NCBI RefSeq assembly: GCF_030503895.2
Contig: NZ_CP129970.2
Coordinates: 62,001 to 126,000 of the forward strand
DNA: 64,000 nt
Source of the DNA: Marivirga arenosa
GTDB lineage: Bacteria; Bacteroidota; Bacteroidia; Cytophagales; Cyclobacteriaceae
Reading direction: 5' to 3'
The first letter of the stretch is position 1, and each line of letters opens with the position of its first letter. A program made the position numbers and the translations under genes. The notes below the pieces were generated by a model. It worked only from the letters and a program-made list of their open reading frames with translations. It did no database searches and was not told the DNA's origin. Below are positions 1 through 64,000 of the stretch, one piece after another.

Positions 1-1733
1 GGATAAATTCCTGCCGTGTATGGAAATTCACCGGGTACATTTTCTTGTAAATTCCAACGTAAAAGATCACCCCAACTCTTATACTTTGGAAGTGATACTT
101 TCGGAATCTGCGAATGAGATAATGATTCGGTATGCGTTTGAATCTTAATCTCTTTATCCCTTACCTTAAATGAATAAATTGGGTCTTTATACTTTTGAAC
201 CTTATCGCCCCATTCTTCAATTAATAATTTGTTCTTAGGGTCGAAATTAAGCTCTTCTTTAGCATAGGCTTCTTCCAGACCTTTAATCAATCGATCTTTA
301 TCCTCAAGATCTGATTCTTTTAAAGTATCAATAGACTTTCTATAACCGTATAATTTATCGGCTACAGCAGCCTGATCTTCCACCCATTGATCGTAACCTC
401 TGTTATTTTCAGAAATCTCAGACAAATAACGAGTTCTATTTGGTGGAATGATGAATACCTTTTCAGACATCTCATCTGTAATTTCAAAAGTAGATTTCAA
501 ATCAGCACCTGATTTTTCTACTACCTTATCCATTAAGGTTTTGTATAAGGAATTAGTCCCTGGATCGTTAAACTGAGAAGCAATTGTACCATAAACTGGC
601 ATATCATCTACTTTTGCATCCCATAGCCCATGGTTTCTTTGGTATTGTTTCTTTACATCCCTCAAAGCATCTAAAGCCCCACGCTTATCGAATTTGTTTA
701 AAGCGATGATGTCCGCGAAATCCAGCATATCAATTTTTTCCAATTGAGTTGCTGCTCCATACTCTGGTGTCATCACATACAAAGAGGCATCAGAATGATC
801 TAATATTTGAGTATCAGACTGACCAATCCCAGAAGTCTCCAAAATAATTAAATCAAATTGAGCGGCTTTTAATATAGACACCGCATCTTTCACGTATTTG
901 GAAATAGAAAGATTACTCTGACGAGTCGCTAATGAACGCATGTACACTCTTTCGTGATTAATCGCATTCATTCTAATTCTATCTCCTAATAAAGCACCAC
1001 CTGTCTTACGCTTTGAAGGATCAACTGAGATGATCCCTATATTTTTATCTTTAAAATCAATTAAAAACCTTCTTACCAATTCATCTACCAATGAGGATTT
1101 ACCGGCTCCACCAGTACCCGTTATTCCTAAAACTGGTACAGAAAGGTCCTTCGCTTTTTCTCGTATTTTTTCTAGTTCAGCATTGGAAGCATCCGGAAAG
1201 TTTTCAGCAGCAGATATTAATCTGGCAATTGCCTTCACATCCTTTTTATCGATTCTTCCTACTTCACCATTTAAATTCTCCCCTGTTGGGTAATCACTTT
1301 GTTTTACTAAATCATTGATCATCCCTTGCAATCCCATCTCACGACCGTCATCAGGAGAATAAATTCTGGCAATTCCATAATCATGAAGCTCTTTAATCTC
1401 TTCAGGAAGGATAACTCCTCCTCCACCTCCAAAGATTTTTATATGGCTTGCTCCCTTTTCCTTTAATAAGTCATACATGTATTTGAAATACTCAGTATGT
1501 CCACCTTGGTATGATGTCATTGCGATAGCTTGAGCATCTTCCTGTATAGCCGTGTTCACAACTTCTTCTACCGATCGGTCATGACCTAAATGAATTACTT
1601 CACAGCCAGTAGATTGTATGATTCTACGCATCACGTTGATGGCAGCATCGTGACCATCAAAAAGTGAGGCAGCCGTTACAATACGGACATTATTTTTAGG
1701 TTTATAAGGAGCTTCAGTTTTATATGCAGACAT
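1..1733 (-). CDS. icmF: Fused isobutyryl-CoA mutase (IcmF), 3' end beyond window
   Basis: The reading frame starts at ATG 1733 and stays open to the window edge, giving 577 codons of a protein whose family is about 1,100 residues long. The order seen is a B12-binding domain first (D26-G-H28, the base-off cobalamin ligand His), then a MeaB-like G-protein domain with a P-loop near residue 210 (GTGGAGKSS), then the linker leading to the mutase domain. This B12 / GTPase / mutase order is diagnostic of IcmF, which interconverts isobutyryl-CoA and n-butyryl-CoA (some members act on isovaleryl/pivalyl-CoA) and carries its own chaperone GTPase. It should be cytoplasmic and serve branched-chain acyl-CoA metabolism. 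The 11-mer AAACGACTAAA sits just before the start codon and recurs at two other catabolic genes here. The mutase domain itself is outside the window. Confidence 0.93.
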   Translation of the reverse strand, partial: MSAYKTEAPYKPKNNVRIVTAASLFDGHDAAINVMRRIIQSTGCEVIHLGHDRSVEEVVNTAIQEDAQAIAMTSYQGGHTEYFKYMYDLLKEKGASHIKIFGGGGGVILPEEIKELHDYGIARIYSPDDGREMGLQGMINDLVKQSDYPTGENLNGEVGRIDKKDVKAIARLISAAENFPDASNAELEKIREKAKDLSVPVLGITGTGGAGKSSLVDELVRRFLIDFKDKNIGIISVDPSKRKTGGALLGDRIRMNAINHERVYMRSLATRQSNLSISKYVKDAVSILKAAQFDLIILETSGIGQSDTQILDHSDASLYVMTPEYGAATQLEKIDMLDFADIIALNKFDKRGALDALRDVKKQYQRNHGLWDAKVDDMPVYGTIASQFNDPGTNSLYKTLMDKVVEKSGADLKSTFEITDEMSEKVFIIPPNRTRYLSEISENNRGYDQWVEDQAAVADKLYGYRKSIDTLKESDLEDKDRLIKGLEEAYAKEELNFDPKNKLLIEEWGDKVQKYKDPIYSFKVRDKEIKIQTHTESLSHSQIPKVSLPKYKSWGDLLRWNLQENVPGEFPYTAGIY

Positions 1734-1736
1734 ATT

Positions 1737-1747
1737 TTTAGTCGTTT
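1737..1747 (-). promoter_or_regulatory. AAACGACTAAA start-site motif, copy 1 (icmF)
   Basis: The minus strand reads AAACGACTAAA ending 3 bases before the icmF ATG. Identical 11-mers lie at the starts of hutU (4177-4187) and the acyl-CoA carboxylase beta gene (11197-11207), all on the minus strand. Whether it is a translation-initiation element, a regulator site or coincidence cannot be told from sequence alone. Confidence 0.35.
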
Positions 1748-2026
1748 ATTTCCAAGTACGAAATTACAATAATTAAGCTAAAGATTAAAGCTATTACCGA
1801 ACATTCGTTAGGTATGAATAATCCAAAAATTATATTTTAAACTACCTATAAAAGGCTTAGTTAATGATAGGTAAATTATAAGCTTACCAAGCTTTTATTT
1901 GCTATAAAAATCATAACACAGCCCTCTATTAACAAATGATAATATCTGTGAATCAGAATATTGCTTAATTTTATAAGCTATAAAATCAAATTATAAACAT
2001 CGAACAAATCATTCTGTTATTTAATT

Positions 2027-2464
2027 ATGAGATATTTAATTATTACGAGTCTATTATTTATTTACAGCAATCTTTCAATGGCACAAATAAAACAAATTGA
2101 AGACTTTAAATGGAAAAATAGAGTATTGGTGATTTATTCAAATGAATATTCCACTTCTCTATTAGATTCACAATCAGAAGAAATAAAAAGTGATTTAGAA
2201 GAATTTAAGGTAAGAGATTTAATAGTTTTAATATTAGAAGACGAAATAGTTAAGTCCCTAAACCTTAAAAAGGAGCAATACTTGAATTATGAACAGATTT
2301 TGGAAAGATTGAATGTTAATTCAGAAGATGGTTATCAAAATATATTAATAGGTAAAGATGGGGGAATTAAAATGAGAAAAGACCAGCCTATCAAAAATGA
2401 AAAGCTATTTGCTACTATTGACGCTATGCCGATGAGAAAAAGAGAAATGAAAGATAAAAACTAA
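2027..2464 (+). CDS. Exported DUF4174-type protein
   Basis: This 145-residue protein has a short signal peptide (hydrophobic residues 3-17, ending S-M-A-Q) and so is probably periplasmic. The body carries the pattern typical of DUF4174 proteins: an early W-K-N-R-V-L-V-I strand, a central I-G-K-D-G-G segment near residue 107 and a closing D-A-M-P-M-R motif near residue 132. The fold is thought to be thioredoxin-like, but no CxxC redox pair is present. Function is unknown. It stands alone, divergent from icmF across 293 bases in which I see no clear promoter box or other gene, and it converges on hutU through a shared terminator. Confidence 0.75.
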   Translation: MRYLIITSLLFIYSNLSMAQIKQIEDFKWKNRVLVIYSNEYSTSLLDSQSEEIKSDLEEFKVRDLIVLILEDEIVKSLNLKKEQYLNYEQILERLNVNSEDGYQNILIGKDGGIKMRKDQPIKNEKLFATIDAMPMRKREMKDKN

Positions 2465-2476
2465 ATAATATACAAA

Positions 2477-2509
2477 ATACCGGTCAGGTTTAAATAACCT
2501 GACCGGTAT
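2477..2509. terminator. Bidirectional terminator between DUF4174 gene and hutU
   Basis: A perfect 14-bp inverted repeat (arms 2477-2490 and 2496-2509, beginning ATACCGGTCAGG) with a 5-base TAAAT loop lies between two convergent genes. It is GC-richer than its surroundings. A short T-run follows it only on the minus strand, so it probably terminates hutU best. Confidence 0.8.
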
Positions 2510-2517
2510 AGAACCAC

Positions 2518-4191
2518 CTACTCCAATCTTTCTTTTAAATCCAGTTTATGCTTTCTAGCAGTATCCTTGGCAATGTCATAACCAGCATCTGCATGTCTAA
2601 TAACCCCCATTCCTGGGTCATTATGTAAAACTCTCTTTAATCTCTTTTGTGCATCATCAGTACCATCCGCTACGATTACCATTCCTGCATGGATAGAATA
2701 CCCCATACCCACACCACCACCATGATGCAACGAAACCCAACTAGCACCACCCGCAGTATTGACTAATGCATTTAATAATGGCCAGTCAGCTACAGCATCC
2801 GAACCATCCAACATGGCTTCTGTTTCTCTGTTTGGAGAAGCGACTGATCCAGTATCTAAATGATCACGTCCAATTACAATAGGAGCTTTAACTTTTCCTT
2901 CCTTCACTAATTTATTGAATGCTAAGCCAGCCTTTTCTCTTTCTCCTTGTCCTAACCAACAGATTCTAGAAGGAAGCCCTTGGAATGATATTCTATCCTG
3001 AGCCATATCCATCCAACGCATTAAAGATTCATTTTCAGGAAATAATTCTTTAATAACTCTGTCTGTTTCTGCTATGTCAGCCGGATCACCCGATAAGGCA
3101 GCCCATCTGAAAGGCCCTTTCCCTTCACAGAACAGTGGACGAATGTAAGCCGGAACAAATCCTGGGAAATCAAATGCATTTTTTAGGCCTTTTTCAAAAG
3201 CTCTAGCTCTTAAGTTATTCCCATAATCAAAAGTGATAGATCCTGATTTTTGAAGTTCAAGCATCAGTTCTACATGTCTGTACATTGACTCATATGACAA
3301 TTCCTCATATTTATCAGGATTTTGCTCTCTTAGAACATTTGATTCTTCTAAACTTATTTGGTGTGGTATATATCCAATTAAAGGATCATGAGCTGAAGTC
3401 TGATCAGTCAATACATCGGGGGTAATCCCTCTCTCGATTAGTCTTTCTAATAAATGTACTGCATTACACGGAACTCCAATTGAAACTCTTTCTTGATTCT
3501 TCTTCGCCTCCAATGCTCTATCAATTGCAGCATCCATATCTTCAATTGACTCATCTAAATATTTTGTAGAAAGCCTTTTGTCAATTCTCCACTGTTCCAC
3601 CTCAGCTACTAAACAAACTCCATCATTCATGGTAACGGCAAGAGGTTGAGCTCCTCCCATTCCACCTAATCCGGCAGTTACGGTTAAGGTTCCTTTAAGG
3701 CTACCATTGAAATCTTTATTGGCTATTGCTGCAAATGTTTCATAAGTCCCTTGCACAATACCCTGCGAACCAATATAAATCCAGCTACCAGCCGTCATCT
3801 GGCCGTACATCATCAATCCTTTTTTCTCTAATTCATCAAAATGCTTCCAATTTGCCCAATTAGGCACTAGTTGAGAATTAGAAATCAATACTTTAGGAGC
3901 ATCTTTATGGGTAGGTAAAATCCCGACAGGCTTTCCTGATTGAACGATTAAAGTTTCATCCTCCTCTAAATCTTTAAGTGCTTTAATGATCAAATCTAAA
4001 GATTCGAAATTTCTTGCTGCCTTACCTCTACCCCCGTAAACAATTAAATCTTCAGGTCTTTCGGCCACCTCAGGGTCTAGATTATTTAACAACATACGCA
4101 ATGCTGCTTCTTGTACCCACCCTTTACAGTTGAGTTTGCTGCCGGTAGGTGTTTTGTAAGTTTCCGGATTGTATTTTTTAGTCGTTTCCAT
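2518..4191 (-). CDS. hutU: Urocanate hydratase (urocanase)
   Basis: Catalyses hydration of urocanate to 4-imidazolone-5-propionate, the second step of histidine degradation, using NAD+ as a tightly bound electrophile. The 557-residue length is normal. Seen in the sequence are the early block [20 protein letters not shown], the NAD-binding loop [11 protein letters not shown] near residue 170, and the catalytic Cys411 within [11 protein letters not shown], matching the active-site Cys of the Pseudomonas enzyme. The ATG at 4191 is the only sensible start, since the next Met lies inside the conserved block. No hutH, hutI or hutG is next to it, so the pathway is scattered in this genome. The motif AAACGACTAAA overlaps codons 2-5. 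Confidence 0.97.
4177..4187 (-). promoter_or_regulatory. AAACGACTAAA start-site motif, copy 2 (inside hutU codons 2-5)
   Basis: Same 11-mer as at the icmF and carboxylase-beta starts, here immediately downstream of the ATG rather than upstream. Its position inside the coding region makes a classical ribosome-binding role less likely for this copy. Confidence 0.3.
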
Positions 4192-4258
4192 AACTTTTAG
4201 TTCTGTTCAATCTTTCCAAATGTGAAATAGCTATAAATTCAACAAAAAGGCAAGTTTA

Positions 4259-5767
4259 TTATATTTTACTATCCTCTAGGGCTTCTGGATATCTATCTGC
4301 AAAGTTTACTTCTTTCCCATCTCTTTGTTGAAAAATCAATGATCTATTAAGCTGAGATAAATCCGAAACTCCTGAAGCCATAAACAGATCTAAGAAATCT
4401 TTGATAGTTTCCCCATGGTAATTTTTCACCCTTTTCCATTTATCTTCAACTACTAATCCTCTCATCCGTGAAGCATTATTGGTTGCAACTCCTGTAGGAC
4501 AAGTATTTTTATGACATTCCAAGGCTTGAATACATCCTAAGGCTAGCATCATACCTCTTGCAGAATTACATATATCGGCACCAAGGCAAAGTGCTTTAAA
4601 AATATCAAAACCATCAATGATTTTGCCTGAAGTAATGACTTTTATCTCATTTCTAAGATTGTATCGCATTAAGGTATCCACCACGAAAACCAAGGCATTT
4701 TCCCAAGGCATCCCTACATGATCAGAGAATATTATGGGTGCTGCGCCTGTACCTCCCTCTGCACCATCCACGGTTATGAAATCGGGGTAAATATTGGTTT
4801 CTTTTATTGCATCACATATGGATTCAAATTCATTCTTTCTGCCAATGCAAATTTTAAACCCAATAGGTTTTCCGTCTGAAAGCTCTCGAAGTTTACCAAT
4901 AAAAGCCATCATTTCAGTGTATGAGGAAAATGCTGTGTGACCAGGAGGAGACAAAACATCTGTATGGGGCTCCACTCCTCTAATTCTTGCAATTTCCTTT
5001 GAGTTTTTTTGTGCTGGTAATATCCCTCCATGTCCAGGCTTAGCACCCTGAGATAATTTTAATTCAATCATTTTCACTTCATCTCTCAGAGCAGTTTCTT
5101 TAAACTTTTCCTCTGAAAAGTTCCCTTCTTTATCTCTGCAGCCAAAATATGCAGTCCCTACCTGATATACAATATCTCCACCCATGAGGTGATAATTAGA
5201 AACGCTACCCTCACCTGTATTATGATAAAAACCTCCAGCTTTAGCACCTTTGTTAAGAGCCATAATAGCATTTTTACTTAATGAGCCGTAGCTCATTGCA
5301 GAAATATTAAATAAACTTGCTTCATATGGCTTAGAGCAATTTGCGCCCCCAATATTAACACGTGGAGCATCTTCTAATCTTTTACTAGGGAAAATTGAAT
5401 GAGTAGTCCACTCCATCTTTTCCCTTTGTAAATCATGTTCTGTTCCAAAAGGATGTGTATTATTTTGAAGTTTAGCCCTAGCATAAACATAACTTCTTTG
5501 GTTTCTGCTAAGTGGTTTACCGTCAACATCTGATTCAACAAAATATTGATGTATTTCTGGAGAGATCTCTTCAAACAAATATCTAAAATGTCCGATTATC
5601 GGAAAATTCCTCAAAATAGTATGCTTCTTTTGAGAAATATCATATATCCCAACTATTAACATAACTGAGCCTACTACTAATAGACTGGGAATCGGGAAAA
5701 AGATGATCAGGTAGGTTACAATAAAAAAAGCAATTATTGCAAAGATAAATTTTATTACTCTATGCAT
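4259..5767 (-). CDS. Membrane-tethered FMN-binding glutamate synthase family protein
   Basis: Residues 1-45 hold two hydrophobic segments that should anchor the protein in the inner membrane. The rest is a glutamate-synthase alpha-subunit-like FMN barrel: SMSYGSLS near residue 155, the KPGHGGILPA block, the FMN phosphate loop with DGAEGGTGAAP near 335, and the iron-sulfur cysteine cluster CHKNTCPTG near 415. It lacks the glutaminase (class II amidotransferase) domain and the C-terminal beta-helix of true GltB. Such stand-alone FMN_GltS proteins of about 500 residues are common in many bacteria, and their physiological substrate is not established, so I do not assign gltB. It is transcribed alone, with 67 bases before hutU. 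Confidence 0.88.
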   Translation of the reverse strand: MHRVIKFIFAIIAFFIVTYLIIFFPIPSLLVVGSVMLIVGIYDISQKKHTILRNFPIIGHFRYLFEEISPEIHQYFVESDVDGKPLSRNQRSYVYARAKLQNNTHPFGTEHDLQREKMEWTTHSIFPSKRLEDAPRVNIGGANCSKPYEASLFNISAMSYGSLSKNAIMALNKGAKAGGFYHNTGEGSVSNYHLMGGDIVYQVGTAYFGCRDKEGNFSEEKFKETALRDEVKMIELKLSQGAKPGHGGILPAQKNSKEIARIRGVEPHTDVLSPPGHTAFSSYTEMMAFIGKLRELSDGKPIGFKICIGRKNEFESICDAIKETNIYPDFITVDGAEGGTGAAPIIFSDHVGMPWENALVFVVDTLMRYNLRNEIKVITSGKIIDGFDIFKALCLGADICNSARGMMLALGCIQALECHKNTCPTGVATNNASRMRGLVVEDKWKRVKNYHGETIKDFLDLFMASGVSDLSQLNRSLIFQQRDGKEVNFADRYPEALEDSKI

Positions 5768-5892
5768 TTGATCTTGATTAAAAAATGAAATGTCTGAAAA
5801 GACAACTAAAATTTAATTTAAAGAATATAATAAAGTAATAAAATTGTGTAAGGAATAGTTTTCTATAATTTAAAAAAGTACTCTAGGATTAA

Positions 5893-6255
5893 TTAAAAAT
5901 CATCTCGGGACACCTCTAATTCAACATAAGCTACATCGCATATTGCACCGATAGGGGGCTGCTTTTTATTTACTCTTACTAATACTTTTATGGCTGAGTC
6001 ATTCTCTATTAAAATCTTTTTACCAATATGAAAAGCTAAGGTCTCCAGTAATTTCAGAGGTTTTTTCATAACCTCCTCGGTGGTTTTATATAGGGTTTCA
6101 TAGTTTAAGGTGCTCTCTAAATTATCATCCATTTTTTCAAACTTGGTATCCACTACCAAGTCAACCGAATAATGATTCCCTAATTTGTTTTCCTCAACAT
6201 AATAGCCATGATAGCCATAAAAAGTCATTCCTGACAATGCAACTTTCCCCTTCAT
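5893..6255 (-). CDS. folB: Dihydroneopterin aldolase
   Basis: Converts 7,8-dihydroneopterin to 6-hydroxymethyl-7,8-dihydropterin and glycolaldehyde in folate synthesis. The 120-residue length and pattern are standard: the opening L-x-G-M-x-F-Y-G-Y-H-G, the central LNYETLY block near residue 67, LLETLAFHIGKKI near 88 and a closing VRVNKKQPPI stretch that includes the catalytic Lys. It lies 14 bases downstream of the DivIVA-like gene and is probably co-transcribed with it. No other folate gene is nearby. Confidence 0.95.
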   Translation of the reverse strand: MKGKVALSGMTFYGYHGYYVEENKLGNHYSVDLVVDTKFEKMDDNLESTLNYETLYKTTEEVMKKPLKLLETLAFHIGKKILIENDSAIKVLVRVNKKQPPIGAICDVAYVELEVSRDDF

Positions 6256-6269
6256 AAAAAATACTGATT

Positions 6270-7019
6270 TTAATCGGCTGTTATTTCATCAAAGAAGGAA
6301 GTATCTTCTCCCCCACTTTCTTCATTTTTATTTTGTTGTTTTGGCTCTTCTGACTGATTAGTTTTTTCAGCCTTAGGTACTTTTGCTGCTTCATGTTTTA
6401 TAGAAGGTCTTTTAACTTCTTCCAATTCATATTCATCAGCATTTTGTATTTTCTTTACCGCCTTTCTGGCTCTTTTAAGATGAGTTTCAATATCAACATG
6501 TTGCATTCTGTCTTCAATCTTCTTCACTTTATCATTCAATCCAGTGCTAAGGTTTTTCAATTCTTCAATCACATTATCTCTGTGATTTTCTAGTTGTTTG
6601 AAGCCATCTGCAACCTCTTTTAATTCATCTTCTGTATCTTCTAATATTGCCTGTGCTTTATGGTTAGCATCTTCCACAATATCTTTTGCTCTTTGTTGAG
6701 CGTCTGACAACAATTTATCTGCTTTAATTTGGGTTTCCTTTAAATGAAGTTCCGCTGTTCTGTTGGCTTGGGTAATTACGTTGGCTCCGGTGTCTTCTGC
6801 CGTTTTCAAAGTTTTGTATAATGAGCTCTCCACTTGTCTCAACTTTTCTACTTCCTTTTCTGCTGCTTCCAATTTAAGTTTTAACTCCTTTTGAATGTCC
6901 ATTTCCCTCTCCCACTCTTGAGATAGAGAAGCTAAAAATGCTTTGACATCATCTTTATCATAGCCTCTAAAGCCTTTTTCAAATTCTTTTTGTCTTATTT
7001 CTAAAGGAGTAATCTTCAT
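6270..7019 (-). CDS. DivIVA-domain coiled-coil protein
   Basis: The first 40 residues match the DivIVA/GpsB N-terminal membrane-curvature domain (ITPLEIRQKEFEKGFRGYD, then DVKAFLASL). Residues 30-175 are almost uninterrupted coiled coil rich in E, K, A and L. The tail (about 190-249) is low-complexity, acidic and K/E/Q-rich, ending in D-E-I-T-A-D. DivIVA proteins are best known from Gram-positive bacteria as polar or septal scaffolds; homologues occur in Bacteroidota but are little studied. Length 249 is in the family range. Placement upstream of folB suggests co-transcription rather than a shared function. Confidence 0.9.
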   Translation of the reverse strand: MKITPLEIRQKEFEKGFRGYDKDDVKAFLASLSQEWEREMDIQKELKLKLEAAEKEVEKLRQVESSLYKTLKTAEDTGANVITQANRTAELHLKETQIKADKLLSDAQQRAKDIVEDANHKAQAILEDTEDELKEVADGFKQLENHRDNVIEELKNLSTGLNDKVKKIEDRMQHVDIETHLKRARKAVKKIQNADEYELEEVKRPSIKHEAAKVPKAEKTNQSEEPKQQNKNEESGGEDTSFFDEITAD

Positions 7020-7126
7020 TTTACTATCTGTTGATTATTGTAATAACGCATAAAACCAGCTAATGTCTTAATGCTAAGAAAAGTATTTCACTTTTTCAAG
7101 ATATAAATATACAGGGATATTTTTGA

Positions 7127-8041
7127 TTAATTCATCTGTATATCCCAAATTGATATGGTGTGATCATCACTAACACTTACCAGTTGATCATTATAATCCG
7201 TCCAATATAATTTATTAACGGATGTTGCATGACCTGCATGCCTAGCTTTATCAATAACTTTCAAGAGCTTAAATGACTGTGCATCCCAAATTTTTATACT
7301 TTTATCCATACTACAGGTAGAAAAGTACTTACCATCTGACCGGAAACTAATATTGTTGATTGCATACATATGGGCGACTATTGATTCAACCAAAATATAA
7401 TCAGATTGCGCATCCCATATTTTTAGATGTGCATCACGACCAGCGCTTAACAATAACTTTCCATCCCTAGAATACTGAATTGTAAATACTGAATTATCAT
7501 GGGCTTTTATTTCCTTTTTTAAGCGCCAATCAGTAGAAGATAAAACCTTAATCGTATTATCACTTAAGCCTAAGGCTACTTCTTTTTGATTAGGGTGAAC
7601 AGCAATGGTTCTAATGCTTTTATCCGAAATTTGAAGCTTTGCAATGGTAGATAAATCCTTCAAATCAGATAATATTAACTGACCATCACCACAGGCGCTC
7701 AGGATAATATTATCAATTACTTTAATATCAAATATAGCTTCATCAGTTATTTTAGAAGATTTCACCTCTTGTTTATTCTCAACATCTATTAAATGAATAC
7801 CTTCATAATTATGGCCTACCAACAAATGATTGGTATTTCTCAGATAATGTAAAGCGTATACAGAATTATTGACTTTTGCTACCATTTGACCTAATTCTGG
7901 ATCTTTTAAATCCCATAAAGCCACAATCCCATCTCCGCCAGCAGAGAAAAATTGATTATTTTGGGCTGCTGGTTCCACTACATATAGGCAATCTTTATGT
8001 CCTGTTAGGCTTTGTACTTTTTCTACATTAATTTTAGGCAT
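7127..8041 (-). CDS. WD40 repeat protein (seven-blade propeller)
   Basis: The 304-residue protein has no signal peptide or membrane segment. It is built from about seven WD40 repeats of roughly 40 residues, with recognisable endings such as G-D-G-I-V-A-L-W-D, GRDAHLKIWD, MDKSIKIWD and DDHTISIWDIQ. The closing blade at the C-terminus suggests a complete cytoplasmic propeller acting as a binding platform. No enzymatic domain is attached. It starts 16 bases from the divergent phosphopantetheinyl transferase gene, so the two must share a very compact control region. The partner or process served is unknown. Confidence 0.9.
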   Translation of the reverse strand: MPKINVEKVQSLTGHKDCLYVVEPAAQNNQFFSAGGDGIVALWDLKDPELGQMVAKVNNSVYALHYLRNTNHLLVGHNYEGIHLIDVENKQEVKSSKITDEAIFDIKVIDNIILSACGDGQLILSDLKDLSTIAKLQISDKSIRTIAVHPNQKEVALGLSDNTIKVLSSTDWRLKKEIKAHDNSVFTIQYSRDGKLLLSAGRDAHLKIWDAQSDYILVESIVAHMYAINNISFRSDGKYFSTCSMDKSIKIWDAQSFKLLKVIDKARHAGHATSVNKLYWTDYNDQLVSVSDDHTISIWDIQMN

Positions 8042-8057
8042 ACTGTAAAGTTACGAG

Positions 8058-8693
8058 ATGGCATTAGAATATATAAAACAAATAAACGATAAAGTTCACC
8101 TAGCTGTTTGGAAAATTGAGGAAGATATAGACTTCTATCAAAGAAACATTGTTTTAAGCCCAACTGATGTTAATATTCTTGCTGAGACAACTCACCCTGA
8201 AAAAAGATTAGAATTCTTAGCTGGTAGAATGTTGTGTAAAACTGTATTACATTCATTAAAAATAACTGATCAGCCTATATATAGAAATGAATTCGGGAAA
8301 CCTGTAATACCTGATTCAGAGTATAATATTTCACTTTCTCACACTGAAAATTATATAGCTGCTGCCGTAGGATTTAAAATAGAAGTGGGTATTGATATTG
8401 AAAAACCAAAGGCCAAAATGGCAAAAATTGCCCCAAGACTTTATACTGATGAGGAAATGGAATATTGTAATGCTGACTTGGTGAAATATTCCAAAATGTG
8501 GTCTGCCAAGGAAGTATTGTATAAGTTGTTTATGAAACGTGAATTAAATTTTAAAGACAACTTAAAAGTAAAACCACTCAAAAAAGACTGGACTCTAATG
8601 AGTGGTTCTATTAATAAAGATGATTTCTTTAAAGAATACGAATTAGCTTTTTACAAATTGGAGGAGTATTTTATTTGCTTAAATGTGAACTAA
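8058..8693 (+). CDS. 4'-phosphopantetheinyl transferase superfamily protein
   Basis: Transfers 4'-phosphopantetheine from CoA to a conserved serine of carrier proteins. The 211-residue protein has the Sfp/AcpT-type signatures: FLAGRMLCK near residue 55, SLSHTENYIAAAVG near 93, VGIDIEKP near 111 (Mg2+-binding Asp/Glu) and W-S-A-K-E-V-L-Y-K near 152. The length is close to the Sfp type, so it could serve either fatty-acid ACP or a secondary-metabolism carrier. The stop codon overlaps the stop of the convergent downstream gene by 3 bases. Confidence 0.92.
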   Translation: MALEYIKQINDKVHLAVWKIEEDIDFYQRNIVLSPTDVNILAETTHPEKRLEFLAGRMLCKTVLHSLKITDQPIYRNEFGKPVIPDSEYNISLSHTENYIAAAVGFKIEVGIDIEKPKAKMAKIAPRLYTDEEMEYCNADLVKYSKMWSAKEVLYKLFMKRELNFKDNLKVKPLKKDWTLMSGSINKDDFFKEYELAFYKLEEYFICLNVN

Positions 8694-9556
8694 AGCCCTA
8701 AAGCATCGAAATCAATTCCACCGGAAACTTCTATTAGCAATTCTTTAATTTCATCAGCTTTTTGATGATCATCCAATTTCTCATATGCCATGATAAGGTT
8801 ACGTAACACACGCTTTATGATATCTTCATTTGAGCATGGTTCGTAATAAATTGGCTTTGGCGTTAAGTTTAAATTTGCCAAATAATTATCAATATCTTTT
8901 TTTGAGAAAATTAGCCCTCTATTAAATGCATTTATGTAAAACTGAGTTTCTTCAGATTTATAGGTTACAATAAACAGATTTGGCAAATTTACCCCATAAA
9001 TAGGCATCCCTAACTTTTCAGCAACAAGCATATATATGACTGATAGAGATATCGGGTTACCTTTTTTACTCTCTAATACTGACTTTAAAAAAGAGTTATT
9101 TGGTGAATGGAAATTTTTTGTGTTCGCTCGGAATTTTAATTTCGAAAACAAAGCACTATTTATAATTTTCACCTGATCATAAGGATGAAGATCTTCTTTC
9201 AGCTCCACCCATATATCATAATATATTTGTTCTACTTCTTTATTTAATTCATTTAAATCAGTATCAGGATATTGATACAAGGAAATGAGCCACATGCCTT
9301 CAAGCAAGCTTTCTGCACCACCTTCTTTCCAATCCTTTAGCTTTTCCTTCAGCTGTGAAAATTGAAGATTATGAATCATATCTTCAATTTTCCTTTGTAC
9401 ATTAGGATCAAAGCTATTTTCCCACTGCTCTTCCAGATATGGGATAATATCGCTTCCAAGAGACATTATCTTTCCTTCAACATGAGAGCTTATCTCCTGA
9501 TCATCGTCTTCTAAAAGAGATACTAAAGCTTTGAATTCTTTCTTATCTAAATCCAA
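8690..9556 (-). CDS. SirB1/transglutaminase-like family protein
   Basis: 288 residues, no signal peptide. The N-terminal third is helical and resembles a HEAT-like region (EDDDQEISSHVEGKIMSLG). The centre carries the SirB1-type block KKGNPISLSVIYMLVAEKLGMP followed by YGVNLPNLFIVTY, and the tail (LIMAYEKLDDHQKADEIKEL) looks like a single TPR helix pair. The Cys-His-Asp triad of true transglutaminases is not visible: the expected Cys is Ser and the His position reads Leu. It is therefore probably a non-catalytic member. It follows the carboxylase beta gene by 12 bases and is likely co-transcribed with it. Function unknown. Confidence 0.8.
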   Translation of the reverse strand: MDLDKKEFKALVSLLEDDDQEISSHVEGKIMSLGSDIIPYLEEQWENSFDPNVQRKIEDMIHNLQFSQLKEKLKDWKEGGAESLLEGMWLISLYQYPDTDLNELNKEVEQIYYDIWVELKEDLHPYDQVKIINSALFSKLKFRANTKNFHSPNNSFLKSVLESKKGNPISLSVIYMLVAEKLGMPIYGVNLPNLFIVTYKSEETQFYINAFNRGLIFSKKDIDNYLANLNLTPKPIYYEPCSNEDIIKRVLRNLIMAYEKLDDHQKADEIKELLIEVSGGIDFDALGL

Positions 9557-9568
9557 TATTTATCTAAT

Positions 9569-11197
9569 TTAGGTTTGGATTACTCCTACATTAAATGGTT
9601 TTTCTATTGGCGCATGATCTGCTGCCTCAATCCCCATTGAAATTACTTTCCTAGTTTCTAATGGATCAATAATACCATCCACCCATAATCGAGAGGCTGC
9701 ATAATATGGAGAAAGTTCTTCATTATACTTATCGGTAATTTCCTTCAGCATTTTCTCCTTATCCTCTTCTGATATTTCCTCTCCTTTTGCTTTAAGGGTA
9801 GCTACTTTTATTTGCAATAAGGTTTTTGCTGCAGCCGCTCCACTCATTACTGCAATTTGGGCTGTAGGCCATGCATAGATTAGTCGAGGATCATAAGCCT
9901 TTCCACACATTGCATAATTACCTGCTCCGTATGAATTACCAATTACAATAGTAAATTTAGGTACTACCGAGTTGGCCATAGCATTTACCATTTTAGCCCC
10001 ATCCTTAATAATACCACCATGCTCAGATTTACTTCCAATCATAAAGCCGCTTACATCCTGAAGGAATACAAGTGGAATTTTTCGTTGATTACAATTCATG
10101 ATAAACCTTGCAGCTTTATCAGCAGAGTCGGAATAAATTACTCCTCCCATCTGCATTTCCCCTTTCTTAGTTTTTACAACTTTTCTTTGGTTTGCTACTA
10201 TTCCAACTGCCCATCCATCAATTCTTGCTGTTCCGCAAATGATAGATTTACCGTATAAGGCTTTGTATTCATCAAACTCTGAATTATCAACCAGTCTTTC
10301 TATTATATCTCTAGTATCGTAAGGTTTTACTCGATCATTCGGTAGTAAACCATAGATTTCTTTCTCATCTTTTTTAGGTGCTGCAGGTTCTTCTCTGTTA
10401 AAACCAGCTTTTTCAAAGCTACCTATTTTATTAAAAATCCTTTTAATATCGTCTAAGCAATCCTGATCCGTTTCATGCTTATTATCCGTAACACCTGAGA
10501 TTTCGCAATGTGTAGTAGCTCCACCTAATGTTTCATTATCAATATCTTCACCTATAGCAGCTTTTACTAAATATGAACCTGCTAAGAATATAGATCCTGT
10601 TTTATTTACAATCATAGCTTCATCCGCCATAATCGGTAAATAAGCGCCTCCTGCTACACAGCTACCCATGATAGCAGCTACTTGAATAATTCCCATAGAA
10701 GACATTTTTGCATTATTTCTAAATTGTCTTCCAAAATGTTCTTTATCAGGGAAAATTTCATTTTGCATTGGCAGGAATACACCAGCACTATCCACTAAAT
10801 AAATGATAGGCAATCTATTCTCCATCGCTACTTCCTGAGCGCGTAAATTTTTCTTTGCTGTCATGGGAAACCATGCCCCAGCCTTAACGGTAGCATCATT
10901 AGCTACAATAACCACCTGTCTACCTTCTACATATCCAATCCCCGTAACTACACCAGCAGAAGGGCAACCGCCTACCTCTTCATACATACCATCTGCAGCA
11001 AATGCTCCGATTTCTAAAAATTCAGAACCATCATCTACTAAATAATCAATACGTTCTCTTGCTGTTAATTTCCCTTTTTTGTGTTGGGATTCAATCTTTT
11101 TTTCTCCCCCACCTAAATATACTTTTTCAAGCTTGTGCTTTAGCTTATCTACCTCTTGTTTATTGAGGTCCTCGTTCTTATTAAATTCAATATCCAT
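9569..11197 (-). CDS. Acyl-CoA carboxylase carboxyltransferase (beta) subunit, methylcrotonyl-CoA carboxylase type
   Basis: This 542-residue subunit transfers CO2 from carboxybiotin to an acyl-CoA. Both crotonase-fold halves are present: the N-terminal GKLTARERIDYLVDDGS and VGGCPSAGVVTG region, and the C-terminal IPLVFLQDVSGFMIG then GNSYGAGNYAMCGKAYDPR. The last motif is typical of methylcrotonyl- and geranyl-CoA carboxylase beta subunits (leucine or isoprenoid catabolism) rather than propionyl-CoA carboxylase. The biotin-carrying alpha subunit is not in the window. Leucine breakdown would fit the neighbouring icmF theme. AAACGACTAAA overlaps the start codon. It sits between the MCE gene (43 bases upstream) and the SirB1-like gene (12 bases downstream). 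Confidence 0.92.
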   Translation of the reverse strand: MDIEFNKNEDLNKQEVDKLKHKLEKVYLGGGEKKIESQHKKGKLTARERIDYLVDDGSEFLEIGAFAADGMYEEVGGCPSAGVVTGIGYVEGRQVVIVANDATVKAGAWFPMTAKKNLRAQEVAMENRLPIIYLVDSAGVFLPMQNEIFPDKEHFGRQFRNNAKMSSMGIIQVAAIMGSCVAGGAYLPIMADEAMIVNKTGSIFLAGSYLVKAAIGEDIDNETLGGATTHCEISGVTDNKHETDQDCLDDIKRIFNKIGSFEKAGFNREEPAAPKKDEKEIYGLLPNDRVKPYDTRDIIERLVDNSEFDEYKALYGKSIICGTARIDGWAVGIVANQRKVVKTKKGEMQMGGVIYSDSADKAARFIMNCNQRKIPLVFLQDVSGFMIGSKSEHGGIIKDGAKMVNAMANSVVPKFTIVIGNSYGAGNYAMCGKAYDPRLIYAWPTAQIAVMSGAAAAKTLLQIKVATLKAKGEEISEEDKEKMLKEITDKYNEELSPYYAASRLWVDGIIDPLETRKVISMGIEAADHAPIEKPFNVGVIQT

Positions 11198-11207
11198 TTA
11201 GTCGTTT
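11197..11207 (-). promoter_or_regulatory. AAACGACTAAA start-site motif, copy 3 (carboxylase beta)
   Basis: The motif's last A is the first base of the ATG, preceded by GG (GGAAACGACTAAATG). It is the third identical 11-mer at a minus-strand catabolic gene start in this window. Confidence 0.35.
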
Positions 11208-11240
11208 CCTGATATGATTAATAATTAATTAAGTATTCAA

Positions 11241-12167
11241 TTATTTCTTTTTGTCTTTTCTACCAAATAATGAGAAGTGTACATACTTCTTAGGTTGATC
11301 CTTCATATCAATCAATAAGGCATCTAAATCAACTAATGTCTGATTAAGATTAAGATATAAAGAATCATCATTTAGTAATTTATCAACCGTGCCTTCACCA
11401 TCCTGCATTGAAGCCACTGTAGAATTGATTGTGATTAATGTAGAATCTAATCTATTCACAACTTTAGCTAATTCTAAAGAATTAACAGAATCGGCAATAC
11501 CATTTGTTTTATTAAGTAATGCTTTTAGTCCAGTTCTTTCATCAGCCAAAGCAGCAGATATTTTTTTAAAATCATCGATCATCGCTCCTATCTTAGCTTG
11601 CTTTTCTGAAATCTCTGCTAAATTCCTGGTAGTAGTTTCCACATGAAGCATAATATTTTGTATTTTACTCTCGTTACGATCGATGTTTGCGAGTATTCCA
11701 TTTAAATGTTGGCCGACAGAGTCTAAAGTCTTTAGTACTGGATAGGCTTGTTGTTGAATTTGTTCAGTTAATGCGGGTTCTACATCTCCTTTCACTTCAC
11801 TTCCTTCCGCTATAGGTTCAACCACATTATTCCTTTTCAACACTATAGTTTGAGATCCTAGAATGTCTGTTGCTAACATAGCAACCGATTCATCTCCTAA
11901 AGTGATATCCTCCCTTACCTCAAAATAAACTTTCAATTTATTTTCCTGCTCTTGAAGAATTTCAATTCTACTTACTCTCCCCACTGAAAGTCCGCTTAAT
12001 AACACAGGATTAGATACTGTTAAACCATTCACTTGGTCATAAACAGCATAATATTCATTTTTAGGATCAAAAAAATCTATTCCTTTAAGGTAATTAAAAC
12101 CAAAATAGAATATTACAATTGATGTAATTGCCAAGACGGCAACTTTAATTTCTTTAGCTATTTTCAA
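11241..12167 (-). CDS. MCE (MlaD) domain envelope protein
   Basis: One N-terminal transmembrane helix (about residues 8-26) is followed by a single MCE domain (about 38-115: YAVYDQVNGLTVSNPVLLSG with VGRVSRIEI). The remainder is a long helical coiled-coil region in which T, N and I dominate. This is the architecture of MlaD-type subunits that form hexameric rings carrying phospholipids between inner and outer membranes. The ABC partners (MlaE permease, MlaF ATPase) are not visible here. It lies 14 bases after the amidase gene, so both envelope genes probably share a transcript. The last residues (K-D-K-K-K) are strongly basic. Confidence 0.9.
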   Translation of the reverse strand: MKIAKEIKVAVLAITSIVIFYFGFNYLKGIDFFDPKNEYYAVYDQVNGLTVSNPVLLSGLSVGRVSRIEILQEQENKLKVYFEVREDITLGDESVAMLATDILGSQTIVLKRNNVVEPIAEGSEVKGDVEPALTEQIQQQAYPVLKTLDSVGQHLNGILANIDRNESKIQNIMLHVETTTRNLAEISEKQAKIGAMIDDFKKISAALADERTGLKALLNKTNGIADSVNSLELAKVVNRLDSTLITINSTVASMQDGEGTVDKLLNDDSLYLNLNQTLVDLDALLIDMKDQPKKYVHFSLFGRKDKKK

Positions 12168-12181
12168 AGTTGTATAAGTTT

Positions 12182-12967
12182 TTAGTTCATTGATTCAATT
12201 TCTACTTTGTAATCTCGGATGGCACGGAAAATACCCGATGCTATATACGTCTTTCCTAAGTCATCGTTCAAATATCTTTCCTCTTTAGGATTACTTAAGA
12301 AGCCAGTTTCAATCAGTACACTCGGCATTGAGCTTTTAAATAAAACCACAAATCCGGCTTGTTTAACACCCCTACTGTGTCTTCCTACTCTCTTATCGAA
12401 CTGATATTCTACTTTTTCGGCAAGATTCAAACTATTAGCTAAATAAGCATTTTGGTATAAAGAAAATAATATGTGAGAAGCTGGATCATTCGGATCAAAA
12501 CCCTCATACTTTTCTTCGTAGTTATCCTCCATAAGAATAACAGCATTTTCTCTTTTTGCTACATTCAAGTTTGTTTCTGACTTATGAAGTCCCATTATCC
12601 AGGTTTCTGTGCCGTGAACTTTTTCGCTATAGTCAACTGCATTACAATGAATAGATACAAACAGGTCGGCACCATTTTTGTTCGCGATATTCGAGCGTTC
12701 GTCAAGTTCAACAAAATTATCATCTTTTCTAGTATAAATGACTTCAACATCAGGCAAATATTCTTTAATGATTTCACCTAGCTCCAAAGCAATATCTAAA
12801 GCAATATCTTTTTCTTTTGACATTACGCCTCGTGTTCCACTATCTTTGCCCCCATGTCCAGCATCAATCACAACCTTATTTACTTTATATGAAGGTTTAT
12901 TAAGATTTGTGAATGAGCCAAGGACCATCAAAATAGTAAGTGTAGAAAGGATGGTAATATTTTTCAC
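12182..12967 (-). CDS. N-acetylmuramoyl-L-alanine amidase (Amidase_3)
   Basis: Cleaves the amide bond between MurNAc and the stem peptide in the periplasm. The zinc-amidase signatures are complete: VVIDAGHGGKDSG near residue 37, FVELDERSNIAN, ADLFVSIHCNA and SVLIETGFLSN. I place the start at GTG 12967 because it gives a clean signal sequence (KNITILSTLTILMVLG) of usual length. An ATG at 13087 is in frame, but its 40-residue extension is basic and non-hydrophobic and would overlap the divergent lptD start. With the GTG start the protein has 261 residues. It leads a likely operon with the MCE gene 14 bases downstream. Confidence 0.9.
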   Translation of the reverse strand: MKNITILSTLTILMVLGSFTNLNKPSYKVNKVVIDAGHGGKDSGTRGVMSKEKDIALDIALELGEIIKEYLPDVEVIYTRKDDNFVELDERSNIANKNGADLFVSIHCNAVDYSEKVHGTETWIMGLHKSETNLNVAKRENAVILMEDNYEEKYEGFDPNDPASHILFSLYQNAYLANSLNLAEKVEYQFDKRVGRHSRGVKQAGFVVLFKSSMPSVLIETGFLSNPKEERYLNDDLGKTYIASGIFRAIRDYKVEIESMN

Positions 12968-13052
12968 AATCTTTCGGTTGTTTAATTTGAATAGTATAAT
13001 TTTACACAAAGATTGCAAAAATTCATCAAATCGGAAAAATCCACGAAATAAT

Positions 13053-15752
13053 TTGAGGCGGTATATTTTAAGTATTTTCATATTCATTGTTCCTTATTTT
13101 GGTTTTACTCAAGACGCGGATTCTTTAGTACAGAAAACCGATTCCTTGATTAACACATCCCTCGATATTGATAGTCTTAAAACTTTAACAGACTCTACAG
13201 CTGCTATAATTTCTGATAGCACAAAAGCCGAAGCTGATACTGTTAAAAACAAGAAAAAAGGGGACATCGCAACCACAGTCAATTACAATGCCAAGGATTC
13301 TTTAAACTTTAACTTGAAAACTCAAGACATTATTATGTTTAAAGAGGCCCATGTAGATTATGGAGAAATTGAACTAGATGCTGATAAGATAAAAGTTAAT
13401 TACAATACCAAGGTACTAGATGCCAGTGGATTAAAAGATACTTCCGGTAATATTAGCGGTAAACCAATATTCTCGGATAGAGGCCAAGTTTATCAAACAG
13501 ATGAAATTAGATATAATTTCGACACCAAAAAAGCCATTATTAAGGGTGTAGTAACCCAGCAAGGGGAAGCCTTCATGCATTCAAACTGGACGAAAAAGAA
13601 CGAAAAGGACGAATTATTCAGTGACCATGCTCTCTATACTACTTGTAATTTAGATCATCCTCACTTTGGTATCTCAGCAAATAAATTAAAATTAATTCCT
13701 GGAGATAAAATACTTGCTGGCCCTTTTAACCTAGAAATCACAGAACTTCCCACGCCTTTATTATTTCCATTTGGTATGTTTCCGATGCCCAATAATAAGA
13801 CCTCTGGTATTTTATTCCCTACTTACGGTGAAGAAAATAGAAGAGGGTTTTTCTTAAGAGATGGAGGTTATTATTGGGCTATCAGTGAATATATTGATTT
13901 AGCTTTAAGAGGTGAAATTTATTCAAAAGGAAGTTATGGTTTATCTTTAGCTTCAAATTATAAAAAGAGATACAGTTATAGCGGAAACATTAACATCCGT
14001 TTTAATCAGCAGCAAATTGGGGAATCTGAAGTAGATTCAGCAGTTTCAAAAGATTTCTGGATACAATGGTCACATCGACCTGAATCAAAAGGGACAGGAA
14101 GATTCTCTGCTTCAGTGAATGGTGGAACCTCAAGCTATAACCAAAACAACCCAACTTCAAACTACCAGCAGCAAGTAAACGCGAACTTTAATTCCAATAT
14201 TTCTTATTCTAACGTTATTGCAGGAACGCCTTTCAATTATGCGATAAGTGCAAGACACAATCAAAATATTAGAACTAATGAAATTGACATTCTATTACCA
14301 GAAGTAGCTTTGAACATGAACAGGCAATATCCATTTAAAAAGGTTAATCTGGATGGTTTTGACTGGCTACAGAAAATGAATTATTCATACAATTTTACAA
14401 GTACAAATAGAATAACAAATAATATTGGAAGAGTTAGCCTGGAAGCTACAGAAGATAGTATTGCAGACTTTAGTCCAGAAAATTTACCTTTCTTATTAGA
14501 AAGAGCTAATAATGGAGGTAGGCATAGAGTACCAGTTTCTACTTCTTTTAATTTATTTAAGTTCATTACGGCAAGTCCTAACTTTAATTATGATGAGGTA
14601 TGGTATCTAAGAGAATTAAATCACAGATACAGTGATTCTTTAAAAACTGTAGTAATTGATACCTTAAATACTTTTAGTAGAGCTGGCTCTTACAATGCTG
14701 GCATTGGTTTTACTACTAGATTATATGGTACAATTTACCCTAAGAAAGGACCAGTGAAAGCAGTTCGCCACATTATGACTCCAACCGTAAACTTCAACTG
14801 GCGTCCCGATTTTGGTGAGGAACAATATGGTATTTACAAGGAAGTTCAGACTGACTCTCTTGGAAACACTAGAATCTTTTCAAAATATGATGGATTTGTT
14901 TACGGTAGTCCTGGTAGAGGGAAATCGGGAACAATAGGTATTTCCTTAGCTAATACCATTGAAATGAAAGTTAAAAAGGCTAGTGATACTTCTGACACTC
15001 CTACTAAGGTGAAAATTTTTGACAACCTTTCTTTTTCCACCAGTTATAATATAATAGCTGATTCATTTAGATTGGCACCCATCTCTATAAATGCTAGAAC
15101 AAATCTTTTTAACAATAAATTAGATGTTAACATACAAACTGGCATAAATCCATATGTTATAGTATTGGATAGTATCACGACAAATGAAAGGGGGCAAACG
15201 GAAGTTTTTCAGCGTGAAATTGATCAATATGCTTGGGAAGGTGGCCAAGGAATAGGACGATTAACCACAGCAAATATTGCATTATCCACTAACCTGAACC
15301 CTAAGGGTAAGAAAAGCGATGATGAAAACCGAAATAATTTAGAAGACAAAGCTAGGCAAGCCGGTGCCACTGAAGATCAGGTGCAGGCATTATCCAATAA
15401 TCCTCAAATGTATGTTGATTTCGATGTTCCATGGAACTTAAGAGTACGATATAATATCAGATGGAGCAAAGACGGCTATGAAGAAGCTACAGTGCAACAA
15501 ACCATGAATTTCAGCGGGGACATTAATTTCACAGAAAACTGGAAAGTTGGTTTCACTTCGGGTTATGATTTTGAGCAAAAAGACTTCACACAAACTTCCA
15601 TCAATATCTTCAGAAATCTACACTGTTGGCAAATTAATGCAAATTGGGTACCATTTGGAAGATTCCAATCTTTCAGTGTAGATATTGGAGTAAAGGCTTC
15701 AATTTTACAGGATTTGAAATTAAACAGAAGAAGAAGCTGGTGGGATAATTAA
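13053..15752 (+). CDS. lptD: LPS-assembly protein LptD, outer-membrane barrel
   Basis: An 899-residue outer-membrane protein that, with LptE, inserts lipopolysaccharide into the outer leaflet. The frame is open upstream to 12738, but that part is antisense to the amidase gene and has no protein-like pattern. TTG 13053 gives a short signal peptide (RRYILSIFIFIVPYFGFTQ) right before the mature part, so I use it. Residues about 80-270 form the OstA-like jellyroll (YGEIELDADKIKVNYNT, then IRYNFDTKKAIIKGVVTQQ). The rest alternates in the manner of a 26-strand barrel and ends near the C-terminus with aromatic-rich strands. It converges closely on the phosphatase gene. Confidence 0.9.
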   Translation: MRRYILSIFIFIVPYFGFTQDADSLVQKTDSLINTSLDIDSLKTLTDSTAAIISDSTKAEADTVKNKKKGDIATTVNYNAKDSLNFNLKTQDIIMFKEAHVDYGEIELDADKIKVNYNTKVLDASGLKDTSGNISGKPIFSDRGQVYQTDEIRYNFDTKKAIIKGVVTQQGEAFMHSNWTKKNEKDELFSDHALYTTCNLDHPHFGISANKLKLIPGDKILAGPFNLEITELPTPLLFPFGMFPMPNNKTSGILFPTYGEENRRGFFLRDGGYYWAISEYIDLALRGEIYSKGSYGLSLASNYKKRYSYSGNINIRFNQQQIGESEVDSAVSKDFWIQWSHRPESKGTGRFSASVNGGTSSYNQNNPTSNYQQQVNANFNSNISYSNVIAGTPFNYAISARHNQNIRTNEIDILLPEVALNMNRQYPFKKVNLDGFDWLQKMNYSYNFTSTNRITNNIGRVSLEATEDSIADFSPENLPFLLERANNGGRHRVPVSTSFNLFKFITASPNFNYDEVWYLRELNHRYSDSLKTVVIDTLNTFSRAGSYNAGIGFTTRLYGTIYPKKGPVKAVRHIMTPTVNFNWRPDFGEEQYGIYKEVQTDSLGNTRIFSKYDGFVYGSPGRGKSGTIGISLANTIEMKVKKASDTSDTPTKVKIFDNLSFSTSYNIIADSFRLAPISINARTNLFNNKLDVNIQTGINPYVIVLDSITTNERGQTEVFQREIDQYAWEGGQGIGRLTTANIALSTNLNPKGKKSDDENRNNLEDKARQAGATEDQVQALSNNPQMYVDFDVPWNLRVRYNIRWSKDGYEEATVQQTMNFSGDINFTENWKVGFTSGYDFEQKDFTQTSINIFRNLHCWQINANWVPFGRFQSFSVDIGVKASILQDLKLNRRRSWWDN

Positions 15753-15779
15753 TCCACTGATGAAAACCGATACTAAATA

Positions 15780-16262
15780 CTAGTATTCTATAGTCTGTAA
15801 ATGATACTCTAAAAGATTTTCAGTGCATCTATCTAATATATCAAATACGTTTTGAAAACCTTCCTCGCCACCATAATAAGGATCTGGCACATCTATACCT
15901 TTCAGATCATCTTCAGTTTCAAATTCTCTCATTAACTGAACCTTTCTAAGATGCTCCTCGGAAGTTGCTTGGCCAATCACTTTCATCTTATTAGAATTAT
16001 CCATGACCAAAATATGGTCGAATTTATTGAAGTCAGAGTATTCGAATTGCCTTGCCCTATGATTTAATTCTAAATCATTTTTTAGTGCATTTTCGCGAGT
16101 TCTTTCATCCGGTAGCTCACCAATATGGTAGTCAGCAGTCCCACAGGAATCAATTTTAAAGTGCTCGTTTAAATTTAATTTTGCAATTTTCTTCACAATC
16201 AAACCCTCAGCTAATGGAGATCGGCAAATGTTCCCTAAGCACACAAAAAGTATTTTCTTCAT
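15780..16262 (-). CDS. Low-molecular-weight protein-tyrosine phosphatase
   Basis: 160 residues with the family P-loop C8-L-G-N-I-C-R14-S directly at the N-terminus and the general-acid loop DVPDPYYGG near residue 123. The catalytic Cys8, Arg14 and the Asp of DPYYGG are all present, so the enzyme should be active. Its start overlaps the end of the glycosyltransferase gene by 4 bases, which ties it to the polysaccharide set. In such loci these phosphatases commonly counteract a Wzc-type tyrosine kinase, but no kinase is visible in the window. Confidence 0.95.
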   Translation of the reverse strand: MKKILFVCLGNICRSPLAEGLIVKKIAKLNLNEHFKIDSCGTADYHIGELPDERTRENALKNDLELNHRARQFEYSDFNKFDHILVMDNSNKMKVIGQATSEEHLRKVQLMREFETEDDLKGIDVPDPYYGGEEGFQNVFDILDRCTENLLEYHLQTIEY

Positions 16263-17125
16263 TTTTGCAAAATAGTTTTAAATTCTAAATTAATAAATGA
16301 GATGAATAATATAAACCTTTTATTAACAAAAGCTTGTTTTGCTTCATAAGCGATACGTTTTATAAGCGCTACCTTTTCTTTTCTCTCCTTAATTAGTTTA
16401 AACGCTTTTCTACATATAATAAGTGTTGAATTTAACTGCTTATTATCTTTTTGATATTGATTGGCAGACATGGAATTATTAAGAATTCTTTTATTCACCA
16501 ATATTTTATCCGTATAACTAAATGGATATTTTCTGGATAGGCGCAGCATAATATCAAAATCTTCATAGGCTAAACTTTCATCATAACCTCCTATTTCTTT
16601 TAGGTATTTTGCATTGTACATCATGGAAGGAGAACATATATAATAACGCTCTAAAATAGCGGCAAAGCAATCTCCTTCTGGTACTATTTCCTTTGATCTT
16701 TTAATATCATCAACTTCAAAATGTGATTTTATGTATTCACCATTCTGATCAATATAATTAGCATTTGTAAAGTTTACTGCCACATTTCTATTAGCTTTTA
16801 GATTCTTAACTCCCTCTTCTACCCTATGAGGCAAAAGAACATCATCTGCTGCTAAGTCAATTATATAATCCGATTCACACTCTTTCAATGCAATATTAAA
16901 AGCTTTACAATTTCCATGATTTTCATTTAAAAAGATAGACTTAATCTCTCTTCTTTGATTCTTTAGAAATGATTTAATGACTTCCACACTCTTATCCGTA
17001 GAAGCATCATCCACAATGATTAATTCAGTTGGATAAGTCTGATTTAAAACGGATTGCATAGCCTCCACTACATATTCTTCCTGATTATAACATAAGCAAA
17101 TTACAGTGACCTTAGTTGCTGACAT
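16259..17125 (-). CDS. Glycosyltransferase family 2
   Basis: A GT-A fold enzyme of 288 residues. Seen are VTVICLCYNQEEYV at the N-terminus, ELIIVDDASTDKS near residue 35 and the metal/nucleotide-sugar motif D-L-A-A-D-D near residue 92, then a YEDFDIMLRLS acceptor-side block near 180. No transmembrane segments, so cytoplasmic or peripheral. Donor and acceptor sugars cannot be read from sequence. It overlaps the flippase by 14 bases and the phosphatase by 4, forming one transcript for cell-surface glycan assembly. Confidence 0.93.
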   Translation of the reverse strand: MSATKVTVICLCYNQEEYVVEAMQSVLNQTYPTELIIVDDASTDKSVEVIKSFLKNQRREIKSIFLNENHGNCKAFNIALKECESDYIIDLAADDVLLPHRVEEGVKNLKANRNVAVNFTNANYIDQNGEYIKSHFEVDDIKRSKEIVPEGDCFAAILERYYICSPSMMYNAKYLKEIGGYDESLAYEDFDIMLRLSRKYPFSYTDKILVNKRILNNSMSANQYQKDNKQLNSTLIICRKAFKLIKERKEKVALIKRIAYEAKQAFVNKRFILFISFINLEFKTILQK

Positions 17126-18341
17126 TTTTTAAATCATTTACACTAATTGCAGAAATTGATATGGAATAAATAATAAATCTGCAGATGTGAGCTATAACAA
17201 TGGAATCAATTCCATTTCCAAGTTTTAATAAAATTACAATAATAAAGACAATCGTGCTTAATATTTCTGCAAAAATGTAGGAATAGGTATTTACTCTGGC
17301 TAAAAGATATATAGCAAAAGGGAATGATAATATAGCCAAAAAATCTCCTACTAACTGAAGCCGAAATAAATAATTTGCCTGACTATACTCTCTATTATAC
17401 AATAGAGTTAATAATTGATCAGAAAAAAGGAATAAAATGATGATTAGCATTAAAGATAACACCAGGTATAGTAAGAAATGCTTCCGTAATATTGTACTTT
17501 TTATGGTATCAGATGAAATTGCTTTTGAAATACTGGGATAAAAAGTTAAAAACAAAAAGCTAATAATCAATCCTCTATATGCTTCTGATAAACGAACCAC
17601 CGCTTGCCAAAGACCCGATTCATTTTGACCAAATTCTTGTACTGCATATTCTCTGACAAAATAATCAACCCATTTATTACTTATTAAAACAGTAAACCCA
17701 ATTATGAGAAATTGCTTAAAATGGTTTTTAATTTTATTATCAAGTTTAAAGTTTATCTTAAAAAGGTTCTTAATAGGCAGATAAAGTATTAGAGTAAAAA
17801 TTGCTTGAATAATTAACCAAAAGAGTAAAAATTCATTTAACTCAAACTCATATAATAAAACAATTAAAAAGAAGAGAAGCCATTGAAATGAAAAAATACT
17901 AAGAAATATTTTCAGCTTCTTCTCAACTACATAAATGGCTGATAGAATTAAACCAAGGCTGAAAAGCATTATTGAAATAACTATCAGAACCCATTGTGAA
18001 AATGAAAAACTAAATAAGCTTTCGTTAAAAATATATTTTAAAAATAGAATGAAGGCTGTACCACTCAATAATATCAATAATAAATGAAGTGAGGCCCCTA
18101 TTATTTTAGACTTTTCAAAATCCTTTTTAGGGAAAGCATTAATTAAACCATTTACAATTACATCCTGAACAGGTTGAGTGAAAATTGATATTAAATTTTG
18201 AAAGTGGCTGATTAAGGTAGTTCCTACTGGCCCATATGCAACAGCAACAAGTTTTTGAACTCCAAAACCCACTGCACTTCTGATTATGATCAATATTGCA
18301 CTAAATACCGCATGTTGATATTTTGTAATGGTCTTTAACAT
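17112..18341 (-). CDS. Wzx-like polysaccharide flippase (MATE/MVF superfamily)
   Basis: A strongly hydrophobic protein of 409 residues with about 12 predicted membrane helices and little soluble sequence. Conserved features of oligosaccharide flippases are the N-terminal amphipathic QKLVAVAYGPVGTTLISHFQNL segment and a repeated helix pattern with basic loops. It would move lipid-linked sugar units to the periplasmic side. It overlaps the GNAT-like gene upstream by 7 bases and the GT2 gene downstream by 14. Its low GC content is like that of many O-antigen genes, although its neighbours here are AT-rich as well. Confidence 0.85.
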   Translation of the reverse strand: MLKTITKYQHAVFSAILIIIRSAVGFGVQKLVAVAYGPVGTTLISHFQNLISIFTQPVQDVIVNGLINAFPKKDFEKSKIIGASLHLLLILLSGTAFILFLKYIFNESLFSFSFSQWVLIVISIMLFSLGLILSAIYVVEKKLKIFLSIFSFQWLLFFLIVLLYEFELNEFLLFWLIIQAIFTLILYLPIKNLFKINFKLDNKIKNHFKQFLIIGFTVLISNKWVDYFVREYAVQEFGQNESGLWQAVVRLSEAYRGLIISFLFLTFYPSISKAISSDTIKSTILRKHFLLYLVLSLMLIIILFLFSDQLLTLLYNREYSQANYLFRLQLVGDFLAILSFPFAIYLLARVNTYSYIFAEILSTIVFIIVILLKLGNGIDSIVIAHICRFIIYSISISAISVNDLKNVSN

Positions 18342-19243
18342 TCAACATTATATTTTCGGTAGCATTTCCCTCCTATTTTTAACTTATAGGATAGCAATTC
18401 TTTATTTATACTTTTATTAGAGAGCATAGAAGTACCCATATCGATAAAAAGAATTTTATTTTCAAAAGCCCAATTATAGACTGCATTCCAAAGTAATAAG
18501 CTGGGTTCCTTAGCATCATATTTAGGATTTGTAATTAAGGAATATACATATAAAAACTCAGAATGAATTTTAACAAAAAAGACTGTACCCACTACTTTAT
18601 CACTATTTATTAAATGAAATGCCTGGTAATTTTGAGGGAATTTAAGCTTCAGATTTCTCATCAATTCAGAACTAATAAAATTTTGGTGACCCTTCTCTAT
18701 CCTCCAACTCAGGTTTAATTCATAAGTCTCTTTCCAATCATTTTTACGAACTAATTCAGTTTTAAAGGATCTATCTTTTAATAATGAATTTAACTTCCTA
18801 CTTTTTCTATCGTTTACAATTGCTCTTGAAAAATCAGCCTTATCAACTGATAAAACTGTTCCTATATCAACTGACTGTATATTCGATTTAAAAAATTCAT
18901 ACTCATCCATTAAAGATTTCAAAAATGCGAAATAGACTTTTTGATTATAATTTGATTTCAAATAGCCTTTAACAACTTCAAATTGAATGAGAAAACTAGA
19001 AGTTCGTGAAATAAAAGGTTTAAAATAAGGAGCACTGAAAGGAGTTCTTATTTCGTTTGAAGACTTATAAAAACACCAATAGGACAGTATATTTCCATTA
19101 TCATCTTTAACTAACACTGGCAAAATTTCTTCTTTTCTTAAATGAAATAGCCAATACTCTTTTTTAGTAAAAAGCATCAGATCCATTTCAGCTTCCTCTT
19201 TTTGAGAAGGGAATTGCTCAGAAATTTGATAGTTTTGCCACAT
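18335..19243 (-). CDS. GNAT/FemAB-like acyltransferase
   Basis: 302 residues without signal peptide or membrane helix. The C-terminal half contains a segment like the acetyl-CoA-binding core (VVGTVFFVKIHSEFLYVYSL, then a K-E-P-S-L-L-L-W motif and IDMGTSML). I read this as a BioF2/FemAB-type GNAT fold, often present in surface-glycan or peptidoglycan loci where it acylates a sugar or attaches an amino acid. The assignment rests on general pattern and context and could be wrong in detail. It is the first gene of the overlapping four-gene operon; the upstream 104 bases are AT-rich without a perfect promoter box. Confidence 0.6.
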   Translation of the reverse strand: MWQNYQISEQFPSQKEEAEMDLMLFTKKEYWLFHLRKEEILPVLVKDDNGNILSYWCFYKSSNEIRTPFSAPYFKPFISRTSSFLIQFEVVKGYLKSNYNQKVYFAFLKSLMDEYEFFKSNIQSVDIGTVLSVDKADFSRAIVNDRKSRKLNSLLKDRSFKTELVRKNDWKETYELNLSWRIEKGHQNFISSELMRNLKLKFPQNYQAFHLINSDKVVGTVFFVKIHSEFLYVYSLITNPKYDAKEPSLLLWNAVYNWAFENKILFIDMGTSMLSNKSINKELLSYKLKIGGKCYRKYNVEC

Positions 19244-19347
19244 AAGTGTAAAAATACTTTTTAAACTATAATTAATAATAGCTTTTCAACTAATTTGAGC
19301 TTTGAGTAAAATTTAAAGCCTTTAAAAATATTTAAGTAAAGAAAATA

Positions 19348-19947
19348 ATGAAGGATTCTTTCTATACAATTTCAAAGGGTGGTGAAGGATTATATAAAGA
19401 AAAAGGAAGTAAATTTATTGGCTTGGCCTTTAGAGTTCGTGATGAAGATGAAGTAAAAGAAAGATTAGAAGAGGTTAAAAAGCAATATTATGATGGAAGA
19501 CATCATTGCTATGCTTATATACTTTCAAAAGATAAATTTAGAGCAAATGATGATGGAGAACCCAATCATTCGGCTGGTGACCCTATTTTAGGCCAAATAA
19601 AATCCAAGAACTTAACCCAAGTATTAGTAGTAGTTGTTCGATACTTTGGAGGTACAAAATTAGGGGTTTCTGGTTTGATCAATGCCTATAAAACTGCAGC
19701 ATTTGAAGCATTAGAATCATCTAATTTGACCGAGGTTACAATTGAAGAATTATATGATATTAACTACGGCTATGAAATCACCAACGAAGTTATGAGGCTA
19801 TTAAATGAATTTGAAGCCGATATAAAAACTCAGGAGTTTACTGAAGACTGTTATGCGAAAATTGGAATAAAGCAATCATTCAAAGCCCGATTTGAAGAAG
19901 AAGCCCTTAAGATTGATGGACTCAAATTTGATTATTTGAATTCTTAA
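19348..19947 (+). CDS. YigZ/IMPACT family protein
   Basis: The 199-residue protein carries the UPF0029 signatures: a lead-in EKGSKFIGLAF near residue 20, the HHCYAYILS block near 51, D-D-G-E-P-x-H-S-A-G near 69 and VVVVRYFGGTKLGVSGLI near 95. A C-terminal ferredoxin-like domain follows (about 130-199). Eukaryotic IMPACT relatives regulate Gcn2, while bacterial YigZ has no settled role. Its stop lies 3 bases from the stop of the convergent Mpo1-like gene. Cytoplasmic, single-gene unit. Confidence 0.92.
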   Translation: MKDSFYTISKGGEGLYKEKGSKFIGLAFRVRDEDEVKERLEEVKKQYYDGRHHCYAYILSKDKFRANDDGEPNHSAGDPILGQIKSKNLTQVLVVVVRYFGGTKLGVSGLINAYKTAAFEALESSNLTEVTIEELYDINYGYEITNEVMRLLNEFEADIKTQEFTEDCYAKIGIKQSFKARFEEEALKIDGLKFDYLNS

Positions 19948-19950
19948 TTC

Positions 19951-20427
19951 TCAATATTTAATTCCTAATCTTTTATAAATAAAATGCATTAACCAAGCTG
20001 GCCCTATTAAAAGAAACTGTAAATCTTTTAAGAAGGATGGCTTTTTACCTTCTATTTTATGCCCCCAAAATTGGCCAACCCAGGCTAAAAAGAAAACTAT
20101 TAAAGCGATTCCCCATAATGGTAAAAAATTGAATTGATCTGCCCATCTTGCAACCGCAATGCACAAAATGGCAAAGGCCAACATACCAAAGGAAATTGGA
20201 ATAGACAGAGTGATATAATAAATCAATACTAGAACGAGTACAACTACTGCCCAATTGTTGTAATATCCATCTCCAAGAAAGTAAGTAAGACTATCATTTG
20301 GAATGGAATAAAGCAATGCTACCACACTCCAAAATATAAGCGGCACGCAAATCCAATGAACTTTCTTATTTGTAGCATTTTTATGGCTTGCCCCATATTC
20401 TTCTAGTAGTGAATCTATCTTTCTCAT
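19951..20427 (-). CDS. Mpo1-like (DUF962) membrane protein
   Basis: 158 residues with four hydrophobic segments after a short N-terminal stretch with the family motif ExYGASHKNATNK-xHWICVPL. Conserved His residues (H16, H24) and the late WVGQFWGHKIEGKKPSFLKDL block match the DUF962/YGL010w family. The yeast member Mpo1 is an Fe2+-dependent dioxygenase for alpha-oxidation of 2-hydroxy fatty acids, and the His set there binds iron. A similar lipid role in this bacterium is plausible but untested. It is divergent from the his operon leader. Confidence 0.85.
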   Translation of the reverse strand: MRKIDSLLEEYGASHKNATNKKVHWICVPLIFWSVVALLYSIPNDSLTYFLGDGYYNNWAVVVLVLVLIYYITLSIPISFGMLAFAILCIAVARWADQFNFLPLWGIALIVFFLAWVGQFWGHKIEGKKPSFLKDLQFLLIGPAWLMHFIYKRLGIKY

Positions 20428-20541
20428 ACGACCAAAATAGAGATTTTTATTTTATGAATCAATATTAAAATTATTGTAAAAATTCTTAACACTTTTTTTT
20501 AAAAAATTTATAAAATTATTAGAGTTATTAAAAAAGCTTAA

Positions 20542-20549
20542 TACATTTG
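20542..20549 (+). promoter_or_regulatory. Promoter -7 element of the his leader/operon
   Basis: TACATTTG matches the Bacteroidota TAnnTTTG box exactly. The -33 element is only approximate (TTAG at 20519-20522, 19 bases away). The predicted transcription start is near 20552-20556, almost on the AUG of the leader peptide (20556), so the leader would be translated from a nearly leaderless mRNA. Confidence 0.6.
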
Positions 20550-20555
20550 CAGTAA

Positions 20556-20645
20556 ATGAATACAAACAGCACAAATATCTACATCTCAAAAAATGCAACT
20601 CATGCATTTCATGCTGTTCACGTATTCCATCATTCCTCTTTGTAA
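20556..20645 (+). CDS. hisL: his operon leader peptide (29 codons, five His)
   Basis: A short frame ATG 20556 to TAA 20645. Residues 15-26 read THAFHAVHVFHH, so five of eleven codons from 16 to 26 are His. That is far above chance and just what a ribosome-mediated histidine attenuator needs: scarcity of charged tRNA-His would stall the ribosome there. The gene lies 123 bases upstream of hisG on the same strand. No other feature explains it. The name hisL is used by analogy with enteric bacteria; there is no sequence homology claim. Confidence 0.8.
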   Translation: MNTNSTNIYISKNATHAFHAVHVFHHSSL

Positions 20646-20652
20646 GAGGGAT
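20632..20652 (+). promoter_or_regulatory. RNA hairpin at the end of the his leader ORF
   Basis: Arms ATTCCTCTT (20632-20640) and AAGAGGGAT (20644-20652) pair over 9 bp with one G-U and a 3-base loop that includes the start of the leader stop codon. It follows directly on the last His codon, where a stalled or finishing ribosome would mask it. A second, weaker hairpin (GCAG-GATT-CTGC, 20674-20685) is followed by a T-rich run, and an AT-only 10-bp hairpin spans 20693-20716. I cannot tell by eye which acts as terminator or antiterminator. Confidence 0.5.
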
Positions 20653-20746
20653 ATTCACACTATATTGCCATAAGCAGGATTCTGCGCATCATTTTATTTA
20701 ATAGAAATTAAATAAACAATTCTAATCAAATTCTCTTTTTATTAAA

Positions 20747-20758
20747 TTATCGAAATCA
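20747..20758 (+). promoter_or_regulatory. TTATCGAAATCA repeat, copy 1 (before hisG)
   Basis: Exact 12-mer ending 10 bases before the hisG ATG. Identical copies occur at 24684-24695 and 29473-29484, each in the upstream region of a plus-strand gene. The role is unknown. Confidence 0.35.
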
Positions 20759-20768
20759 GAAATTAAAA

Positions 20769-21626
20769 ATGAATACTTTAAAAATAGCTATACAAAAATC
20801 AGGTAGATTAAGTGAAGATTCACTAAAACTAATTAAAGAATGTGGTATCAAATTCAGTAATGGGAAAGGTAAATTAAAAGCAGTTGCAGATAACTTTCCG
20901 TTAGAATTTCTATTTCTCAGAGATGATGATATCCCTGGCTATGTGGAAGATGGAGTAGCTGACTTAGGTATTGTTGGTGAAAATGTATTAGTGGAATATG
21001 AAAAAGACGTTGAGCTTGTAAAAAAATTAGGCTTCTCAAAATGTAGATTATCAATTGGAGTAGACAGAAATTGGGATTATAAAGACATTTCTGAATTAGA
21101 TGGTAAAAGTATCGCAACCTCCTACCCTAAAATCCTTGAAAATTTCCTTAAAGGAAAAAATATCAAGGCAGAAATTCATGAAATCAGTGGTTCTGTTGAA
21201 ATTGCTCCTAGCATAGGATTGGCGGATGCGGTATGTGATATTGTAAGTTCAGGAAGTACTTTACTTAGCAATGGCCTAAAAGAAGCGGATGTAATTATGC
21301 GATCTGAAGCTGTTTTAATCTCTGGAAAAAAGTTATCTTCTGAACAGAAAGAAATTTTAAATCAGTTAATATTTAGAATCGAAGCAGTTCAAGCAGGTAA
21401 AAACAATAAATATATTTTATTAAACGCTCCTAATGATTCTATTGATGAAATCATAAGCCTACTGCCAGGTATGAAAAGCCCTACCGTGTTGCCATTAGCA
21501 ATGGAAGGCTGGAGTTCATTACACTCAGTAGTGAAAGAAGATGAATTTTGGGATGTTATAGAAAAATTAAAAGCTGCTGGTGCGCAAGGAATATTAGTTG
21601 CCCCAATAGAAAAAATGATTCTATAA
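20769..21626 (+). CDS. hisG: ATP phosphoribosyltransferase, long form
   Basis: First enzyme of histidine synthesis, joining ATP and PRPP. At 285 residues it is the long, hexameric form (HisG-L), so no HisZ partner is needed. It opens with KIAIQKSGRLSEDSL, has the D-D-D-I-P-G-Y motif near residue 56 and the PRPP loop DIVSSGSTL near 158. The C-terminal ACT-like domain, which binds histidine for feedback inhibition, is present (LPGMKSPTVLPL, then the GAQGILVAPIEKMI end). Regulated by the leader upstream (inferred). Confidence 0.97.
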   Translation: MNTLKIAIQKSGRLSEDSLKLIKECGIKFSNGKGKLKAVADNFPLEFLFLRDDDIPGYVEDGVADLGIVGENVLVEYEKDVELVKKLGFSKCRLSIGVDRNWDYKDISELDGKSIATSYPKILENFLKGKNIKAEIHEISGSVEIAPSIGLADAVCDIVSSGSTLLSNGLKEADVIMRSEAVLISGKKLSSEQKEILNQLIFRIEAVQAGKNNKYILLNAPNDSIDEIISLLPGMKSPTVLPLAMEGWSSLHSVVKEDEFWDVIEKLKAAGAQGILVAPIEKMIL

Positions 21627-21661
21627 TATATAATTGAACCTAAATATTTAATTACACTGAA

Positions 21662-21675
21662 CAGTTGTACAACTG
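21662..21675. repeat. 14-bp perfect palindrome between hisG and hisD
   Basis: CAGTTGTACAACTG is its own reverse complement, centred in the 87-base gap between hisG and hisD. It could be a small RNA hairpin that tunes hisD expression or a protein site. No T-run follows, so it is not a terminator. Confidence 0.4.
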
Positions 21676-21713
21676 AAAGTAATCAGTATTTCAGAAAGAA
21701 TTAGCAAAAGGAT

Positions 21714-23000
21714 ATGAAAGAATATATTAATCCCAAAAAGGAGAATTGGGAAGAACTATTAAAAAGACCCACTGAATCGCTGCATGATATAAGGAAAATA
21801 GTGCAGCCGATAATGGATGAGGTAAAGAATAACGGTGACAGTAGCGTAAAAAACTACACGGAAAAATTTGATGGTATATCGATAAATGATCTTTTAGTAA
21901 CAAAAAAAGAAATAGAAGCTGCAAGCAAAAAAGTAGATCAGAAGCTTAAAGATGCGATTAAAGTAGCACACGAGAATATCACTAGATTTCATAAGGCACA
22001 GAAAATAACTGATTTAAGGACAGAAACCATGCCTGGCGTTCTTTGTGAGAGAAAATCAGTGGCTATACCAAAAGTTGGCTTATACATACCTGGCGGAACG
22101 GCTCCTTTGTTTAGCACAGTATTGATGTTAGCGGTTCCTGCAAAAATTGCGGGCTGCAAGGAAATTGTTCTTTGTAGTCCTCCAGATAAAGAAGGAAACA
22201 TTCATCCGGCAATTCTATTTACAGCGGAATTAGCAGGTATCACCAAAATTTATAAAGTAGGCGGTGCTCAAGCCATAGCAGCCATGACCTATGGTACAGA
22301 AAGTATTCCTAAAGTGGATAAAATTTTTGGCCCTGGAAATCAATATGTAACTGCAGCAAAACAATTGGCAAGCTTAGATGGCGCTGCTATTGATATGCCT
22401 GCTGGGCCTTCAGAAGTTTTAGTTTATGCGGATGAAGATGCTAATCCAGCATTTATTGCTGCTGACTTATTATCTCAAGCGGAACATGGAGTGGATAGCC
22501 AGGTGATTTTTGTTACTACAGCTCAAGACATTATCCCAACTTTACAAAAGGAGATTTATCATCAGTTAAGTGAGTTACCACGTTGGGAAATAGCTGATAG
22601 ATGTCTACAAAATAGTGCCGTTTTTATTTTAAAAGAAGAAAAAGAATGCATTGACTTGATCAATATTTATGCTCCTGAACATTTAATTTTATTAACTAAA
22701 AACGCAAGAGAGATAGCTGATAAAATTGAAAATGCGGGCTCTATCTTTATTGGCTACTATACACCAGAATCAGCAGGTGATTATGCTTCTGGTACAAACC
22801 ATACTTTACCAACAAACGGTGCTGCAAGAGCCTACAGTGGTGTTTCTTTAGACAGTTTTATCAAGAATATAACCTATCAAGAAATTACAGCTGAAGGATT
22901 ACAAAAACTTGGCCCCTATGTGGAAGAAATGGCGGAAGCTGAATCTCTAAGAGCGCATAAAAATGCAGTAACTGTGCGTCTTAATAGTATTAAAAACTAA
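21714..23000 (+). CDS. hisD: Histidinol dehydrogenase
   Basis: NAD-dependent zinc enzyme for the last two steps of histidine synthesis. The 428-residue sequence shows the standard blocks: SVAIPKVGLYIPGGTAPL near residue 115, KIFGPGNQYVTAAKQ near 203, DMPAGPSEVLVYAD near 227, SQAEHGVDSQ near 256 with Zn-ligand residues, and GDYASGTNHTLPTNGAA near 357 (catalytic His). It lies 87 bases after hisG and 22 before hisC and is clearly co-transcribed. Confidence 0.97.
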   Translation: MKEYINPKKENWEELLKRPTESLHDIRKIVQPIMDEVKNNGDSSVKNYTEKFDGISINDLLVTKKEIEAASKKVDQKLKDAIKVAHENITRFHKAQKITDLRTETMPGVLCERKSVAIPKVGLYIPGGTAPLFSTVLMLAVPAKIAGCKEIVLCSPPDKEGNIHPAILFTAELAGITKIYKVGGAQAIAAMTYGTESIPKVDKIFGPGNQYVTAAKQLASLDGAAIDMPAGPSEVLVYADEDANPAFIAADLLSQAEHGVDSQVIFVTTAQDIIPTLQKEIYHQLSELPRWEIADRCLQNSAVFILKEEKECIDLINIYAPEHLILLTKNAREIADKIENAGSIFIGYYTPESAGDYASGTNHTLPTNGAARAYSGVSLDSFIKNITYQEITAEGLQKLGPYVEEMAEAESLRAHKNAVTVRLNSIKN

Positions 23001-23022
23001 TCATAATCTATAGATTAAAATT

Positions 23023-24069
23023 ATGAATTGGAAAAAACTTGTTTTACCCCATATTTTAAAATTACAAGCTTACTCTTCTGCCAGAGATGAGTTTTCAGGT
23101 GATGCCAAAGTATTTTTGGATGCAAATGAAAATCCGTTTGATGAGGAACAAAACAATTGGAATCGATATCCTGATCCTTTACAGAAAAATTTAAAAGCTG
23201 AGCTTGAAAAAATAAAAGGTATAGCAGCTGAAAATATGTTTTTGGGCAATGGTAGTGATGAAGCGATTGACTTACTTTTTAGAATCTTTTGTAAAGCAGG
23301 TGAATCTAATGTTATTACATGCCCTCCAACATATGGAATGTATAAGGTATCCTCTGCGATACATAATGTTGAGAATGTCGAAGTGCCTCTGACACCTGAA
23401 TTCCAATTGGATGTTAAAAACATTTTGGATGCTGTAAACGAAAGTACCAAATTATTATTCATTTGCACACCGAATAACCCTACGGGAAATAGTTTAAGAA
23501 AAGATAGTATTTTAGAAATACTTGAAACGTATCCAGGTATTGTAATTATAGATGAGGCATATATTGATTTCTCGAAAGAAGAATCTTGGATTAAAGAATT
23601 AGATCAATATCCTAATTTAGTAATCCTACAAACTTTAAGTAAAGCTTGGGGATTAGCTTCTGCCCGGCTAGGAATTGCTTATGCTAATACAGAATTAATA
23701 AAGTTGCTAAACAAGGTGAAAGCTCCATACAATATTAGTGGACCAAGTCAAAAAGTTGTATTGGAAGCTTTACAAAATCCGGAAATATTTAAGAAACAGC
23801 TTAAGATCATATTAAGTGAAAGAGACAGATTGCAAGTGGCTTTACAGGATATACCTTCTGTTAAAAAAGTATATGAAAGTGATGCTAATTTTCTCTTAGT
23901 AAAAATAAATCAGGCAAAAGATCTTTACCAAAAATTGATAGAAAAAGAAATTGTAATTCGGGATCGTTCTAACGTTCAATTATGTGATGATTGTTTAAGG
24001 ATAACAGTAGGTACAGAGGAAGAAAACAAACATCTCATCAAAAATTTACAGCTCCTTTTGATCGATTAA
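23023..24069 (+). CDS. hisC: Histidinol-phosphate aminotransferase
   Basis: PLP-dependent fold-type I enzyme acting on imidazole acetol phosphate. The 348-residue protein has LDANENPF near residue 30, CTPNNPTGN near 150, I-I-D-E-A-Y-I-D-F near 178 and the Schiff-base Lys in LSKAWGLASARLG near 208. The 3' end overlaps the convergent NUDIX gene by 24 bases. The remaining his genes (hisB, H, A, F, I) do not follow, so the operon here ends at hisC. Confidence 0.96.
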   Translation: MNWKKLVLPHILKLQAYSSARDEFSGDAKVFLDANENPFDEEQNNWNRYPDPLQKNLKAELEKIKGIAAENMFLGNGSDEAIDLLFRIFCKAGESNVITCPPTYGMYKVSSAIHNVENVEVPLTPEFQLDVKNILDAVNESTKLLFICTPNNPTGNSLRKDSILEILETYPGIVIIDEAYIDFSKEESWIKELDQYPNLVILQTLSKAWGLASARLGIAYANTELIKLLNKVKAPYNISGPSQKVVLEALQNPEIFKKQLKIILSERDRLQVALQDIPSVKKVYESDANFLLVKINQAKDLYQKLIEKEIVIRDRSNVQLCDDCLRITVGTEEENKHLIKNLQLLLID

Positions 24070-24597
24070 ACATTTCAACTTCAAAAGTGAAGCCATACTA
24101 ATACTGTCTGTGATTTCACCATCTAATACCATTTTAAAAGCTTCTGATAAGGGAAGCTTTTTTATTTTTATGTCCTCAGTTTCTTCAAATTGAACCTCAC
24201 CTTGAGTTAAACCCTTTGCCAAATACACTACCCCTCTCTCATCTGAAACTGAATTAGAAGTGTGAATTTTCATAAATTCATTCCAATCATTAGCTGAAAG
24301 ACCCGTCTCCTCCTTCAATTCTCTTTTTGCAGCCTCTAAAACATCCTCATTTTCAGGACAACCTCCTTCTGGAATTTCCCAACTATATTGATCTAAAGGA
24401 TATCTATATTGGCCAACTAAATAAGTATTATCGTTTTCATCAATTGGAATCACACCCACTGCAATATTCTTAAAATGAACTTTACCGTAAATGCCTTCCT
24501 TGCCGCTTGGATTAATCACGTCATGTTCCTCAACTTTTATCCAAGGATTGTCATATTTTAGTGTGGATTTAACTAGTTTCCATGGATTTAACCCCAT
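24046..24597 (-). CDS. NUDIX hydrolase (ADP-ribose pyrophosphatase-like)
   Basis: 183 residues with a complete Nudix box, G-C-P-E-N-E-D-V-L-E-A-A-K-R-E-L-K-E-E-T-G near residue 79, preceded by the family's YLVGQYRYPLDQYSWEIPEGG block. That lead-in is typical of the NudF/ADP-ribose pyrophosphatase branch rather than MutT. It would hydrolyse a nucleoside-diphosphate-linked compound in the cytoplasm. Its end overlaps hisC by 24 bases on the opposite strand. Confidence 0.92.
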   Translation of the reverse strand: MGLNPWKLVKSTLKYDNPWIKVEEHDVINPSGKEGIYGKVHFKNIAVGVIPIDENDNTYLVGQYRYPLDQYSWEIPEGGCPENEDVLEAAKRELKEETGLSANDWNEFMKIHTSNSVSDERGVVYLAKGLTQGEVQFEETEDIKIKKLPLSEAFKMVLDGEITDSISMASLLKLKCLIDQKEL

Positions 24598-24683
24598 TAA
24601 TTTTTAATTTTGAAATTTAAATTTTGTTTTGATTTATCTTATTAAAGTCAAATCAAATAAGATTATCCTTTAAAACATATTAA

Positions 24684-24695
24684 TTATCGAAATCA
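24684..24695 (+). promoter_or_regulatory. TTATCGAAATCA repeat, copy 2 (before the TPR kinase)
   Basis: Exact copy of the 12-mer, 80 bases upstream of the histidine-kinase start. The surrounding 177-base gap is very AT-rich and otherwise shows no clear feature. Confidence 0.35.
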
Positions 24696-24774
24696 TTTTA
24701 AGTATTATTAAATAATCTTTAGCTTTTAAAGATTATTTAAACAATTTGTAAGTCAGATATTTAGCTTGTAAGAT

Positions 24775-27396
24775 TTGAGCACTAAAAGAACCATATTAAT
24801 TCTGATAATAAGCTTGGCATTTTTTGCTCTTGAAGATATCTATGCTCAAAAAAACATGGATGACTCTGCAAGTTATTTTATAAATATAGCAAATGAAAAT
24901 TGGCATAATGATTTAGCCCTCTCACATAATGCCGCTCAACAAGCATTTGAATTAATTCCTAGAATTGAAGACATTAAAATTAAAGCTGATGCTTACGTGC
25001 AATATGGAATATCTTTCTATACCAAATTAGAATATGATAGTGCCCTTTCTTACTACCAAAAAGCAGTTAATTTATTAAAAGCTAATGAATATGATTATTC
25101 TCAATATGTATCTTATTTAGCTGCGGTATTAGCTAAAAAAGGACATTTCAAAGATGTATTTGATTTAATCGAAAAGGAGCAATATTCATTAAATGAAAAT
25201 GAAACAGCTTTTTATGAATTTCTATTAATTAAACTTAGTGCAGCAATAAAAATTGGCTATACTGACCACGCCTTAAAACTTATAAACCAATTACAGCAAA
25301 ATGGAAATATAGCAACCGAAAAATTATTACTCAGGTTTAAAAGTCTTCAAGGACAATATTATCAGTTAATTGCGTCATACAAAAAATCAGACTCAATATT
25401 CAATAAGCTAGCTTTTTACTATAAAAGTACCGATAACAAAATGGATTTAGCTGAAACCTATCTTTTTCTAGCTAAGAATGCCATGGAAGTTAGTAATTAT
25501 AAAGAGAGCTCAAAATTCTTAATTAAAGCACAATCTATTTATGAAGAATTAAATTATGAGTATGGTATTGCACTAATAAATCTTGAAACTGGAACGCTAC
25601 TTTCATGGATGCAAAGATATAATGAGGCAAGTGATTATATCTTTAAAGCTTTAAAAGTATTTGACAATAATCAGAATCTTAATGAACTTCAAATAGCCTA
25701 TTATGAATTAGGATGGATTTTCTATTCCCTTGAATTAGAAAAAAGAGCGAAAAAGTATTTAGATCAATCCCTAGAAATTGCTCGTGAGATTCAAAATTAT
25801 CGTTTTCTAGGGAGTCAGCATAACGCCTACGGATCATTATATACTGATTTAGAAATTTTTGACTCCGCTATCTTTCATTTTGATTCTGCTATTTATTATG
25901 AAGAACTAACGAAAAATATTAAGCAAATTTCAGCTGCTAAGTTTAATAAAGCTGTAGTACTTGAAAAAATTGGGCAAGATTATAAAGCAATTAAGCTATA
26001 CAGAGAAAGCTATAAAGTAGATTCTACACTAAGAAATTATGCGGGCCTAATTGAAGGGGAATGGGTGTTAGGTGAATATTTTATGAAAAAAGATCAAAAT
26101 GATTCTGCTTTATACTATTTTAATTTGGGTGAGAAACATGCTATTAATCTGGGAGAGAAATACTTTTTGTTAAAAATTTATGAAGCAAAGGCTAACTTAT
26201 ATTCTAAAACAAATAATTTTAAATTATCTACAGACTATTTTCAAAAGGCATTAAAAACACAGAAAGAACTTTCAGAAGAAACCAAAACATTAGAATTAGC
26301 TACTTTAGAAACCTCATACGACTTAAAAAATAAAGAAAAAGAGCTAACACTATTAAATCTACAAAAAGAGAATAATGAAAAAACTATTGCATTAAAAAAT
26401 AGAACTATTGCTTCTCAAAGAAATACTTTGATTGTTTTAGCAGTTGGATTTATACTTCTATTAGTGATTAGTTATATCATTTTCCGTTACCTAAAAATCA
26501 GAACGAAAACTAACCATAAACTGCGTGAGCTGAATAATGAAATTCAAGAAAAGCAGGAAGAAATCATGGCGCAATCTGAAGAGTTGCAGGAAGCTAATCA
26601 GTATGTTACCGAGCTAAATGAGAAACTTGAAAACCGAGTAAAGGATAGAACCCTGGCACTTGAAAACGCCCTTTCTGAATTAGATCATTTCTTCTACAGA
26701 GCTTCCCATGATTTTAGAGGTCCACTTACTACCTTAATGGGATTGGTGGGTATCTCAAAAGGTTATGATTTACCAGAAGAAGGAAGAACCTTATTTAATC
26801 AGGTTAACATTACTGTTCAAAAACTAGATGGTCTGGTTAAAAAACTCCAAGCTGTGAGTTTTTTAGGAGACTTTGAAAATTTAAAAGCTCCTACTTCAAT
26901 AAATTTGAAAGACCAAATTCATAAAATAACGGATGAAGTCGTAAAAAGAAAGTCATTTGATCGTACTGATTATCAATATGATGTAAAAGTTTACGCTACA
27001 GATGATAAAGTCATTTTCTATCCAGTTTTATTAGAAATATGTTTGAGTAATCTGGTTGAAAACAGCTTGATTTTTAATTACACAAAAAGTATTAAAATAC
27101 GAATTAGTGCGGAAGTAAAAAATGAAGAGCTAATTCTTAGTGTTGCAGATAATGGAATTGGGATTTCAGAGGACATGAAGCATGAAATTTTCAATATGTT
27201 CAAAAGAACATCACAAATCTCCTCTGGTAATGGCCTGGGGCTTTACATAGTAAAAAAAGCAACGGAAATACTAAATGGAGATATCAAATTAAAGAGTAAA
27301 CAAAAAGAAGGTAGTACTTTCACAATTACATTCCCTTTATCAGGTATTACTGAAATAGCAAAAAAATATCAGGATAAAGTATATTCATCTAGTTAA
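24775..27396 (+). CDS. TPR-containing sensor histidine kinase
   Basis: 873 residues. A signal peptide (hydrophobic 5-20, ending Y-A-Q) is followed by a periplasmic array of TPR repeats (about 30-510). One transmembrane helix (about 560-582) and a coiled coil lead into the kinase core: H-box RASHDFRGPL with phospho-acceptor His645, an N-box NLVENSLIFN, G1 DNGIGIS and G2 GNGLGLYIVKKA. No receiver or output domain is attached and no response regulator is adjacent. The start is a TTG at 24775; no ATG fits the signal peptide. Such TPR kinases are common in Bacteroidota; the stimulus is unknown. Confidence 0.9.
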   Translation: MSTKRTILILIISLAFFALEDIYAQKNMDDSASYFINIANENWHNDLALSHNAAQQAFELIPRIEDIKIKADAYVQYGISFYTKLEYDSALSYYQKAVNLLKANEYDYSQYVSYLAAVLAKKGHFKDVFDLIEKEQYSLNENETAFYEFLLIKLSAAIKIGYTDHALKLINQLQQNGNIATEKLLLRFKSLQGQYYQLIASYKKSDSIFNKLAFYYKSTDNKMDLAETYLFLAKNAMEVSNYKESSKFLIKAQSIYEELNYEYGIALINLETGTLLSWMQRYNEASDYIFKALKVFDNNQNLNELQIAYYELGWIFYSLELEKRAKKYLDQSLEIAREIQNYRFLGSQHNAYGSLYTDLEIFDSAIFHFDSAIYYEELTKNIKQISAAKFNKAVVLEKIGQDYKAIKLYRESYKVDSTLRNYAGLIEGEWVLGEYFMKKDQNDSALYYFNLGEKHAINLGEKYFLLKIYEAKANLYSKTNNFKLSTDYFQKALKTQKELSEETKTLELATLETSYDLKNKEKELTLLNLQKENNEKTIALKNRTIASQRNTLIVLAVGFILLLVISYIIFRYLKIRTKTNHKLRELNNEIQEKQEEIMAQSEELQEANQYVTELNEKLENRVKDRTLALENALSELDHFFYRASHDFRGPLTTLMGLVGISKGYDLPEEGRTLFNQVNITVQKLDGLVKKLQAVSFLGDFENLKAPTSINLKDQIHKITDEVVKRKSFDRTDYQYDVKVYATDDKVIFYPVLLEICLSNLVENSLIFNYTKSIKIRISAEVKNEELILSVADNGIGISEDMKHEIFNMFKRTSQISSGNGLGLYIVKKATEILNGDIKLKSKQKEGSTFTITFPLSGITEIAKKYQDKVYSSS

Positions 27397-27557
27397 AATC
27401 AATTCCCTTACAACTTCATAACTTAATCACCGTAACTAATAACTTCTTAATTAGTGCACCATTTATTCTTGTTTAAAATAAATAATTCCACTTTAAACTT
27501 ATGAATGCGGTAATTAATCTTTATTTTTAGAATTGACTTAATCAAAATTCTTACAGC

Positions 27558-29393
27558 ATGATTGAATTAGCAAGTATTTTAGTGTTAGGAGTTTTTGCTC
27601 AATGGCTAGCTTGGAAAATAAAACAGCCAGCAATTCTCCCACTAATTATTATCGGTCTTTTGGTGGGGCCGGTATCTACTTTCTTTACGCCAGATGGTGT
27701 TAAATTAATCGATGGAGATAATATTTTCTCTGGAGATCTTTTATTCTCTTTTGTATCCTTATCAGTAGGTGTTATTCTATTTGAAGGTGGCTTAACCTTA
27801 AATTTAAAGGAAGTAAGAACGGTCGCTAGTACTGTAAGAAACTTGTTGATTGTTGGGGTATTAGTGACTTTTGTAGGGGGAACAATAGCTGCTGTGGCAA
27901 TTTTAGACTTAAGTCTTTCAATGGCCTTACTTTTTGGAGGGCTAATCATTGTATCAGGGCCAACCGTAGTTTTGCCAATTTTGAGGAACGTAAGGCCAAA
28001 TGCAAAAATAAATACCATTCTAAAATGGGAAGGGATTTTAATTGATCCATTAGGCGCATTAATAGCCGTTTTGGTATATGAATTCATAAAAAGCTCTTCA
28101 AATGGAGAGTATTATACTGTTGAAGCACTTAAGGATTTCTTTATCACTATTTCAGTCGGCTTCTTTATTGGTGGGTTTGGCGCAGTTCTTATCTGGTACA
28201 TAATTAGTAAAAATAAAATCCCAGATTATTTAAGAAATGTTATTACACTAGGTACTGTTATTCTAGTATTCTCCCTTTCAGATATGTTACAAAAAGAAGC
28301 GGGTTTATTAGCAACTACCATAATGGGAATAGTATTGGCAAACCTAAAACTTGATGATTTTAAAAAAATACTTTCATTTAAAGAAGATATAAGTTTAATA
28401 CTTGTAACTGTTCTTTTTATTTTACTCTCTAGTAGAATAAATATTGATCAAATAGAGCAACTGGGAACCAGAAGTTTGGTATTATTTGCAGTTGTGATAT
28501 TTGTCTTGCGTCCATTAGGCGTATGGCTCAGTTCAATAGGTTCTACTCTTCGCTGGCAGGAAAAACTATTTGTATCATGGATAGGCCCCAGGGGAATAGT
28601 AGCTGCAGCCGTTGCTTCACTATTTTCTCTAGACTTAATTAGTACTTCCGCCACAAGCTCCACTATTAAAACTGAAGCAGAACTGTTACTTCCATTGGTA
28701 TTTTTGGTGATCGTTGGAACTGTAATTATTCAAGGTACAAGTGCAAAATACGTTGGAAAGTGGTTAGGCGTATTAAGAAAAGAACCTCAAGGAGTTTTAT
28801 TTGTTGGGGCAAATGAAATTGCTAAAAAGTTAGCCTTGTTCCTTAAAAAAGAAGGCTTCTATGTTTTGTTAGCAGATACTGCCAAACACAATGTTAATGA
28901 AGCTAGAAAATTAAATTTACCAGTATATGAAGGGAATATTTTATCAGAAGAGATCTTTGAAGAAATTGATTTATCCCAAATAGGTAAAATGATGGCTGTA
29001 ACCAGTAATTCAGGCATTAATTCTTTGGCTTTAAACTGGTTCGATAATGAATTAGGACTAGAAAATACCTATAGAATTGTGAGTAAAGAAGAAGCTGAAA
29101 ATGAAAATCTACCGTTACCTAAAAATGTGTTATTCAAATCTCGATTAGATTACCTAAGCTTAAATCATTTACTTAGACAAAATAGTGAAATTTCAGAAGT
29201 GAAATTTTATGGTGAGGCAGAATATGAAGAATTCTTAGAAGAAAAGGGAAAAACCATAATTCCACTATTCATTATTACCTCAGAAAAGAAACTACATATA
29301 ATTTCTGGTTACCCTGAAGAAGTAGGGAAAGATGATCGACTTATATTCTTAAAAAATAAGAATTACAATATGACTAGTAATAAAAACGATTAA
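27558..29393 (+). CDS. Cation/proton antiporter (CPA1/NhaP type) with TrkA-N-like domain
   Basis: The first 410 residues form about 12 membrane helices, with the family segments SVGVILFEGGLTL near residue 72, GGLIIVSGPTVVLPILR near 127 and WEGILIDPLGAL near 155, where the Asp is the probable ion-binding residue. Residues about 415-611 are a soluble RCK/TrkA-N-like regulatory domain (G-V-L-F-V-G-A-N-E-I-A-K). It probably exchanges Na+ or K+ for H+ for pH and salt homeostasis, fitting a marine habitat. Transcribed alone; 161 bases separate it from the kinase. Confidence 0.88.
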   Translation: MIELASILVLGVFAQWLAWKIKQPAILPLIIIGLLVGPVSTFFTPDGVKLIDGDNIFSGDLLFSFVSLSVGVILFEGGLTLNLKEVRTVASTVRNLLIVGVLVTFVGGTIAAVAILDLSLSMALLFGGLIIVSGPTVVLPILRNVRPNAKINTILKWEGILIDPLGALIAVLVYEFIKSSSNGEYYTVEALKDFFITISVGFFIGGFGAVLIWYIISKNKIPDYLRNVITLGTVILVFSLSDMLQKEAGLLATTIMGIVLANLKLDDFKKILSFKEDISLILVTVLFILLSSRINIDQIEQLGTRSLVLFAVVIFVLRPLGVWLSSIGSTLRWQEKLFVSWIGPRGIVAAAVASLFSLDLISTSATSSTIKTEAELLLPLVFLVIVGTVIIQGTSAKYVGKWLGVLRKEPQGVLFVGANEIAKKLALFLKKEGFYVLLADTAKHNVNEARKLNLPVYEGNILSEEIFEEIDLSQIGKMMAVTSNSGINSLALNWFDNELGLENTYRIVSKEEAENENLPLPKNVLFKSRLDYLSLNHLLRQNSEISEVKFYGEAEYEEFLEEKGKTIIPLFIITSEKKLHIISGYPEEVGKDDRLIFLKNKNYNMTSNKND

Positions 29394-29444
29394 TAGTTTT
29401 TCGATTAATAGGCTAAAAACACACATATAAATAGCTTTTAAGGC

Positions 29445-29475
29445 TTTGGAAACTAATTAATTAGTTCTATATTTA
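29445..29475 (+). promoter_or_regulatory. Promoter of the blaI-like operon
   Basis: TTTG (29445-29448), 19 bases, then TATATTTA (29468-29475). This is one base short of the Bacteroidota consensus TAnnTTTG. The predicted start falls inside the TTATCGAAATCA motif, so the repressor may act there. Confidence 0.55.
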
Positions 29476-29484
29476 TCGAAATCA
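29473..29484 (+). promoter_or_regulatory. TTATCGAAATCA repeat, copy 3 (before the BlaI-like gene)
   Basis: Exact copy of the 12-mer, ending 12 bases before the ATG at 29497 and overlapping the predicted transcription start. Confidence 0.35.
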
Positions 29485-29496
29485 AATAGGGAACAA

Positions 29497-29856
29497 ATGC
29501 AAACATTAACAAGAGCCGAAGAAGAAATCATGCATAAGCTTTGGGAGCTTAAAAAAGCTTATGTAAAAGAAGTTTTAGAAACTTTACCTTCTCCAAAACC
29601 AGCCTATAATACCGTAAGTACTATCATTAGAATATTAGAGAAAAAAGGAGTAGTTGGGCACGAAAAGACTGGTAAAAGTTATTTATATTATCCTATCTTA
29701 AAGAAAGATGAATATAAAAAACAAAGCTTAAAAAAATTAATATCTGGATATTTCGAAGGATCATTTGCGAATATGGCATCATTTTTTGCTAAAGAAGAAA
29801 ATTTAAGCAAGGAGGAATTAGATGAAGTACTTCAACATATCAAAGAACAAAAATAG
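29497..29856 (+). CDS. BlaI/MecI/CopY family transcriptional repressor
   Basis: 119 residues. The winged-helix domain starts LTRAEEEIMHKLWELKKAYVK and contains the recognition helix YNTVSTIIRILEKKGVVGHE near residue 48, followed by the short C-terminal dimerisation part. Members are cleaved or inactivated by a partner BlaR1/MecR1 receptor. The next gene encodes such a partner and begins on the last base of this stop codon (GTG at 29856), so the two are translationally coupled. No beta-lactamase gene is nearby, so the regulon is unknown. Confidence 0.94.
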   Translation: MQTLTRAEEEIMHKLWELKKAYVKEVLETLPSPKPAYNTVSTIIRILEKKGVVGHEKTGKSYLYYPILKKDEYKKQSLKKLISGYFEGSFANMASFFAKEENLSKEELDEVLQHIKEQK

Positions 29857-31112
29857 TGGATAGCATTATTTACATTTTAAAAGCACATCTATTATTTATT
29901 ATACTTGGAAGTTTTTTTCACTTTTTCCTTAGAAAAGAAAAAAACTTCCACTTTAATAGGTTTTATCTTTTAGGAGCATATTTCATTAGTATTATTGCTC
30001 CTTTTCTAGAATTTAATTTTTTTAACACCGTAATCATTATAGATACCTCTATTGTTGAAAACAGCATTAATGATTCGAAAATAATACAAGAAAGCGTTGG
30101 GAATGCTGGAACTAGCTTAAACCTTTATCAGATTCTGAAATATGTCTATTTAACTCTCTGTATTGGTTCTGTATCTATTTTCATAATAAGATTTATTAAA
30201 AGTTATTCTCAATTTAATCTAGTAATTAGAAACTCAAAATTTGACTACAGATCAAAAGTATATTGGGTAGAAAATGATATTCCAGCACTTACATTTATTA
30301 CCAAAACACTTTTACCACTTAAGCTACAAAATAATCAAGAGAAAGATATCATAATTAAACATGAAGAATCACATCGGAAAGGACTTCATTTTATTGATAT
30401 ATTTTGTATAGAATTGTGCTCATCAATTTTAATTCTTAATCCATTAAATCGATTGATCAAACGGTATGTAGTTGAAAATCATGAATACATAGCTGACCAT
30501 TACGCAAGCAAAGCAACAGAAAAGAATAATTATGTGAATTTATTAATTAGAGAGACTGTAAATAACAATTCATTCAAACTAGCTAGCTTTTTCGCTAAAC
30601 CTAGCATATTGAATAGATTAGATATGCTAAAAAATAATAATACTTCAAGTAATAAGACAATAGTAGCTGCTCTCCTATTCTTTATCACTTCATTTATATT
30701 TTCATGTAACTTCAATCAAAACGAAGAAATAGTTTTAGCAAAGGATATTAATACTGCTACTGTTGAAGAAGCAATCCAAATTACTGATAAAATTTTCAAC
30801 GTAGTTGAGAAACAAGCTGAACCTAAAAATGGAATTCAAGAGTTCTATAATCAGCTATCAGAAGAAATGGAAGGACTTTACCCTGAAGAAGCCATTGAAA
30901 ACAAAATAGAAGGTGTAGTGTATTTACAATTCATTATTGAAAAAGATGGAAGCTTTTCTAATATTCAAGCCGTAAAAGGAATTGGCTATGGTTGTGATGA
31001 ATTGGCCATTGAAGTTCTGAAAAAACAAGGAAAGTGGAACCCTGGTAAACAGAATGGAAATATTGTACGATCTAGAAGAGTTATCCCCATAAGATTTCAA
31101 ATTAATTCATAA
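29856..31112 (+). CDS. M56/BlaR1-family membrane metallopeptidase with TonB C-terminal domain
   Basis: 418 residues from a GTG start. The N-terminal third has several membrane helices, then the zinc site H169-E-E-S-H173 with the downstream HEYIADHYA block, typical of the M56 peptidases. A further helix (about 270-285) leads to a C-terminal TonB-like domain (about 330-418: GVVYLQFIIEKDGSFSN, then C-D-E-L-A and WNPGKQNG, ending RRVIPIRFQI). Classical BlaR1 carries a penicillin-binding domain instead. The fusion to a TonB-like domain is a Bacteroidota speciality. It should sense a periplasmic event and cleave or release the BlaI-like repressor. Confidence 0.88.
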   Translation: MDSIIYILKAHLLFIILGSFFHFFLRKEKNFHFNRFYLLGAYFISIIAPFLEFNFFNTVIIIDTSIVENSINDSKIIQESVGNAGTSLNLYQILKYVYLTLCIGSVSIFIIRFIKSYSQFNLVIRNSKFDYRSKVYWVENDIPALTFITKTLLPLKLQNNQEKDIIIKHEESHRKGLHFIDIFCIELCSSILILNPLNRLIKRYVVENHEYIADHYASKATEKNNYVNLLIRETVNNNSFKLASFFAKPSILNRLDMLKNNNTSSNKTIVAALLFFITSFIFSCNFNQNEEIVLAKDINTATVEEAIQITDKIFNVVEKQAEPKNGIQEFYNQLSEEMEGLYPEEAIENKIEGVVYLQFIIEKDGSFSNIQAVKGIGYGCDELAIEVLKKQGKWNPGKQNGNIVRSRRVIPIRFQINS

Positions 31113-31582
31113 TGAAATTCTTTTTTAGTTTTATACTGATCATTTCAATTTTCAACATTCAAGAACCTGAAGTCAAAAACCAAAAATTAGTCCTTCAGGC
31201 TGCATTAAACATAGAAGAATTTCAGGAGCATTTTAATAATTCACCACGATATGTGCGTTCTAATGATAGAAAAGAAGTTTTCATGTTGGATTTCCCGGAA
31301 TTATTGAATGATGAAATAGAATTAACAATACGTGACAAAACCATAAAGTTTATATCAGAAAATGAAATAGATGAACCTGCCAGAAAGTACTTTATTGAAG
31401 TAGATGAATTCAGATTAAATAATAAAAAGGCTTCTATCCAATTATCGTATCAGAATGCGAAAATGTATCATGAAACTAAGGAAAAACTAATTTTAGAAGT
31501 AAAATTAAATCTTAAAAATTCTGAAGACTGGGTGATACAGAAGTATGAATTAGAAAAAGTAAGTACTAATACTTCCGATTAA
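31112..31582 (+). CDS. Small exported protein of unknown function
   Basis: 156 residues, starting on the last base of the upstream stop (ATG 31112). The N-terminus is a signal peptide (KFFFSFILIISIFNI). The remainder is rich in K, E, N and L with beta-type alternation and shows no known catalytic motif. It belongs to the blaI-blaR1-like operon by overlap and may be a periplasmic accessory of the sensor. I do not recognise the family. It overlaps the convergent gene by 17 bases. Confidence 0.65.
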   Translation: MKFFFSFILIISIFNIQEPEVKNQKLVLQAALNIEEFQEHFNNSPRYVRSNDRKEVFMLDFPELLNDEIELTIRDKTIKFISENEIDEPARKYFIEVDEFRLNNKKASIQLSYQNAKMYHETKEKLILEVKLNLKNSEDWVIQKYELEKVSTNTSD

Positions 31583-32102
31583 GAATTTCAGCATAAACTA
31601 TTGCCTTTTTCGCACTTTCAGGATCAGATAAACCTTCTCTTATTTCTCGAGCGAAATTATTATCATCAGATTTATCCTCAAACTCAGCGAATCGATTTGA
31701 TCGTATTTCAACTTCTTCTATATCAACTAACTCATCTATACTTTTAAGTTTTTCTCCTTTTTTGTATAGTTCTTTTAAAGTTTCATCAGCATTTCTATAA
31801 TCTTCAGCACTCACTTCTTGATCCATAGGCCGTTCTTCAACCTGGTCAGAAAGCGGTTTTATTTCATCACCATCTCTTAAAATGGTTTCCTCTTCATTGG
31901 TTGATTGTTCTTCTTGATTATGACCAGACAATTCAGCTAATATTTCCTCAAAAGTTTTAGGTCTGTTTTCTTTAGCTTGATCAGATGAAGGAGATTTTTG
32001 TACCTCTTTTCTTGTAACAGGCTTTTCCTTCTTTCCCTTTCCTTTAAAAAGAAAATAAAGAATTGACAGCACTATATATATGAGAATCTTATAATCATCC
32101 AT
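31566..32102 (-). CDS. Small single-pass acidic membrane protein of unknown function
   Basis: 178 residues with one N-terminal membrane helix (about 4-19: ILIYIVLSILYFLF), then a basic stretch (K-G-K-G-K-K-E-K) and a long, acidic low-complexity region. The C-terminus ends in an ordered segment (S-A-K-K-A-I-V-Y-A-E-I-L-N-R-K-Y). That tail pattern is seen in uncharacterised Bacteroidota proteins. The basic-after-helix pattern suggests a cytoplasmic C-terminal part. It is followed by the SpoIIE gene 60 bases upstream in transcription order; function unknown. Confidence 0.6.
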   Translation of the reverse strand: MDDYKILIYIVLSILYFLFKGKGKKEKPVTRKEVQKSPSSDQAKENRPKTFEEILAELSGHNQEEQSTNEEETILRDGDEIKPLSDQVEERPMDQEVSAEDYRNADETLKELYKKGEKLKSIDELVDIEEVEIRSNRFAEFEDKSDDNNFAREIREGLSDPESAKKAIVYAEILNRKY

Positions 32103-32162
32103 AAAATAAAATTACTAAACTAATTTTGAATTTAGTATGAAATTCAAATAATTAATGGATTA

Positions 32163-33686
32163 TTATAACTTAAAACCTATCAATAATACATCATCAGTTT
32201 GACTGTATCCGTATTTCCATTCATCGAACTCTTTATTGAGAAGGAACTTCTGATCATTCATTTCTTTAACTGAAACTTCCCTTAAAAGCTTTTTCAAACG
32301 ACCTACCAAATATTTCTTATCATTCGGTCCGCCAAATTGATCTTGATAACCATCAGAATACATATAATAGGTATATGCTGAATTGAAAGGTATTTCATGA
32401 GTAGTAAAACTTTCATCATTTTGAATTTTACGCTTACCTCCAATAGAAATCTTATCACCTTTAACTACATTAATTTCTTGCTTATCATCAATATATACTA
32501 ATGGATTTTTAGCACCAGCAAATTGGATGGTTTTATTTTTTTCATCAATAACGGCTATGGCAGCATCCATACCGTCTTGGTTTTCTGTTTCCGACTGCTT
32601 TAGGTAATTACAAACTCCTTCATGTAGTTTATTTAATATTTCAGCAGGATCAGTTATTCCTTCTTGTAATACAACCTGATTCATATTAGTATCTCCTACT
32701 AATGACATAAAAGCTCCAGGAACCCCATGCCCTGTACAATCTATGGCCGCAATTATTTTTTTACCATTGATCTCGGCAGCCCAGTAAAAGTCACCTGATA
32801 CAATATCTCTTGGAAGAAATAATATAAATGAGTTAGGCAACATCCCTTTCACATAAGCATCTGTAGGAAGCATTGCAGATTGTATTCTCTGAGCATATCG
32901 AATACTTCCAATTATATCTCTATTCTGCTTTTCAATATATTCCTTTTGAGACTGCATTGCATCCCTTTGTGAAAGAATTTCTTCCTTCTGCATTTTTAGC
33001 TCTTCATTTTGCTCAGAAATTTGATCACTTTTAAATCTTAATTCCTTTTGAGCTTTAATCAAACTCTGATTTCTTTCTTGTAATTCAAAATGAGCCTCCT
33101 GTAAAGCTACTCTATGCATGAAGTTATTTTTCATGATATAGTACCTAAATGCAGCCATAGAAAAAGCAGCTATTCCTACTACTATTAGTATATTAACTCC
33201 TTTCATTAGAAAATAATCTAATACGCTAGCCTCACAAAAATAAGTGTGAACTAAAACTTGAATCAGAAATACTGCAAAGAAGTTTATAACAAAATAGAAA
33301 GGTCTTAGAATTACCAAAACAGCACTAGTAATAAATACTGTAACCATTGAAATCATATAAGTCATCCAATCATTACAATCTACCATATAGGCTGCTGATG
33401 TAAACAAGCATAACGCTATTACCTCAAATAGTAACTCATGACTAAACTTAAATTTTTGATGAAGTAGGAATACTAAACCTACCACCACTGAAGGCCCATA
33501 ACGAAAGGCATACCAGATGTTAATATCTGTCTTTTCAATAGATAATTCAGGAATTGTACTTAGTGGAAATAAAAATATAACCAATAGCGCTCCCCAGCGA
33601 GCATAAACATGACCAATTCGTTTATACTCCGCTTCCCACTTCTCATTCAAGTTTATACCAAAACTATCTGCTAGATTTAAATTCAT
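32163..33686 (-). CDS. Membrane-bound SpoIIE-type PP2C phosphatase
   Basis: 507 residues. The N-terminal 200 residues hold about six membrane helices, followed by a coiled coil (200-265, rich in Q, E and K with NEELKMQKEEIL). The phosphatase core follows: FLPRDIVSGDFYWA near residue 290, the metal-binding A-I-D-C-T-G-H-G-V-P-G-A-F-M-S block near 315, and a late Y-M-Y-S-D-G-Y-Q-D-Q-F-G-G near 455. Such proteins reverse serine/threonine phosphorylation, usually of anti-sigma factor antagonists. No anti-sigma partner is adjacent. It is a common signalling type in Bacteroidota. Confidence 0.92.
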   Translation of the reverse strand: MNLNLADSFGINLNEKWEAEYKRIGHVYARWGALLVIFLFPLSTIPELSIEKTDINIWYAFRYGPSVVVGLVFLLHQKFKFSHELLFEVIALCLFTSAAYMVDCNDWMTYMISMVTVFITSAVLVILRPFYFVINFFAVFLIQVLVHTYFCEASVLDYFLMKGVNILIVVGIAAFSMAAFRYYIMKNNFMHRVALQEAHFELQERNQSLIKAQKELRFKSDQISEQNEELKMQKEEILSQRDAMQSQKEYIEKQNRDIIGSIRYAQRIQSAMLPTDAYVKGMLPNSFILFLPRDIVSGDFYWAAEINGKKIIAAIDCTGHGVPGAFMSLVGDTNMNQVVLQEGITDPAEILNKLHEGVCNYLKQSETENQDGMDAAIAVIDEKNKTIQFAGAKNPLVYIDDKQEINVVKGDKISIGGKRKIQNDESFTTHEIPFNSAYTYYMYSDGYQDQFGGPNDKKYLVGRLKKLLREVSVKEMNDQKFLLNKEFDEWKYGYSQTDDVLLIGFKL

Positions 33687-33745
33687 CTATATTATTAAAA
33701 AGTTTTATGCGAGATTAACAGCTTTATATCAAAAATAAAAATAGT

Positions 33746-35917
33746 TTATCGAAAATGAGGATAAACGTGATCTTTCATAAGAGATTGCACTTTTCTACGT
33801 AACCATCGCCTTCTTATATGCTTTATCTGTTCATCATAATCTTGCTTTATATTAATTTTATATGCAGGTGTATCTACTTGATTAGCTTCATTCACCCAAA
33901 CAGAATGAATTGTAAAAGCAAACTGTAGCTCTTCGTGATCTAACTTAGCGACAGGACCTTTACTTAAATCAGAGGCATCAAAAATCCATATTTCAGAGAA
34001 GTAAGATTTACTTTGATGTACATTTTGCTCCTCTCCTATTACGGTACATAAAATATAACCATTCAAAGATTCCGGAATATCACTATTTGGAGATTTACTA
34101 GGTACAAATTGTAATGACCACATATAGGTGTTTTTAGGAAAACTGTAATGATCGGTAGCTTTCATCGAATCAGTTTCTACTGTTTCTAAAACGAAGGGAG
34201 CACCCTTTTTAGTGAACTCGATCATTTGTTCTGCTGAGTATGTCCTATTCCTATTTGGGTCTTTGTATAATCTATACATAAAATCTGTAAGTAATTGATC
34301 ATTAAGACCATAAGCCTGCCAGAAAATATGCTTTATTTCACCTACATTTCTATCTGGTGAAAGCATATCTTTGTAAGTATATAATCCTACTCCCCATGTG
34401 TGTGGACCTGGATCTTTCTCTCCTGGTTTTCCTTCCAAATGCAAAAATCTAGTTTGATCTTCTAAATTATCTCGATTTTTCACATCGATCACAATCTTTC
34501 CGATTTTACCAATATCCATTTCACCCACTGCAAGCATCCCCACTTTTTGAGGATCAATTGGACTTCCATTTATTTTACATTCATCATAATATCTAACCCA
34601 TTCTGCTGGACAAGCGCTACAATTATGAGCAGCATGAAGAGTTAATATGCCATTTGGATTGTCGTAATTAGCTGAAAAATGAACTGTCTCAAGTGGTAAA
34701 ACAACCTTATGTGCTTTTACTTCTTTTACATTAGGTTGTAAATCTTTTCGATGAACAATATAAAGGGTAGAATAATCATTTTGAGCTCCATCTAACAACT
34801 CTCTCAAAAATGAATCAATTCTTTCATTATTAGGGAAAGGGTTATTGAGCATTACATCTAGTGTAAACTTGAAATTGGTATCTGCTAAAAGAACATAATC
34901 CTTACTAAAACCTAGTTGATGCATATTATGCTCAATGTCTATATTTGAGCCATCCTCATTAACTATTTTATACGATATCGGTGTTTTTTCTCCTTTCCAC
35001 TTCACTAAATAGACCGCATTTTCATTAGAAAAATGTCTTCCAATCAATTTCCAGTAAAAGGCTTTTACCTTATCCCAAAAAGACTTTTTTTCCTTCTCAG
35101 CTGCTTCATGATAAAAGAAATCATTTACCTCTTTAACAACTTGTTCTTTATCCTCTATCTTTTCCCATCTGCTAATTCTTTCTTCTAATCTAGCCTCAAG
35201 TTCTTCCTCACTACTGAATAATAGATGAAATATTTCAGTAGCACTTAATAAATTTCGAGTGGTTTTAGTGAAATTAACACTAAAGACCTCCTGCGTCTCT
35301 GGATCATAAACAGGATGCGCAGAAGTTAGCACCATAGGAAAAGGATTATTTAAAAATGGTGGAGTTCCTGCTCTCCAGAATTTGTTCTCTCCAATAGGTG
35401 TAATTAAATCAATACTTTCGGGATCAAACTCAAATGGCCTACCTGCATCGAAAGTAGCCAATAATCTCGCCTGCGGATCACCGGGTGTTCTGAATGGAGT
35501 GATGGCTGTATTGAGCTGGTTTCTAGTACCCAATTTCATAGACATCCTTGCTAGCCCCCTATTCTTAAATGCAATATCAGCATAAGGATTATTAGGATTT
35601 AATATTGGACTTGAAGCTATATCAGCATAATAACAAGGAGTTTTCAATATCCTTGTTTTTAATTTGATTTTACCTTCTTCTGTAAAGTCAAAGCGATACA
35701 TATACCCATCACCATTTATAACAGGTGATCCAAATTCTTGATTAAATTCACCATTTGGCAATTTTCGTTCATAAGGTAAGCCACCGCTATTAACGGTTCC
35801 TGCTCCCGAGTTGATAAATACGAATCCCGATAAATCCTTAGGGATCTCACCTTCTTTAACTTTTAATTCTACATCTAGTGGTTCGCGTGTTGAGGTGAGC
35901 AAATTAGGATGACTCAT
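33746..35917 (-). CDS. Carotenoid oxygenase family protein (RPE65-like)
   Basis: Non-heme iron enzymes that cleave carotenoids, stilbenes or related double bonds. The start ATG 35917 gives 723 residues; the upstream in-frame ATG at 35971 adds 18 basic residues with no family resemblance. Four His suited as iron ligands occur in order: S-A-H-P-V-Y, D-I-E-H-N-M-H, A-A-H-N-C-S and T-I-H-S-V-W. The opening G-F-V-F-I-N-S-G and G-D-G-Y-M-Y-R-F-D-F blocks fit the propeller. It is about 200 residues longer than usual, mainly through an E/K-rich insert around 225-275. The substrate is unknown. Confidence 0.85.
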   Translation of the reverse strand: MSHPNLLTSTREPLDVELKVKEGEIPKDLSGFVFINSGAGTVNSGGLPYERKLPNGEFNQEFGSPVINGDGYMYRFDFTEEGKIKLKTRILKTPCYYADIASSPILNPNNPYADIAFKNRGLARMSMKLGTRNQLNTAITPFRTPGDPQARLLATFDAGRPFEFDPESIDLITPIGENKFWRAGTPPFLNNPFPMVLTSAHPVYDPETQEVFSVNFTKTTRNLLSATEIFHLLFSSEEELEARLEERISRWEKIEDKEQVVKEVNDFFYHEAAEKEKKSFWDKVKAFYWKLIGRHFSNENAVYLVKWKGEKTPISYKIVNEDGSNIDIEHNMHQLGFSKDYVLLADTNFKFTLDVMLNNPFPNNERIDSFLRELLDGAQNDYSTLYIVHRKDLQPNVKEVKAHKVVLPLETVHFSANYDNPNGILTLHAAHNCSACPAEWVRYYDECKINGSPIDPQKVGMLAVGEMDIGKIGKIVIDVKNRDNLEDQTRFLHLEGKPGEKDPGPHTWGVGLYTYKDMLSPDRNVGEIKHIFWQAYGLNDQLLTDFMYRLYKDPNRNRTYSAEQMIEFTKKGAPFVLETVETDSMKATDHYSFPKNTYMWSLQFVPSKSPNSDIPESLNGYILCTVIGEEQNVHQSKSYFSEIWIFDASDLSKGPVAKLDHEELQFAFTIHSVWVNEANQVDTPAYKINIKQDYDEQIKHIRRRWLRRKVQSLMKDHVYPHFR

Positions 35918-36068
35918 AGTTTTGGTTTTTAATAATTGATGTTTAGAAACACATAAATAATAAAATTTCAATTAATAATTGAGTGATTTAAATATTATTT
36001 ACAAATTCATTTATTGTCTATAACAACAAATACATCTCTATTTTAAAGCGATGCTTATAAATTCAATT

Positions 36069-36088
36069 TTTTAAGGATATCCTTAAAA
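36069..36088. repeat. 20-bp perfect palindrome in the carotenoid oxygenase / smc divergent gap
   Basis: Half-site TTTTAAGGAT followed at once by its reverse complement ATCCTTAAAA. Outside it the repeat continues imperfectly with CAAT/ATTG. It sits in the 246-base divergent region, 29 bases from a TAnnTTTG box that faces smc. It has no loop, so a dimeric-protein operator is likelier than an RNA hairpin. Confidence 0.5.
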
Positions 36089-36116
36089 TTGATTACTCAC
36101 TTCTCATAATAAATTA

Positions 36117-36124
36117 TAAATTTG
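36117..36124 (+). promoter_or_regulatory. Candidate -7 promoter element of smc
   Basis: TAAATTTG matches the TAnnTTTG consensus and lies 39 bases before the smc ATG. No TTTG occurs at the optimal distance upstream, so the -33 part is weak. Confidence 0.4.
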
Positions 36125-36163
36125 TTATCCGCTTTTTTTGCGCAAAGTATTTGAGATTGAAAT

Positions 36164-39100
36164 ATGCAGCTAACCAAACTTGAAATAAAAGGATTTAAGA
36201 GTTTTGGTGACCGTATGGTCATTAATTTTGATAAAGGAATTACCGGAATTGTAGGTCCTAACGGATGTGGTAAATCCAATGTAGTTGATGCAATTAGATG
36301 GGTACTTGGTGAGCAAAAATCACGTATGTTACGATCCGATAAGATGGAAAACGTGATTTTTAACGGTACCAAAAAACGTAAGCAAAGTAACTTAGCTGAA
36401 GTTTCTCTCACTTTTAGCAATACAAAAAACCTTTTACCTACAGAATATTCGAATGTAACCATCACCAGAAGATATTATAGAACTGGTGAAAGTGAATATC
36501 TTTTAAATGGGGTTAGTTGTAGGCTTAAAGATATTACGAACCTATTTATGGATACCGGAATTAGCTCAAATAGCTATGCTATAATTGAGTTAAAAATGGT
36601 TGATAACATACTGACTGATCAAGATAATTCAAGAAGAGGCTTATTTGAAGAAGCAGCAGGTATTAGCAAATTCAAAATAAGAAAGAAAGAAACGCTTAAG
36701 AAGCTAAATGATACGGATGCAGATTTAGAAAGGGTTGAAGATTTATTATTCGAAATCGAGAAGAATCTAAAATCACTAGAAAAACAGGCCAAACAAGCTG
36801 AAAAATATTATCAATATAAAGCTGATTATAAAGAAAAAAGTGTCCTATTAGCGAAAAAAACGGTTGCTGACAAGCGAGATGTATTCTTAAATCTTACTAA
36901 ACAGCTTGAAGCTGAGAATGATAAAAAATTAAGCTTCAATAGGCAATTAGCTGAACAGGAAGCAACATTAGAAAAAGGTAAATCAGAATTATTACAGAAA
37001 GAAAAATTATTAGCCAGCAGACAAAAGGCCTTAAATGAGCACGTGAATAAAATCCGTCAGTACGAAAGTGAAAAGAAAATCAAAAATGAAAGACTTCGCT
37101 TTCTTCAGGATAAAAGTGACAGCTTAAAACATCAAATTGAGCAAGATAAACAGAGTAATGAACGTGCTGCATTCAGTATTAAAAGTTTAGAACAGGAAAA
37201 AACATCCGCTGAAAAAATATTCTTTGAAACTGAGCAAAGAGTAGAAGTTTTAAAGGCAGAATATGAAGAGCAGAAAAATAAAACTTCTGCTATCAGGGAA
37301 GAAGTAAACACGCTTAATCAACAACAGAAAACCTTACAAAACGAGGTTTATCAACTAAACAAATCTTTAGAGATAAAAGAGATTCAGCTTTCTTCAGTTA
37401 AGCAAGAATTAGAAAAAAGTAGTACAGATACTACAGAACAATCTGCAAGTTTAGAAGAATTTGATGCTAAGCTTGAAGAGCTTTCTAAATTATTGAAAGA
37501 GAAAAATGAATATCTAAGTAATCTCAAAAACAAGGAAAATCACCTTAATCAGCAGATTGAGGATCATAAAAATACAATCGAACTAATCCGTGAAGAATTA
37601 ACACATTCATCGCGTAAGCTCGATGCCAGAGAAAACGAATACAATCTAACCAAGTCCTTGGTTGATAATTTAGAAGGATTTCCAGAGGCTATAAAATTCC
37701 TTAAGAAAAGTTCTAAGTGGGGAAAAAATGCTCCTCTCCTATCAGATGTTCTTACTTGTTCTGAAGACTATAGAATTACGATTGAAAATTTCTTAGAGCC
37801 TTATATGAACTACTATATAGTGGAAACTGAGGCTCAAGCATTCGAGGCGGTAAATCTACTAAGTGATGCTAGTAAGGGAAAAGCGCATTTCTTTATACTG
37901 GACAATTTTGAAAAGTTTAAACCTTCTGACACCAAACTTTATGACCAGGCTGTAGCCGCTACCGAAATTGTAGAGTATGATGCAAAATACAAAAAGCTAA
38001 TTCGCTTTATCCTTGACAATGTATATGTAGTAAATGGTGATTACCAAGCTATCCCTGATGACAAAGAGAGTATTTTCATAACTCAAAGCGGTAAGGTAAC
38101 CAAAAGAAAATTCAGCATGTCAGGAGGTTCAGTTGGCTTATTTGAAGGTAAAAGAATTGGTAGAGCTAAAAATCTGGAGAAGCTACAAGTTGAAATCAAA
38201 GATCTTAATAAAAAGATTAGCCAGATAAAAGAAAGCCTAGAAAGTAGACAAAATGATCTAGATAATTTAAAAGATCACACTTACAGAGAAAACATTGAAG
38301 TACTTCAAACTGAGATTAATGAGGTGAATTCTGAATATGTTTCTGTGAGAACTAAACAGGAACAATTTGCTCAAATGCTAAATAATGCTGCCAATAAGAG
38401 GGAAGGCATGGAGCAACAAAGAGAAACATTAATTGAAGAAATTGATCAAATTAAACCGGAGGCTAGCGAGAAATCAGAAAAGCTTAAGGAAATAGAAGAG
38501 CGATTAAGTATTATAAGTGAAGATCTTGGCGTTCAAGATGAAATACTAAGCCAAAAATCTTCCGCTTTTAATCAAGAAAATATTGAATTTCACCAGCAGC
38601 AAAACAGAGTTCAAAGCTTAGAACAAGAAATCAGTTATAAGAACACCGCTTTCGATAGTAGTAAAGAAAGGCTTGAAAAAAATCAGGCTGAATTAAAAGA
38701 AAATGAAGAGGCCATTAAAGGGCTTATTGACACTGCTGAAACGAATGATGATGAGTTACTCGGCATGTATGAAGAAAAAGAACAAATTGAGCTGGGGGTA
38801 AATGAAATTGAAAAGGAATATTATAATGCTCGAGGTCAAATAGATGAGATAGAAAAGCAAAGCCGTAATATTCAAAGAAATAAAGAACAGGTTGATGAAT
38901 TTGTAATGCAATTACAAAACAACCTAAATGAAACTAAATTAGATCTTAGTAGCATCAAAGAAAGGCTTTCAGTTGAGTTCGATATCGATTTGGATAAAAT
39001 GATGGCTTCAGAAGAGGATGAAGAAGAACAGAATTCTGATGAGTCTGTAGAAGATTTGAGAGCCGCTGTCAATAAACTGAAAGAGAGAATGGACCGTATT

Positions 39101-39718
39101 GGTCCAATCAACCCTATGGCTATGGAAGCCTATGAAGAAATCAAAGAACGTAATGATTTCATTCTAAGCCAAAGAGAGGATTTACGAAATGCTAAGGAAT
39201 CATTATTGAATACCATCACTGAAATTGATGAAGTCGCTAGAACCAACTTCATTGAGGCTTATGAAAAGATAAAAGAAAATTTCCAGAAAGTATTTAGAAC
39301 CTTATTCACACATGAAGATGAGTGCGATCTTCAATTGTCTGATCCTGACAATCCATTAGAATCCAAAATTGAGATTATGGCAAAGCCTAAAGGTAAAAGA
39401 CCCTTAACCATAAATCAGCTTTCAGGGGGCGAGAAAACTTTAACTGCAACATCTTTACTATTTGCCATCTACTTATTGAAACCTGCCCCATTCTGTATTT
39501 TTGATGAGGTAGATGCTCCATTAGATGATGCAAATATTGACAAGTTCAATAATATCATCAGAGAGTTCTCAAAAGAATCTCAGTTCATTATTGTAACGCA
39601 TAACAAAAGAACCATGTCTAGCACAGACGTTATTTATGGAGTTACTATGGTTGAATTGGGTATTTCAAGAGTAGTTCCTGTTGATTTAAGGGAATTAGAA
39701 GATTCATTGGAAGAATAA
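36164..39718 (+). CDS. smc: Chromosome segregation ATPase SMC
   Basis: 1,184 residues with full SMC architecture: Walker A GPNGCGKSN at about 31-39, long coiled coil (about 165-500), a hinge (about 520-660, rich in G and aromatic residues: KFSMSGGSVGLFEGKRIG), returning coiled coil, then the ABC signature LSGGEKTL near 1085 and Walker B FCIFDEVDAPLDDAN near 1112. It forms condensin-like rings with ScpA and ScpB, which are not adjacent. The start follows the canonical LTKLEIKGFKSF opening. A 61-residue membrane protein follows one base after its stop. Confidence 0.98.
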   Translation: MQLTKLEIKGFKSFGDRMVINFDKGITGIVGPNGCGKSNVVDAIRWVLGEQKSRMLRSDKMENVIFNGTKKRKQSNLAEVSLTFSNTKNLLPTEYSNVTITRRYYRTGESEYLLNGVSCRLKDITNLFMDTGISSNSYAIIELKMVDNILTDQDNSRRGLFEEAAGISKFKIRKKETLKKLNDTDADLERVEDLLFEIEKNLKSLEKQAKQAEKYYQYKADYKEKSVLLAKKTVADKRDVFLNLTKQLEAENDKKLSFNRQLAEQEATLEKGKSELLQKEKLLASRQKALNEHVNKIRQYESEKKIKNERLRFLQDKSDSLKHQIEQDKQSNERAAFSIKSLEQEKTSAEKIFFETEQRVEVLKAEYEEQKNKTSAIREEVNTLNQQQKTLQNEVYQLNKSLEIKEIQLSSVKQELEKSSTDTTEQSASLEEFDAKLEELSKLLKEKNEYLSNLKNKENHLNQQIEDHKNTIELIREELTHSSRKLDARENEYNLTKSLVDNLEGFPEAIKFLKKSSKWGKNAPLLSDVLTCSEDYRITIENFLEPYMNYYIVETEAQAFEAVNLLSDASKGKAHFFILDNFEKFKPSDTKLYDQAVAATEIVEYDAKYKKLIRFILDNVYVVNGDYQAIPDDKESIFITQSGKVTKRKFSMSGGSVGLFEGKRIGRAKNLEKLQVEIKDLNKKISQIKESLESRQNDLDNLKDHTYRENIEVLQTEINEVNSEYVSVRTKQEQFAQMLNNAANKREGMEQQRETLIEEIDQIKPEASEKSEKLKEIEERLSIISEDLGVQDEILSQKSSAFNQENIEFHQQQNRVQSLEQEISYKNTAFDSSKERLEKNQAELKENEEAIKGLIDTAETNDDELLGMYEEKEQIELGVNEIEKEYYNARGQIDEIEKQSRNIQRNKEQVDEFVMQLQNNLNETKLDLSSIKERLSVEFDIDLDKMMASEEDEEEQNSDESVEDLRAAVNKLKERMDRIGPINPMAMEAYEEIKERNDFILSQREDLRNAKESLLNTITEIDEVARTNFIEAYEKIKENFQKVFRTLFTHEDECDLQLSDPDNPLESKIEIMAKPKGKRPLTINQLSGGEKTLTATSLLFAIYLLKPAPFCIFDEVDAPLDDANIDKFNNIIREFSKESQFIIVTHNKRTMSSTDVIYGVTMVELGISRVVPVDLRELEDSLEE

Positions 39719-39719
39719 T

Positions 39720-39905
39720 ATGAACAAAATCTTTTTAATTAGAATAGGAATTACTGCACTAGTATTTTGGATACTTGATGCCAGTCTTATGTATTTAATT
39801 GAAGATAATAGCTTTATTTCACAAATACAGGAATCGTTTTTCAAAGCTATTTTATTCTCCATAATCTTTGGATTAATTATGAGAAAGAAATGGATGAAAA
39901 AATAA
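39720..39905 (+). CDS. Small two-helix membrane protein
   Basis: 61 residues with hydrophobic stretches at about 5-26 and 40-54 and a basic C-terminus (MRKKWMKK). It begins one base after the smc stop and must be co-transcribed. The first helix contains FWILDASLMYLI. No family is recognised. Translation is supported only by tight coupling, a clean start and the terminator directly after it. Confidence 0.6.
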   Translation: MNKIFLIRIGITALVFWILDASLMYLIEDNSFISQIQESFFKAILFSIIFGLIMRKKWMKK

Positions 39906-39935
39906 GGTGGTAATTATTTAACTCTAGTCAAATAA

Positions 39936-39975
39936 AAAAGGCTAGCTTTTAACAAATTGTAAAAGCTAGCCTTTT
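39936..39975. terminator. Bidirectional terminator between smc operon and gap
   Basis: Perfect 15-bp arms AAAAGGCTAGCTTTT (39936-39950) and its complement (39961-39975) with a 10-base loop; A-run on one side, T-run on the other. It serves both convergent units. Confidence 0.9.
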
Positions 39976-40003
39976 ATTATATAAACCTATTTTAGGTTTT
40001 AAA

Positions 40004-41017
<1,014 letters not shown>

Positions 41018-41034
41018 TTACAATAAATTTAAAA

Positions 41035-41066
41035 CAAATATAAACCTAGTTGTTAGTATTATCAAA
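41035..41066 (-). promoter_or_regulatory. Promoter of gap
   Basis: Reading the minus strand: TTTG (41066-41063), 20 bases, then TATATTTG (41042-41035), a full Bacteroidota-type -33/-7 promoter 36 bases before the gap ATG. Confidence 0.75.
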
Positions 41067-41122
41067 TTAGAAGCTCAAAGGTTTAGCTCAGAAAATATTT
41101 TTATATTTTTTTTGAGCTATGG

Positions 41123-41153
41123 TTTGTAATTAAAAATGCAGCTTCTATATTTG
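41123..41153 (+). promoter_or_regulatory. Promoter of the tRNA-Glu pair
   Basis: TTTG (41123-41126), 19 bases, TATATTTG (41146-41153): a perfect match to the Bacteroidota consensus, 17 bases before the first tRNA. Together with the gap promoter it fills the 482-base gap 41000-41481, which otherwise holds only the two tRNAs and the terminator. Confidence 0.75.
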
Positions 41154-41170
41154 CATCTCCATTTACAAAT

Positions 41171-41242
41171 GGCCCGTTCGTCTAGGGGTTAGGACGTCAG
41201 GTTTTCATCCTGGAAACAGGGGTTCGATTCCCCTACGGGCTA
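41171..41242 (+). tRNA. tRNA-Glu (anticodon TTC), copy 1
   Basis: 72 bases fold as a cloverleaf: acceptor GGCCCGT pairing with ACGGGCT, anticodon stem CAGG/CCTG with loop TTTTCAT giving anticodon TTC, and T-arm AGGGG-TTCGATT-CCCCT. The 3' CCA is not encoded. It is identical to the second copy. Confidence 0.95.
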
Positions 41243-41249
41243 CATTTAT

Positions 41250-41272
41250 AATGTTTTAAAAAGTAAAACATT
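41250..41272 (+). repeat. Hairpin between the two tRNA-Glu genes
   Basis: Arms AATGTTTTA (41250-41258) and TAAAACATT (41264-41272) with a 5-base loop, 7 bases after the first tRNA. It may be a processing signal or a weak terminator; the second tRNA shows no clear promoter of its own, so processing is the better guess. Confidence 0.4.
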
Positions 41273-41326
41273 TAGCAAAATTTCAGAAAAAATTTAATTC
41301 TTTTCATAGTAGAATCAAATAACTAT

Positions 41327-41398
41327 GGCCCGTTCGTCTAGGGGTTAGGACGTCAGGTTTTCATCCTGGAAACAGGGGTTCGATTCCCCTACGGGCTA
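41327..41398 (+). tRNA. tRNA-Glu (anticodon TTC), copy 2
   Basis: Identical 72-base sequence to the first copy, 84 bases downstream. The same cloverleaf and TTC anticodon apply. A terminator follows within 5 bases. Confidence 0.95.
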
Positions 41399-41402
41399 CA
41401 AT

Positions 41403-41431
41403 AAAAAAGCTACCTTTTTGGTAGCTTTTTT
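41403..41431 (+). terminator. Terminator after the tRNA-Glu pair
   Basis: AAAAAAGCTACC (41403-41414), 5-base T loop, and its complement ending in a run of T (41420-41431). A typical intrinsic terminator. Confidence 0.9.
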
Positions 41432-41481
41432 TGTTTGTGCCAATTCTTAATTTTATCAAGTCAAATTATATAATAACCTAA

Positions 41482-42756
41482 TTATAAGGTTTCTAACATT
41501 TCCTCTACAGCATTATAAACCTTTTCAATTTCTTCTTTTTTGATTATGTAAGGTGGTAAAATGTAGATTACATTCCCTAGGGGTCTCAATAATATATCTC
41601 TTTCTAAAAAAAATGGATAAAGCTTATGACGCACCTCATTCACATAGGATGTATCTGACTCTGTCTTTAACTCCATTGCAAAGATCGTCCCCAATACTCG
41701 CGCATTCTGAACTTTAGGATGCTGAGAAATCTTATGGTAAAATTCAGTCTGCCACTCCCCTATTTCTTGAATTTTGCTTTGAGTATCTTCATTCACTAAC
41801 AAATCAAAACTCGCAATAGAAGCAGCACATGCAATAGGATTTGCAGTAAAGCTGTGTCCATGAAAAAATGTTTTCATGATATCTGTGCTCTTATAAGCTT
41901 CCATTATTGCTTCAGTACATGAAGTTACCCCTAATGCCATGGTGCCACCTGTTAAACCTTTTGACAAGCAAAGAATATCAGGTTTATGATTTAAGTAATC
42001 AGATGCGAAGTTTTTAGCTGTTCTACCAAAGCCCGTAAAAACCTCATCTGCAATACAAATGACATCTACTTTTTGTGCCATTTCTATCAGTTGATCTAAA
42101 AATGAAGCATCATACATTTTCATTCCAGCAGAGCCCAAAACTAAAGGCTCAAAAATAAACGCTGCTACTTCTCCTAAATGCAATATTTTTTCAAACTTAT
42201 TAAGCAGCTCTGAATGATTTTCTGCAGTAGGCATAGGTAAAAATTCCACTTCAAATAAATAAGGTGAAAAAGGAGCTGAAAAAGGCCCTCTATCTCCTAC
42301 TGACATGGCGCCAAATGTATCACCATGATAAGCACCCTCAAATGCAATTACTTTTTTACGTTTCTTTTCACCTTTATTATACCAATATTGAAAAGCCATT
42401 TTCAAGGCTACCTCATTGGCAGTACTTCCGTTATCAGAATAGAATATCTTAGATTGGTTTTTGGGTAAAATAGATAATAATTTTTCAGCCAGTTCTATGG
42501 CCGGGCTATGCGTGAAACCCGCGAAAATAACATGCTCTAAGTTACTAGCCTGTTTAGCCACTGCTTCGGCTATTTTTGGATGGCTATGTCCATGCAAATT
42601 AACCCACCAACTAGAAATAGCATCCATTATTTTCCGGCCGTCTGGAGTATGCAAATACATTCCCTCTGCCTTCTCTACCATTATATGTTCAAAGCCATTT
42701 AAAAGCTGTGTAAATGGATGCCAGATACTATTTTGATCTCTCTCTAACCAATTCAT
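41482..42756 (-). CDS. bioA: Adenosylmethionine-8-amino-7-oxononanoate aminotransferase
   Basis: Converts 8-amino-7-oxononanoate to 7,8-diaminononanoate with SAM as amino donor. 424 residues with the class III aminotransferase pattern: W-H-P-F-T near residue 13, DGRKIMDAISSWWVNLHGHSHP near 38, the AFEGAYHGDTFGAMSVG block near 138, D-E-V-F-T-G-F-G-R near 238 and the PLP Lys in D-I-L-C-L-S-K-G-L near 268. It is the last gene of the operon and overlaps bioD by 4 bases. Confidence 0.96.
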   Translation of the reverse strand: MNWLERDQNSIWHPFTQLLNGFEHIMVEKAEGMYLHTPDGRKIMDAISSWWVNLHGHSHPKIAEAVAKQASNLEHVIFAGFTHSPAIELAEKLLSILPKNQSKIFYSDNGSTANEVALKMAFQYWYNKGEKKRKKVIAFEGAYHGDTFGAMSVGDRGPFSAPFSPYLFEVEFLPMPTAENHSELLNKFEKILHLGEVAAFIFEPLVLGSAGMKMYDASFLDQLIEMAQKVDVICIADEVFTGFGRTAKNFASDYLNHKPDILCLSKGLTGGTMALGVTSCTEAIMEAYKSTDIMKTFFHGHSFTANPIACAASIASFDLLVNEDTQSKIQEIGEWQTEFYHKISQHPKVQNARVLGTIFAMELKTESDTSYVNEVRHKLYPFFLERDILLRPLGNVIYILPPYIIKKEEIEKVYNAVEEMLETL

Positions 42757-43361
42757 AAATTGTTTTTTAATTCACTTGCATACTTTCTTACTACCTCCTT
42801 ATTTATTTCTTTCTCTTGTTTAATCCTTAAAAGACATTGATACCCGCTATGATGCAAAATAATGCTTTCACTTGAAGGATTAGAAGGGCCATTAAATACG
42901 ATACCTTTTACTTTAATATTTCGTCTTTTTAGTTCGCTTACAGTGAGCAAGGTATGATTTATACTTCCTAAATATAAATTAGCCACTAAAATCACAGGCA
43001 TATCCCATTGCTTGGGTAAGTCAATTACAAACTCAGAATTATTGATCGGTACCAGTGCACCTCCGGCTCCCTCTACCACTAAATTCGGATTGTTCGTTTT
43101 GGGTAGATCAAAATCTTCAGCTCTTAATTCTACATTATCTATTTCTGCTGCATAGTGTGGTGAGGCTGGAGTATTCAATACATATTTTTCAGGAATTAAA
43201 TCTGTAACTAAATTTGATAAGTGAGCTGCCACAAAATCAGTATCCCTAGGAAAACCCGCTTGAATTGGCTTCCAATAATCTGCTTCCAGTGCTTCACAAA
43301 GAATGGTGCTAAATAATGTTTTACCACTGTCAGTTCCAATGGCGGTAATAAAATAGTTCAT
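42753..43361 (-). CDS. bioD: Dethiobiotin synthetase
   Basis: ATP-dependent ring closure of diaminononanoate with CO2. 202 residues, with the P-loop-like G-T-D-S-G-K-T near residue 9, W-K-P-I-Q-A-G near 31 and V-E-G-A-G-G-A-L-V-P near 96. The N-terminus NYFITAIGTDSGKT is the classic start. It overlaps both neighbours by 4 bases, so bioF, bioD and bioA are one translationally coupled unit. Confidence 0.95.
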   Translation of the reverse strand: MNYFITAIGTDSGKTLFSTILCEALEADYWKPIQAGFPRDTDFVAAHLSNLVTDLIPEKYVLNTPASPHYAAEIDNVELRAEDFDLPKTNNPNLVVEGAGGALVPINNSEFVIDLPKQWDMPVILVANLYLGSINHTLLTVSELKRRNIKVKGIVFNGPSNPSSESIILHHSGYQCLLRIKQEKEINKEVVRKYASELKNNL

Positions 43362-44476
43362 TTAAAATATTGATTGATATGGTGACACAAATTTCTTACT
43401 TCATCTTCGGAATTGAAAGCATGTAAACAAATCCGAACTCTTTCTTTTCCTTTTGCTACAGTAGGGCTTAAAATTGGGCGTACATTAAAACCATTTTCAT
43501 TTAAATAATTAGAAAATTGAATAGCATCATTATTGTTTTTAAAAATTACGCCTTGTATTGGGTGATTACTATTGAGTTTCGAAATATCTTGATTCAGAAT
43601 TTCATGGTATAAACTAATATTTTTCTGAAGTTTATCCCATAACTCAGGATGATTCTGCCTATAATTTAAGGCGGCCTCAATCGTTTTGACGTTAGAATAA
43701 GGTAAGGCCGTAGTATAAATAAATTGTCTGCTATAATTAATTAAATACTCTCTTAAGATTTTACTACCCACAACTGCAGCACCATGAGCTCCAACTGCTT
43801 TACCAAAAGTATAAATCCTTGCAAATATTTTATCTTGAATATCTAAATGACAACAATATCCAAAACCAGAGTCACCATGCAATGCCGTAGAATGTGCCTC
43901 ATCTACTATAATATAGGCATCATAGCGATTAGCTAATTCAACTATTTCTAACAATGGGGATTCATCTCCATCCATTGAATAAACTGATTCAACTACAATA
44001 AATATATTCCCCCCTTGCTTATGGAATTTATTGAGTTTCTGTTCTAGATCACTTAAATCATTATGCTTAAAGCTGAAATGCTGAGCTCTACTTAATCTCA
44101 CTCCCTCCTTAATGCAAACATGTGATAACTCATCTATCAGTACTACATCCCCTTTTTGCGGAATTGAAGATAATACGCCAAGATTAGCTACATATCCAGA
44201 ATTAAAAATTAATGATGATTCACCTTTGAAAAATTCAGCTAAAAAAGATTCTAAATCCTCGTGATATTGCTTATTGCCATTTAATAGTCTTGAACCTGAA
44301 GCTCCATTTTCTACAAACTCTTCTATAGGTTGATGTATTTCTGAAACCTGAGCTAAGCCTAGATAATCATTCGAACTAAAATCTATTTGTTTGGGATCAG
44401 CAATTTTCAAGGTTCTAAAACTCCCATTTTGCTTTCTTTTTTGCAATTGGCTCTCTAAAACATCCTCTACCTTCAT
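43358..44476 (-). CDS. bioF: 8-amino-7-oxononanoate synthase-like aminotransferase
   Basis: PLP-dependent alpha-oxoamine synthase of 372 residues. Seen are DFSSNDYLGLA near residue 33, NGASGSRLLNGN near 57, ESVYSMDGDESPL near 163 and the PLP Lys in TFGKAVGAHGAAVVG near 227. Being first in a run with bioD and bioA, it most likely condenses alanine with pimeloyl-CoA/ACP. The fold is shared with glycine C-acetyltransferase, but context decides. No bioB, bioC or bioH is near. Confidence 0.93.
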   Translation of the reverse strand: MKVEDVLESQLQKRKQNGSFRTLKIADPKQIDFSSNDYLGLAQVSEIHQPIEEFVENGASGSRLLNGNKQYHEDLESFLAEFFKGESSLIFNSGYVANLGVLSSIPQKGDVVLIDELSHVCIKEGVRLSRAQHFSFKHNDLSDLEQKLNKFHKQGGNIFIVVESVYSMDGDESPLLEIVELANRYDAYIIVDEAHSTALHGDSGFGYCCHLDIQDKIFARIYTFGKAVGAHGAAVVGSKILREYLINYSRQFIYTTALPYSNVKTIEAALNYRQNHPELWDKLQKNISLYHEILNQDISKLNSNHPIQGVIFKNNNDAIQFSNYLNENGFNVRPILSPTVAKGKERVRICLHAFNSEDEVRNLCHHINQYFK

Positions 44477-44502
44477 CCTTTATATATAAGATTTAATCGA
44501 TG

Positions 44503-44510
44503 CAAATATA
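44503..44510 (-). promoter_or_regulatory. -7 promoter element of bioF-bioD-bioA
   Basis: The minus strand reads TATATTTG, an exact TAnnTTTG box, 27 bases before the bioF ATG. The -33 region overlaps the palindrome at 44523-44534. Confidence 0.6.
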
Positions 44511-44522
44511 ACATTTATACTG

Positions 44523-44534
44523 ATTAACGTTAAT
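44523..44534. promoter_or_regulatory. 12-bp palindrome ATTAACGTTAAT, candidate bio operator
   Basis: A perfect palindrome between the divergent bioF and PorT-like genes, placed 13-24 bases upstream of the bioF -7 box, where a repressor would block the -33 contact. It could also serve the divergent gene. It does not match the classical long BirA half-sites. Confidence 0.4.
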
Positions 44535-44563
44535 GTACTAAGAAACTCAAATGATAATAAAAC

Positions 44564-45145
44564 ATGAAAAAGATTTTACTTTTATCCGCTCTATTTTTTA
44601 CTGGAATAACAGTATCAAATGCACAAATTTTCACAATAGGTCCCAAGGTTGGAATTAGTAATACAAATTTAAGTATTGAAGAAAATGTTGGTCAATATGA
44701 AGCTGGTGATGCAAGATACAGTTATCATGCTGGTGTTTTTGCAAGAATTAAAATCACAGGCTTTTACATTCAGCCTGAAGCTTACTTTAATTCAGTTAGA
44801 GGTGAATACTTAGACCCTAACCGTCCTGTTTCACAACCGGTGAGTTTCAATCAAAACAAAATAGATATGCCTGTTTTATTTGGTTGGAAATTTGGACCCG
44901 TGAGAATTAATGCTGGTCCAGTTGCAAGTTTTAATCTCGATGATTTGGAAGATTTTGAAGACGCGGCTGTAGAAGATTATAAATCAGCGGTATTTGCCTA
45001 TCAAGCAGGGGTCGGTCTAGATATTTCAAAACTTATTGTTGATCTAAGATATGAAGGTAACTTATCTAATCAAGCCACACTAGGTGCTGATGGTAATGTG
45101 AAAGTAAATCAAATTATGCTGAGTGTAGGGTATAAATTATTGTAG
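44564..45145 (+). CDS. PorT-family outer-membrane beta-barrel protein
   Basis: 193 residues: signal peptide (KKILLLSALFFTGITVSNAQ), then eight-strand-like alternation starting FTIGPKVGISNTN, with V-F-A-R-I-K-I-T-G-F-Y-I-Q-P-E-A-Y-F-N near residue 65 and a last strand Q-I-M-L-S-V-G-Y-K-L-L. This is the OMP_b-brl_2/PorT-like pattern of small Bacteroidota barrels. It lies divergent to bioF; no link to biotin is implied. Confidence 0.85.
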   Translation: MKKILLLSALFFTGITVSNAQIFTIGPKVGISNTNLSIEENVGQYEAGDARYSYHAGVFARIKITGFYIQPEAYFNSVRGEYLDPNRPVSQPVSFNQNKIDMPVLFGWKFGPVRINAGPVASFNLDDLEDFEDAAVEDYKSAVFAYQAGVGLDISKLIVDLRYEGNLSNQATLGADGNVKVNQIMLSVGYKLL

Positions 45146-45161
45146 AATATATTTCAAATAA

Positions 45162-45185
45162 AAAAGGCTGGAAATCCAGCCTTTT
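45162..45185. terminator. Bidirectional terminator between PorT-like gene and the CHAT operon
   Basis: AAAAGGCTGG (45162-45171), 4-base loop, complement CCAGCCTTTT (45176-45185), A-run and T-run on opposite flanks. It lies between convergent stop codons 45145 and 45191. Confidence 0.85.
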
Positions 45186-45190
45186 CTATT

Positions 45191-47368
45191 TTATATACCA
45201 TCTGTAGATTCTAATTCAACATCAGAATATCGTAACTCTAAAATATCATTCAAAACGAAGTGCCCCTTCTCTCCTTGTCTACTCATTAAATGTAAACTTT
45301 CATCACTCAATTGGTAATGATAATGGATTTCAAAGTCCTCTTTGAAAGAATAGGATTGCTTCTTTAGCGAATTAAAATCCACATCAAAAAGTGTAGCATG
45401 AATATTCATTTTATCCTCTGATGAGGATACCAATATAATTCCTTCCTCCGTTTGAAATATCCCTTCATATTTTCCATTGATGTCAATTTCTTTTATAACA
45501 TAATCTGTACTATCAGGATTAAATTTCACCACAGTTAGGAAATTCGGCCATATAGCATCTCCTAACCCATCTCCCTGATATAAGGCTAACTGAAGATTAC
45601 TATTTCTTAAAGCAGTTAATTCAAGAGGCTTTTCTTGAGTATCAATTTCTATGTCATTTTTTATTTTTCCGTTTTCATCTGCCACCACTATGTGGTTAAT
45701 GAAATCTAATGAATCAACATGACTTTCATACAATAAAAAATTTAGATCGCCTCCACCTGCAACTGAAATATCATTAATTTGCTGCCAGGCTTTATTGGAT
45801 TGATATAATGAAGGAACAGCATTATACCATCTAACTTTTGTATCATTTCTAGCAGCATAAAATGCTTGAGGAACACTATCCTGATTAAAATAATATCCTC
45901 CAAAATATTCCAGCTCATTTACATTAGTAACTGAGTGATTGATATACGCTATATTTTTAGGAAGTGAATCATATTCATTTTCTGGATTTTGCCATTCAAA
46001 TTTCAGCCTTCTAAAGGTTGGGATTTCCTGAGCAAAGGGTTTTTCAAACTGCTCCACAATTTGAGTTTTCAATCTATTAGCAGTTTCTCCCCTTATCTTT
46101 AATAATTCACCAGATTCAGATTTAAAATATTCTTTAAACCCCTCAACTCCTCCATAATATTGTTGGTAGAAGTCTTTGTTTTTATTAAGATCACTCAAGG
46201 CAATTTGCTCATTGTAACTTTCTAAGGCATTTTCCAATTGGATAGTCTGCTGAAATACTCGATTTATGGTGTATAATTTGACTTGTAAAGATATCTCTTC
46301 AGCAGTATCGTAGACTGCTAAACTCTTTTGTTCATTAATCAAATCCAGCTTATCATCTTTATATTGGAAAAGATTAGCCACTGGTGAATTCAAATCATAC
46401 TTTCTAATCCTGTAAATTGATTTCCTTTCTATAGGATCGATATCAATTGAATCATTTGGCTGCCAATTTTCCATCTGATCAAAACTATCATCAAGCTTGT
46501 CTTCAATTTGAGTAATATCTTTTCTCAATTGATCTATCTCAGTATCGATTACATTTTTTACCTCATTCACCCAAGAAGTATAATCCCACAATTTAATATT
46601 GTTCACCAAAAAGTCTGTTTGGATCACCAATCCGTCTAAACGGTATGTTTTAATTTGATTAAATGACAACTGCTGATCGAGTTCAAAGGGAGGATATTTG
46701 CTAGCTGCATCTTTATAGGCTTTGAAATAGTACAGCGTTGAATCATAACTGTTTTTCACCAAATCAAATCGAGCTTTTAGATCTTCATCAAAAAGGAGAT
46801 AAATATCCTTGAGTGAATTGTAGTCCCCGTTTATTCGGACAAAGTTTTTCGCTGCCAAATCATATTGCTCTACCATCTTCATGAAATTATCATAAATAGG
46901 TGGCATATGCACTAAGAATGAATCAGCTTCTTTATAGCCTTGCTCAAAAACAGATTGAACCGCCTCAAATTCTAACACTGGTTTCCCATTTCTTTTAAAT
47001 TCATTAGTAAAGTTTGGATAATACCACTCATTTCTTCTTACCTCTCGGTCGTCAATCAAATCTCTAGATCGACCAAATAATAGTTTGGCTCTTTCTGCAT
47101 TAGCAATAGCTGATTCATAATCCGAAATAGGATGAGCATTTTTGTAGCGTTCTTGAAATATTAAAGCTAACTGAATATTAGTTGCAGGATGTTCATTATT
47201 ACTTTTGAAAAAATCAAATAAAAGTGGAAATACCAAATCTATGCTATCCCCTAAAAAATAAGGATTGATATCATCATCATAATCAAGCTCTAATTGAGCA
47301 TAATTTACTTTAGGCAATAAGATGAATAACGATATGATAAATAGTAACTTCTTCATGTTCTTAATCAT
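45191..47368 (-). CDS. Large exported protein of unknown function, CHAT operon gene 3
   Basis: 725 residues with a signal peptide (MKKLLFIISLFILL, ending N-Y-A-Q). Start ATG 47368 overlaps the OmpA-type gene by 8 bases; ATG 47356 is an equally good alternative. The first 500 residues look helical and TPR-like without clear repeat consensus (LLFGRSRDLIDDREVRRNEW; coiled coil at about 265-300). The last 220 residues (from about 510: G-G-Y-Y-F-N-Q-D-S-V-P-Q-A-F-Y) look like a beta-propeller, with short repeated strands. I do not recognise the family. Its constant neighbours here are the PD40-OmpA and CHAT proteins, which suggests one complex. Confidence 0.7.
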   Translation of the reverse strand: MIKNMKKLLFIISLFILLPKVNYAQLELDYDDDINPYFLGDSIDLVFPLLFDFFKSNNEHPATNIQLALIFQERYKNAHPISDYESAIANAERAKLLFGRSRDLIDDREVRRNEWYYPNFTNEFKRNGKPVLEFEAVQSVFEQGYKEADSFLVHMPPIYDNFMKMVEQYDLAAKNFVRINGDYNSLKDIYLLFDEDLKARFDLVKNSYDSTLYYFKAYKDAASKYPPFELDQQLSFNQIKTYRLDGLVIQTDFLVNNIKLWDYTSWVNEVKNVIDTEIDQLRKDITQIEDKLDDSFDQMENWQPNDSIDIDPIERKSIYRIRKYDLNSPVANLFQYKDDKLDLINEQKSLAVYDTAEEISLQVKLYTINRVFQQTIQLENALESYNEQIALSDLNKNKDFYQQYYGGVEGFKEYFKSESGELLKIRGETANRLKTQIVEQFEKPFAQEIPTFRRLKFEWQNPENEYDSLPKNIAYINHSVTNVNELEYFGGYYFNQDSVPQAFYAARNDTKVRWYNAVPSLYQSNKAWQQINDISVAGGGDLNFLLYESHVDSLDFINHIVVADENGKIKNDIEIDTQEKPLELTALRNSNLQLALYQGDGLGDAIWPNFLTVVKFNPDSTDYVIKEIDINGKYEGIFQTEEGIILVSSSEDKMNIHATLFDVDFNSLKKQSYSFKEDFEIHYHYQLSDESLHLMSRQGEKGHFVLNDILELRYSDVELESTDGI

Positions 47369-49460
47369 TTTGCGCCAATTGAATGTCTAATATTTTTAAT
47401 TCTACTCTTCGATTCTTGGCTCTATTTTCCTCAGAATCGTTAGGCACCACAGGCTTGGATTCTCCGTAACCCTGTGAAATTAATCTATCTTCCTCAATGC
47501 CATTACTCGTGATATAACTGATTACACTATTGGCCCGTTGTTTAGATAGTCGTACATTATAAGCAGCCGCCCCAATATCATCAGTATGTGCAGCAATCTC
47601 AATTTTCATTGTAGGATATGATTTCATTAGTTTTATAACCCTATCTAGCTCTTCAAAACTACTTTCAAATAAGTCTGATTTATTTGATTCAAAGTAGATA
47701 TCCTTTAAGGTCAGGTTAGCATCCTTAGCTAAAGGTTGCAGTTTTAATTCAACTCCTTTACTATCTTCTTTAATCTCACCAGTGCTTTCATCAATGGTTT
47801 GCAATTTACCTTGATCCGAAATCTCAATTTCAGTAGAGTTAAAGGCATAACCTCTATCACTTGAAGCCTCCACCATATAACGGTCTCCCACCCTCAAATT
47901 AATGGTTTGATTTCCAGAAATCACAATCTCTTCATTTCTTGTCTTATTGCGAATTATCAAGGTAGAAGATGAAACAGACCCTCCACTCAATAAATCATTT
48001 ACATTAATAGGAACTCCAATTTTCTCAGGGATTAACTCAATATCCTCTTCATAAACACGGTATAAAATCAAACCCGTCAAGTCAATTGAAAAACTTTTAG
48101 ATTTAAAATTTTCACTTTCTACTTCCACAGTATAGGCATTGCCAATAGGTAGGTCTACTCTAGTTTTCCAGTTTTGACCATCTGATTCTACAATATCTAC
48201 CGTTCGACCGGATGTATTTTTAACTGTGATAGTAGACTTTAAGGGATCATACAACTCAATATCATAAATATTCACATTAAGGTGGGCAGTAGTGAATAAA
48301 TCAATATTCTGCTCATATTCCTGATAACTCTCTATATCTCTCAAATCATAATAATAAAGAGCGCTGCTGTAGTCCTCTTTCCTTACTTCTAAATTATAGG
48401 CTCTTCCAGCAGATAATACAATAGAATAAAAACCATCTGATGGGTTATTATCAAAACTGGTAATGATTTCAGATGTATTGGCATCTGTAATCCTGATTGA
48501 TGCTGATAAACCCTCTTTACTGTCAGCATCTCGAATAACACCTTGAAGGGTGACATTTTGGAACTGTCTAAATTCCTGAGGAATTTCAACACTATATATA
48601 TCATTACGCTTTGAGAAGTACATTAAATCACCAGATGCAGAGATGGAAGAAAATAAATCATCATCCGTGGTATTTACATATTCCAGAGGTACTGGTTTAA
48701 CCCAATCCCCATCTTCATTGAGTCTGGTCTGATACAAATCAAAGCCTCCTATTCCTCCTTCCCTTAATGAAGCAAATATTAAAGTCCTATTATCCGCCAT
48801 GATTTTAGGAGCTTTTTCGCATCCTAAATTGACAGGATACGGTAAAACTTCTGGTTCAGACCAACCAGAATCAGTTTTTTGAGAAGCATAAATCTCATAG
48901 CAAAATTCATTTATGCCTTCTGGGATGTTTTTACTATTACGAGTGAAATAAAGTGTTTTTCCATCAGTTGAAATAGTTGGAAAACCATCAAAGCTTGATG
49001 AATTAATTTCAGGCCCCATATTTTCTGGCTCAGTCCAATTGTCACCTACCCTTTCAGAAAAATATATATCCTCAGCTCCATAACCTCCGTCAAATGAAGC
49101 ATGAAAATATATTCTATTACCGTCATAACTAAAGTTAGGGCCACTGATTACATCGTTGGAATCTGCTGCCATATTAACGCTATCAATGGGAACTTCATCA
49201 ATCCATTTACCATCTTCAAATCTGGTTAAATAAAGATTCCAGAGTCCGTTTTGATTAGACTCGAATATCATAATCCGACCATTCGCACTAATACTAGGTG
49301 CATATTCTGTAAACTCATCGGAGCTGATTTCAGCTACAATAGTCTTAGGATATATTGAATCTAATACTTGTTCTATCGAATCCTTTTTGGATTGTGAATA
49401 AGCAATAGATGCGCTAAACACCAATGCGATTATTAAAAAAATTTTATTATAATAGTTCAT
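47361..49460 (-). CDS. PD40-propeller OmpA family protein, CHAT operon gene 2
   Basis: 699 residues from ATG 49460, which gives a clean signal peptide (IFLIIALVFSASIAYSQ); the earlier ATG at 49499 would overlap the CHAT gene. Residues about 45-290 are WD40-like PD40 blades (YAPSISANGRIMIFESN, then GPNFSYDGNRIYFHASFDGG, FPTISTDGKTLYFTRN). Carboxypeptidase-regulatory-like modules follow (about 305-560). The C-terminal OmpA domain (about 580-699: IYFESNKSDLFESS, then I-A-A-H-T-D-D-I-G and NRRVELKI) binds peptidoglycan. It would anchor a periplasmic complex to the cell wall. Stop and start overlap the downstream gene by 8 bases. Confidence 0.92.
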   Translation of the reverse strand: MNYYNKIFLIIALVFSASIAYSQSKKDSIEQVLDSIYPKTIVAEISSDEFTEYAPSISANGRIMIFESNQNGLWNLYLTRFEDGKWIDEVPIDSVNMAADSNDVISGPNFSYDGNRIYFHASFDGGYGAEDIYFSERVGDNWTEPENMGPEINSSSFDGFPTISTDGKTLYFTRNSKNIPEGINEFCYEIYASQKTDSGWSEPEVLPYPVNLGCEKAPKIMADNRTLIFASLREGGIGGFDLYQTRLNEDGDWVKPVPLEYVNTTDDDLFSSISASGDLMYFSKRNDIYSVEIPQEFRQFQNVTLQGVIRDADSKEGLSASIRITDANTSEIITSFDNNPSDGFYSIVLSAGRAYNLEVRKEDYSSALYYYDLRDIESYQEYEQNIDLFTTAHLNVNIYDIELYDPLKSTITVKNTSGRTVDIVESDGQNWKTRVDLPIGNAYTVEVESENFKSKSFSIDLTGLILYRVYEEDIELIPEKIGVPINVNDLLSGGSVSSSTLIIRNKTRNEEIVISGNQTINLRVGDRYMVEASSDRGYAFNSTEIEISDQGKLQTIDESTGEIKEDSKGVELKLQPLAKDANLTLKDIYFESNKSDLFESSFEELDRVIKLMKSYPTMKIEIAAHTDDIGAAAYNVRLSKQRANSVISYITSNGIEEDRLISQGYGESKPVVPNDSEENRAKNRRVELKILDIQLAQND

Positions 49461-49468
49461 AGAAATAC

Positions 49469-52400
49469 TTATTCTCCAATTATAGTAAATGCTGCCCAAT
49501 AATAGGGTTGTGGAAATTGTTCCTTAATTTTCATTTGTGCTTTCCTGAAGGCTGAAAATTTATCATCCCCTTCTGTCCAATGTTTGTAAAATTCTGTCAT
49601 TAAAAGTTGAGTTGTATAATCATTGACAGTCCATAGACTCATGATTAGATTATCTGCTCCTGCTACCAAAAATGCACGTTGAAGTCCATAAACTCCTTCT
49701 CCATTTTTTACATCTCCTAAACCTGTTTCACAAGCAGATAACACTACTAATTCGGTATCATCCAAATTAAGATTCATAGTTTCGTAGGCTGTAAGTAAGC
49801 CATCTTCAAAACTATTTTCATAAGGTAAGCCTCCAGCAAGACCGATTGAAGCACCTGAAAGCAATATACCAGATCTTAATAATGGATTCTCTTCTTTACC
49901 TTGATTTTCTACTCCTGAAATCTTTTTATCAGCATCATAAGTCTTAAAGAAGCCATGGGTAGCAATATGTAATATATTTGGTGCTGAGATGCTATCTATC
50001 AAAATTTCATTTGCATCTTTTTCTAAATATTTCCTCACTTGCCAATTGCTTGACCTAGTCATAGAATCAATGGCGTTAATTTCCTTTTTGGTACCCGGGA
50101 GTCTTGGAATACCACCACTGAAATTCCTCATTAACCCTACCGTTTCGGCTGTTAAATTCATCTCGTCTTCTGATCTTCCTAAAGAAAAATCAGGTGATCC
50201 AATTAGCACTAAAGTTGGCGTTTTACTTCTCAAATCTAAATCATCAGCAATCATCACTGAATCTGAACTTTCACCAGCAGAATCAACTGCCAAATCAGTT
50301 TTAGGTATTGGGATTTCATTTTGCTTAATCAAATCTCGAGAACTTGTAATAATTCTGATATTCTCTTTTTCAAGAAGATATTGATCTAAGTTCTCGCTGT
50401 AAAGTGTATTGATATTTATTTTATTATAAATTCCATCTGGACTGATGAATAGCTTATCTAAATTTTCTGGAATCTTTTCATCTACCCATTCCCAAAGGTT
50501 CTCATAAGAAATTTTATCCATCAATTTAAACTTGATCAAATTCTGATAGGCATTAAAATATTTTTGTTCAATTCTTCTTCCCTCTTGTAGAATTGCAATT
50601 TCAGGTTCCGTCATATCGGAAGTCAAAATCAAACCTGCATATATAATGGAATCATTTCTTAAACTCTTCTTAACTCTTACTAGCTCAACCACACCAGTAT
50701 TTGGTGCTAAGCTTGCTTTTAATTTTCTCCAGTTTATACTGTCTGCTCCAAAACCTGCATTGAATAAATTAGACTTCAAACTCAATTCTTTTTCCATATT
50801 ATTAATGGAAACCTCCAATTCATCTAAATCAATATTTTGTTCCTCTAATTCATCTTTTGTGTAAGAGTAATATTGGATTGCTTTTTCTTTCTTAGATTGC
50901 CATTGTTTGAATAATGAAATCAGCTCCTCATCTCCACTATTTAAGATCTTATTTCTCATCTTAGCCGAAGCATTCAATAACATTGCTTTGGTAGACAATT
51001 GCAGGTCAAATAAATCTTCTTTCAGCTTAGGGATTTTAGTGTAGTTTTCAAGTGCAAAATCTTTATAGGCTTCAAAAACTGGATTTACCTTATGGTAAAA
51101 GGCAGATTTTTCACTTTCACTCATGGAAGGAAAATATTCTTTGAAAAGAAATAAGTAGCTATCAACAGCAGTTGCAAATAAATTATAGGCTGAGTCTATA
51201 TCATTTTCTACTTGCTTTAAAATACCCCAACCATATAGGGTAAAGATATAGTCTGGATGATTATCTCCTAATACTTCTTTTCTTAAATCTGTAACTCTAG
51301 CAAATAAAGAATCTGCTTTATCAAATTGATCCTGCTTTTGGTATAAAACAGCAAGATTATATTGAGTACTAGCATAAACGGGATTTTCTTTACCGTATAC
51401 TTTTTCATCAATTACCAATGATTTTTCATAGAAGTCTTCTGCCTTATTAAAATCTTCATTGCTCAAATATAAGGAAGCTAAGTTGTGTAAGGTAGTAGCA
51501 TATTTAGGATGGTTAACTCCATAGATTATCGAATCCATCTCTAGAGCCTCATTCAGCAAGGGAAGGGCTTCTTTAACATTACCCTCACTTTGATAAATAG
51601 AAGATAGATTTTCTATAGAGGTAACATAAGATGGATGAAGCTTACCAAGTTTTTTGATATAAATTTCGATGGCCTTTTGAAGATTATTTTTTGCCTCCCT
51701 TAAATTCCCTGTGCTTTGATAATATAAACCCATACCCGATAAGGCATCAGCATAAGCAGCACTTTGCTCTCCAAAAATTAGCTTTGATAAATCTAAGGAC
51801 TGCCTAAAGTAGCGCTCTGCTTTTGGATAATCAGCTTCAGCCAATTTCACTAAAGCTAATTTTGAATTCACATTCAATAATGCGGGATGCTCACTTCCCA
51901 AACTTGCTGTATAAGTTTTTTCAGCTAATTGATATAAAGAATCTGCTACTCTGTATTGAGATCTACTTTGCGCAACAGCTCCTAAATTTTCGTAGGTTCT
52001 CGCTATGTTTTCATGTTCCTCCTCAAAAATAGACCTGAAGATCTTTCCAGCGTCTTCAAAATATGAAGCTGCTAAATCGTAATCACTATCTTCTAATCTT
52101 AAAGAACCTAAGTTATTTAAGGTATTGGCATATTCTACCGTTTGCTTACCCAGGGTTTCTTCAATTTGCTTCAAATTTTGAGTAAAGTACGAAGCAGCTT
52201 TTTCAATATTGGTTCTATTCTGCTCTAAAACCCCTAAGCTATTTCTAGTTTGTATCTGGATTTCTGTTTTGAATTTATCATTGCCTTCAAATTGAGCAAG
52301 AGCCTTATTCAGATATAATTCAGCTGAATCAAAATCAGCTAATTCAAGATAAAGATCTCCAGTATTTTTATAAGCTAGCGCTTTCTCCTCCTGCCTTCCG

Positions 52401-53557
52401 GCTATATTTTTAAGTATGTCAGCCTCTAAAGCTAGCAGTAAATTTAAAGCAGAATCTAATTGACCCATAGATTTAAATACCAAGGCTTTTTGAGCTAATA
52501 TTTTTACGGATTGAAGACTGTCCTCTATTGTCTGTATCTCCAGTGAGTCATTAGCAATGGTATAAAGGTTTAATGCAGTTTCATAATCACCATTATTATA
52601 AGCAATAGCGGCACTATTTAATTGACTCTGTAAATCATCACCACTTAAAGCCAGTAAGGATTCTCCTTTTTTAGTTTGTCCAGTTTTTTGATATAAAACT
52701 CCTAGATTATTTTTTGCACTGACATATAAATCCTTTTCAGTTTCTCCATCCTTTTCTAATTGGGAAATCAATATCTCATAAAATGTTATAGCTCTATCAT
52801 TCTGACTACTTTCTTGATAAATTAAAGCTCTTTGGTAGGCTGAGATTTTCCAGAGATCAGAGTTTTGTAAGTTGTTATCCTGAGTGATCCCGATTACCTT
52901 ATCATAGTAATTAGCGGCTTGATCTAACTGACCCTTTTCTTGTACCAATGATGCAACATAATAAAGGGCATTCAAATATTGCGTTCCGGCTTGAGCTGTA
53001 AATTGAACAAGTTCAGGTAAGGCTTTTTGAAAATACTCTAATGCTTTATCATCTTGGTTTTGATATAGTAGTGAAGCATAATCATAAGTTGCTAAAGCTT
53101 GATTCAGAGAATTTGGATCTTCCTTTTTTAGCAATTCCATGTAATCCTTCGAATACTGAATTGCTTCATCAGTATTTTCGAGTTGAATATTAAGTTGAGC
53201 TAAAAAATTAATAAGCTGAATATAAAATTGTATTTGTTGATCGAATGTAACATCATTCATCAACTCTAATTCTCTTTGAGCTAATTCTAATCCATATTTA
53301 TAATCCTGAGTTTGAAAAGACAATTTCACCCCTAAGTGTAATGTGAGCACATAGGCTTGGTGTACCTCACCATAGGTTTTTTCAGCTTGTTGGAGTGCCT
53401 TTTCTAATAAAGAATTAGCCAATTCAAGCTTATTCTCATTTTGAGCTTGCTGTAGTGCAGAAAATGAATCTTCCCATGAGCTTTGGGCATAGCTTTGCGT
53501 TGAGATAATAGCAGAAAAGCCAAAGATTAATAGAATTACAAAAATGGAGTTTTTCAT
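49469..53557 (-). CDS. Exported TPR-CHAT caspase-like protein, CHAT operon gene 1
   Basis: 1,362 residues from ATG 53557, with a signal peptide (SIFVILLIFGFSAIISTQSYAQ). About 800 residues of TPR repeats follow, many of the kinesin-light-chain type (e.g. NLASLYLSNEDFNKAEDFYEKS), then a helical linker and a C-terminal CHAT domain. The caspase-like dyad is intact: His1201 in HIATHGFF and Cys1276 in SACETGLGD, with the closing FLVAGADNLIMSLWTVND. It therefore should be a protease or a sensor of one fold with caspases, placed in the periplasm or at the surface. It heads the operon, 8 bases before the PD40-OmpA gene. Confidence 0.9.
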   Translation of the reverse strand: MKNSIFVILLIFGFSAIISTQSYAQSSWEDSFSALQQAQNENKLELANSLLEKALQQAEKTYGEVHQAYVLTLHLGVKLSFQTQDYKYGLELAQRELELMNDVTFDQQIQFYIQLINFLAQLNIQLENTDEAIQYSKDYMELLKKEDPNSLNQALATYDYASLLYQNQDDKALEYFQKALPELVQFTAQAGTQYLNALYYVASLVQEKGQLDQAANYYDKVIGITQDNNLQNSDLWKISAYQRALIYQESSQNDRAITFYEILISQLEKDGETEKDLYVSAKNNLGVLYQKTGQTKKGESLLALSGDDLQSQLNSAAIAYNNGDYETALNLYTIANDSLEIQTIEDSLQSVKILAQKALVFKSMGQLDSALNLLLALEADILKNIAGRQEEKALAYKNTGDLYLELADFDSAELYLNKALAQFEGNDKFKTEIQIQTRNSLGVLEQNRTNIEKAASYFTQNLKQIEETLGKQTVEYANTLNNLGSLRLEDSDYDLAASYFEDAGKIFRSIFEEEHENIARTYENLGAVAQSRSQYRVADSLYQLAEKTYTASLGSEHPALLNVNSKLALVKLAEADYPKAERYFRQSLDLSKLIFGEQSAAYADALSGMGLYYQSTGNLREAKNNLQKAIEIYIKKLGKLHPSYVTSIENLSSIYQSEGNVKEALPLLNEALEMDSIIYGVNHPKYATTLHNLASLYLSNEDFNKAEDFYEKSLVIDEKVYGKENPVYASTQYNLAVLYQKQDQFDKADSLFARVTDLRKEVLGDNHPDYIFTLYGWGILKQVENDIDSAYNLFATAVDSYLFLFKEYFPSMSESEKSAFYHKVNPVFEAYKDFALENYTKIPKLKEDLFDLQLSTKAMLLNASAKMRNKILNSGDEELISLFKQWQSKKEKAIQYYSYTKDELEEQNIDLDELEVSINNMEKELSLKSNLFNAGFGADSINWRKLKASLAPNTGVVELVRVKKSLRNDSIIYAGLILTSDMTEPEIAILQEGRRIEQKYFNAYQNLIKFKLMDKISYENLWEWVDEKIPENLDKLFISPDGIYNKININTLYSENLDQYLLEKENIRIITSSRDLIKQNEIPIPKTDLAVDSAGESSDSVMIADDLDLRSKTPTLVLIGSPDFSLGRSEDEMNLTAETVGLMRNFSGGIPRLPGTKKEINAIDSMTRSSNWQVRKYLEKDANEILIDSISAPNILHIATHGFFKTYDADKKISGVENQGKEENPLLRSGILLSGASIGLAGGLPYENSFEDGLLTAYETMNLNLDDTELVVLSACETGLGDVKNGEGVYGLQRAFLVAGADNLIMSLWTVNDYTTQLLMTEFYKHWTEGDDKFSAFRKAQMKIKEQFPQPYYWAAFTIIGE

Positions 53558-53605
53558 ACATGCGCAAGATGAGGAAATCACAAGAAATTTGAAAAAATTT
53601 CATCG

Positions 53606-53627
53606 AAATACCTACATTTAGGTATTT
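53606..53627. repeat. Inverted repeat in the CHAT / M1 peptidase divergent region
   Basis: AAATACCT (53606-53613) and AGGTATTT (53620-53627), 8 bp around a 6-base spacer. A TACATTTA box (53613-53620) with TTTG 21 bases upstream overlaps it, so it may be an operator for the plus-strand gene. Confidence 0.4.
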
Positions 53628-53707
53628 GCATACTAAATATAGTAACTATTAGTGATGGATTTTGCATGACTTACTAATTAATTAATTGAATTTCAATCAC
53701 CTAGTTT

Positions 53708-55351
53708 ATGATGAACATCAAAAACATACTACTTACCATACTGATTTATTCTACAATTTATTTTACAACTTCAGCCCAAAAAGTATTCACAAAAGCAGAT
53801 AGCTTAAAAGGAGGTTTAACTGAAGAAAGACTATGGTGGGATTTAAATTATTATCATTTAAGCACAAAAGTACATCCTGATCAACAAAAAATAGAGGGGT
53901 CAAATTTGATTCGATACAGAGTTCTAAAATCTCATGACGTGATGCAAATTGATTTACAAGCTCCAATGCAGATAGATAGCGTGGTTCAAAATGGAAAAAA
54001 ACTAGCTTATCAATCAACAGGAGCAGCTCATTTTATTGAATTACATGACCCACAACCAAAAGATAGCTATCAAGATTTAATTGTATATTTTTCAGGTAAG
54101 CCCAGGAAAGCTAAAAATGCACCTTGGGATGGCGGATTTTCCTGGAAAAAGGATAAAAATAATCAACATTTTATTGCTACCTCAAATCAAGGTATAGGAG
54201 CTAGTATTTGGTGGCCATGCAAGGAGCATCCCTATGATGAACCCGATAGCATGCTGATTAGTGTAAATATCCCAAAGCCCTTAGTTGATGTTTCTAACGG
54301 CCGACTTAGAAAAGTTGAAGATCTGGGAGATAGCAGAACTTATAATTGGTTTGTAAGTAATCCCATCAATAACTATGGAGTCAATCTCAACATTGGGGAT
54401 TATGTAAATTTTGAAGAAAAGTACAAAGGTGAAAAAGGTGTATTGGACTGCAGCTACTGGGTATTAAGCTACAATCTGGCAAAAGCCAAAAAGCAGTTTA
54501 AAGAAGTGCCCCGAATGTTGGAAGCCTTTGAATATTGGTTCGGGCCTTATCCCTTTTATGAAGATAGCTATAAATTAGTTGAAGCTCCTTATTTAGGAAT
54601 GGAGCATCAGAGTTCAGTAACCTATGGGAATGAATTTAAAAATGGCTACAGAGGAAGAGATTTAAGCCAAACGGGCTGGGGATTAAAATTTGATTTTATT
54701 ATCATTCATGAATCTGGTCATGAGTGGTTTGCAAATAACATAACCCATAATGATGTAGCGGATATGTGGATTCATGAAGGGTTTACCCATTATTCAGAAA
54801 ATTTATTTTTAGATTATCATTTCGATTCATTAGCTGCCAATGCTTATGTGCGAGGGGTAAGATCTTCCATATCTAATGATAGACCCATAATAGGGCAATA
54901 TGGTGTGTCTCATGAAGGTTCTGGAGATATGTATTATAAAGGAGCCAATATGCTTCACACAATACGTCAATTATTTGATGACGATAAGAAATGGCGTAAA
55001 ACCTTAAGAGGTTTAAATGAGGTATTCTACCATCAAACGGTAAGCACACAGCAAATTGAAGACTATATCGAAAAGGCTTATGGAGATACTTTGAGCTTTG
55101 TATTTGACCAATATTTAAGAACTACACTAATTCCTACTTTTACCTACAGAATACTGGACAACAAGCTCCTTTATAAATGGGAAAATACAGTTGAAGATTT
55201 TAAAATGCCTATTCGCATTTTTATCAATGGGGAAGAAGAATGGCTGGTTCCTAATTCCAAAAGCTATGAAACATTAGAAAATCTCCCTGAAAACACAGAT
55301 ATTATGGTTGATCCAAATTTCTACATTTCAACTTTTAATCTAACGGAATAG
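53708..55351 (+). CDS. M1 family metallopeptidase (aminopeptidase N-like)
   Basis: 547 residues with signal peptide (ILLTILIYSTIYFTTSAQ), so exported. After a beta-sandwich N-domain (about 30-230) comes the thermolysin-like domain with H334-E-S-G-H338-E-W and third zinc ligand E357 (W-I-H-E-G-F-T-H-Y-S-E), an intact HEXXH-X18-E site. The substrate-gating block M-E-H-Q-S-S-V-T-Y-G near residue 299 corresponds to the GxMEN exopeptidase motif, here in variant form. The protein is shorter than typical M1 enzymes (about 600-900) and lacks their C-terminal helical domain. Start ATG 53708 or 53711. Confidence 0.93.
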   Translation: MMNIKNILLTILIYSTIYFTTSAQKVFTKADSLKGGLTEERLWWDLNYYHLSTKVHPDQQKIEGSNLIRYRVLKSHDVMQIDLQAPMQIDSVVQNGKKLAYQSTGAAHFIELHDPQPKDSYQDLIVYFSGKPRKAKNAPWDGGFSWKKDKNNQHFIATSNQGIGASIWWPCKEHPYDEPDSMLISVNIPKPLVDVSNGRLRKVEDLGDSRTYNWFVSNPINNYGVNLNIGDYVNFEEKYKGEKGVLDCSYWVLSYNLAKAKKQFKEVPRMLEAFEYWFGPYPFYEDSYKLVEAPYLGMEHQSSVTYGNEFKNGYRGRDLSQTGWGLKFDFIIIHESGHEWFANNITHNDVADMWIHEGFTHYSENLFLDYHFDSLAANAYVRGVRSSISNDRPIIGQYGVSHEGSGDMYYKGANMLHTIRQLFDDDKKWRKTLRGLNEVFYHQTVSTQQIEDYIEKAYGDTLSFVFDQYLRTTLIPTFTYRILDNKLLYKWENTVEDFKMPIRIFINGEEEWLVPNSKSYETLENLPENTDIMVDPNFYISTFNLTE

Positions 55352-55352
55352 C

Positions 55353-55805
55353 TTAATACTTTCTAATTAATAAAACGCCTAAAACCAGGAATATAACGCC
55401 AAGTATTCTTTGCCAATTAATTTCTTTTATTGAAAAACCTAATAAGCCAAAGTGGTCTAAAATTAATGATATAATCATTTGACCTCCAACTATTAATGAG
55501 AATGTTAGGGCTGTCCCTAGGCGTGGTGCAATAATAATTACGGAAGCCACATAGAAAGCTCCTAAAATCCCTGCTGTCCAAAATAATGGAGAAACGGTTT
55601 GAGTAGCGATAATGCTTGAAAAATTAAAACGGACAGCTAATAAATATAAAAATAGTGCTACTGTCCCAATTAAAAAGGAAGCAAATGCAGCAAACACAGG
55701 CTGTTGCACGGCTTTACCAATTTGTATGTTAAACCCAGCCTGAATAGGTAATATGGCGCCCGCTAAAAACACCACCATCATTAATATTAAATTTGATTTT
55801 TGCAT
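55353..55805 (-). CDS. DMT superfamily transporter, DUF606/YdcZ type
   Basis: 150 residues with five membrane helices and the DUF606 pattern: G-A-I-L-P-I-Q-A-G-F-N near residue 15, FLIGTVALFLYLL near 46 and GGQMIISLILDHFG near 110. The start is ATG 55805; an upstream in-frame ATG at 55895 overlaps the neighbouring gene and adds an implausible 30 residues. The substrate is unknown. The 25-base gap to the SnoaL-like gene suggests a common transcript. Confidence 0.85.
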   Translation of the reverse strand: MQKSNLILMMVVFLAGAILPIQAGFNIQIGKAVQQPVFAAFASFLIGTVALFLYLLAVRFNFSSIIATQTVSPLFWTAGILGAFYVASVIIIAPRLGTALTFSLIVGGQMIISLILDHFGLLGFSIKEINWQRILGVIFLVLGVLLIRKY

Positions 55806-55830
55806 CTTATAGTAATCTGAGAATTTGAAA

Positions 55831-56223
55831 TCAATACATGGTATTAAGATTGGCTGACTCTGATGGTATCTTTTGTATGCTATCCCAATGTTCAACTATT
55901 TTCTCTTTTTCATCAAATCTGAAAAAGTCCATAGTAATATATTCTCCATCTCCAGCCCAAACTTGGTGGGTGTGAAGTGCTACCAAATCATCTTCCGCTA
56001 CGGCTCTTACAAAATCAATTTGTTTATCAGGAAACTTCACTTGCATTTTCTCAAAATATCTAATAAACCCATCAGTACCATTTTCTACCAAAGGATTATG
56101 TTGAATATATTGATCCCCCACATACAATTTAACTGCCTTAGAGGGGTTTCCAGTAAATGCCATTTCATAAAATGCAATGGCATTGTTCTTAATAGCTGCA
56201 AGTCTTGCTATTTTATCTTTCAT
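55831..56223 (-). CDS. SnoaL-like (NTF2-fold) protein
   Basis: 130 residues, small cone-fold protein with the SnoaL/polyketide-cyclase-like pattern: A-I-A-F-Y-E-M-A-F-T near residue 15, Y-I-Q-H-N-P near 40 and E-H-W-D-S-I-Q near 114. Such proteins often bind or turn over small hydrophobic molecules; the H-N-P-x motif is the usual hallmark. The start is ATG 56223 (MKDK), overlapping the upstream VOC gene by 11 bases; ATG 56244 is less likely. Next to quinone/aromatic enzymes, so an aromatic-related role is possible but unproven. Confidence 0.85.
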   Translation of the reverse strand: MKDKIARLAAIKNNAIAFYEMAFTGNPSKAVKLYVGDQYIQHNPLVENGTDGFIRYFEKMQVKFPDKQIDFVRAVAEDDLVALHTHQVWAGDGEYITMDFFRFDEKEKIVEHWDSIQKIPSESANLNTMY

Positions 56224-57160
56224 AATCCAGTAAGCCTGCTTCAATTTCTGCTCTTCTTTCCTCTTGCCAATCTGGTAATTTTAGTGAGCTTCCTAATTCC
56301 TCATTCGATTCATCCACCATAAAACCAGGTCCTTCGGTAGCAATTTCGAATAATACTCCTCCTGGTATTCTGAAATAAATAGATTGGAAATATTTTCTGT
56401 CTTTTACTTCAGTAACTTTTAAGTCAAGTTCATTTTCTAGATAATCTTTAATTTTAAGTGATTCATCAATATTCTCTACTCTATGAGCCACATGATGCAC
56501 AGTTCCTAAACCATTTTTACCTACTGGTAAGCCTTTAGCATCCATAACAACCAAAGAATTACCCGCACCTCCAATTGAAGAATTCAATAAAGTAAAATCA
56601 CCTTCCTTTTGGGTAGATTCATATCCAAATACTTCTAAAAACTTTAAAGTCTCCTCTACATTCTCAATAGCTAATACAACATGATGAATCCCGATAATAT
56701 TTTGTTCAGTAGGTACTTCATCCGATTTCCAAACGGGGCTTCTTTCATCTTCTCCATCTTCAATAATTGCTAAATTCAATCCTGATGGGTCTTTAAAGGT
56801 TAATTTCTTTTTTCCGAATAAATTGGTCTTTGAAACGTCTACATTATGTTTCTTTAACCTATCTTCCCAATATTGTAGACTATTAGCAGGTGCAGAAAAA
56901 ACGGTTTCAAATACTTGTCCTGATCCAATAATTCCATCTCTTACGCCCTGATCTTTATAAGGAAAAGTTGTAAAAATAGTAGAAGGCGCACCGATTTCAT
57001 TACCATAATAAAAATGGTAAACCTTCTCATTATCAAAGTTTACAGTTTCCTTCACTAATCTTTGACCTAATAATTTTGTATAAAAATCATAGTCTTCTTG
57101 AGCATCATTAACGGTAGCCGTAATATGATGTAATCCTTTTATTATTCCTTTAAAGTTCAT
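56213..57160 (-). CDS. Ring-cleaving dioxygenase, VOC family (MhqO-like)
   Basis: 315 residues made of two paired VOC halves. The first opens GLHHITATVNDAQEDYDFYTKLLG; the second opens IIGIHHVVLAIENVEETL near residue 153. Metal ligands are the His of each strand (H-H-I-T, H-H-V-V), a third His in VHHVAHRVENIDE near 220 and a late Glu in L-F-E-I-A-T-E-G. This is the pattern of Bacillus MhqO-type hydroquinone dioxygenases. It lies 6 bases after an MhqD-like hydrolase, the same pair as in Bacillus. It should cleave substituted hydroquinones. Confidence 0.88.
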   Translation of the reverse strand: MNFKGIIKGLHHITATVNDAQEDYDFYTKLLGQRLVKETVNFDNEKVYHFYYGNEIGAPSTIFTTFPYKDQGVRDGIIGSGQVFETVFSAPANSLQYWEDRLKKHNVDVSKTNLFGKKKLTFKDPSGLNLAIIEDGEDERSPVWKSDEVPTEQNIIGIHHVVLAIENVEETLKFLEVFGYESTQKEGDFTLLNSSIGGAGNSLVVMDAKGLPVGKNGLGTVHHVAHRVENIDESLKIKDYLENELDLKVTEVKDRKYFQSIYFRIPGGVLFEIATEGPGFMVDESNEELGSSLKLPDWQEERRAEIEAGLLDYER

Positions 57161-57166
57161 TCTGAT

Positions 57167-57808
57167 TTATTTTAATGATGCCAACATTTCATTTACTTTC
57201 TTAATTTCATCATCATTTATCATATGATCCATTCCTGGGTATATTCTTTTATCAACATTAGCACCCATAGAGCTTAGCACCTCATCTGATTCGTGAAGTC
57301 TTGATTCCGGAATATGATGATCTATATCGCTACATCCTATCAAAACTTCCGTACCCTTAAAATCACCTTTATAATGATTCATTTGAATTTGTGGACCGAT
57401 TAACCCTCCACTAAGAATGGCTATACCTGCATATTTTTCTGCGTTTCGGGTAGCATATTCTAATGTTAAACATGCACCTTGCGAGAAACCTAAAAGAAAA
57501 ATATTTTCAGTATCAACACCTTGCTCATTTAAATACTTGATGATAGTACCGTAATTTTCAAGAGCGGAATCAAGCCATGGTTGGTTCTCCTCCCAATCCT
57601 TCATAAAGCCTGTAGGATACCATGTGTTATTAGTAGCAATAGGGTAAACTATGGCAGTTTGATCAACTAAGTTTAAGCTCTTTACTAATTGCTGCATTTT
57701 GGAAGCATCATCTCCTCTACCATGTGTCATGATGATCGCATGTTTTGCTTCATTTACAGCAGTACCTTCAAAAATGGTGTTTTCAAATAAATGTAATGTA
57801 TTTGACAT
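57167..57808 (-). CDS. Alpha/beta hydrolase, carboxylesterase/phospholipase type (MhqD-like)
   Basis: 213 residues with the hydrolase fold: H-G-R-G-D-D-A-S-K-M near residue 30, nucleophile elbow G-F-S-Q-G-A near 108, and catalytic His in G-M-D-H-M near 200. Asp in the I-G-C-S-D-I-D-H segment completes the triad. This matches the small esterases that accompany MhqO-type dioxygenases in hydroquinone or quinone stress clusters. It is the first gene of a four-gene unit ending with the transporter. The 221-base gap to the lipoprotein gene is AT-rich with no clear promoter box. Confidence 0.88.
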   Translation of the reverse strand: MSNTLHLFENTIFEGTAVNEAKHAIIMTHGRGDDASKMQQLVKSLNLVDQTAIVYPIATNNTWYPTGFMKDWEENQPWLDSALENYGTIIKYLNEQGVDTENIFLLGFSQGACLTLEYATRNAEKYAGIAILSGGLIGPQIQMNHYKGDFKGTEVLIGCSDIDHHIPESRLHESDEVLSSMGANVDKRIYPGMDHMINDDEIKKVNEMLASLK

Positions 57809-58029
57809 TCTAAATTAATTAATACAACAACAATATATGTATATACAACTATTTTCCAAAAAGAAAGTTTCGAGTCTTTTCAAACAAAACAATATCTTAC
57901 AATAGCCAAAATAAAAAATGACATTAATTTTACTGTAATGATTGGTATCCAAACCCTTTTTTAAGTATTATTGATTTTATATCCAATGGATAGAGTACAA
58001 ATTAATGCATTCAACCATAATTAATAAAA

Positions 58030-58770
58030 ATGAAAAAATTCAATCTTCCGATTTTCTGCCTATTTATAGCACTAATTACAAGCAGCTGCTATTCCCTACA
58101 TCAAGGAAATATCAGCTCTAACCTCGTGGAATCAAATTTTACATATAAAGAATCTGCAATGGGGCAGGCTAGTTCATTAATAATTTTTGGAATTGGCATC
58201 AGTAAGAAAGATGATTTAATAAATCAAGCAAAACAGAATTTAGAAAGTAGCAGATTCCTAGCTCCTAATGAGCGATATATAAACTATGTTATTGATAAAA
58301 AAACGAGCATTTACTTTGGCATCGTAAAAAAACAACTCTTCACAGTGCATGCCGACATAATTTCTATTAATGAGACGCAAGACAATCCCATGAGTACTGA
58401 GTTTAGGGAAAATTACCTGAGAAAAAGAACCGAAGATGCAAAGTTACTTGGTTCAATTCCATTAGGTAAGTATTGGCACAATGTTAAGCAGTATGATCCC
58501 ATTTTCCTGTCAGATGGTCGGAAAGCTTTAATAGATGATTTAAATAAAAATGAGGCTAAAGTTTCGTATATTGAAGGCAATGGTTACCAAACAAAAACAC
58601 TAAAAATCTCTGATATTTTTTTCGTAGTTAATTCAAATCACTTTCCTGCAGTAAAACAAGAAATGCTTCCGGCAAATGAGCAAGGGGAAGTAGTAGGCTT
58701 TAACACTGAAAAAATTCTGATAAAGAATGGTAAACAGAATTATAAAATAATAACTGCTCCCAAAAAATAG
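58030..58770 (+). CDS. Lipoprotein of DUF6567 type
   Basis: 246 residues with a lipobox: hydrophobic N-terminus then L-I-T-S-S-C20, so lipidated and probably outer-membrane attached. Residues 35-75 (L-V-E-S-N-F-T-Y-K-E-S-A, then F-G-I-G-I-S-K-K-D-D-L-I-N-Q-A) resemble the DUF6567 pattern of small Bacteroidota lipoproteins. The second half (150-246) alternates in a beta-barrel-like or SH3-like way. No function is known and neighbours do not help. Confidence 0.7.
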   Translation: MKKFNLPIFCLFIALITSSCYSLHQGNISSNLVESNFTYKESAMGQASSLIIFGIGISKKDDLINQAKQNLESSRFLAPNERYINYVIDKKTSIYFGIVKKQLFTVHADIISINETQDNPMSTEFRENYLRKRTEDAKLLGSIPLGKYWHNVKQYDPIFLSDGRKALIDDLNKNEAKVSYIEGNGYQTKTLKISDIFFVVNSNHFPAVKQEMLPANEQGEVVGFNTEKILIKNGKQNYKIITAPKK

Positions 58771-58781
58771 TTAATAAAAGT

Positions 58782-58811
58782 GGTTGATTTGGAAGCCTAT
58801 CCAAATCAACC
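58782..58811. terminator. Terminator between the lipoprotein and maleylacetate reductase genes
   Basis: GGTTGATTTGGA (58782-58793), 6-base loop, perfect complement (58800-58811). The 3' arm contains the stop codon of the minus-strand gene. Only weak T-runs flank it. Confidence 0.6.
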
Positions 58812-59858
58812 CTCTAAACTTCCTTCATATGCATGATGCAGCATATCAACTAATTTTGATTTATCTAATGGCGCTACATTTTCGTAAGGTTTTGCCAAAA
58901 CAGTTTCTACTGCTTTTTCGATATCATCAATTTTAAACCCAATACTTTTTAAATCTGTTGGTCCGCCCGCATTACCTGACAATTCTTGTAATTTATGGGC
59001 TGGATTATGACCCAATACTTGTCTAAAATCAGTTTTAATTTCATCAGATAAGGAATCCCACTGATATTTAAGTACAAAAGACTGAAGTACTGTATGAACA
59101 TAAGAATGTTCCAATTTAAAGCTACCCCCTAAAACATGAGCCATTTTATGGTGTAATGACATGCTCACTTCACATAAGCACTTACCAGCTAGATAAGCTC
59201 CAAATTGAATATCGGTATTAGCTTCTTCCGTTAATTGCTTTTCTTTTGCTAATATCTCCAATCCCTTTTTAATATATTCAACTCCTAATAATGCATGATG
59301 TCGAGTTACAGGATTTCCATTTGGAGCGTAAATAGCCTCCATTAAATGAGCCATAGCATTCATACCACTAGTTACAGCTAAACTCAAGGGTAAACTGGAT
59401 GTCAGATCAGGATCATACACGACTACTTTCGGCATAACTTTCATAGATTTTCCGGTTGTTTTGCCCTCCTCTGTGCTAATGCCCCAAATATTGGTTTGCT
59501 CAGAACCTGAATAGGTTGTAGGTACTGCAATAATAGGAATATCAGTTTCTAAGGCTAAAGCTTTAGCAAGCCCAACAGCAGAACCTCCCCCAAAGGCCAA
59601 TAGTACATCTGGTTTTTCTTCCTTTAGCTTAATCATCGCCTTATCCACTAATGACTGGGGTACATGCTGTATGATCTCTGGAAAATAATAAAGGTTTTCT
59701 TCACCAATCTCTTTTGCTACTTTCTTAATTTGAGGTTCCCAACGTTCCTCTCCCATCGCCATTACTTTGGAGTAATCTTTTAAGATATTCGGTAATTCAT
59801 CGGTTTTACCTTTTCCAAAATAAACTTGATTAGGATATGATGTATACGTAAAATTCAT
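58806..59858 (-). CDS. Maleylacetate reductase (iron-type alcohol dehydrogenase family)
   Basis: 350 residues with the family's G-G-G-S-A-V-G-L-A-K-A near residue 95, the P-T-T-Y-S-G-S-E near 120 and histidines in M-A-H-L-M-E near 175 and SLHHKMAHVLGGSF near 239. The start N-F-T-Y-x-x-Y-P-N-Q-V-Y-F-G matches maleylacetate reductases rather than general iron alcohol dehydrogenases. It reduces maleylacetate to 3-oxoadipate with NAD(P)H, downstream of the ring-cleavage enzyme encoded next to it. Its start lies 3 bases from the regulator's stop. Confidence 0.92.
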   Translation of the reverse strand: MNFTYTSYPNQVYFGKGKTDELPNILKDYSKVMAMGEERWEPQIKKVAKEIGEENLYYFPEIIQHVPQSLVDKAMIKLKEEKPDVLLAFGGGSAVGLAKALALETDIPIIAVPTTYSGSEQTNIWGISTEEGKTTGKSMKVMPKVVVYDPDLTSSLPLSLAVTSGMNAMAHLMEAIYAPNGNPVTRHHALLGVEYIKKGLEILAKEKQLTEEANTDIQFGAYLAGKCLCEVSMSLHHKMAHVLGGSFKLEHSYVHTVLQSFVLKYQWDSLSDEIKTDFRQVLGHNPAHKLQELSGNAGGPTDLKSIGFKIDDIEKAVETVLAKPYENVAPLDKSKLVDMLHHAYEGSLEG

Positions 59859-59861
59859 AAT

Positions 59862-60635
59862 CTATAATTTATGTATTGCGTTTTCTATTTGAACTACTGT
59901 ACTCTTTAAAGGTGGTAAAAATTTCTCCTGCATTTCATCCTTACTTACTCTGCTGGCATGCCCACTTATGTTTAATGCGGCAATGGTTTTTCCACTTTTA
60001 TCTTTAATCGGGCAAGCTATTGACCGCACTCCTATTTCTAATTCCTGATCTGCAATTGCCCAACCTCTATTTCTTACTAATTTAATTCTTTCAAAAAGCT
60101 TATCCGGATCTGTAATCGTGTTCTCAGTTAACTTTTCAATTTTAAGATTGTGAAGGTATTCCCTTAAATCTTCATCCTCCATCCTTGACAATAGTACTCT
60201 TCCCATTGAGGTAGCATAAACTGGTAAGCGGGTTCCAATTCCTAAAGCTAAGGTCATAATTCTATTCGTTTGAACTCTCGCTACATATACTATATCATTC
60301 TGATCAAGCACCGACATAGAACAAGATTCATTTACCTGATCTGCTAATTGCCTCAAAAAAGGCTTTGCAATTTCATGGTATGGCAAGCCAGATAAATAAG
60401 AATAACCAAGGGTAAGAATTTTTGGACTTAAACTAAATTTTTTACCGTCTTCACATTGAACATAACCTAAATACTGTAAGGTTAACAAAATTCTACGTGC
60501 ATTAGCACGAGTCAAATCTACTTTTTTAGCGACTTCAGTTAAGGTCATGCTTTGATTCTCTGGATCAAATGAAGCAATTACGTTTAATCCCTTTTCCAGA
60601 GACTGAACAAAATCAGATTTTTTGATAGATTCCAT
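59862..60635 (-). CDS. IclR family transcriptional regulator
   Basis: 257 residues: winged helix-turn-helix (about 10-70, E-V-A-K-K-V-D-L-T-R-A-N-A-R-R-I-L) then an effector-binding domain (about 80-250, including Y-A-T-S-M-G-R-V-L-L-S near 160, V-R-N-R-G-W-A-I-A-D-Q-E near 210 and I-A-A-L-N-I-S-G-H near 230). This matches regulators of protocatechuate and hydroxyquinol genes (PcaR/PobR branch). It precedes the reductase by 3 bases and most likely controls this cluster. Confidence 0.92.
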   Translation of the reverse strand: MESIKKSDFVQSLEKGLNVIASFDPENQSMTLTEVAKKVDLTRANARRILLTLQYLGYVQCEDGKKFSLSPKILTLGYSYLSGLPYHEIAKPFLRQLADQVNESCSMSVLDQNDIVYVARVQTNRIMTLALGIGTRLPVYATSMGRVLLSRMEDEDLREYLHNLKIEKLTENTITDPDKLFERIKLVRNRGWAIADQELEIGVRSIACPIKDKSGKTIAALNISGHASRVSKDEMQEKFLPPLKSTVVQIENAIHKL

Positions 60636-60729
60636 CTTACAAATGTGCAGATTTAAAGTGAAAATGACCGAATTAAATTGGCAGTAAAATACTGGCTATA
60701 CCATCTTGAATAAGTATTTTGACCTTAAC

Positions 60730-61593
60730 TTATTTCTTCACCAATTTAAAATCATATTCAACATCGTAGAATGACGATTTAAAACCGTATTTATCCATAT
60801 CCTCCTTACTTTCATTTAAAGGAAAATCTAGAATTAAGGACTCTTTTACACCAAACACGGCATCAGAATCTAAATATTCGTCTCCTTCTACAAAAATATG
60901 AGTAATTAAAGTTTGATAGCCCTCAGCTTCAATCCAGAAATGAATATGAGCAGGACGCATTGGATGTCTGCCAGAAGCTCTCAGCACTTCACCTACTGGA
61001 CCATCAGTTGGAACTGGGTATGGAGAAGGCTTAATTGATTTAAACCAAAATTCTCCTGATTCATCCGTAGTGAAAATCCCTCTTAAATTCATCTCAGGTT
61101 GAGAACTATCTTGAATATCATAAAAACCATCATCATTAGATTGCCAAACATCTATTGTAGCCCCTTTCAATGGCTTTCCTTCTGGATCTAAAATTTTACC
61201 TCTAAATAAAGCCGGTTCACCTGTTTCTACTTCTTTACCTCTCGCAATATTATCTCCCATTTCCATATTCATGGCTGGTGCATGAAATGGCCCTGTTACT
61301 GTAGTTTCAGTGGCGTCTTGCTGAGTTCTGTGATTGATAGCATCTACTAGCATTGACACGCCTAAAACATCAGATAACAAAATAAACTCTTGACGTTTAT
61401 CATCACATTTTTGACCCGTTCTAGTTAAAAAGTCTATTGCTTTAAACCATTCTTCTTCTGTAGGCTCTAAATCTTTGATAAAAGCATGTAGGTGCTTTAC
61501 CAATTTAGTTAGGATTTCTTGACTTCTAGGATCATCGCTATTGATCTTCTGCAATACGATATCGGTAAGGTTTTCTTCAGTTAAGTTTCTCAT
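60730..61593 (-). CDS. Hydroxyquinol 1,2-dioxygenase-type intradiol dioxygenase
   Basis: Cleaves 1,2,4-trihydroxybenzene to maleylacetate using Fe(III). The start ATG 61593 gives 287 residues; an open frame continues upstream to 61815 but it is antisense to the monooxygenase gene and lacks family features. All four iron ligands are visible: Tyr158 (D-D-G-F-Y-D), Tyr192 (S-P-Y-P-V-P), His216 and His218 (P-A-H-I-H-F). The Y-P-x-P-T-D-G-P-V-G motif fits hydroxyquinol enzymes better than catechol ones. An N-terminal dimerisation helix region (1-100) is present. It stands 94 bases before the regulator gene. Confidence 0.92.
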   Translation of the reverse strand: MRNLTEENLTDIVLQKINSDDPRSQEILTKLVKHLHAFIKDLEPTEEEWFKAIDFLTRTGQKCDDKRQEFILLSDVLGVSMLVDAINHRTQQDATETTVTGPFHAPAMNMEMGDNIARGKEVETGEPALFRGKILDPEGKPLKGATIDVWQSNDDGFYDIQDSSQPEMNLRGIFTTDESGEFWFKSIKPSPYPVPTDGPVGEVLRASGRHPMRPAHIHFWIEAEGYQTLITHIFVEGDEYLDSDAVFGVKESLILDFPLNESKEDMDKYGFKSSFYDVEYDFKLVKK

Positions 61594-61651
61594 TTGACGT
61601 CTATTTTTTTTATAAACAATTATTTCAAACTTTTGTTTTATTATTAAACTT

Positions 61652-61670
61652 ATGTTCTTTATATAAACAT
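61652..61670. promoter_or_regulatory. Candidate operator in the dioxygenase/hydroxylase divergent gap
   Basis: ATGTT (61652-61656) and AACAT (61666-61670) face each other over 9 bases, within the 91-base region shared by the two divergent genes. The geometry suits an IclR-type dimer, but the arms are short. Confidence 0.3.
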
Positions 61671-61684
61671 TTAGAAAAAACGCT

Positions 61685-63436
61685 ATGGAAAAAGCTAGAT
61701 ACGAAACGGATGTACTTATTGTGGGAAGCGGCCCAGCAGGATCTACCACTTCAGCTCTTTTAAGTAAATATGGGATTAAAAATATGGTGGTTACAAAATA
61801 TGGTTGGCTAGCCAATTCCCCTAGAGCCCATATTACAAATCAAAGGACAATGGAGGTATTCAGAGACCTTGGAATTGAAGAAGAGGTAATTGAAAAAGCC
61901 GTCCCACAAGAATTAATGGGGAATAATGTGTTTTGTACTAGTTTGGCTGGCGAAGAATTAGGTAGATTATATTCTTGGGGAAACCATCCAAATAGAATGG
62001 CAGATTATACTTTAGCAAGTCCTTCAAAAATATGTGATATACCACAAAACTTAGCAGAACCCATCATAGTAGGTGCTGCAGCGAGAACGGGCTCAAAATT
62101 CAAATTCGACACAGAATATGTAAGTCATGTGCAAGATGATAATGGAGTTACCGTCACTTGCAGAGATAGGCTAGCAGATGAAGAATTTACAGTAAGAGCT
62201 AAATATCTAGTAGGTGCTGATGGAGGTAATAGTAAAGTAGCAGAAAACTTAGGTCTTCCTTACGAGGGTGAAATGGGAGTTGGTGGAAGCATGAATATTG
62301 TTTTCAAAATGGACTTAAGCAAATATGTTGCTCATCGTCCAAGTGTTTTATACTGGGTGCTTCAGCCGGGTTCTAATGTAGGCGGAATTGGAATGGGATT
62401 GGTTAGAATGGTAAGACCTTGGAACGAATGGCTAATAGTATGGGGGTATGACATCAACGATGGTCCACCAGAAGTAAATGATGATTTAGCAAAAGAAATT
62501 GCTTTCAAGCTAGTTGGCGATGATAGTATTCCTATAGAAATAACACAAACTTCAACCTGGACGGTAAATCATTGTTATGCCAAAAAAATATCTGAAGGAA
62601 GAGTATTTTGCATGGGTGATGCTATCCACAGACACCCACCTTCAAACGGTTTAGGTTCTAACACTTCAATACAAGATGCTTTTAATCTTAGCTGGAAGCT
62701 TGCTAAAGTAATCAAAGGTGAGGCGAATGAATCACTATTAGAAAGTTATCAAGATGAAAGAGGGCCAATAGCAAAGCAAATAGTAGATAGAGCGAATAAA
62801 AGTATTGAAGAGTTTGGTCCAATATTCCAATCATTAGGTTTGGGTGAAGATATTAAACCTGAACAGATGAGGGCAAATATGGAGAAGTTAAAGGATAATA
62901 ATCCAACTTCTGAAAAGCAAAGAGAAGATTTAAGAAAGGCTATTGCATTGAAATCCTATGAATTCAACTGCCATGGCGTAGAAATGAATCAAAGATATAA
63001 CTCAAATGCTACCATAGCTGATGGTAGCCCTGAAGAAGAATTTAAAAGAGATAAAGAATTGTATTACCAAGCCTCCACAAGACCGGGAGCACATTTACCC
63101 CATGTTTGGCTAGGTGAGAACGGGCATAAGGTTTCTACCTTAGATGTATCAGGAAAAGGAGAATTCACATTATTTACAAGTATTGGAGGTGAAAAATGGA
63201 TTGAAGCTGCCAAAGAGCTAAGTAAATCTCTTGGTATCCATATCAAAACTGTTCAGATTGGCCCAGACAGAGATTATACTGATTTGTATGGCGCATGGGC
63301 AGAAGTTAGAGATATTAAAGATTCTGGCTGTTTATTAATTAGGCCAGATTATCACATAGCATTTAGAGCAAAGGAAGTAAGTCAAAATGCAGAAAGTGAT
63401 TTAAAAAATGCATTTGAAAAAATTTTAGGGAAATAA
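61685..63436 (+). CDS. FAD-dependent phenol hydroxylase, TfdB-like
   Basis: 583 residues of the class A flavoprotein monooxygenase family. Seen are the FAD loop G14-S-G-P-A-G19, the [11 protein letters not shown] block near residue 50, V-G-A-D-G-G-N-S near 178, G-D-A-I-H-R-H-P-P near 315 with [11 protein letters not shown], and a thioredoxin-like C-terminal domain (about 450-583). The R-P-S-V-L-Y-W-V-x-Q-P-G-S and H-G-V-E-M-N-Q-R-Y segments strongly recall 2,4-dichlorophenol 6-monooxygenase (TfdB). It should add a hydroxyl ortho to a phenol OH. Whether the substrate is chlorinated cannot be read from sequence. The CoA-transferase gene follows by one base. Confidence 0.9.
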
Positions 63437-63437
63437 G

Positions 63438-64000
63438 ATGAAAAATGTTCCAATTATTACTGCTCAAGAAGCAGCAAAAAAAGTAAAATCAAATGACACC
63501 ATTTTATGTGGTGGATTTGGTATGACAGGAGCACCGGTGAATTTACTGCATGCTCTGGCAGAAACGGATACCAAGCAGTTAACCTATATTGGTAATAATG
63601 TAGGAGAACCAGGTTTAGGGGGAGATAGATTGCTTACCAATGGTCAGCTCAAAAAAATGATTGGTTCTTATTTTACAAGTAACCCCAATGCTGTAAAATG
63701 GGCTCAAGATGGTAAGGTTGATTATGCATTGTTGCCACAGGGAACATTAGGAGAAGCTATCAGGGCCGGTGGAATGGGTATCGGAGGATTTTTCACTCCT
63801 ACCGCAGCTGGAACTGTTTTGGCAAAGGAGCTTGAAACAAAAGTCCTGAATGGAGTGGAACAAGTATTTGTGAATTCTATTAGAGGAAATGTTGCTTTTA
63901 TTCGTGCCTGGAAAGCTGATAAAGCCGGGAATCTGACCTATAGAATGACAGAACAGAATTTTAATCCTGCCATGGCAACAGCTGCAGATTTGGTAATTGC
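63438..64000 (+). CDS. 3-oxoacid (3-oxoadipate-type) CoA-transferase subunit A, cut by window end
   Basis: 188 codons of a family usually near 230 residues; the frame is open at the window edge. It carries the G-G-F-G-M-T-G-A-P near residue 25, I-G-N-N-V-G near 53, G-S-Y-F-T-S-N-P near 77 and the L-P-Q-G-T-L-G-E block near 100. It starts one base after the hydroxylase stop, so the pair is co-transcribed. It would activate 3-oxoadipate with CoA from succinyl-CoA, the step following maleylacetate reductase. Subunit B and the thiolase are presumably just beyond the window. Confidence 0.9.

Follow-up and report, generated by a model that had tools for sequence, protein, structure and literature searches.

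The window, a stretch of 64,000 nucleotides from Marivirga arenosa (contig NZ_CP129970.2, positions 62,001 to 126,000), carries hisG, hisD, and hisC consecutively on the plus strand (20769-24069). A short ORF rich in His codons is located between hisG and a divergent gene that starts at 20427. Among the records compared, the closest named relatives of its HisG are from Marivirga (91% identity). The hisB and hisA/hisF genes are placed elsewhere in the same genome, and no His-rich ORF with a promoter box was found in the stretches read around them. As a separate observation, a search for ilvD gave 0 matches in this genome and succeeded in 14 of 14 control genomes, so that the organism may be auxotrophic for branched-chain amino acids. 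The features of the region are listed below.

20519-20522, plus strand: TTAG, weakly matching TTTG, where a -33 element is expected (19 bp upstream of the -7 box)
20542-20549, plus strand: -7 promoter box TACATTTG, consensus TAnnTTTG (90 of 98 distinct leaders; box identity after PMC6847099, accessible part)
20554-20555, plus strand: predicted transcription start at 20554 and 2-nt 5' UTR (from the geometry given in the accessible part of PMC6847099)
20556-20645, plus strand: His leader ORF, MNTNSTNIYISKNATHAFHAVHVFHHSSL* (translation, relatives, frame count)
20558-20571, plus strand: 5' arm of a predicted start-codon:His-codon stem (MFE fold, swap test)
20575-20579, plus strand: ATATC from base 20 of the ORF, a phased motif (position in relatives)
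20591-20609, plus strand: internal leader hairpin AAATGCA-ACTCA-TGCATTT (fold and alignment A1)
20612-20627, plus strand: 3' arm of the predicted start-codon:His-codon stem, in the His-codon region (MFE fold, swap test)
20632-20652, plus strand: 9-bp hairpin around the leader stop codon, ATTCCTCTT-TGT-AAGAGGGAT (conserved helix, arm swap test)
20660-20669, plus strand: CTATATTGCC, the window form of the ATATCGCC motif after the stop hairpin (alignments A1 and A2)
20674-20685, plus strand: short hairpin GCAG-GATT-CTGC (A1: 4 pairs, every one of them present in at least 8 of the 10 sequences)
20769-21626, plus strand: hisG, ATP phosphoribosyltransferase (TIGR00070, E 2.7e-58)
21714-23000, plus strand: hisD, histidinol dehydrogenase (TIGR00069, E 8.9e-163)
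23023-24069, plus strand: hisC, histidinol-phosphate transaminase (TIGR01141, E 1.1e-111)

The leader ORF comprises 29 codons and ends with TAA at 20643-20645, 123 nt upstream of hisG; His occupies residues 16, 19, 22, 25, and 26 of its peptide. An earlier sequence-only reading had given the coordinates, the frame, and the His positions exactly as we find them, and the box that it placed 6 bases before the ATG is there as well (TACATTTG, then CAGTAA, then ATG). His content by itself is unconvincing for this ORF: among the 683 short ORFs of the window (ATG start, 10 to 50 codons, longest per stop, both strands), 12 have at least four His residues and 3 have a higher His fraction than the leader. 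An exact TAnnTTTG box 3 to 10 nt upstream distinguishes the leader from the other 11.

The decisive point is conservation: because the leader is conserved in relatives, it is more than a chance ORF. By a loose rule, a His-rich short ORF precedes hisG in 107 of 111 loci (all but L023, L027, L028, and L030), two of which, L001 and L002, are the window itself. Removal of 9 duplicates leaves 98 distinct leaders. In L077 at least, the rule wrongly picked another frame, and its choice is doubtful for L010 and L029. In the last 45 nt of the ORF of 52 representatives, CAT/CAC triplets are distributed over the three frames as 251:25:14, leader frame first, and synonymous differences occur in 93 of 674 aligned His-codon pairs. 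In eight Marivirga-type leaders, residues 1 to about 12 vary, but six of the eight share an identical AFHAVHVFHHSS near the end. The earlier proposal of a His leader peptide upstream of hisGDC is borne out by these ORFs, and the check that it had suggested, a look for relatives with no His-rich frame at this position, did not overturn it. Its view that the arrangement evolved in this member of the Bacteroidota does not stand, since 72 of 97 further loci, taken from a phylum search and from the remaining, more distant relatives, likewise have a His-rich ORF before hisG (25 have none); another set of 30 loci has 23 with such an ORF and 7 without. Judged by sequence, the window contains what characterizes an amino-acid leader peptide, a short His-codon-rich ORF directly upstream of a his operon, and a his leader peptide of the known sensing kind is close to certain, its most likely task being to sense the histidine supply. 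The variant predicted here is near-leaderless and terminator-less and has a hairpin around its stop codon.

An exact TAnnTTTG box is found 3 to 10 nt before the ATG in 90 of the 98 distinct leaders, a count favored by our selection, in which each locus was represented by the ORF containing the largest number of His residues, read from whichever start had the best box at 3 to 21 nt (3 to 40 nt for later locus sets). As a control, such a box (3 to 10 nt) precedes 1 of 296 other ATGs in the upstream regions of the 52 representatives. Exactly 19 bp upstream of the box, TTG is present in 40 and TTTG in 25 of the 52 representatives, the window having TTAG; this distance is the spacing of a putative two-part promoter. 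According to the accessible part of PMC6847099, the Flavobacterium johnsoniae box spans T-12 to G-5. Because this published geometry puts the final G at -5, transcription in the window is predicted to start at 20554, leaving a 5' UTR of about 2 nt; likewise, the 51 of 52 representatives whose box lies 6 to 10 nt from the ATG would have 5' UTRs of 2 to 6 nt. A near-leaderless start of the window leader is very likely, and the nearly absent 5' UTR claimed in the sequence-only reading is supported, as a prediction, by the box spacing. Leaderless mRNAs are uncommon where they have been measured in the phylum: they make up 5.5% in F. psychrophilum (PMC9723704, accessible part), and about 3.7% of the 5' UTRs of Bacteroides thetaiotaomicron are under 10 nt (PMC7366714, accessible part).

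A different box was noticed in relatives. TAnnTTGY, described in the accessible part of PMC9723704 as the SM5 alternative promoter box of F. psychrophilum (-12 to -5), is found exactly 4 nt before the hisG ATG in 34 of the 98 distinct upstream regions (e.g., L012, L035, and L052). All matches before hisG have this spacing, with about 1.3 expected over 16 positions, the 34 being related and non-independent. With transcription driven by such an SM5-like box, the hisG mRNA would begin at its AUG and the leader would be skipped. The window itself has no second promoter immediately before hisG.

The intrinsic terminator that a classical terminator/antiterminator attenuator requires was not found in the window: strict and relaxed scans alike detect no strong terminator between the ORF and hisG, in agreement with the sequence-only reading. 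Among the leaders of close relatives that end in HHSS, the type of the window, 1 of 69 distinct sequences has an intrinsic terminator, a weak one; for the other leaders of close relatives the count is 1 of 27. Because 26 of these 27 also have none, terminator loss extends beyond leaders with the HHSS ending; the window's own family contributes at least 7 of the 26 (L010, L011, L013, L015, L018, L019, and L029). In a wider Bacteroidota set, by contrast, an intrinsic terminator precedes hisG in 52 of 69 non-HHSS leaders and, in a figure valid for this set only, in 11 of 11 such leaders of the window's own family; the three HHSS leaders of the set have no terminator. The relaxed scan gives 13 of 52 HHSS representatives (3.8 expected from shuffles) versus 51 of 65 others (6.8 expected). 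Within a single family, predicted terminator-type his leaders exist side by side with terminator-less ones, the kind to which the window leader belongs. In the wider set, eight leaders have both a terminator and a box no more than 10 nt from the ATG; a predicted near-leaderless start and the absence of a terminator are not strictly linked.

The Trp leaders of the same genome serve as an internal control. Two of them, MQKRNTNISWWWTSKI and MINKFNSAWWWHLITSEPG, stand in tandem upstream of a trpE-like gene, with a terminator after each (L240, near G000:C1:668706-670106; L246-L253 in the Marivirga genomes read). Both leaders and both terminators are present in 8 of 8 Marivirga genomes read (16 of 16 terminators), these being the genomes with a trpE-like locus among nine, of which the ninth has weak matches only and was left out. 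Of 30 loci, 2 gave no Trp-containing leader ORF, and a terminator is present in 25 of the other 28. Because the scan finds the Trp terminators, the absence of a terminator at his is neither a blind spot of the scan nor a property of the organism, the scanners used on the his and trp sets differing slightly in start position and output. The first Trp leader has its box 5 nt before the ATG and is predicted to be near-leaderless. The His and Trp leaders in one genome form a matched pair with the same ribosome and RNA polymerase, in which both are predicted to be near-leaderless and terminators are found only at trp.

The region 20553-20775 folds at -36.8 kcal/mol (z -3.4), with 0 of 200 shuffles as stable, and the hairpins before hisG that the sequence-only reading had considered possible are predicted by this fold. 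The ORF together with the stop hairpin has a mean z of -2.8 versus mononucleotide shuffles (52 representatives). A helix of at least 5 bp enclosing the stop codon occurs in 49 of 49 distinct sequences, compared with 40% of shuffles and 26 of 48 terminator-type leaders. Its arms covary (CATCTC/GAGATG in Roseivirga-type leaders versus ATTCCTC/GAGGAAT in others). Pairing was tested on 71 HHSS-type leaders, on the 52 representatives (similar ones dropped), or on 30 of the 52. The arms of the stop hairpin pair better than swapped arms in 13 of 17 clusters, which are not phylogenetically independent (Wilcoxon p 0.02). In the internal hairpin, six of seven pairs are changed on both sides in at least one of the 10 A1 sequences.

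A stem between the start codon and the His codons is suggestive. The start-codon region pairs with the His codons better than with swapped partners in 13 of 17 clusters (Wilcoxon p 0.004), in a test picked after matches had been noticed by eye, and in an open scan of 351 window pairs this pair ranked first (t -2.3, not significant). No competing antiterminator pairing beyond chance was detected among the 351 window pairs in 30 sequences of 17 clusters, a scan of low power. Pairing of the spacer with the His cluster, the 5' arm, or the 3' arm of the stop hairpin is no better than with swapped partners (8, 10, and 5 of 17 clusters, respectively); the 5' arm alone gave p 0.008 against the spacer in an uncorrected test of the 52 that treats relatives as independent. 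A mid:tail pairing (z -9.4) is an artefact of overlapping windows and was not used. cmscan of 20300-21000 (E up to 5) gave no covariance-model match to the Rfam his leader. Its sole match, to sR18 at 20921-20964 inside hisG (26.9 bits versus a gathering threshold of 45), is probably due to chance.

How the leader acts on hisGDC can be explained in several ways. Classical intrinsic-terminator attenuation through weak AT-rich hairpins between 20646 and 20768, as suggested in the sequence-only reading, would agree with the intrinsic terminators used by more distant family members and much of the phylum, with a spacer whose predicted folding is slightly stronger than that of mononucleotide shuffles (mean z -1.25 over 51 sequences), and with the excess in the relaxed scan. 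However, 7 of the 13 relaxed matches are the stop-codon hairpin itself, and none lies between the window ORF and hisG. An advancing ribosome would open the stop-codon hairpin, which gives the wrong sign of regulation, and this hairpin was rejected as a terminator also because the weak U stretch that follows it in some species is absent from the window. With no terminator in the window, one in 69 leaders of its type by the strict scan, and no alternative pairing beyond chance in the low-power scan of 351 pairs, a hairpin attenuator switch finds no confirmation, and we consider it rather unlikely. Somewhat less probable again is translational attenuation, in which the position of the leader ribosome would govern access to the hisG start, as proposed for actinobacterial leuA. 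CAU His codons are complementary to AUG, and some species have 7-nt matches (e.g., TTTCCAT to ATGGAAA; GTATTC/GAATAC was picked out by eye), but three tests of this pairing were all negative. The His cluster pairs with the hisG start no better than with other gene starts (mean fraction of weaker controls, 0.49, in 55 of 71 loci, those with at least four control starts) and no better than in swapped pairs (8 of 17 clusters), and in simulated stalling the openness of the hisG start is 0.499 versus 0.506 (p 0.17, 52 leaders). Leader-controlled access to the hisG start, the mark of a translational attenuator, was not found in these predicted pairings.

The ORF might also be translated without sensing His and serve to tune translation or reinitiation or to protect the mRNA. 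A general proposal for bacteria is that translation reinitiates downstream of leader genes (PMC4833913, accessible part), but the leader stop, 123 nt from hisG, is far beyond the 10-14 bp peaks of that proposal, and the recurrence of His clusters directly before hisG and of Trp clusters before a trpE-like gene speaks against a non-sensing role, which we hold to be very improbable. That the ORF is a functionless product of chance, as the three window ORFs with a higher His fraction might suggest, is refuted by the conservation of its frame, promoter spacing, and stop hairpin, and hardly any likelihood is left to it.

Two motifs accompany the leader. ATAT[CT] begins at base 20 in 38 of the 94 leaders whose box spacing is at most 10 nt, and at any other base in at most 7. 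It has the same phase in the first Trp leader of the window's genome, and it begins at base 20 of that leader in five of eight Marivirga genomes. To judge from its position, it may be a site at which RNA polymerase pauses. Marivirga- and Belliella-type leaders (A1 and A2) have, after the stop hairpin, another copy that is almost identical in sequence (ATATCGCC); the ATATCGCC motif was not seen in the Algoriphagus- or Roseivirga-type alignments (A3 and A4).

The best explanation, and in our opinion a reasonably probable one, is a His-sensing leader peptide with a ribosome at a near-5' AUG and an output without an intrinsic terminator. Comparison of relatives bears out the leader frame with its His codons, the distance of the promoter box, the hairpin at the stop codon, and the lack of a detectable terminator; the 5' end, the stalling, the response to His, and a part for Rho are inferred. 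A ribosome would load at the AUG within about 2 nt of the transcript 5' end. When charged His-tRNA is scarce, it would stall on the His cluster, and the stall would lead to expression of hisGDC without the intervention of an intrinsic terminator; when charged His-tRNA is plentiful, it would reach the stop codon and leave. The most likely option for the output, though a tentative one, is Rho-dependent termination. The C-rich, G-poor His-codon stretch would be a Rho loading region, covered by the stalled ribosome and with the stop-codon hairpin just ahead; after normal ribosome release, Rho would load and end transcription before hisG. With an assumed ribosome footprint, a stall at the first His of the terminal cluster would let the stop hairpin form, whereas a ribosome at the stop codon would cover it.

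Base composition gives a weak signal for this option. From the stop codon to hisG, the C/G ratio has a median of 1.31 in 52 HHSS leaders and of 0.95 in 48 terminator leaders, with rut-like C patterns in 23 and 7 of them, respectively; against control upstream regions, whose lengths were unmatched, the difference is marginal (1.31 versus 1.17, p 0.046). The rut pattern is absent from the window itself. Because simulated stalling leaves the spacer equally open (0.542 versus 0.540 with a ribosome at the stop codon, p 0.09), masking would have to act at the His cluster itself. More speculatively, and with low probability as a whole, a clade of Bacteroidota may have swapped the terminator output while keeping the sensor: a 70S ribosome would start at the 5' AUG, pairing with the His codons would close the AUG so that only the pioneer ribosome reads the leader, ATATC pauses would synchronise polymerase and ribosome, and Rho would decide.

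The phylum is naturally without Shine-Dalgarno sequences (PMC6847099, accessible part), and the leader, if confirmed, would offer a natural system for ribosome start on leaderless mRNA in such a phylum. It would also mean that, within one bacterial family, the output half of attenuation can be exchanged and the sensing half kept.

In the enteric his operon leader (hisL attenuator), His codons cluster in a short ORF immediately before hisG. The window leader is like hisL in being a short clustered-His ORF directly before hisG; unlike hisL, it has no detected U-tract terminator, no Rfam his-leader match, and almost no predicted 5' UTR. The tnaC leader of Escherichia coli acts by Rho-dependent attenuation and stalls on excess free Trp through its nascent peptide. 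The mechanism proposed here would resemble tnaC in that a stalled ribosome masks Rho loading next to the leader ORF, but the stall would be caused by starvation at His codons.

In mycobacteria, one study reportedly found leaderless polycysteine ORFs. Mycobacterial cys leaders are without conserved terminator hairpins, as in the window type, and the authors of that study suggest Rho (PMC1262725, accessible part). Streptomyces lividans has leaderless leader peptides with and without terminators, among which LeuL1 is leaderless and without a typical terminator, the combination predicted for the window leader (PMC8079986, accessible part). These actinobacterial LeuL1 and cys leaders differ from the his leader in phylum, amino acid, and promoter. 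For actinobacterial leuA, pairing of Leu codons with the leuA Shine-Dalgarno sequence is proposed, whereas for the his leader the tests for pairing between the His cluster and the start of hisG were negative.

For Bacteroidota, titles and the opening parts of abstracts gave no description of a near-leaderless, terminator-less his leader, which subscription work (Vitreschak 2004; Lopatovskaya 2010) may contain. The accessible part of PMC9723704 reports a structured 5' element before hisG in F. psychrophilum and other Flavobacteriaceae, as well as clues to leader-peptide attenuation at amino-acid operons of F. psychrophilum; this element likewise stands before hisG. The terminator-type his leaders of other Bacteroidota, those of 11 same-family genomes in the wider set included, have a His-cluster ORF before hisG as the window does, but theirs is accompanied by a strong intrinsic terminator. 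Of those 11 same-family leaders, 9 have no exact box within 40 nt of the ATG and 2 have one at 13 and 16 nt; 4 of the 11 have a one-mismatch box at 4 to 10 nt, with which a short 5' UTR would be possible there too.
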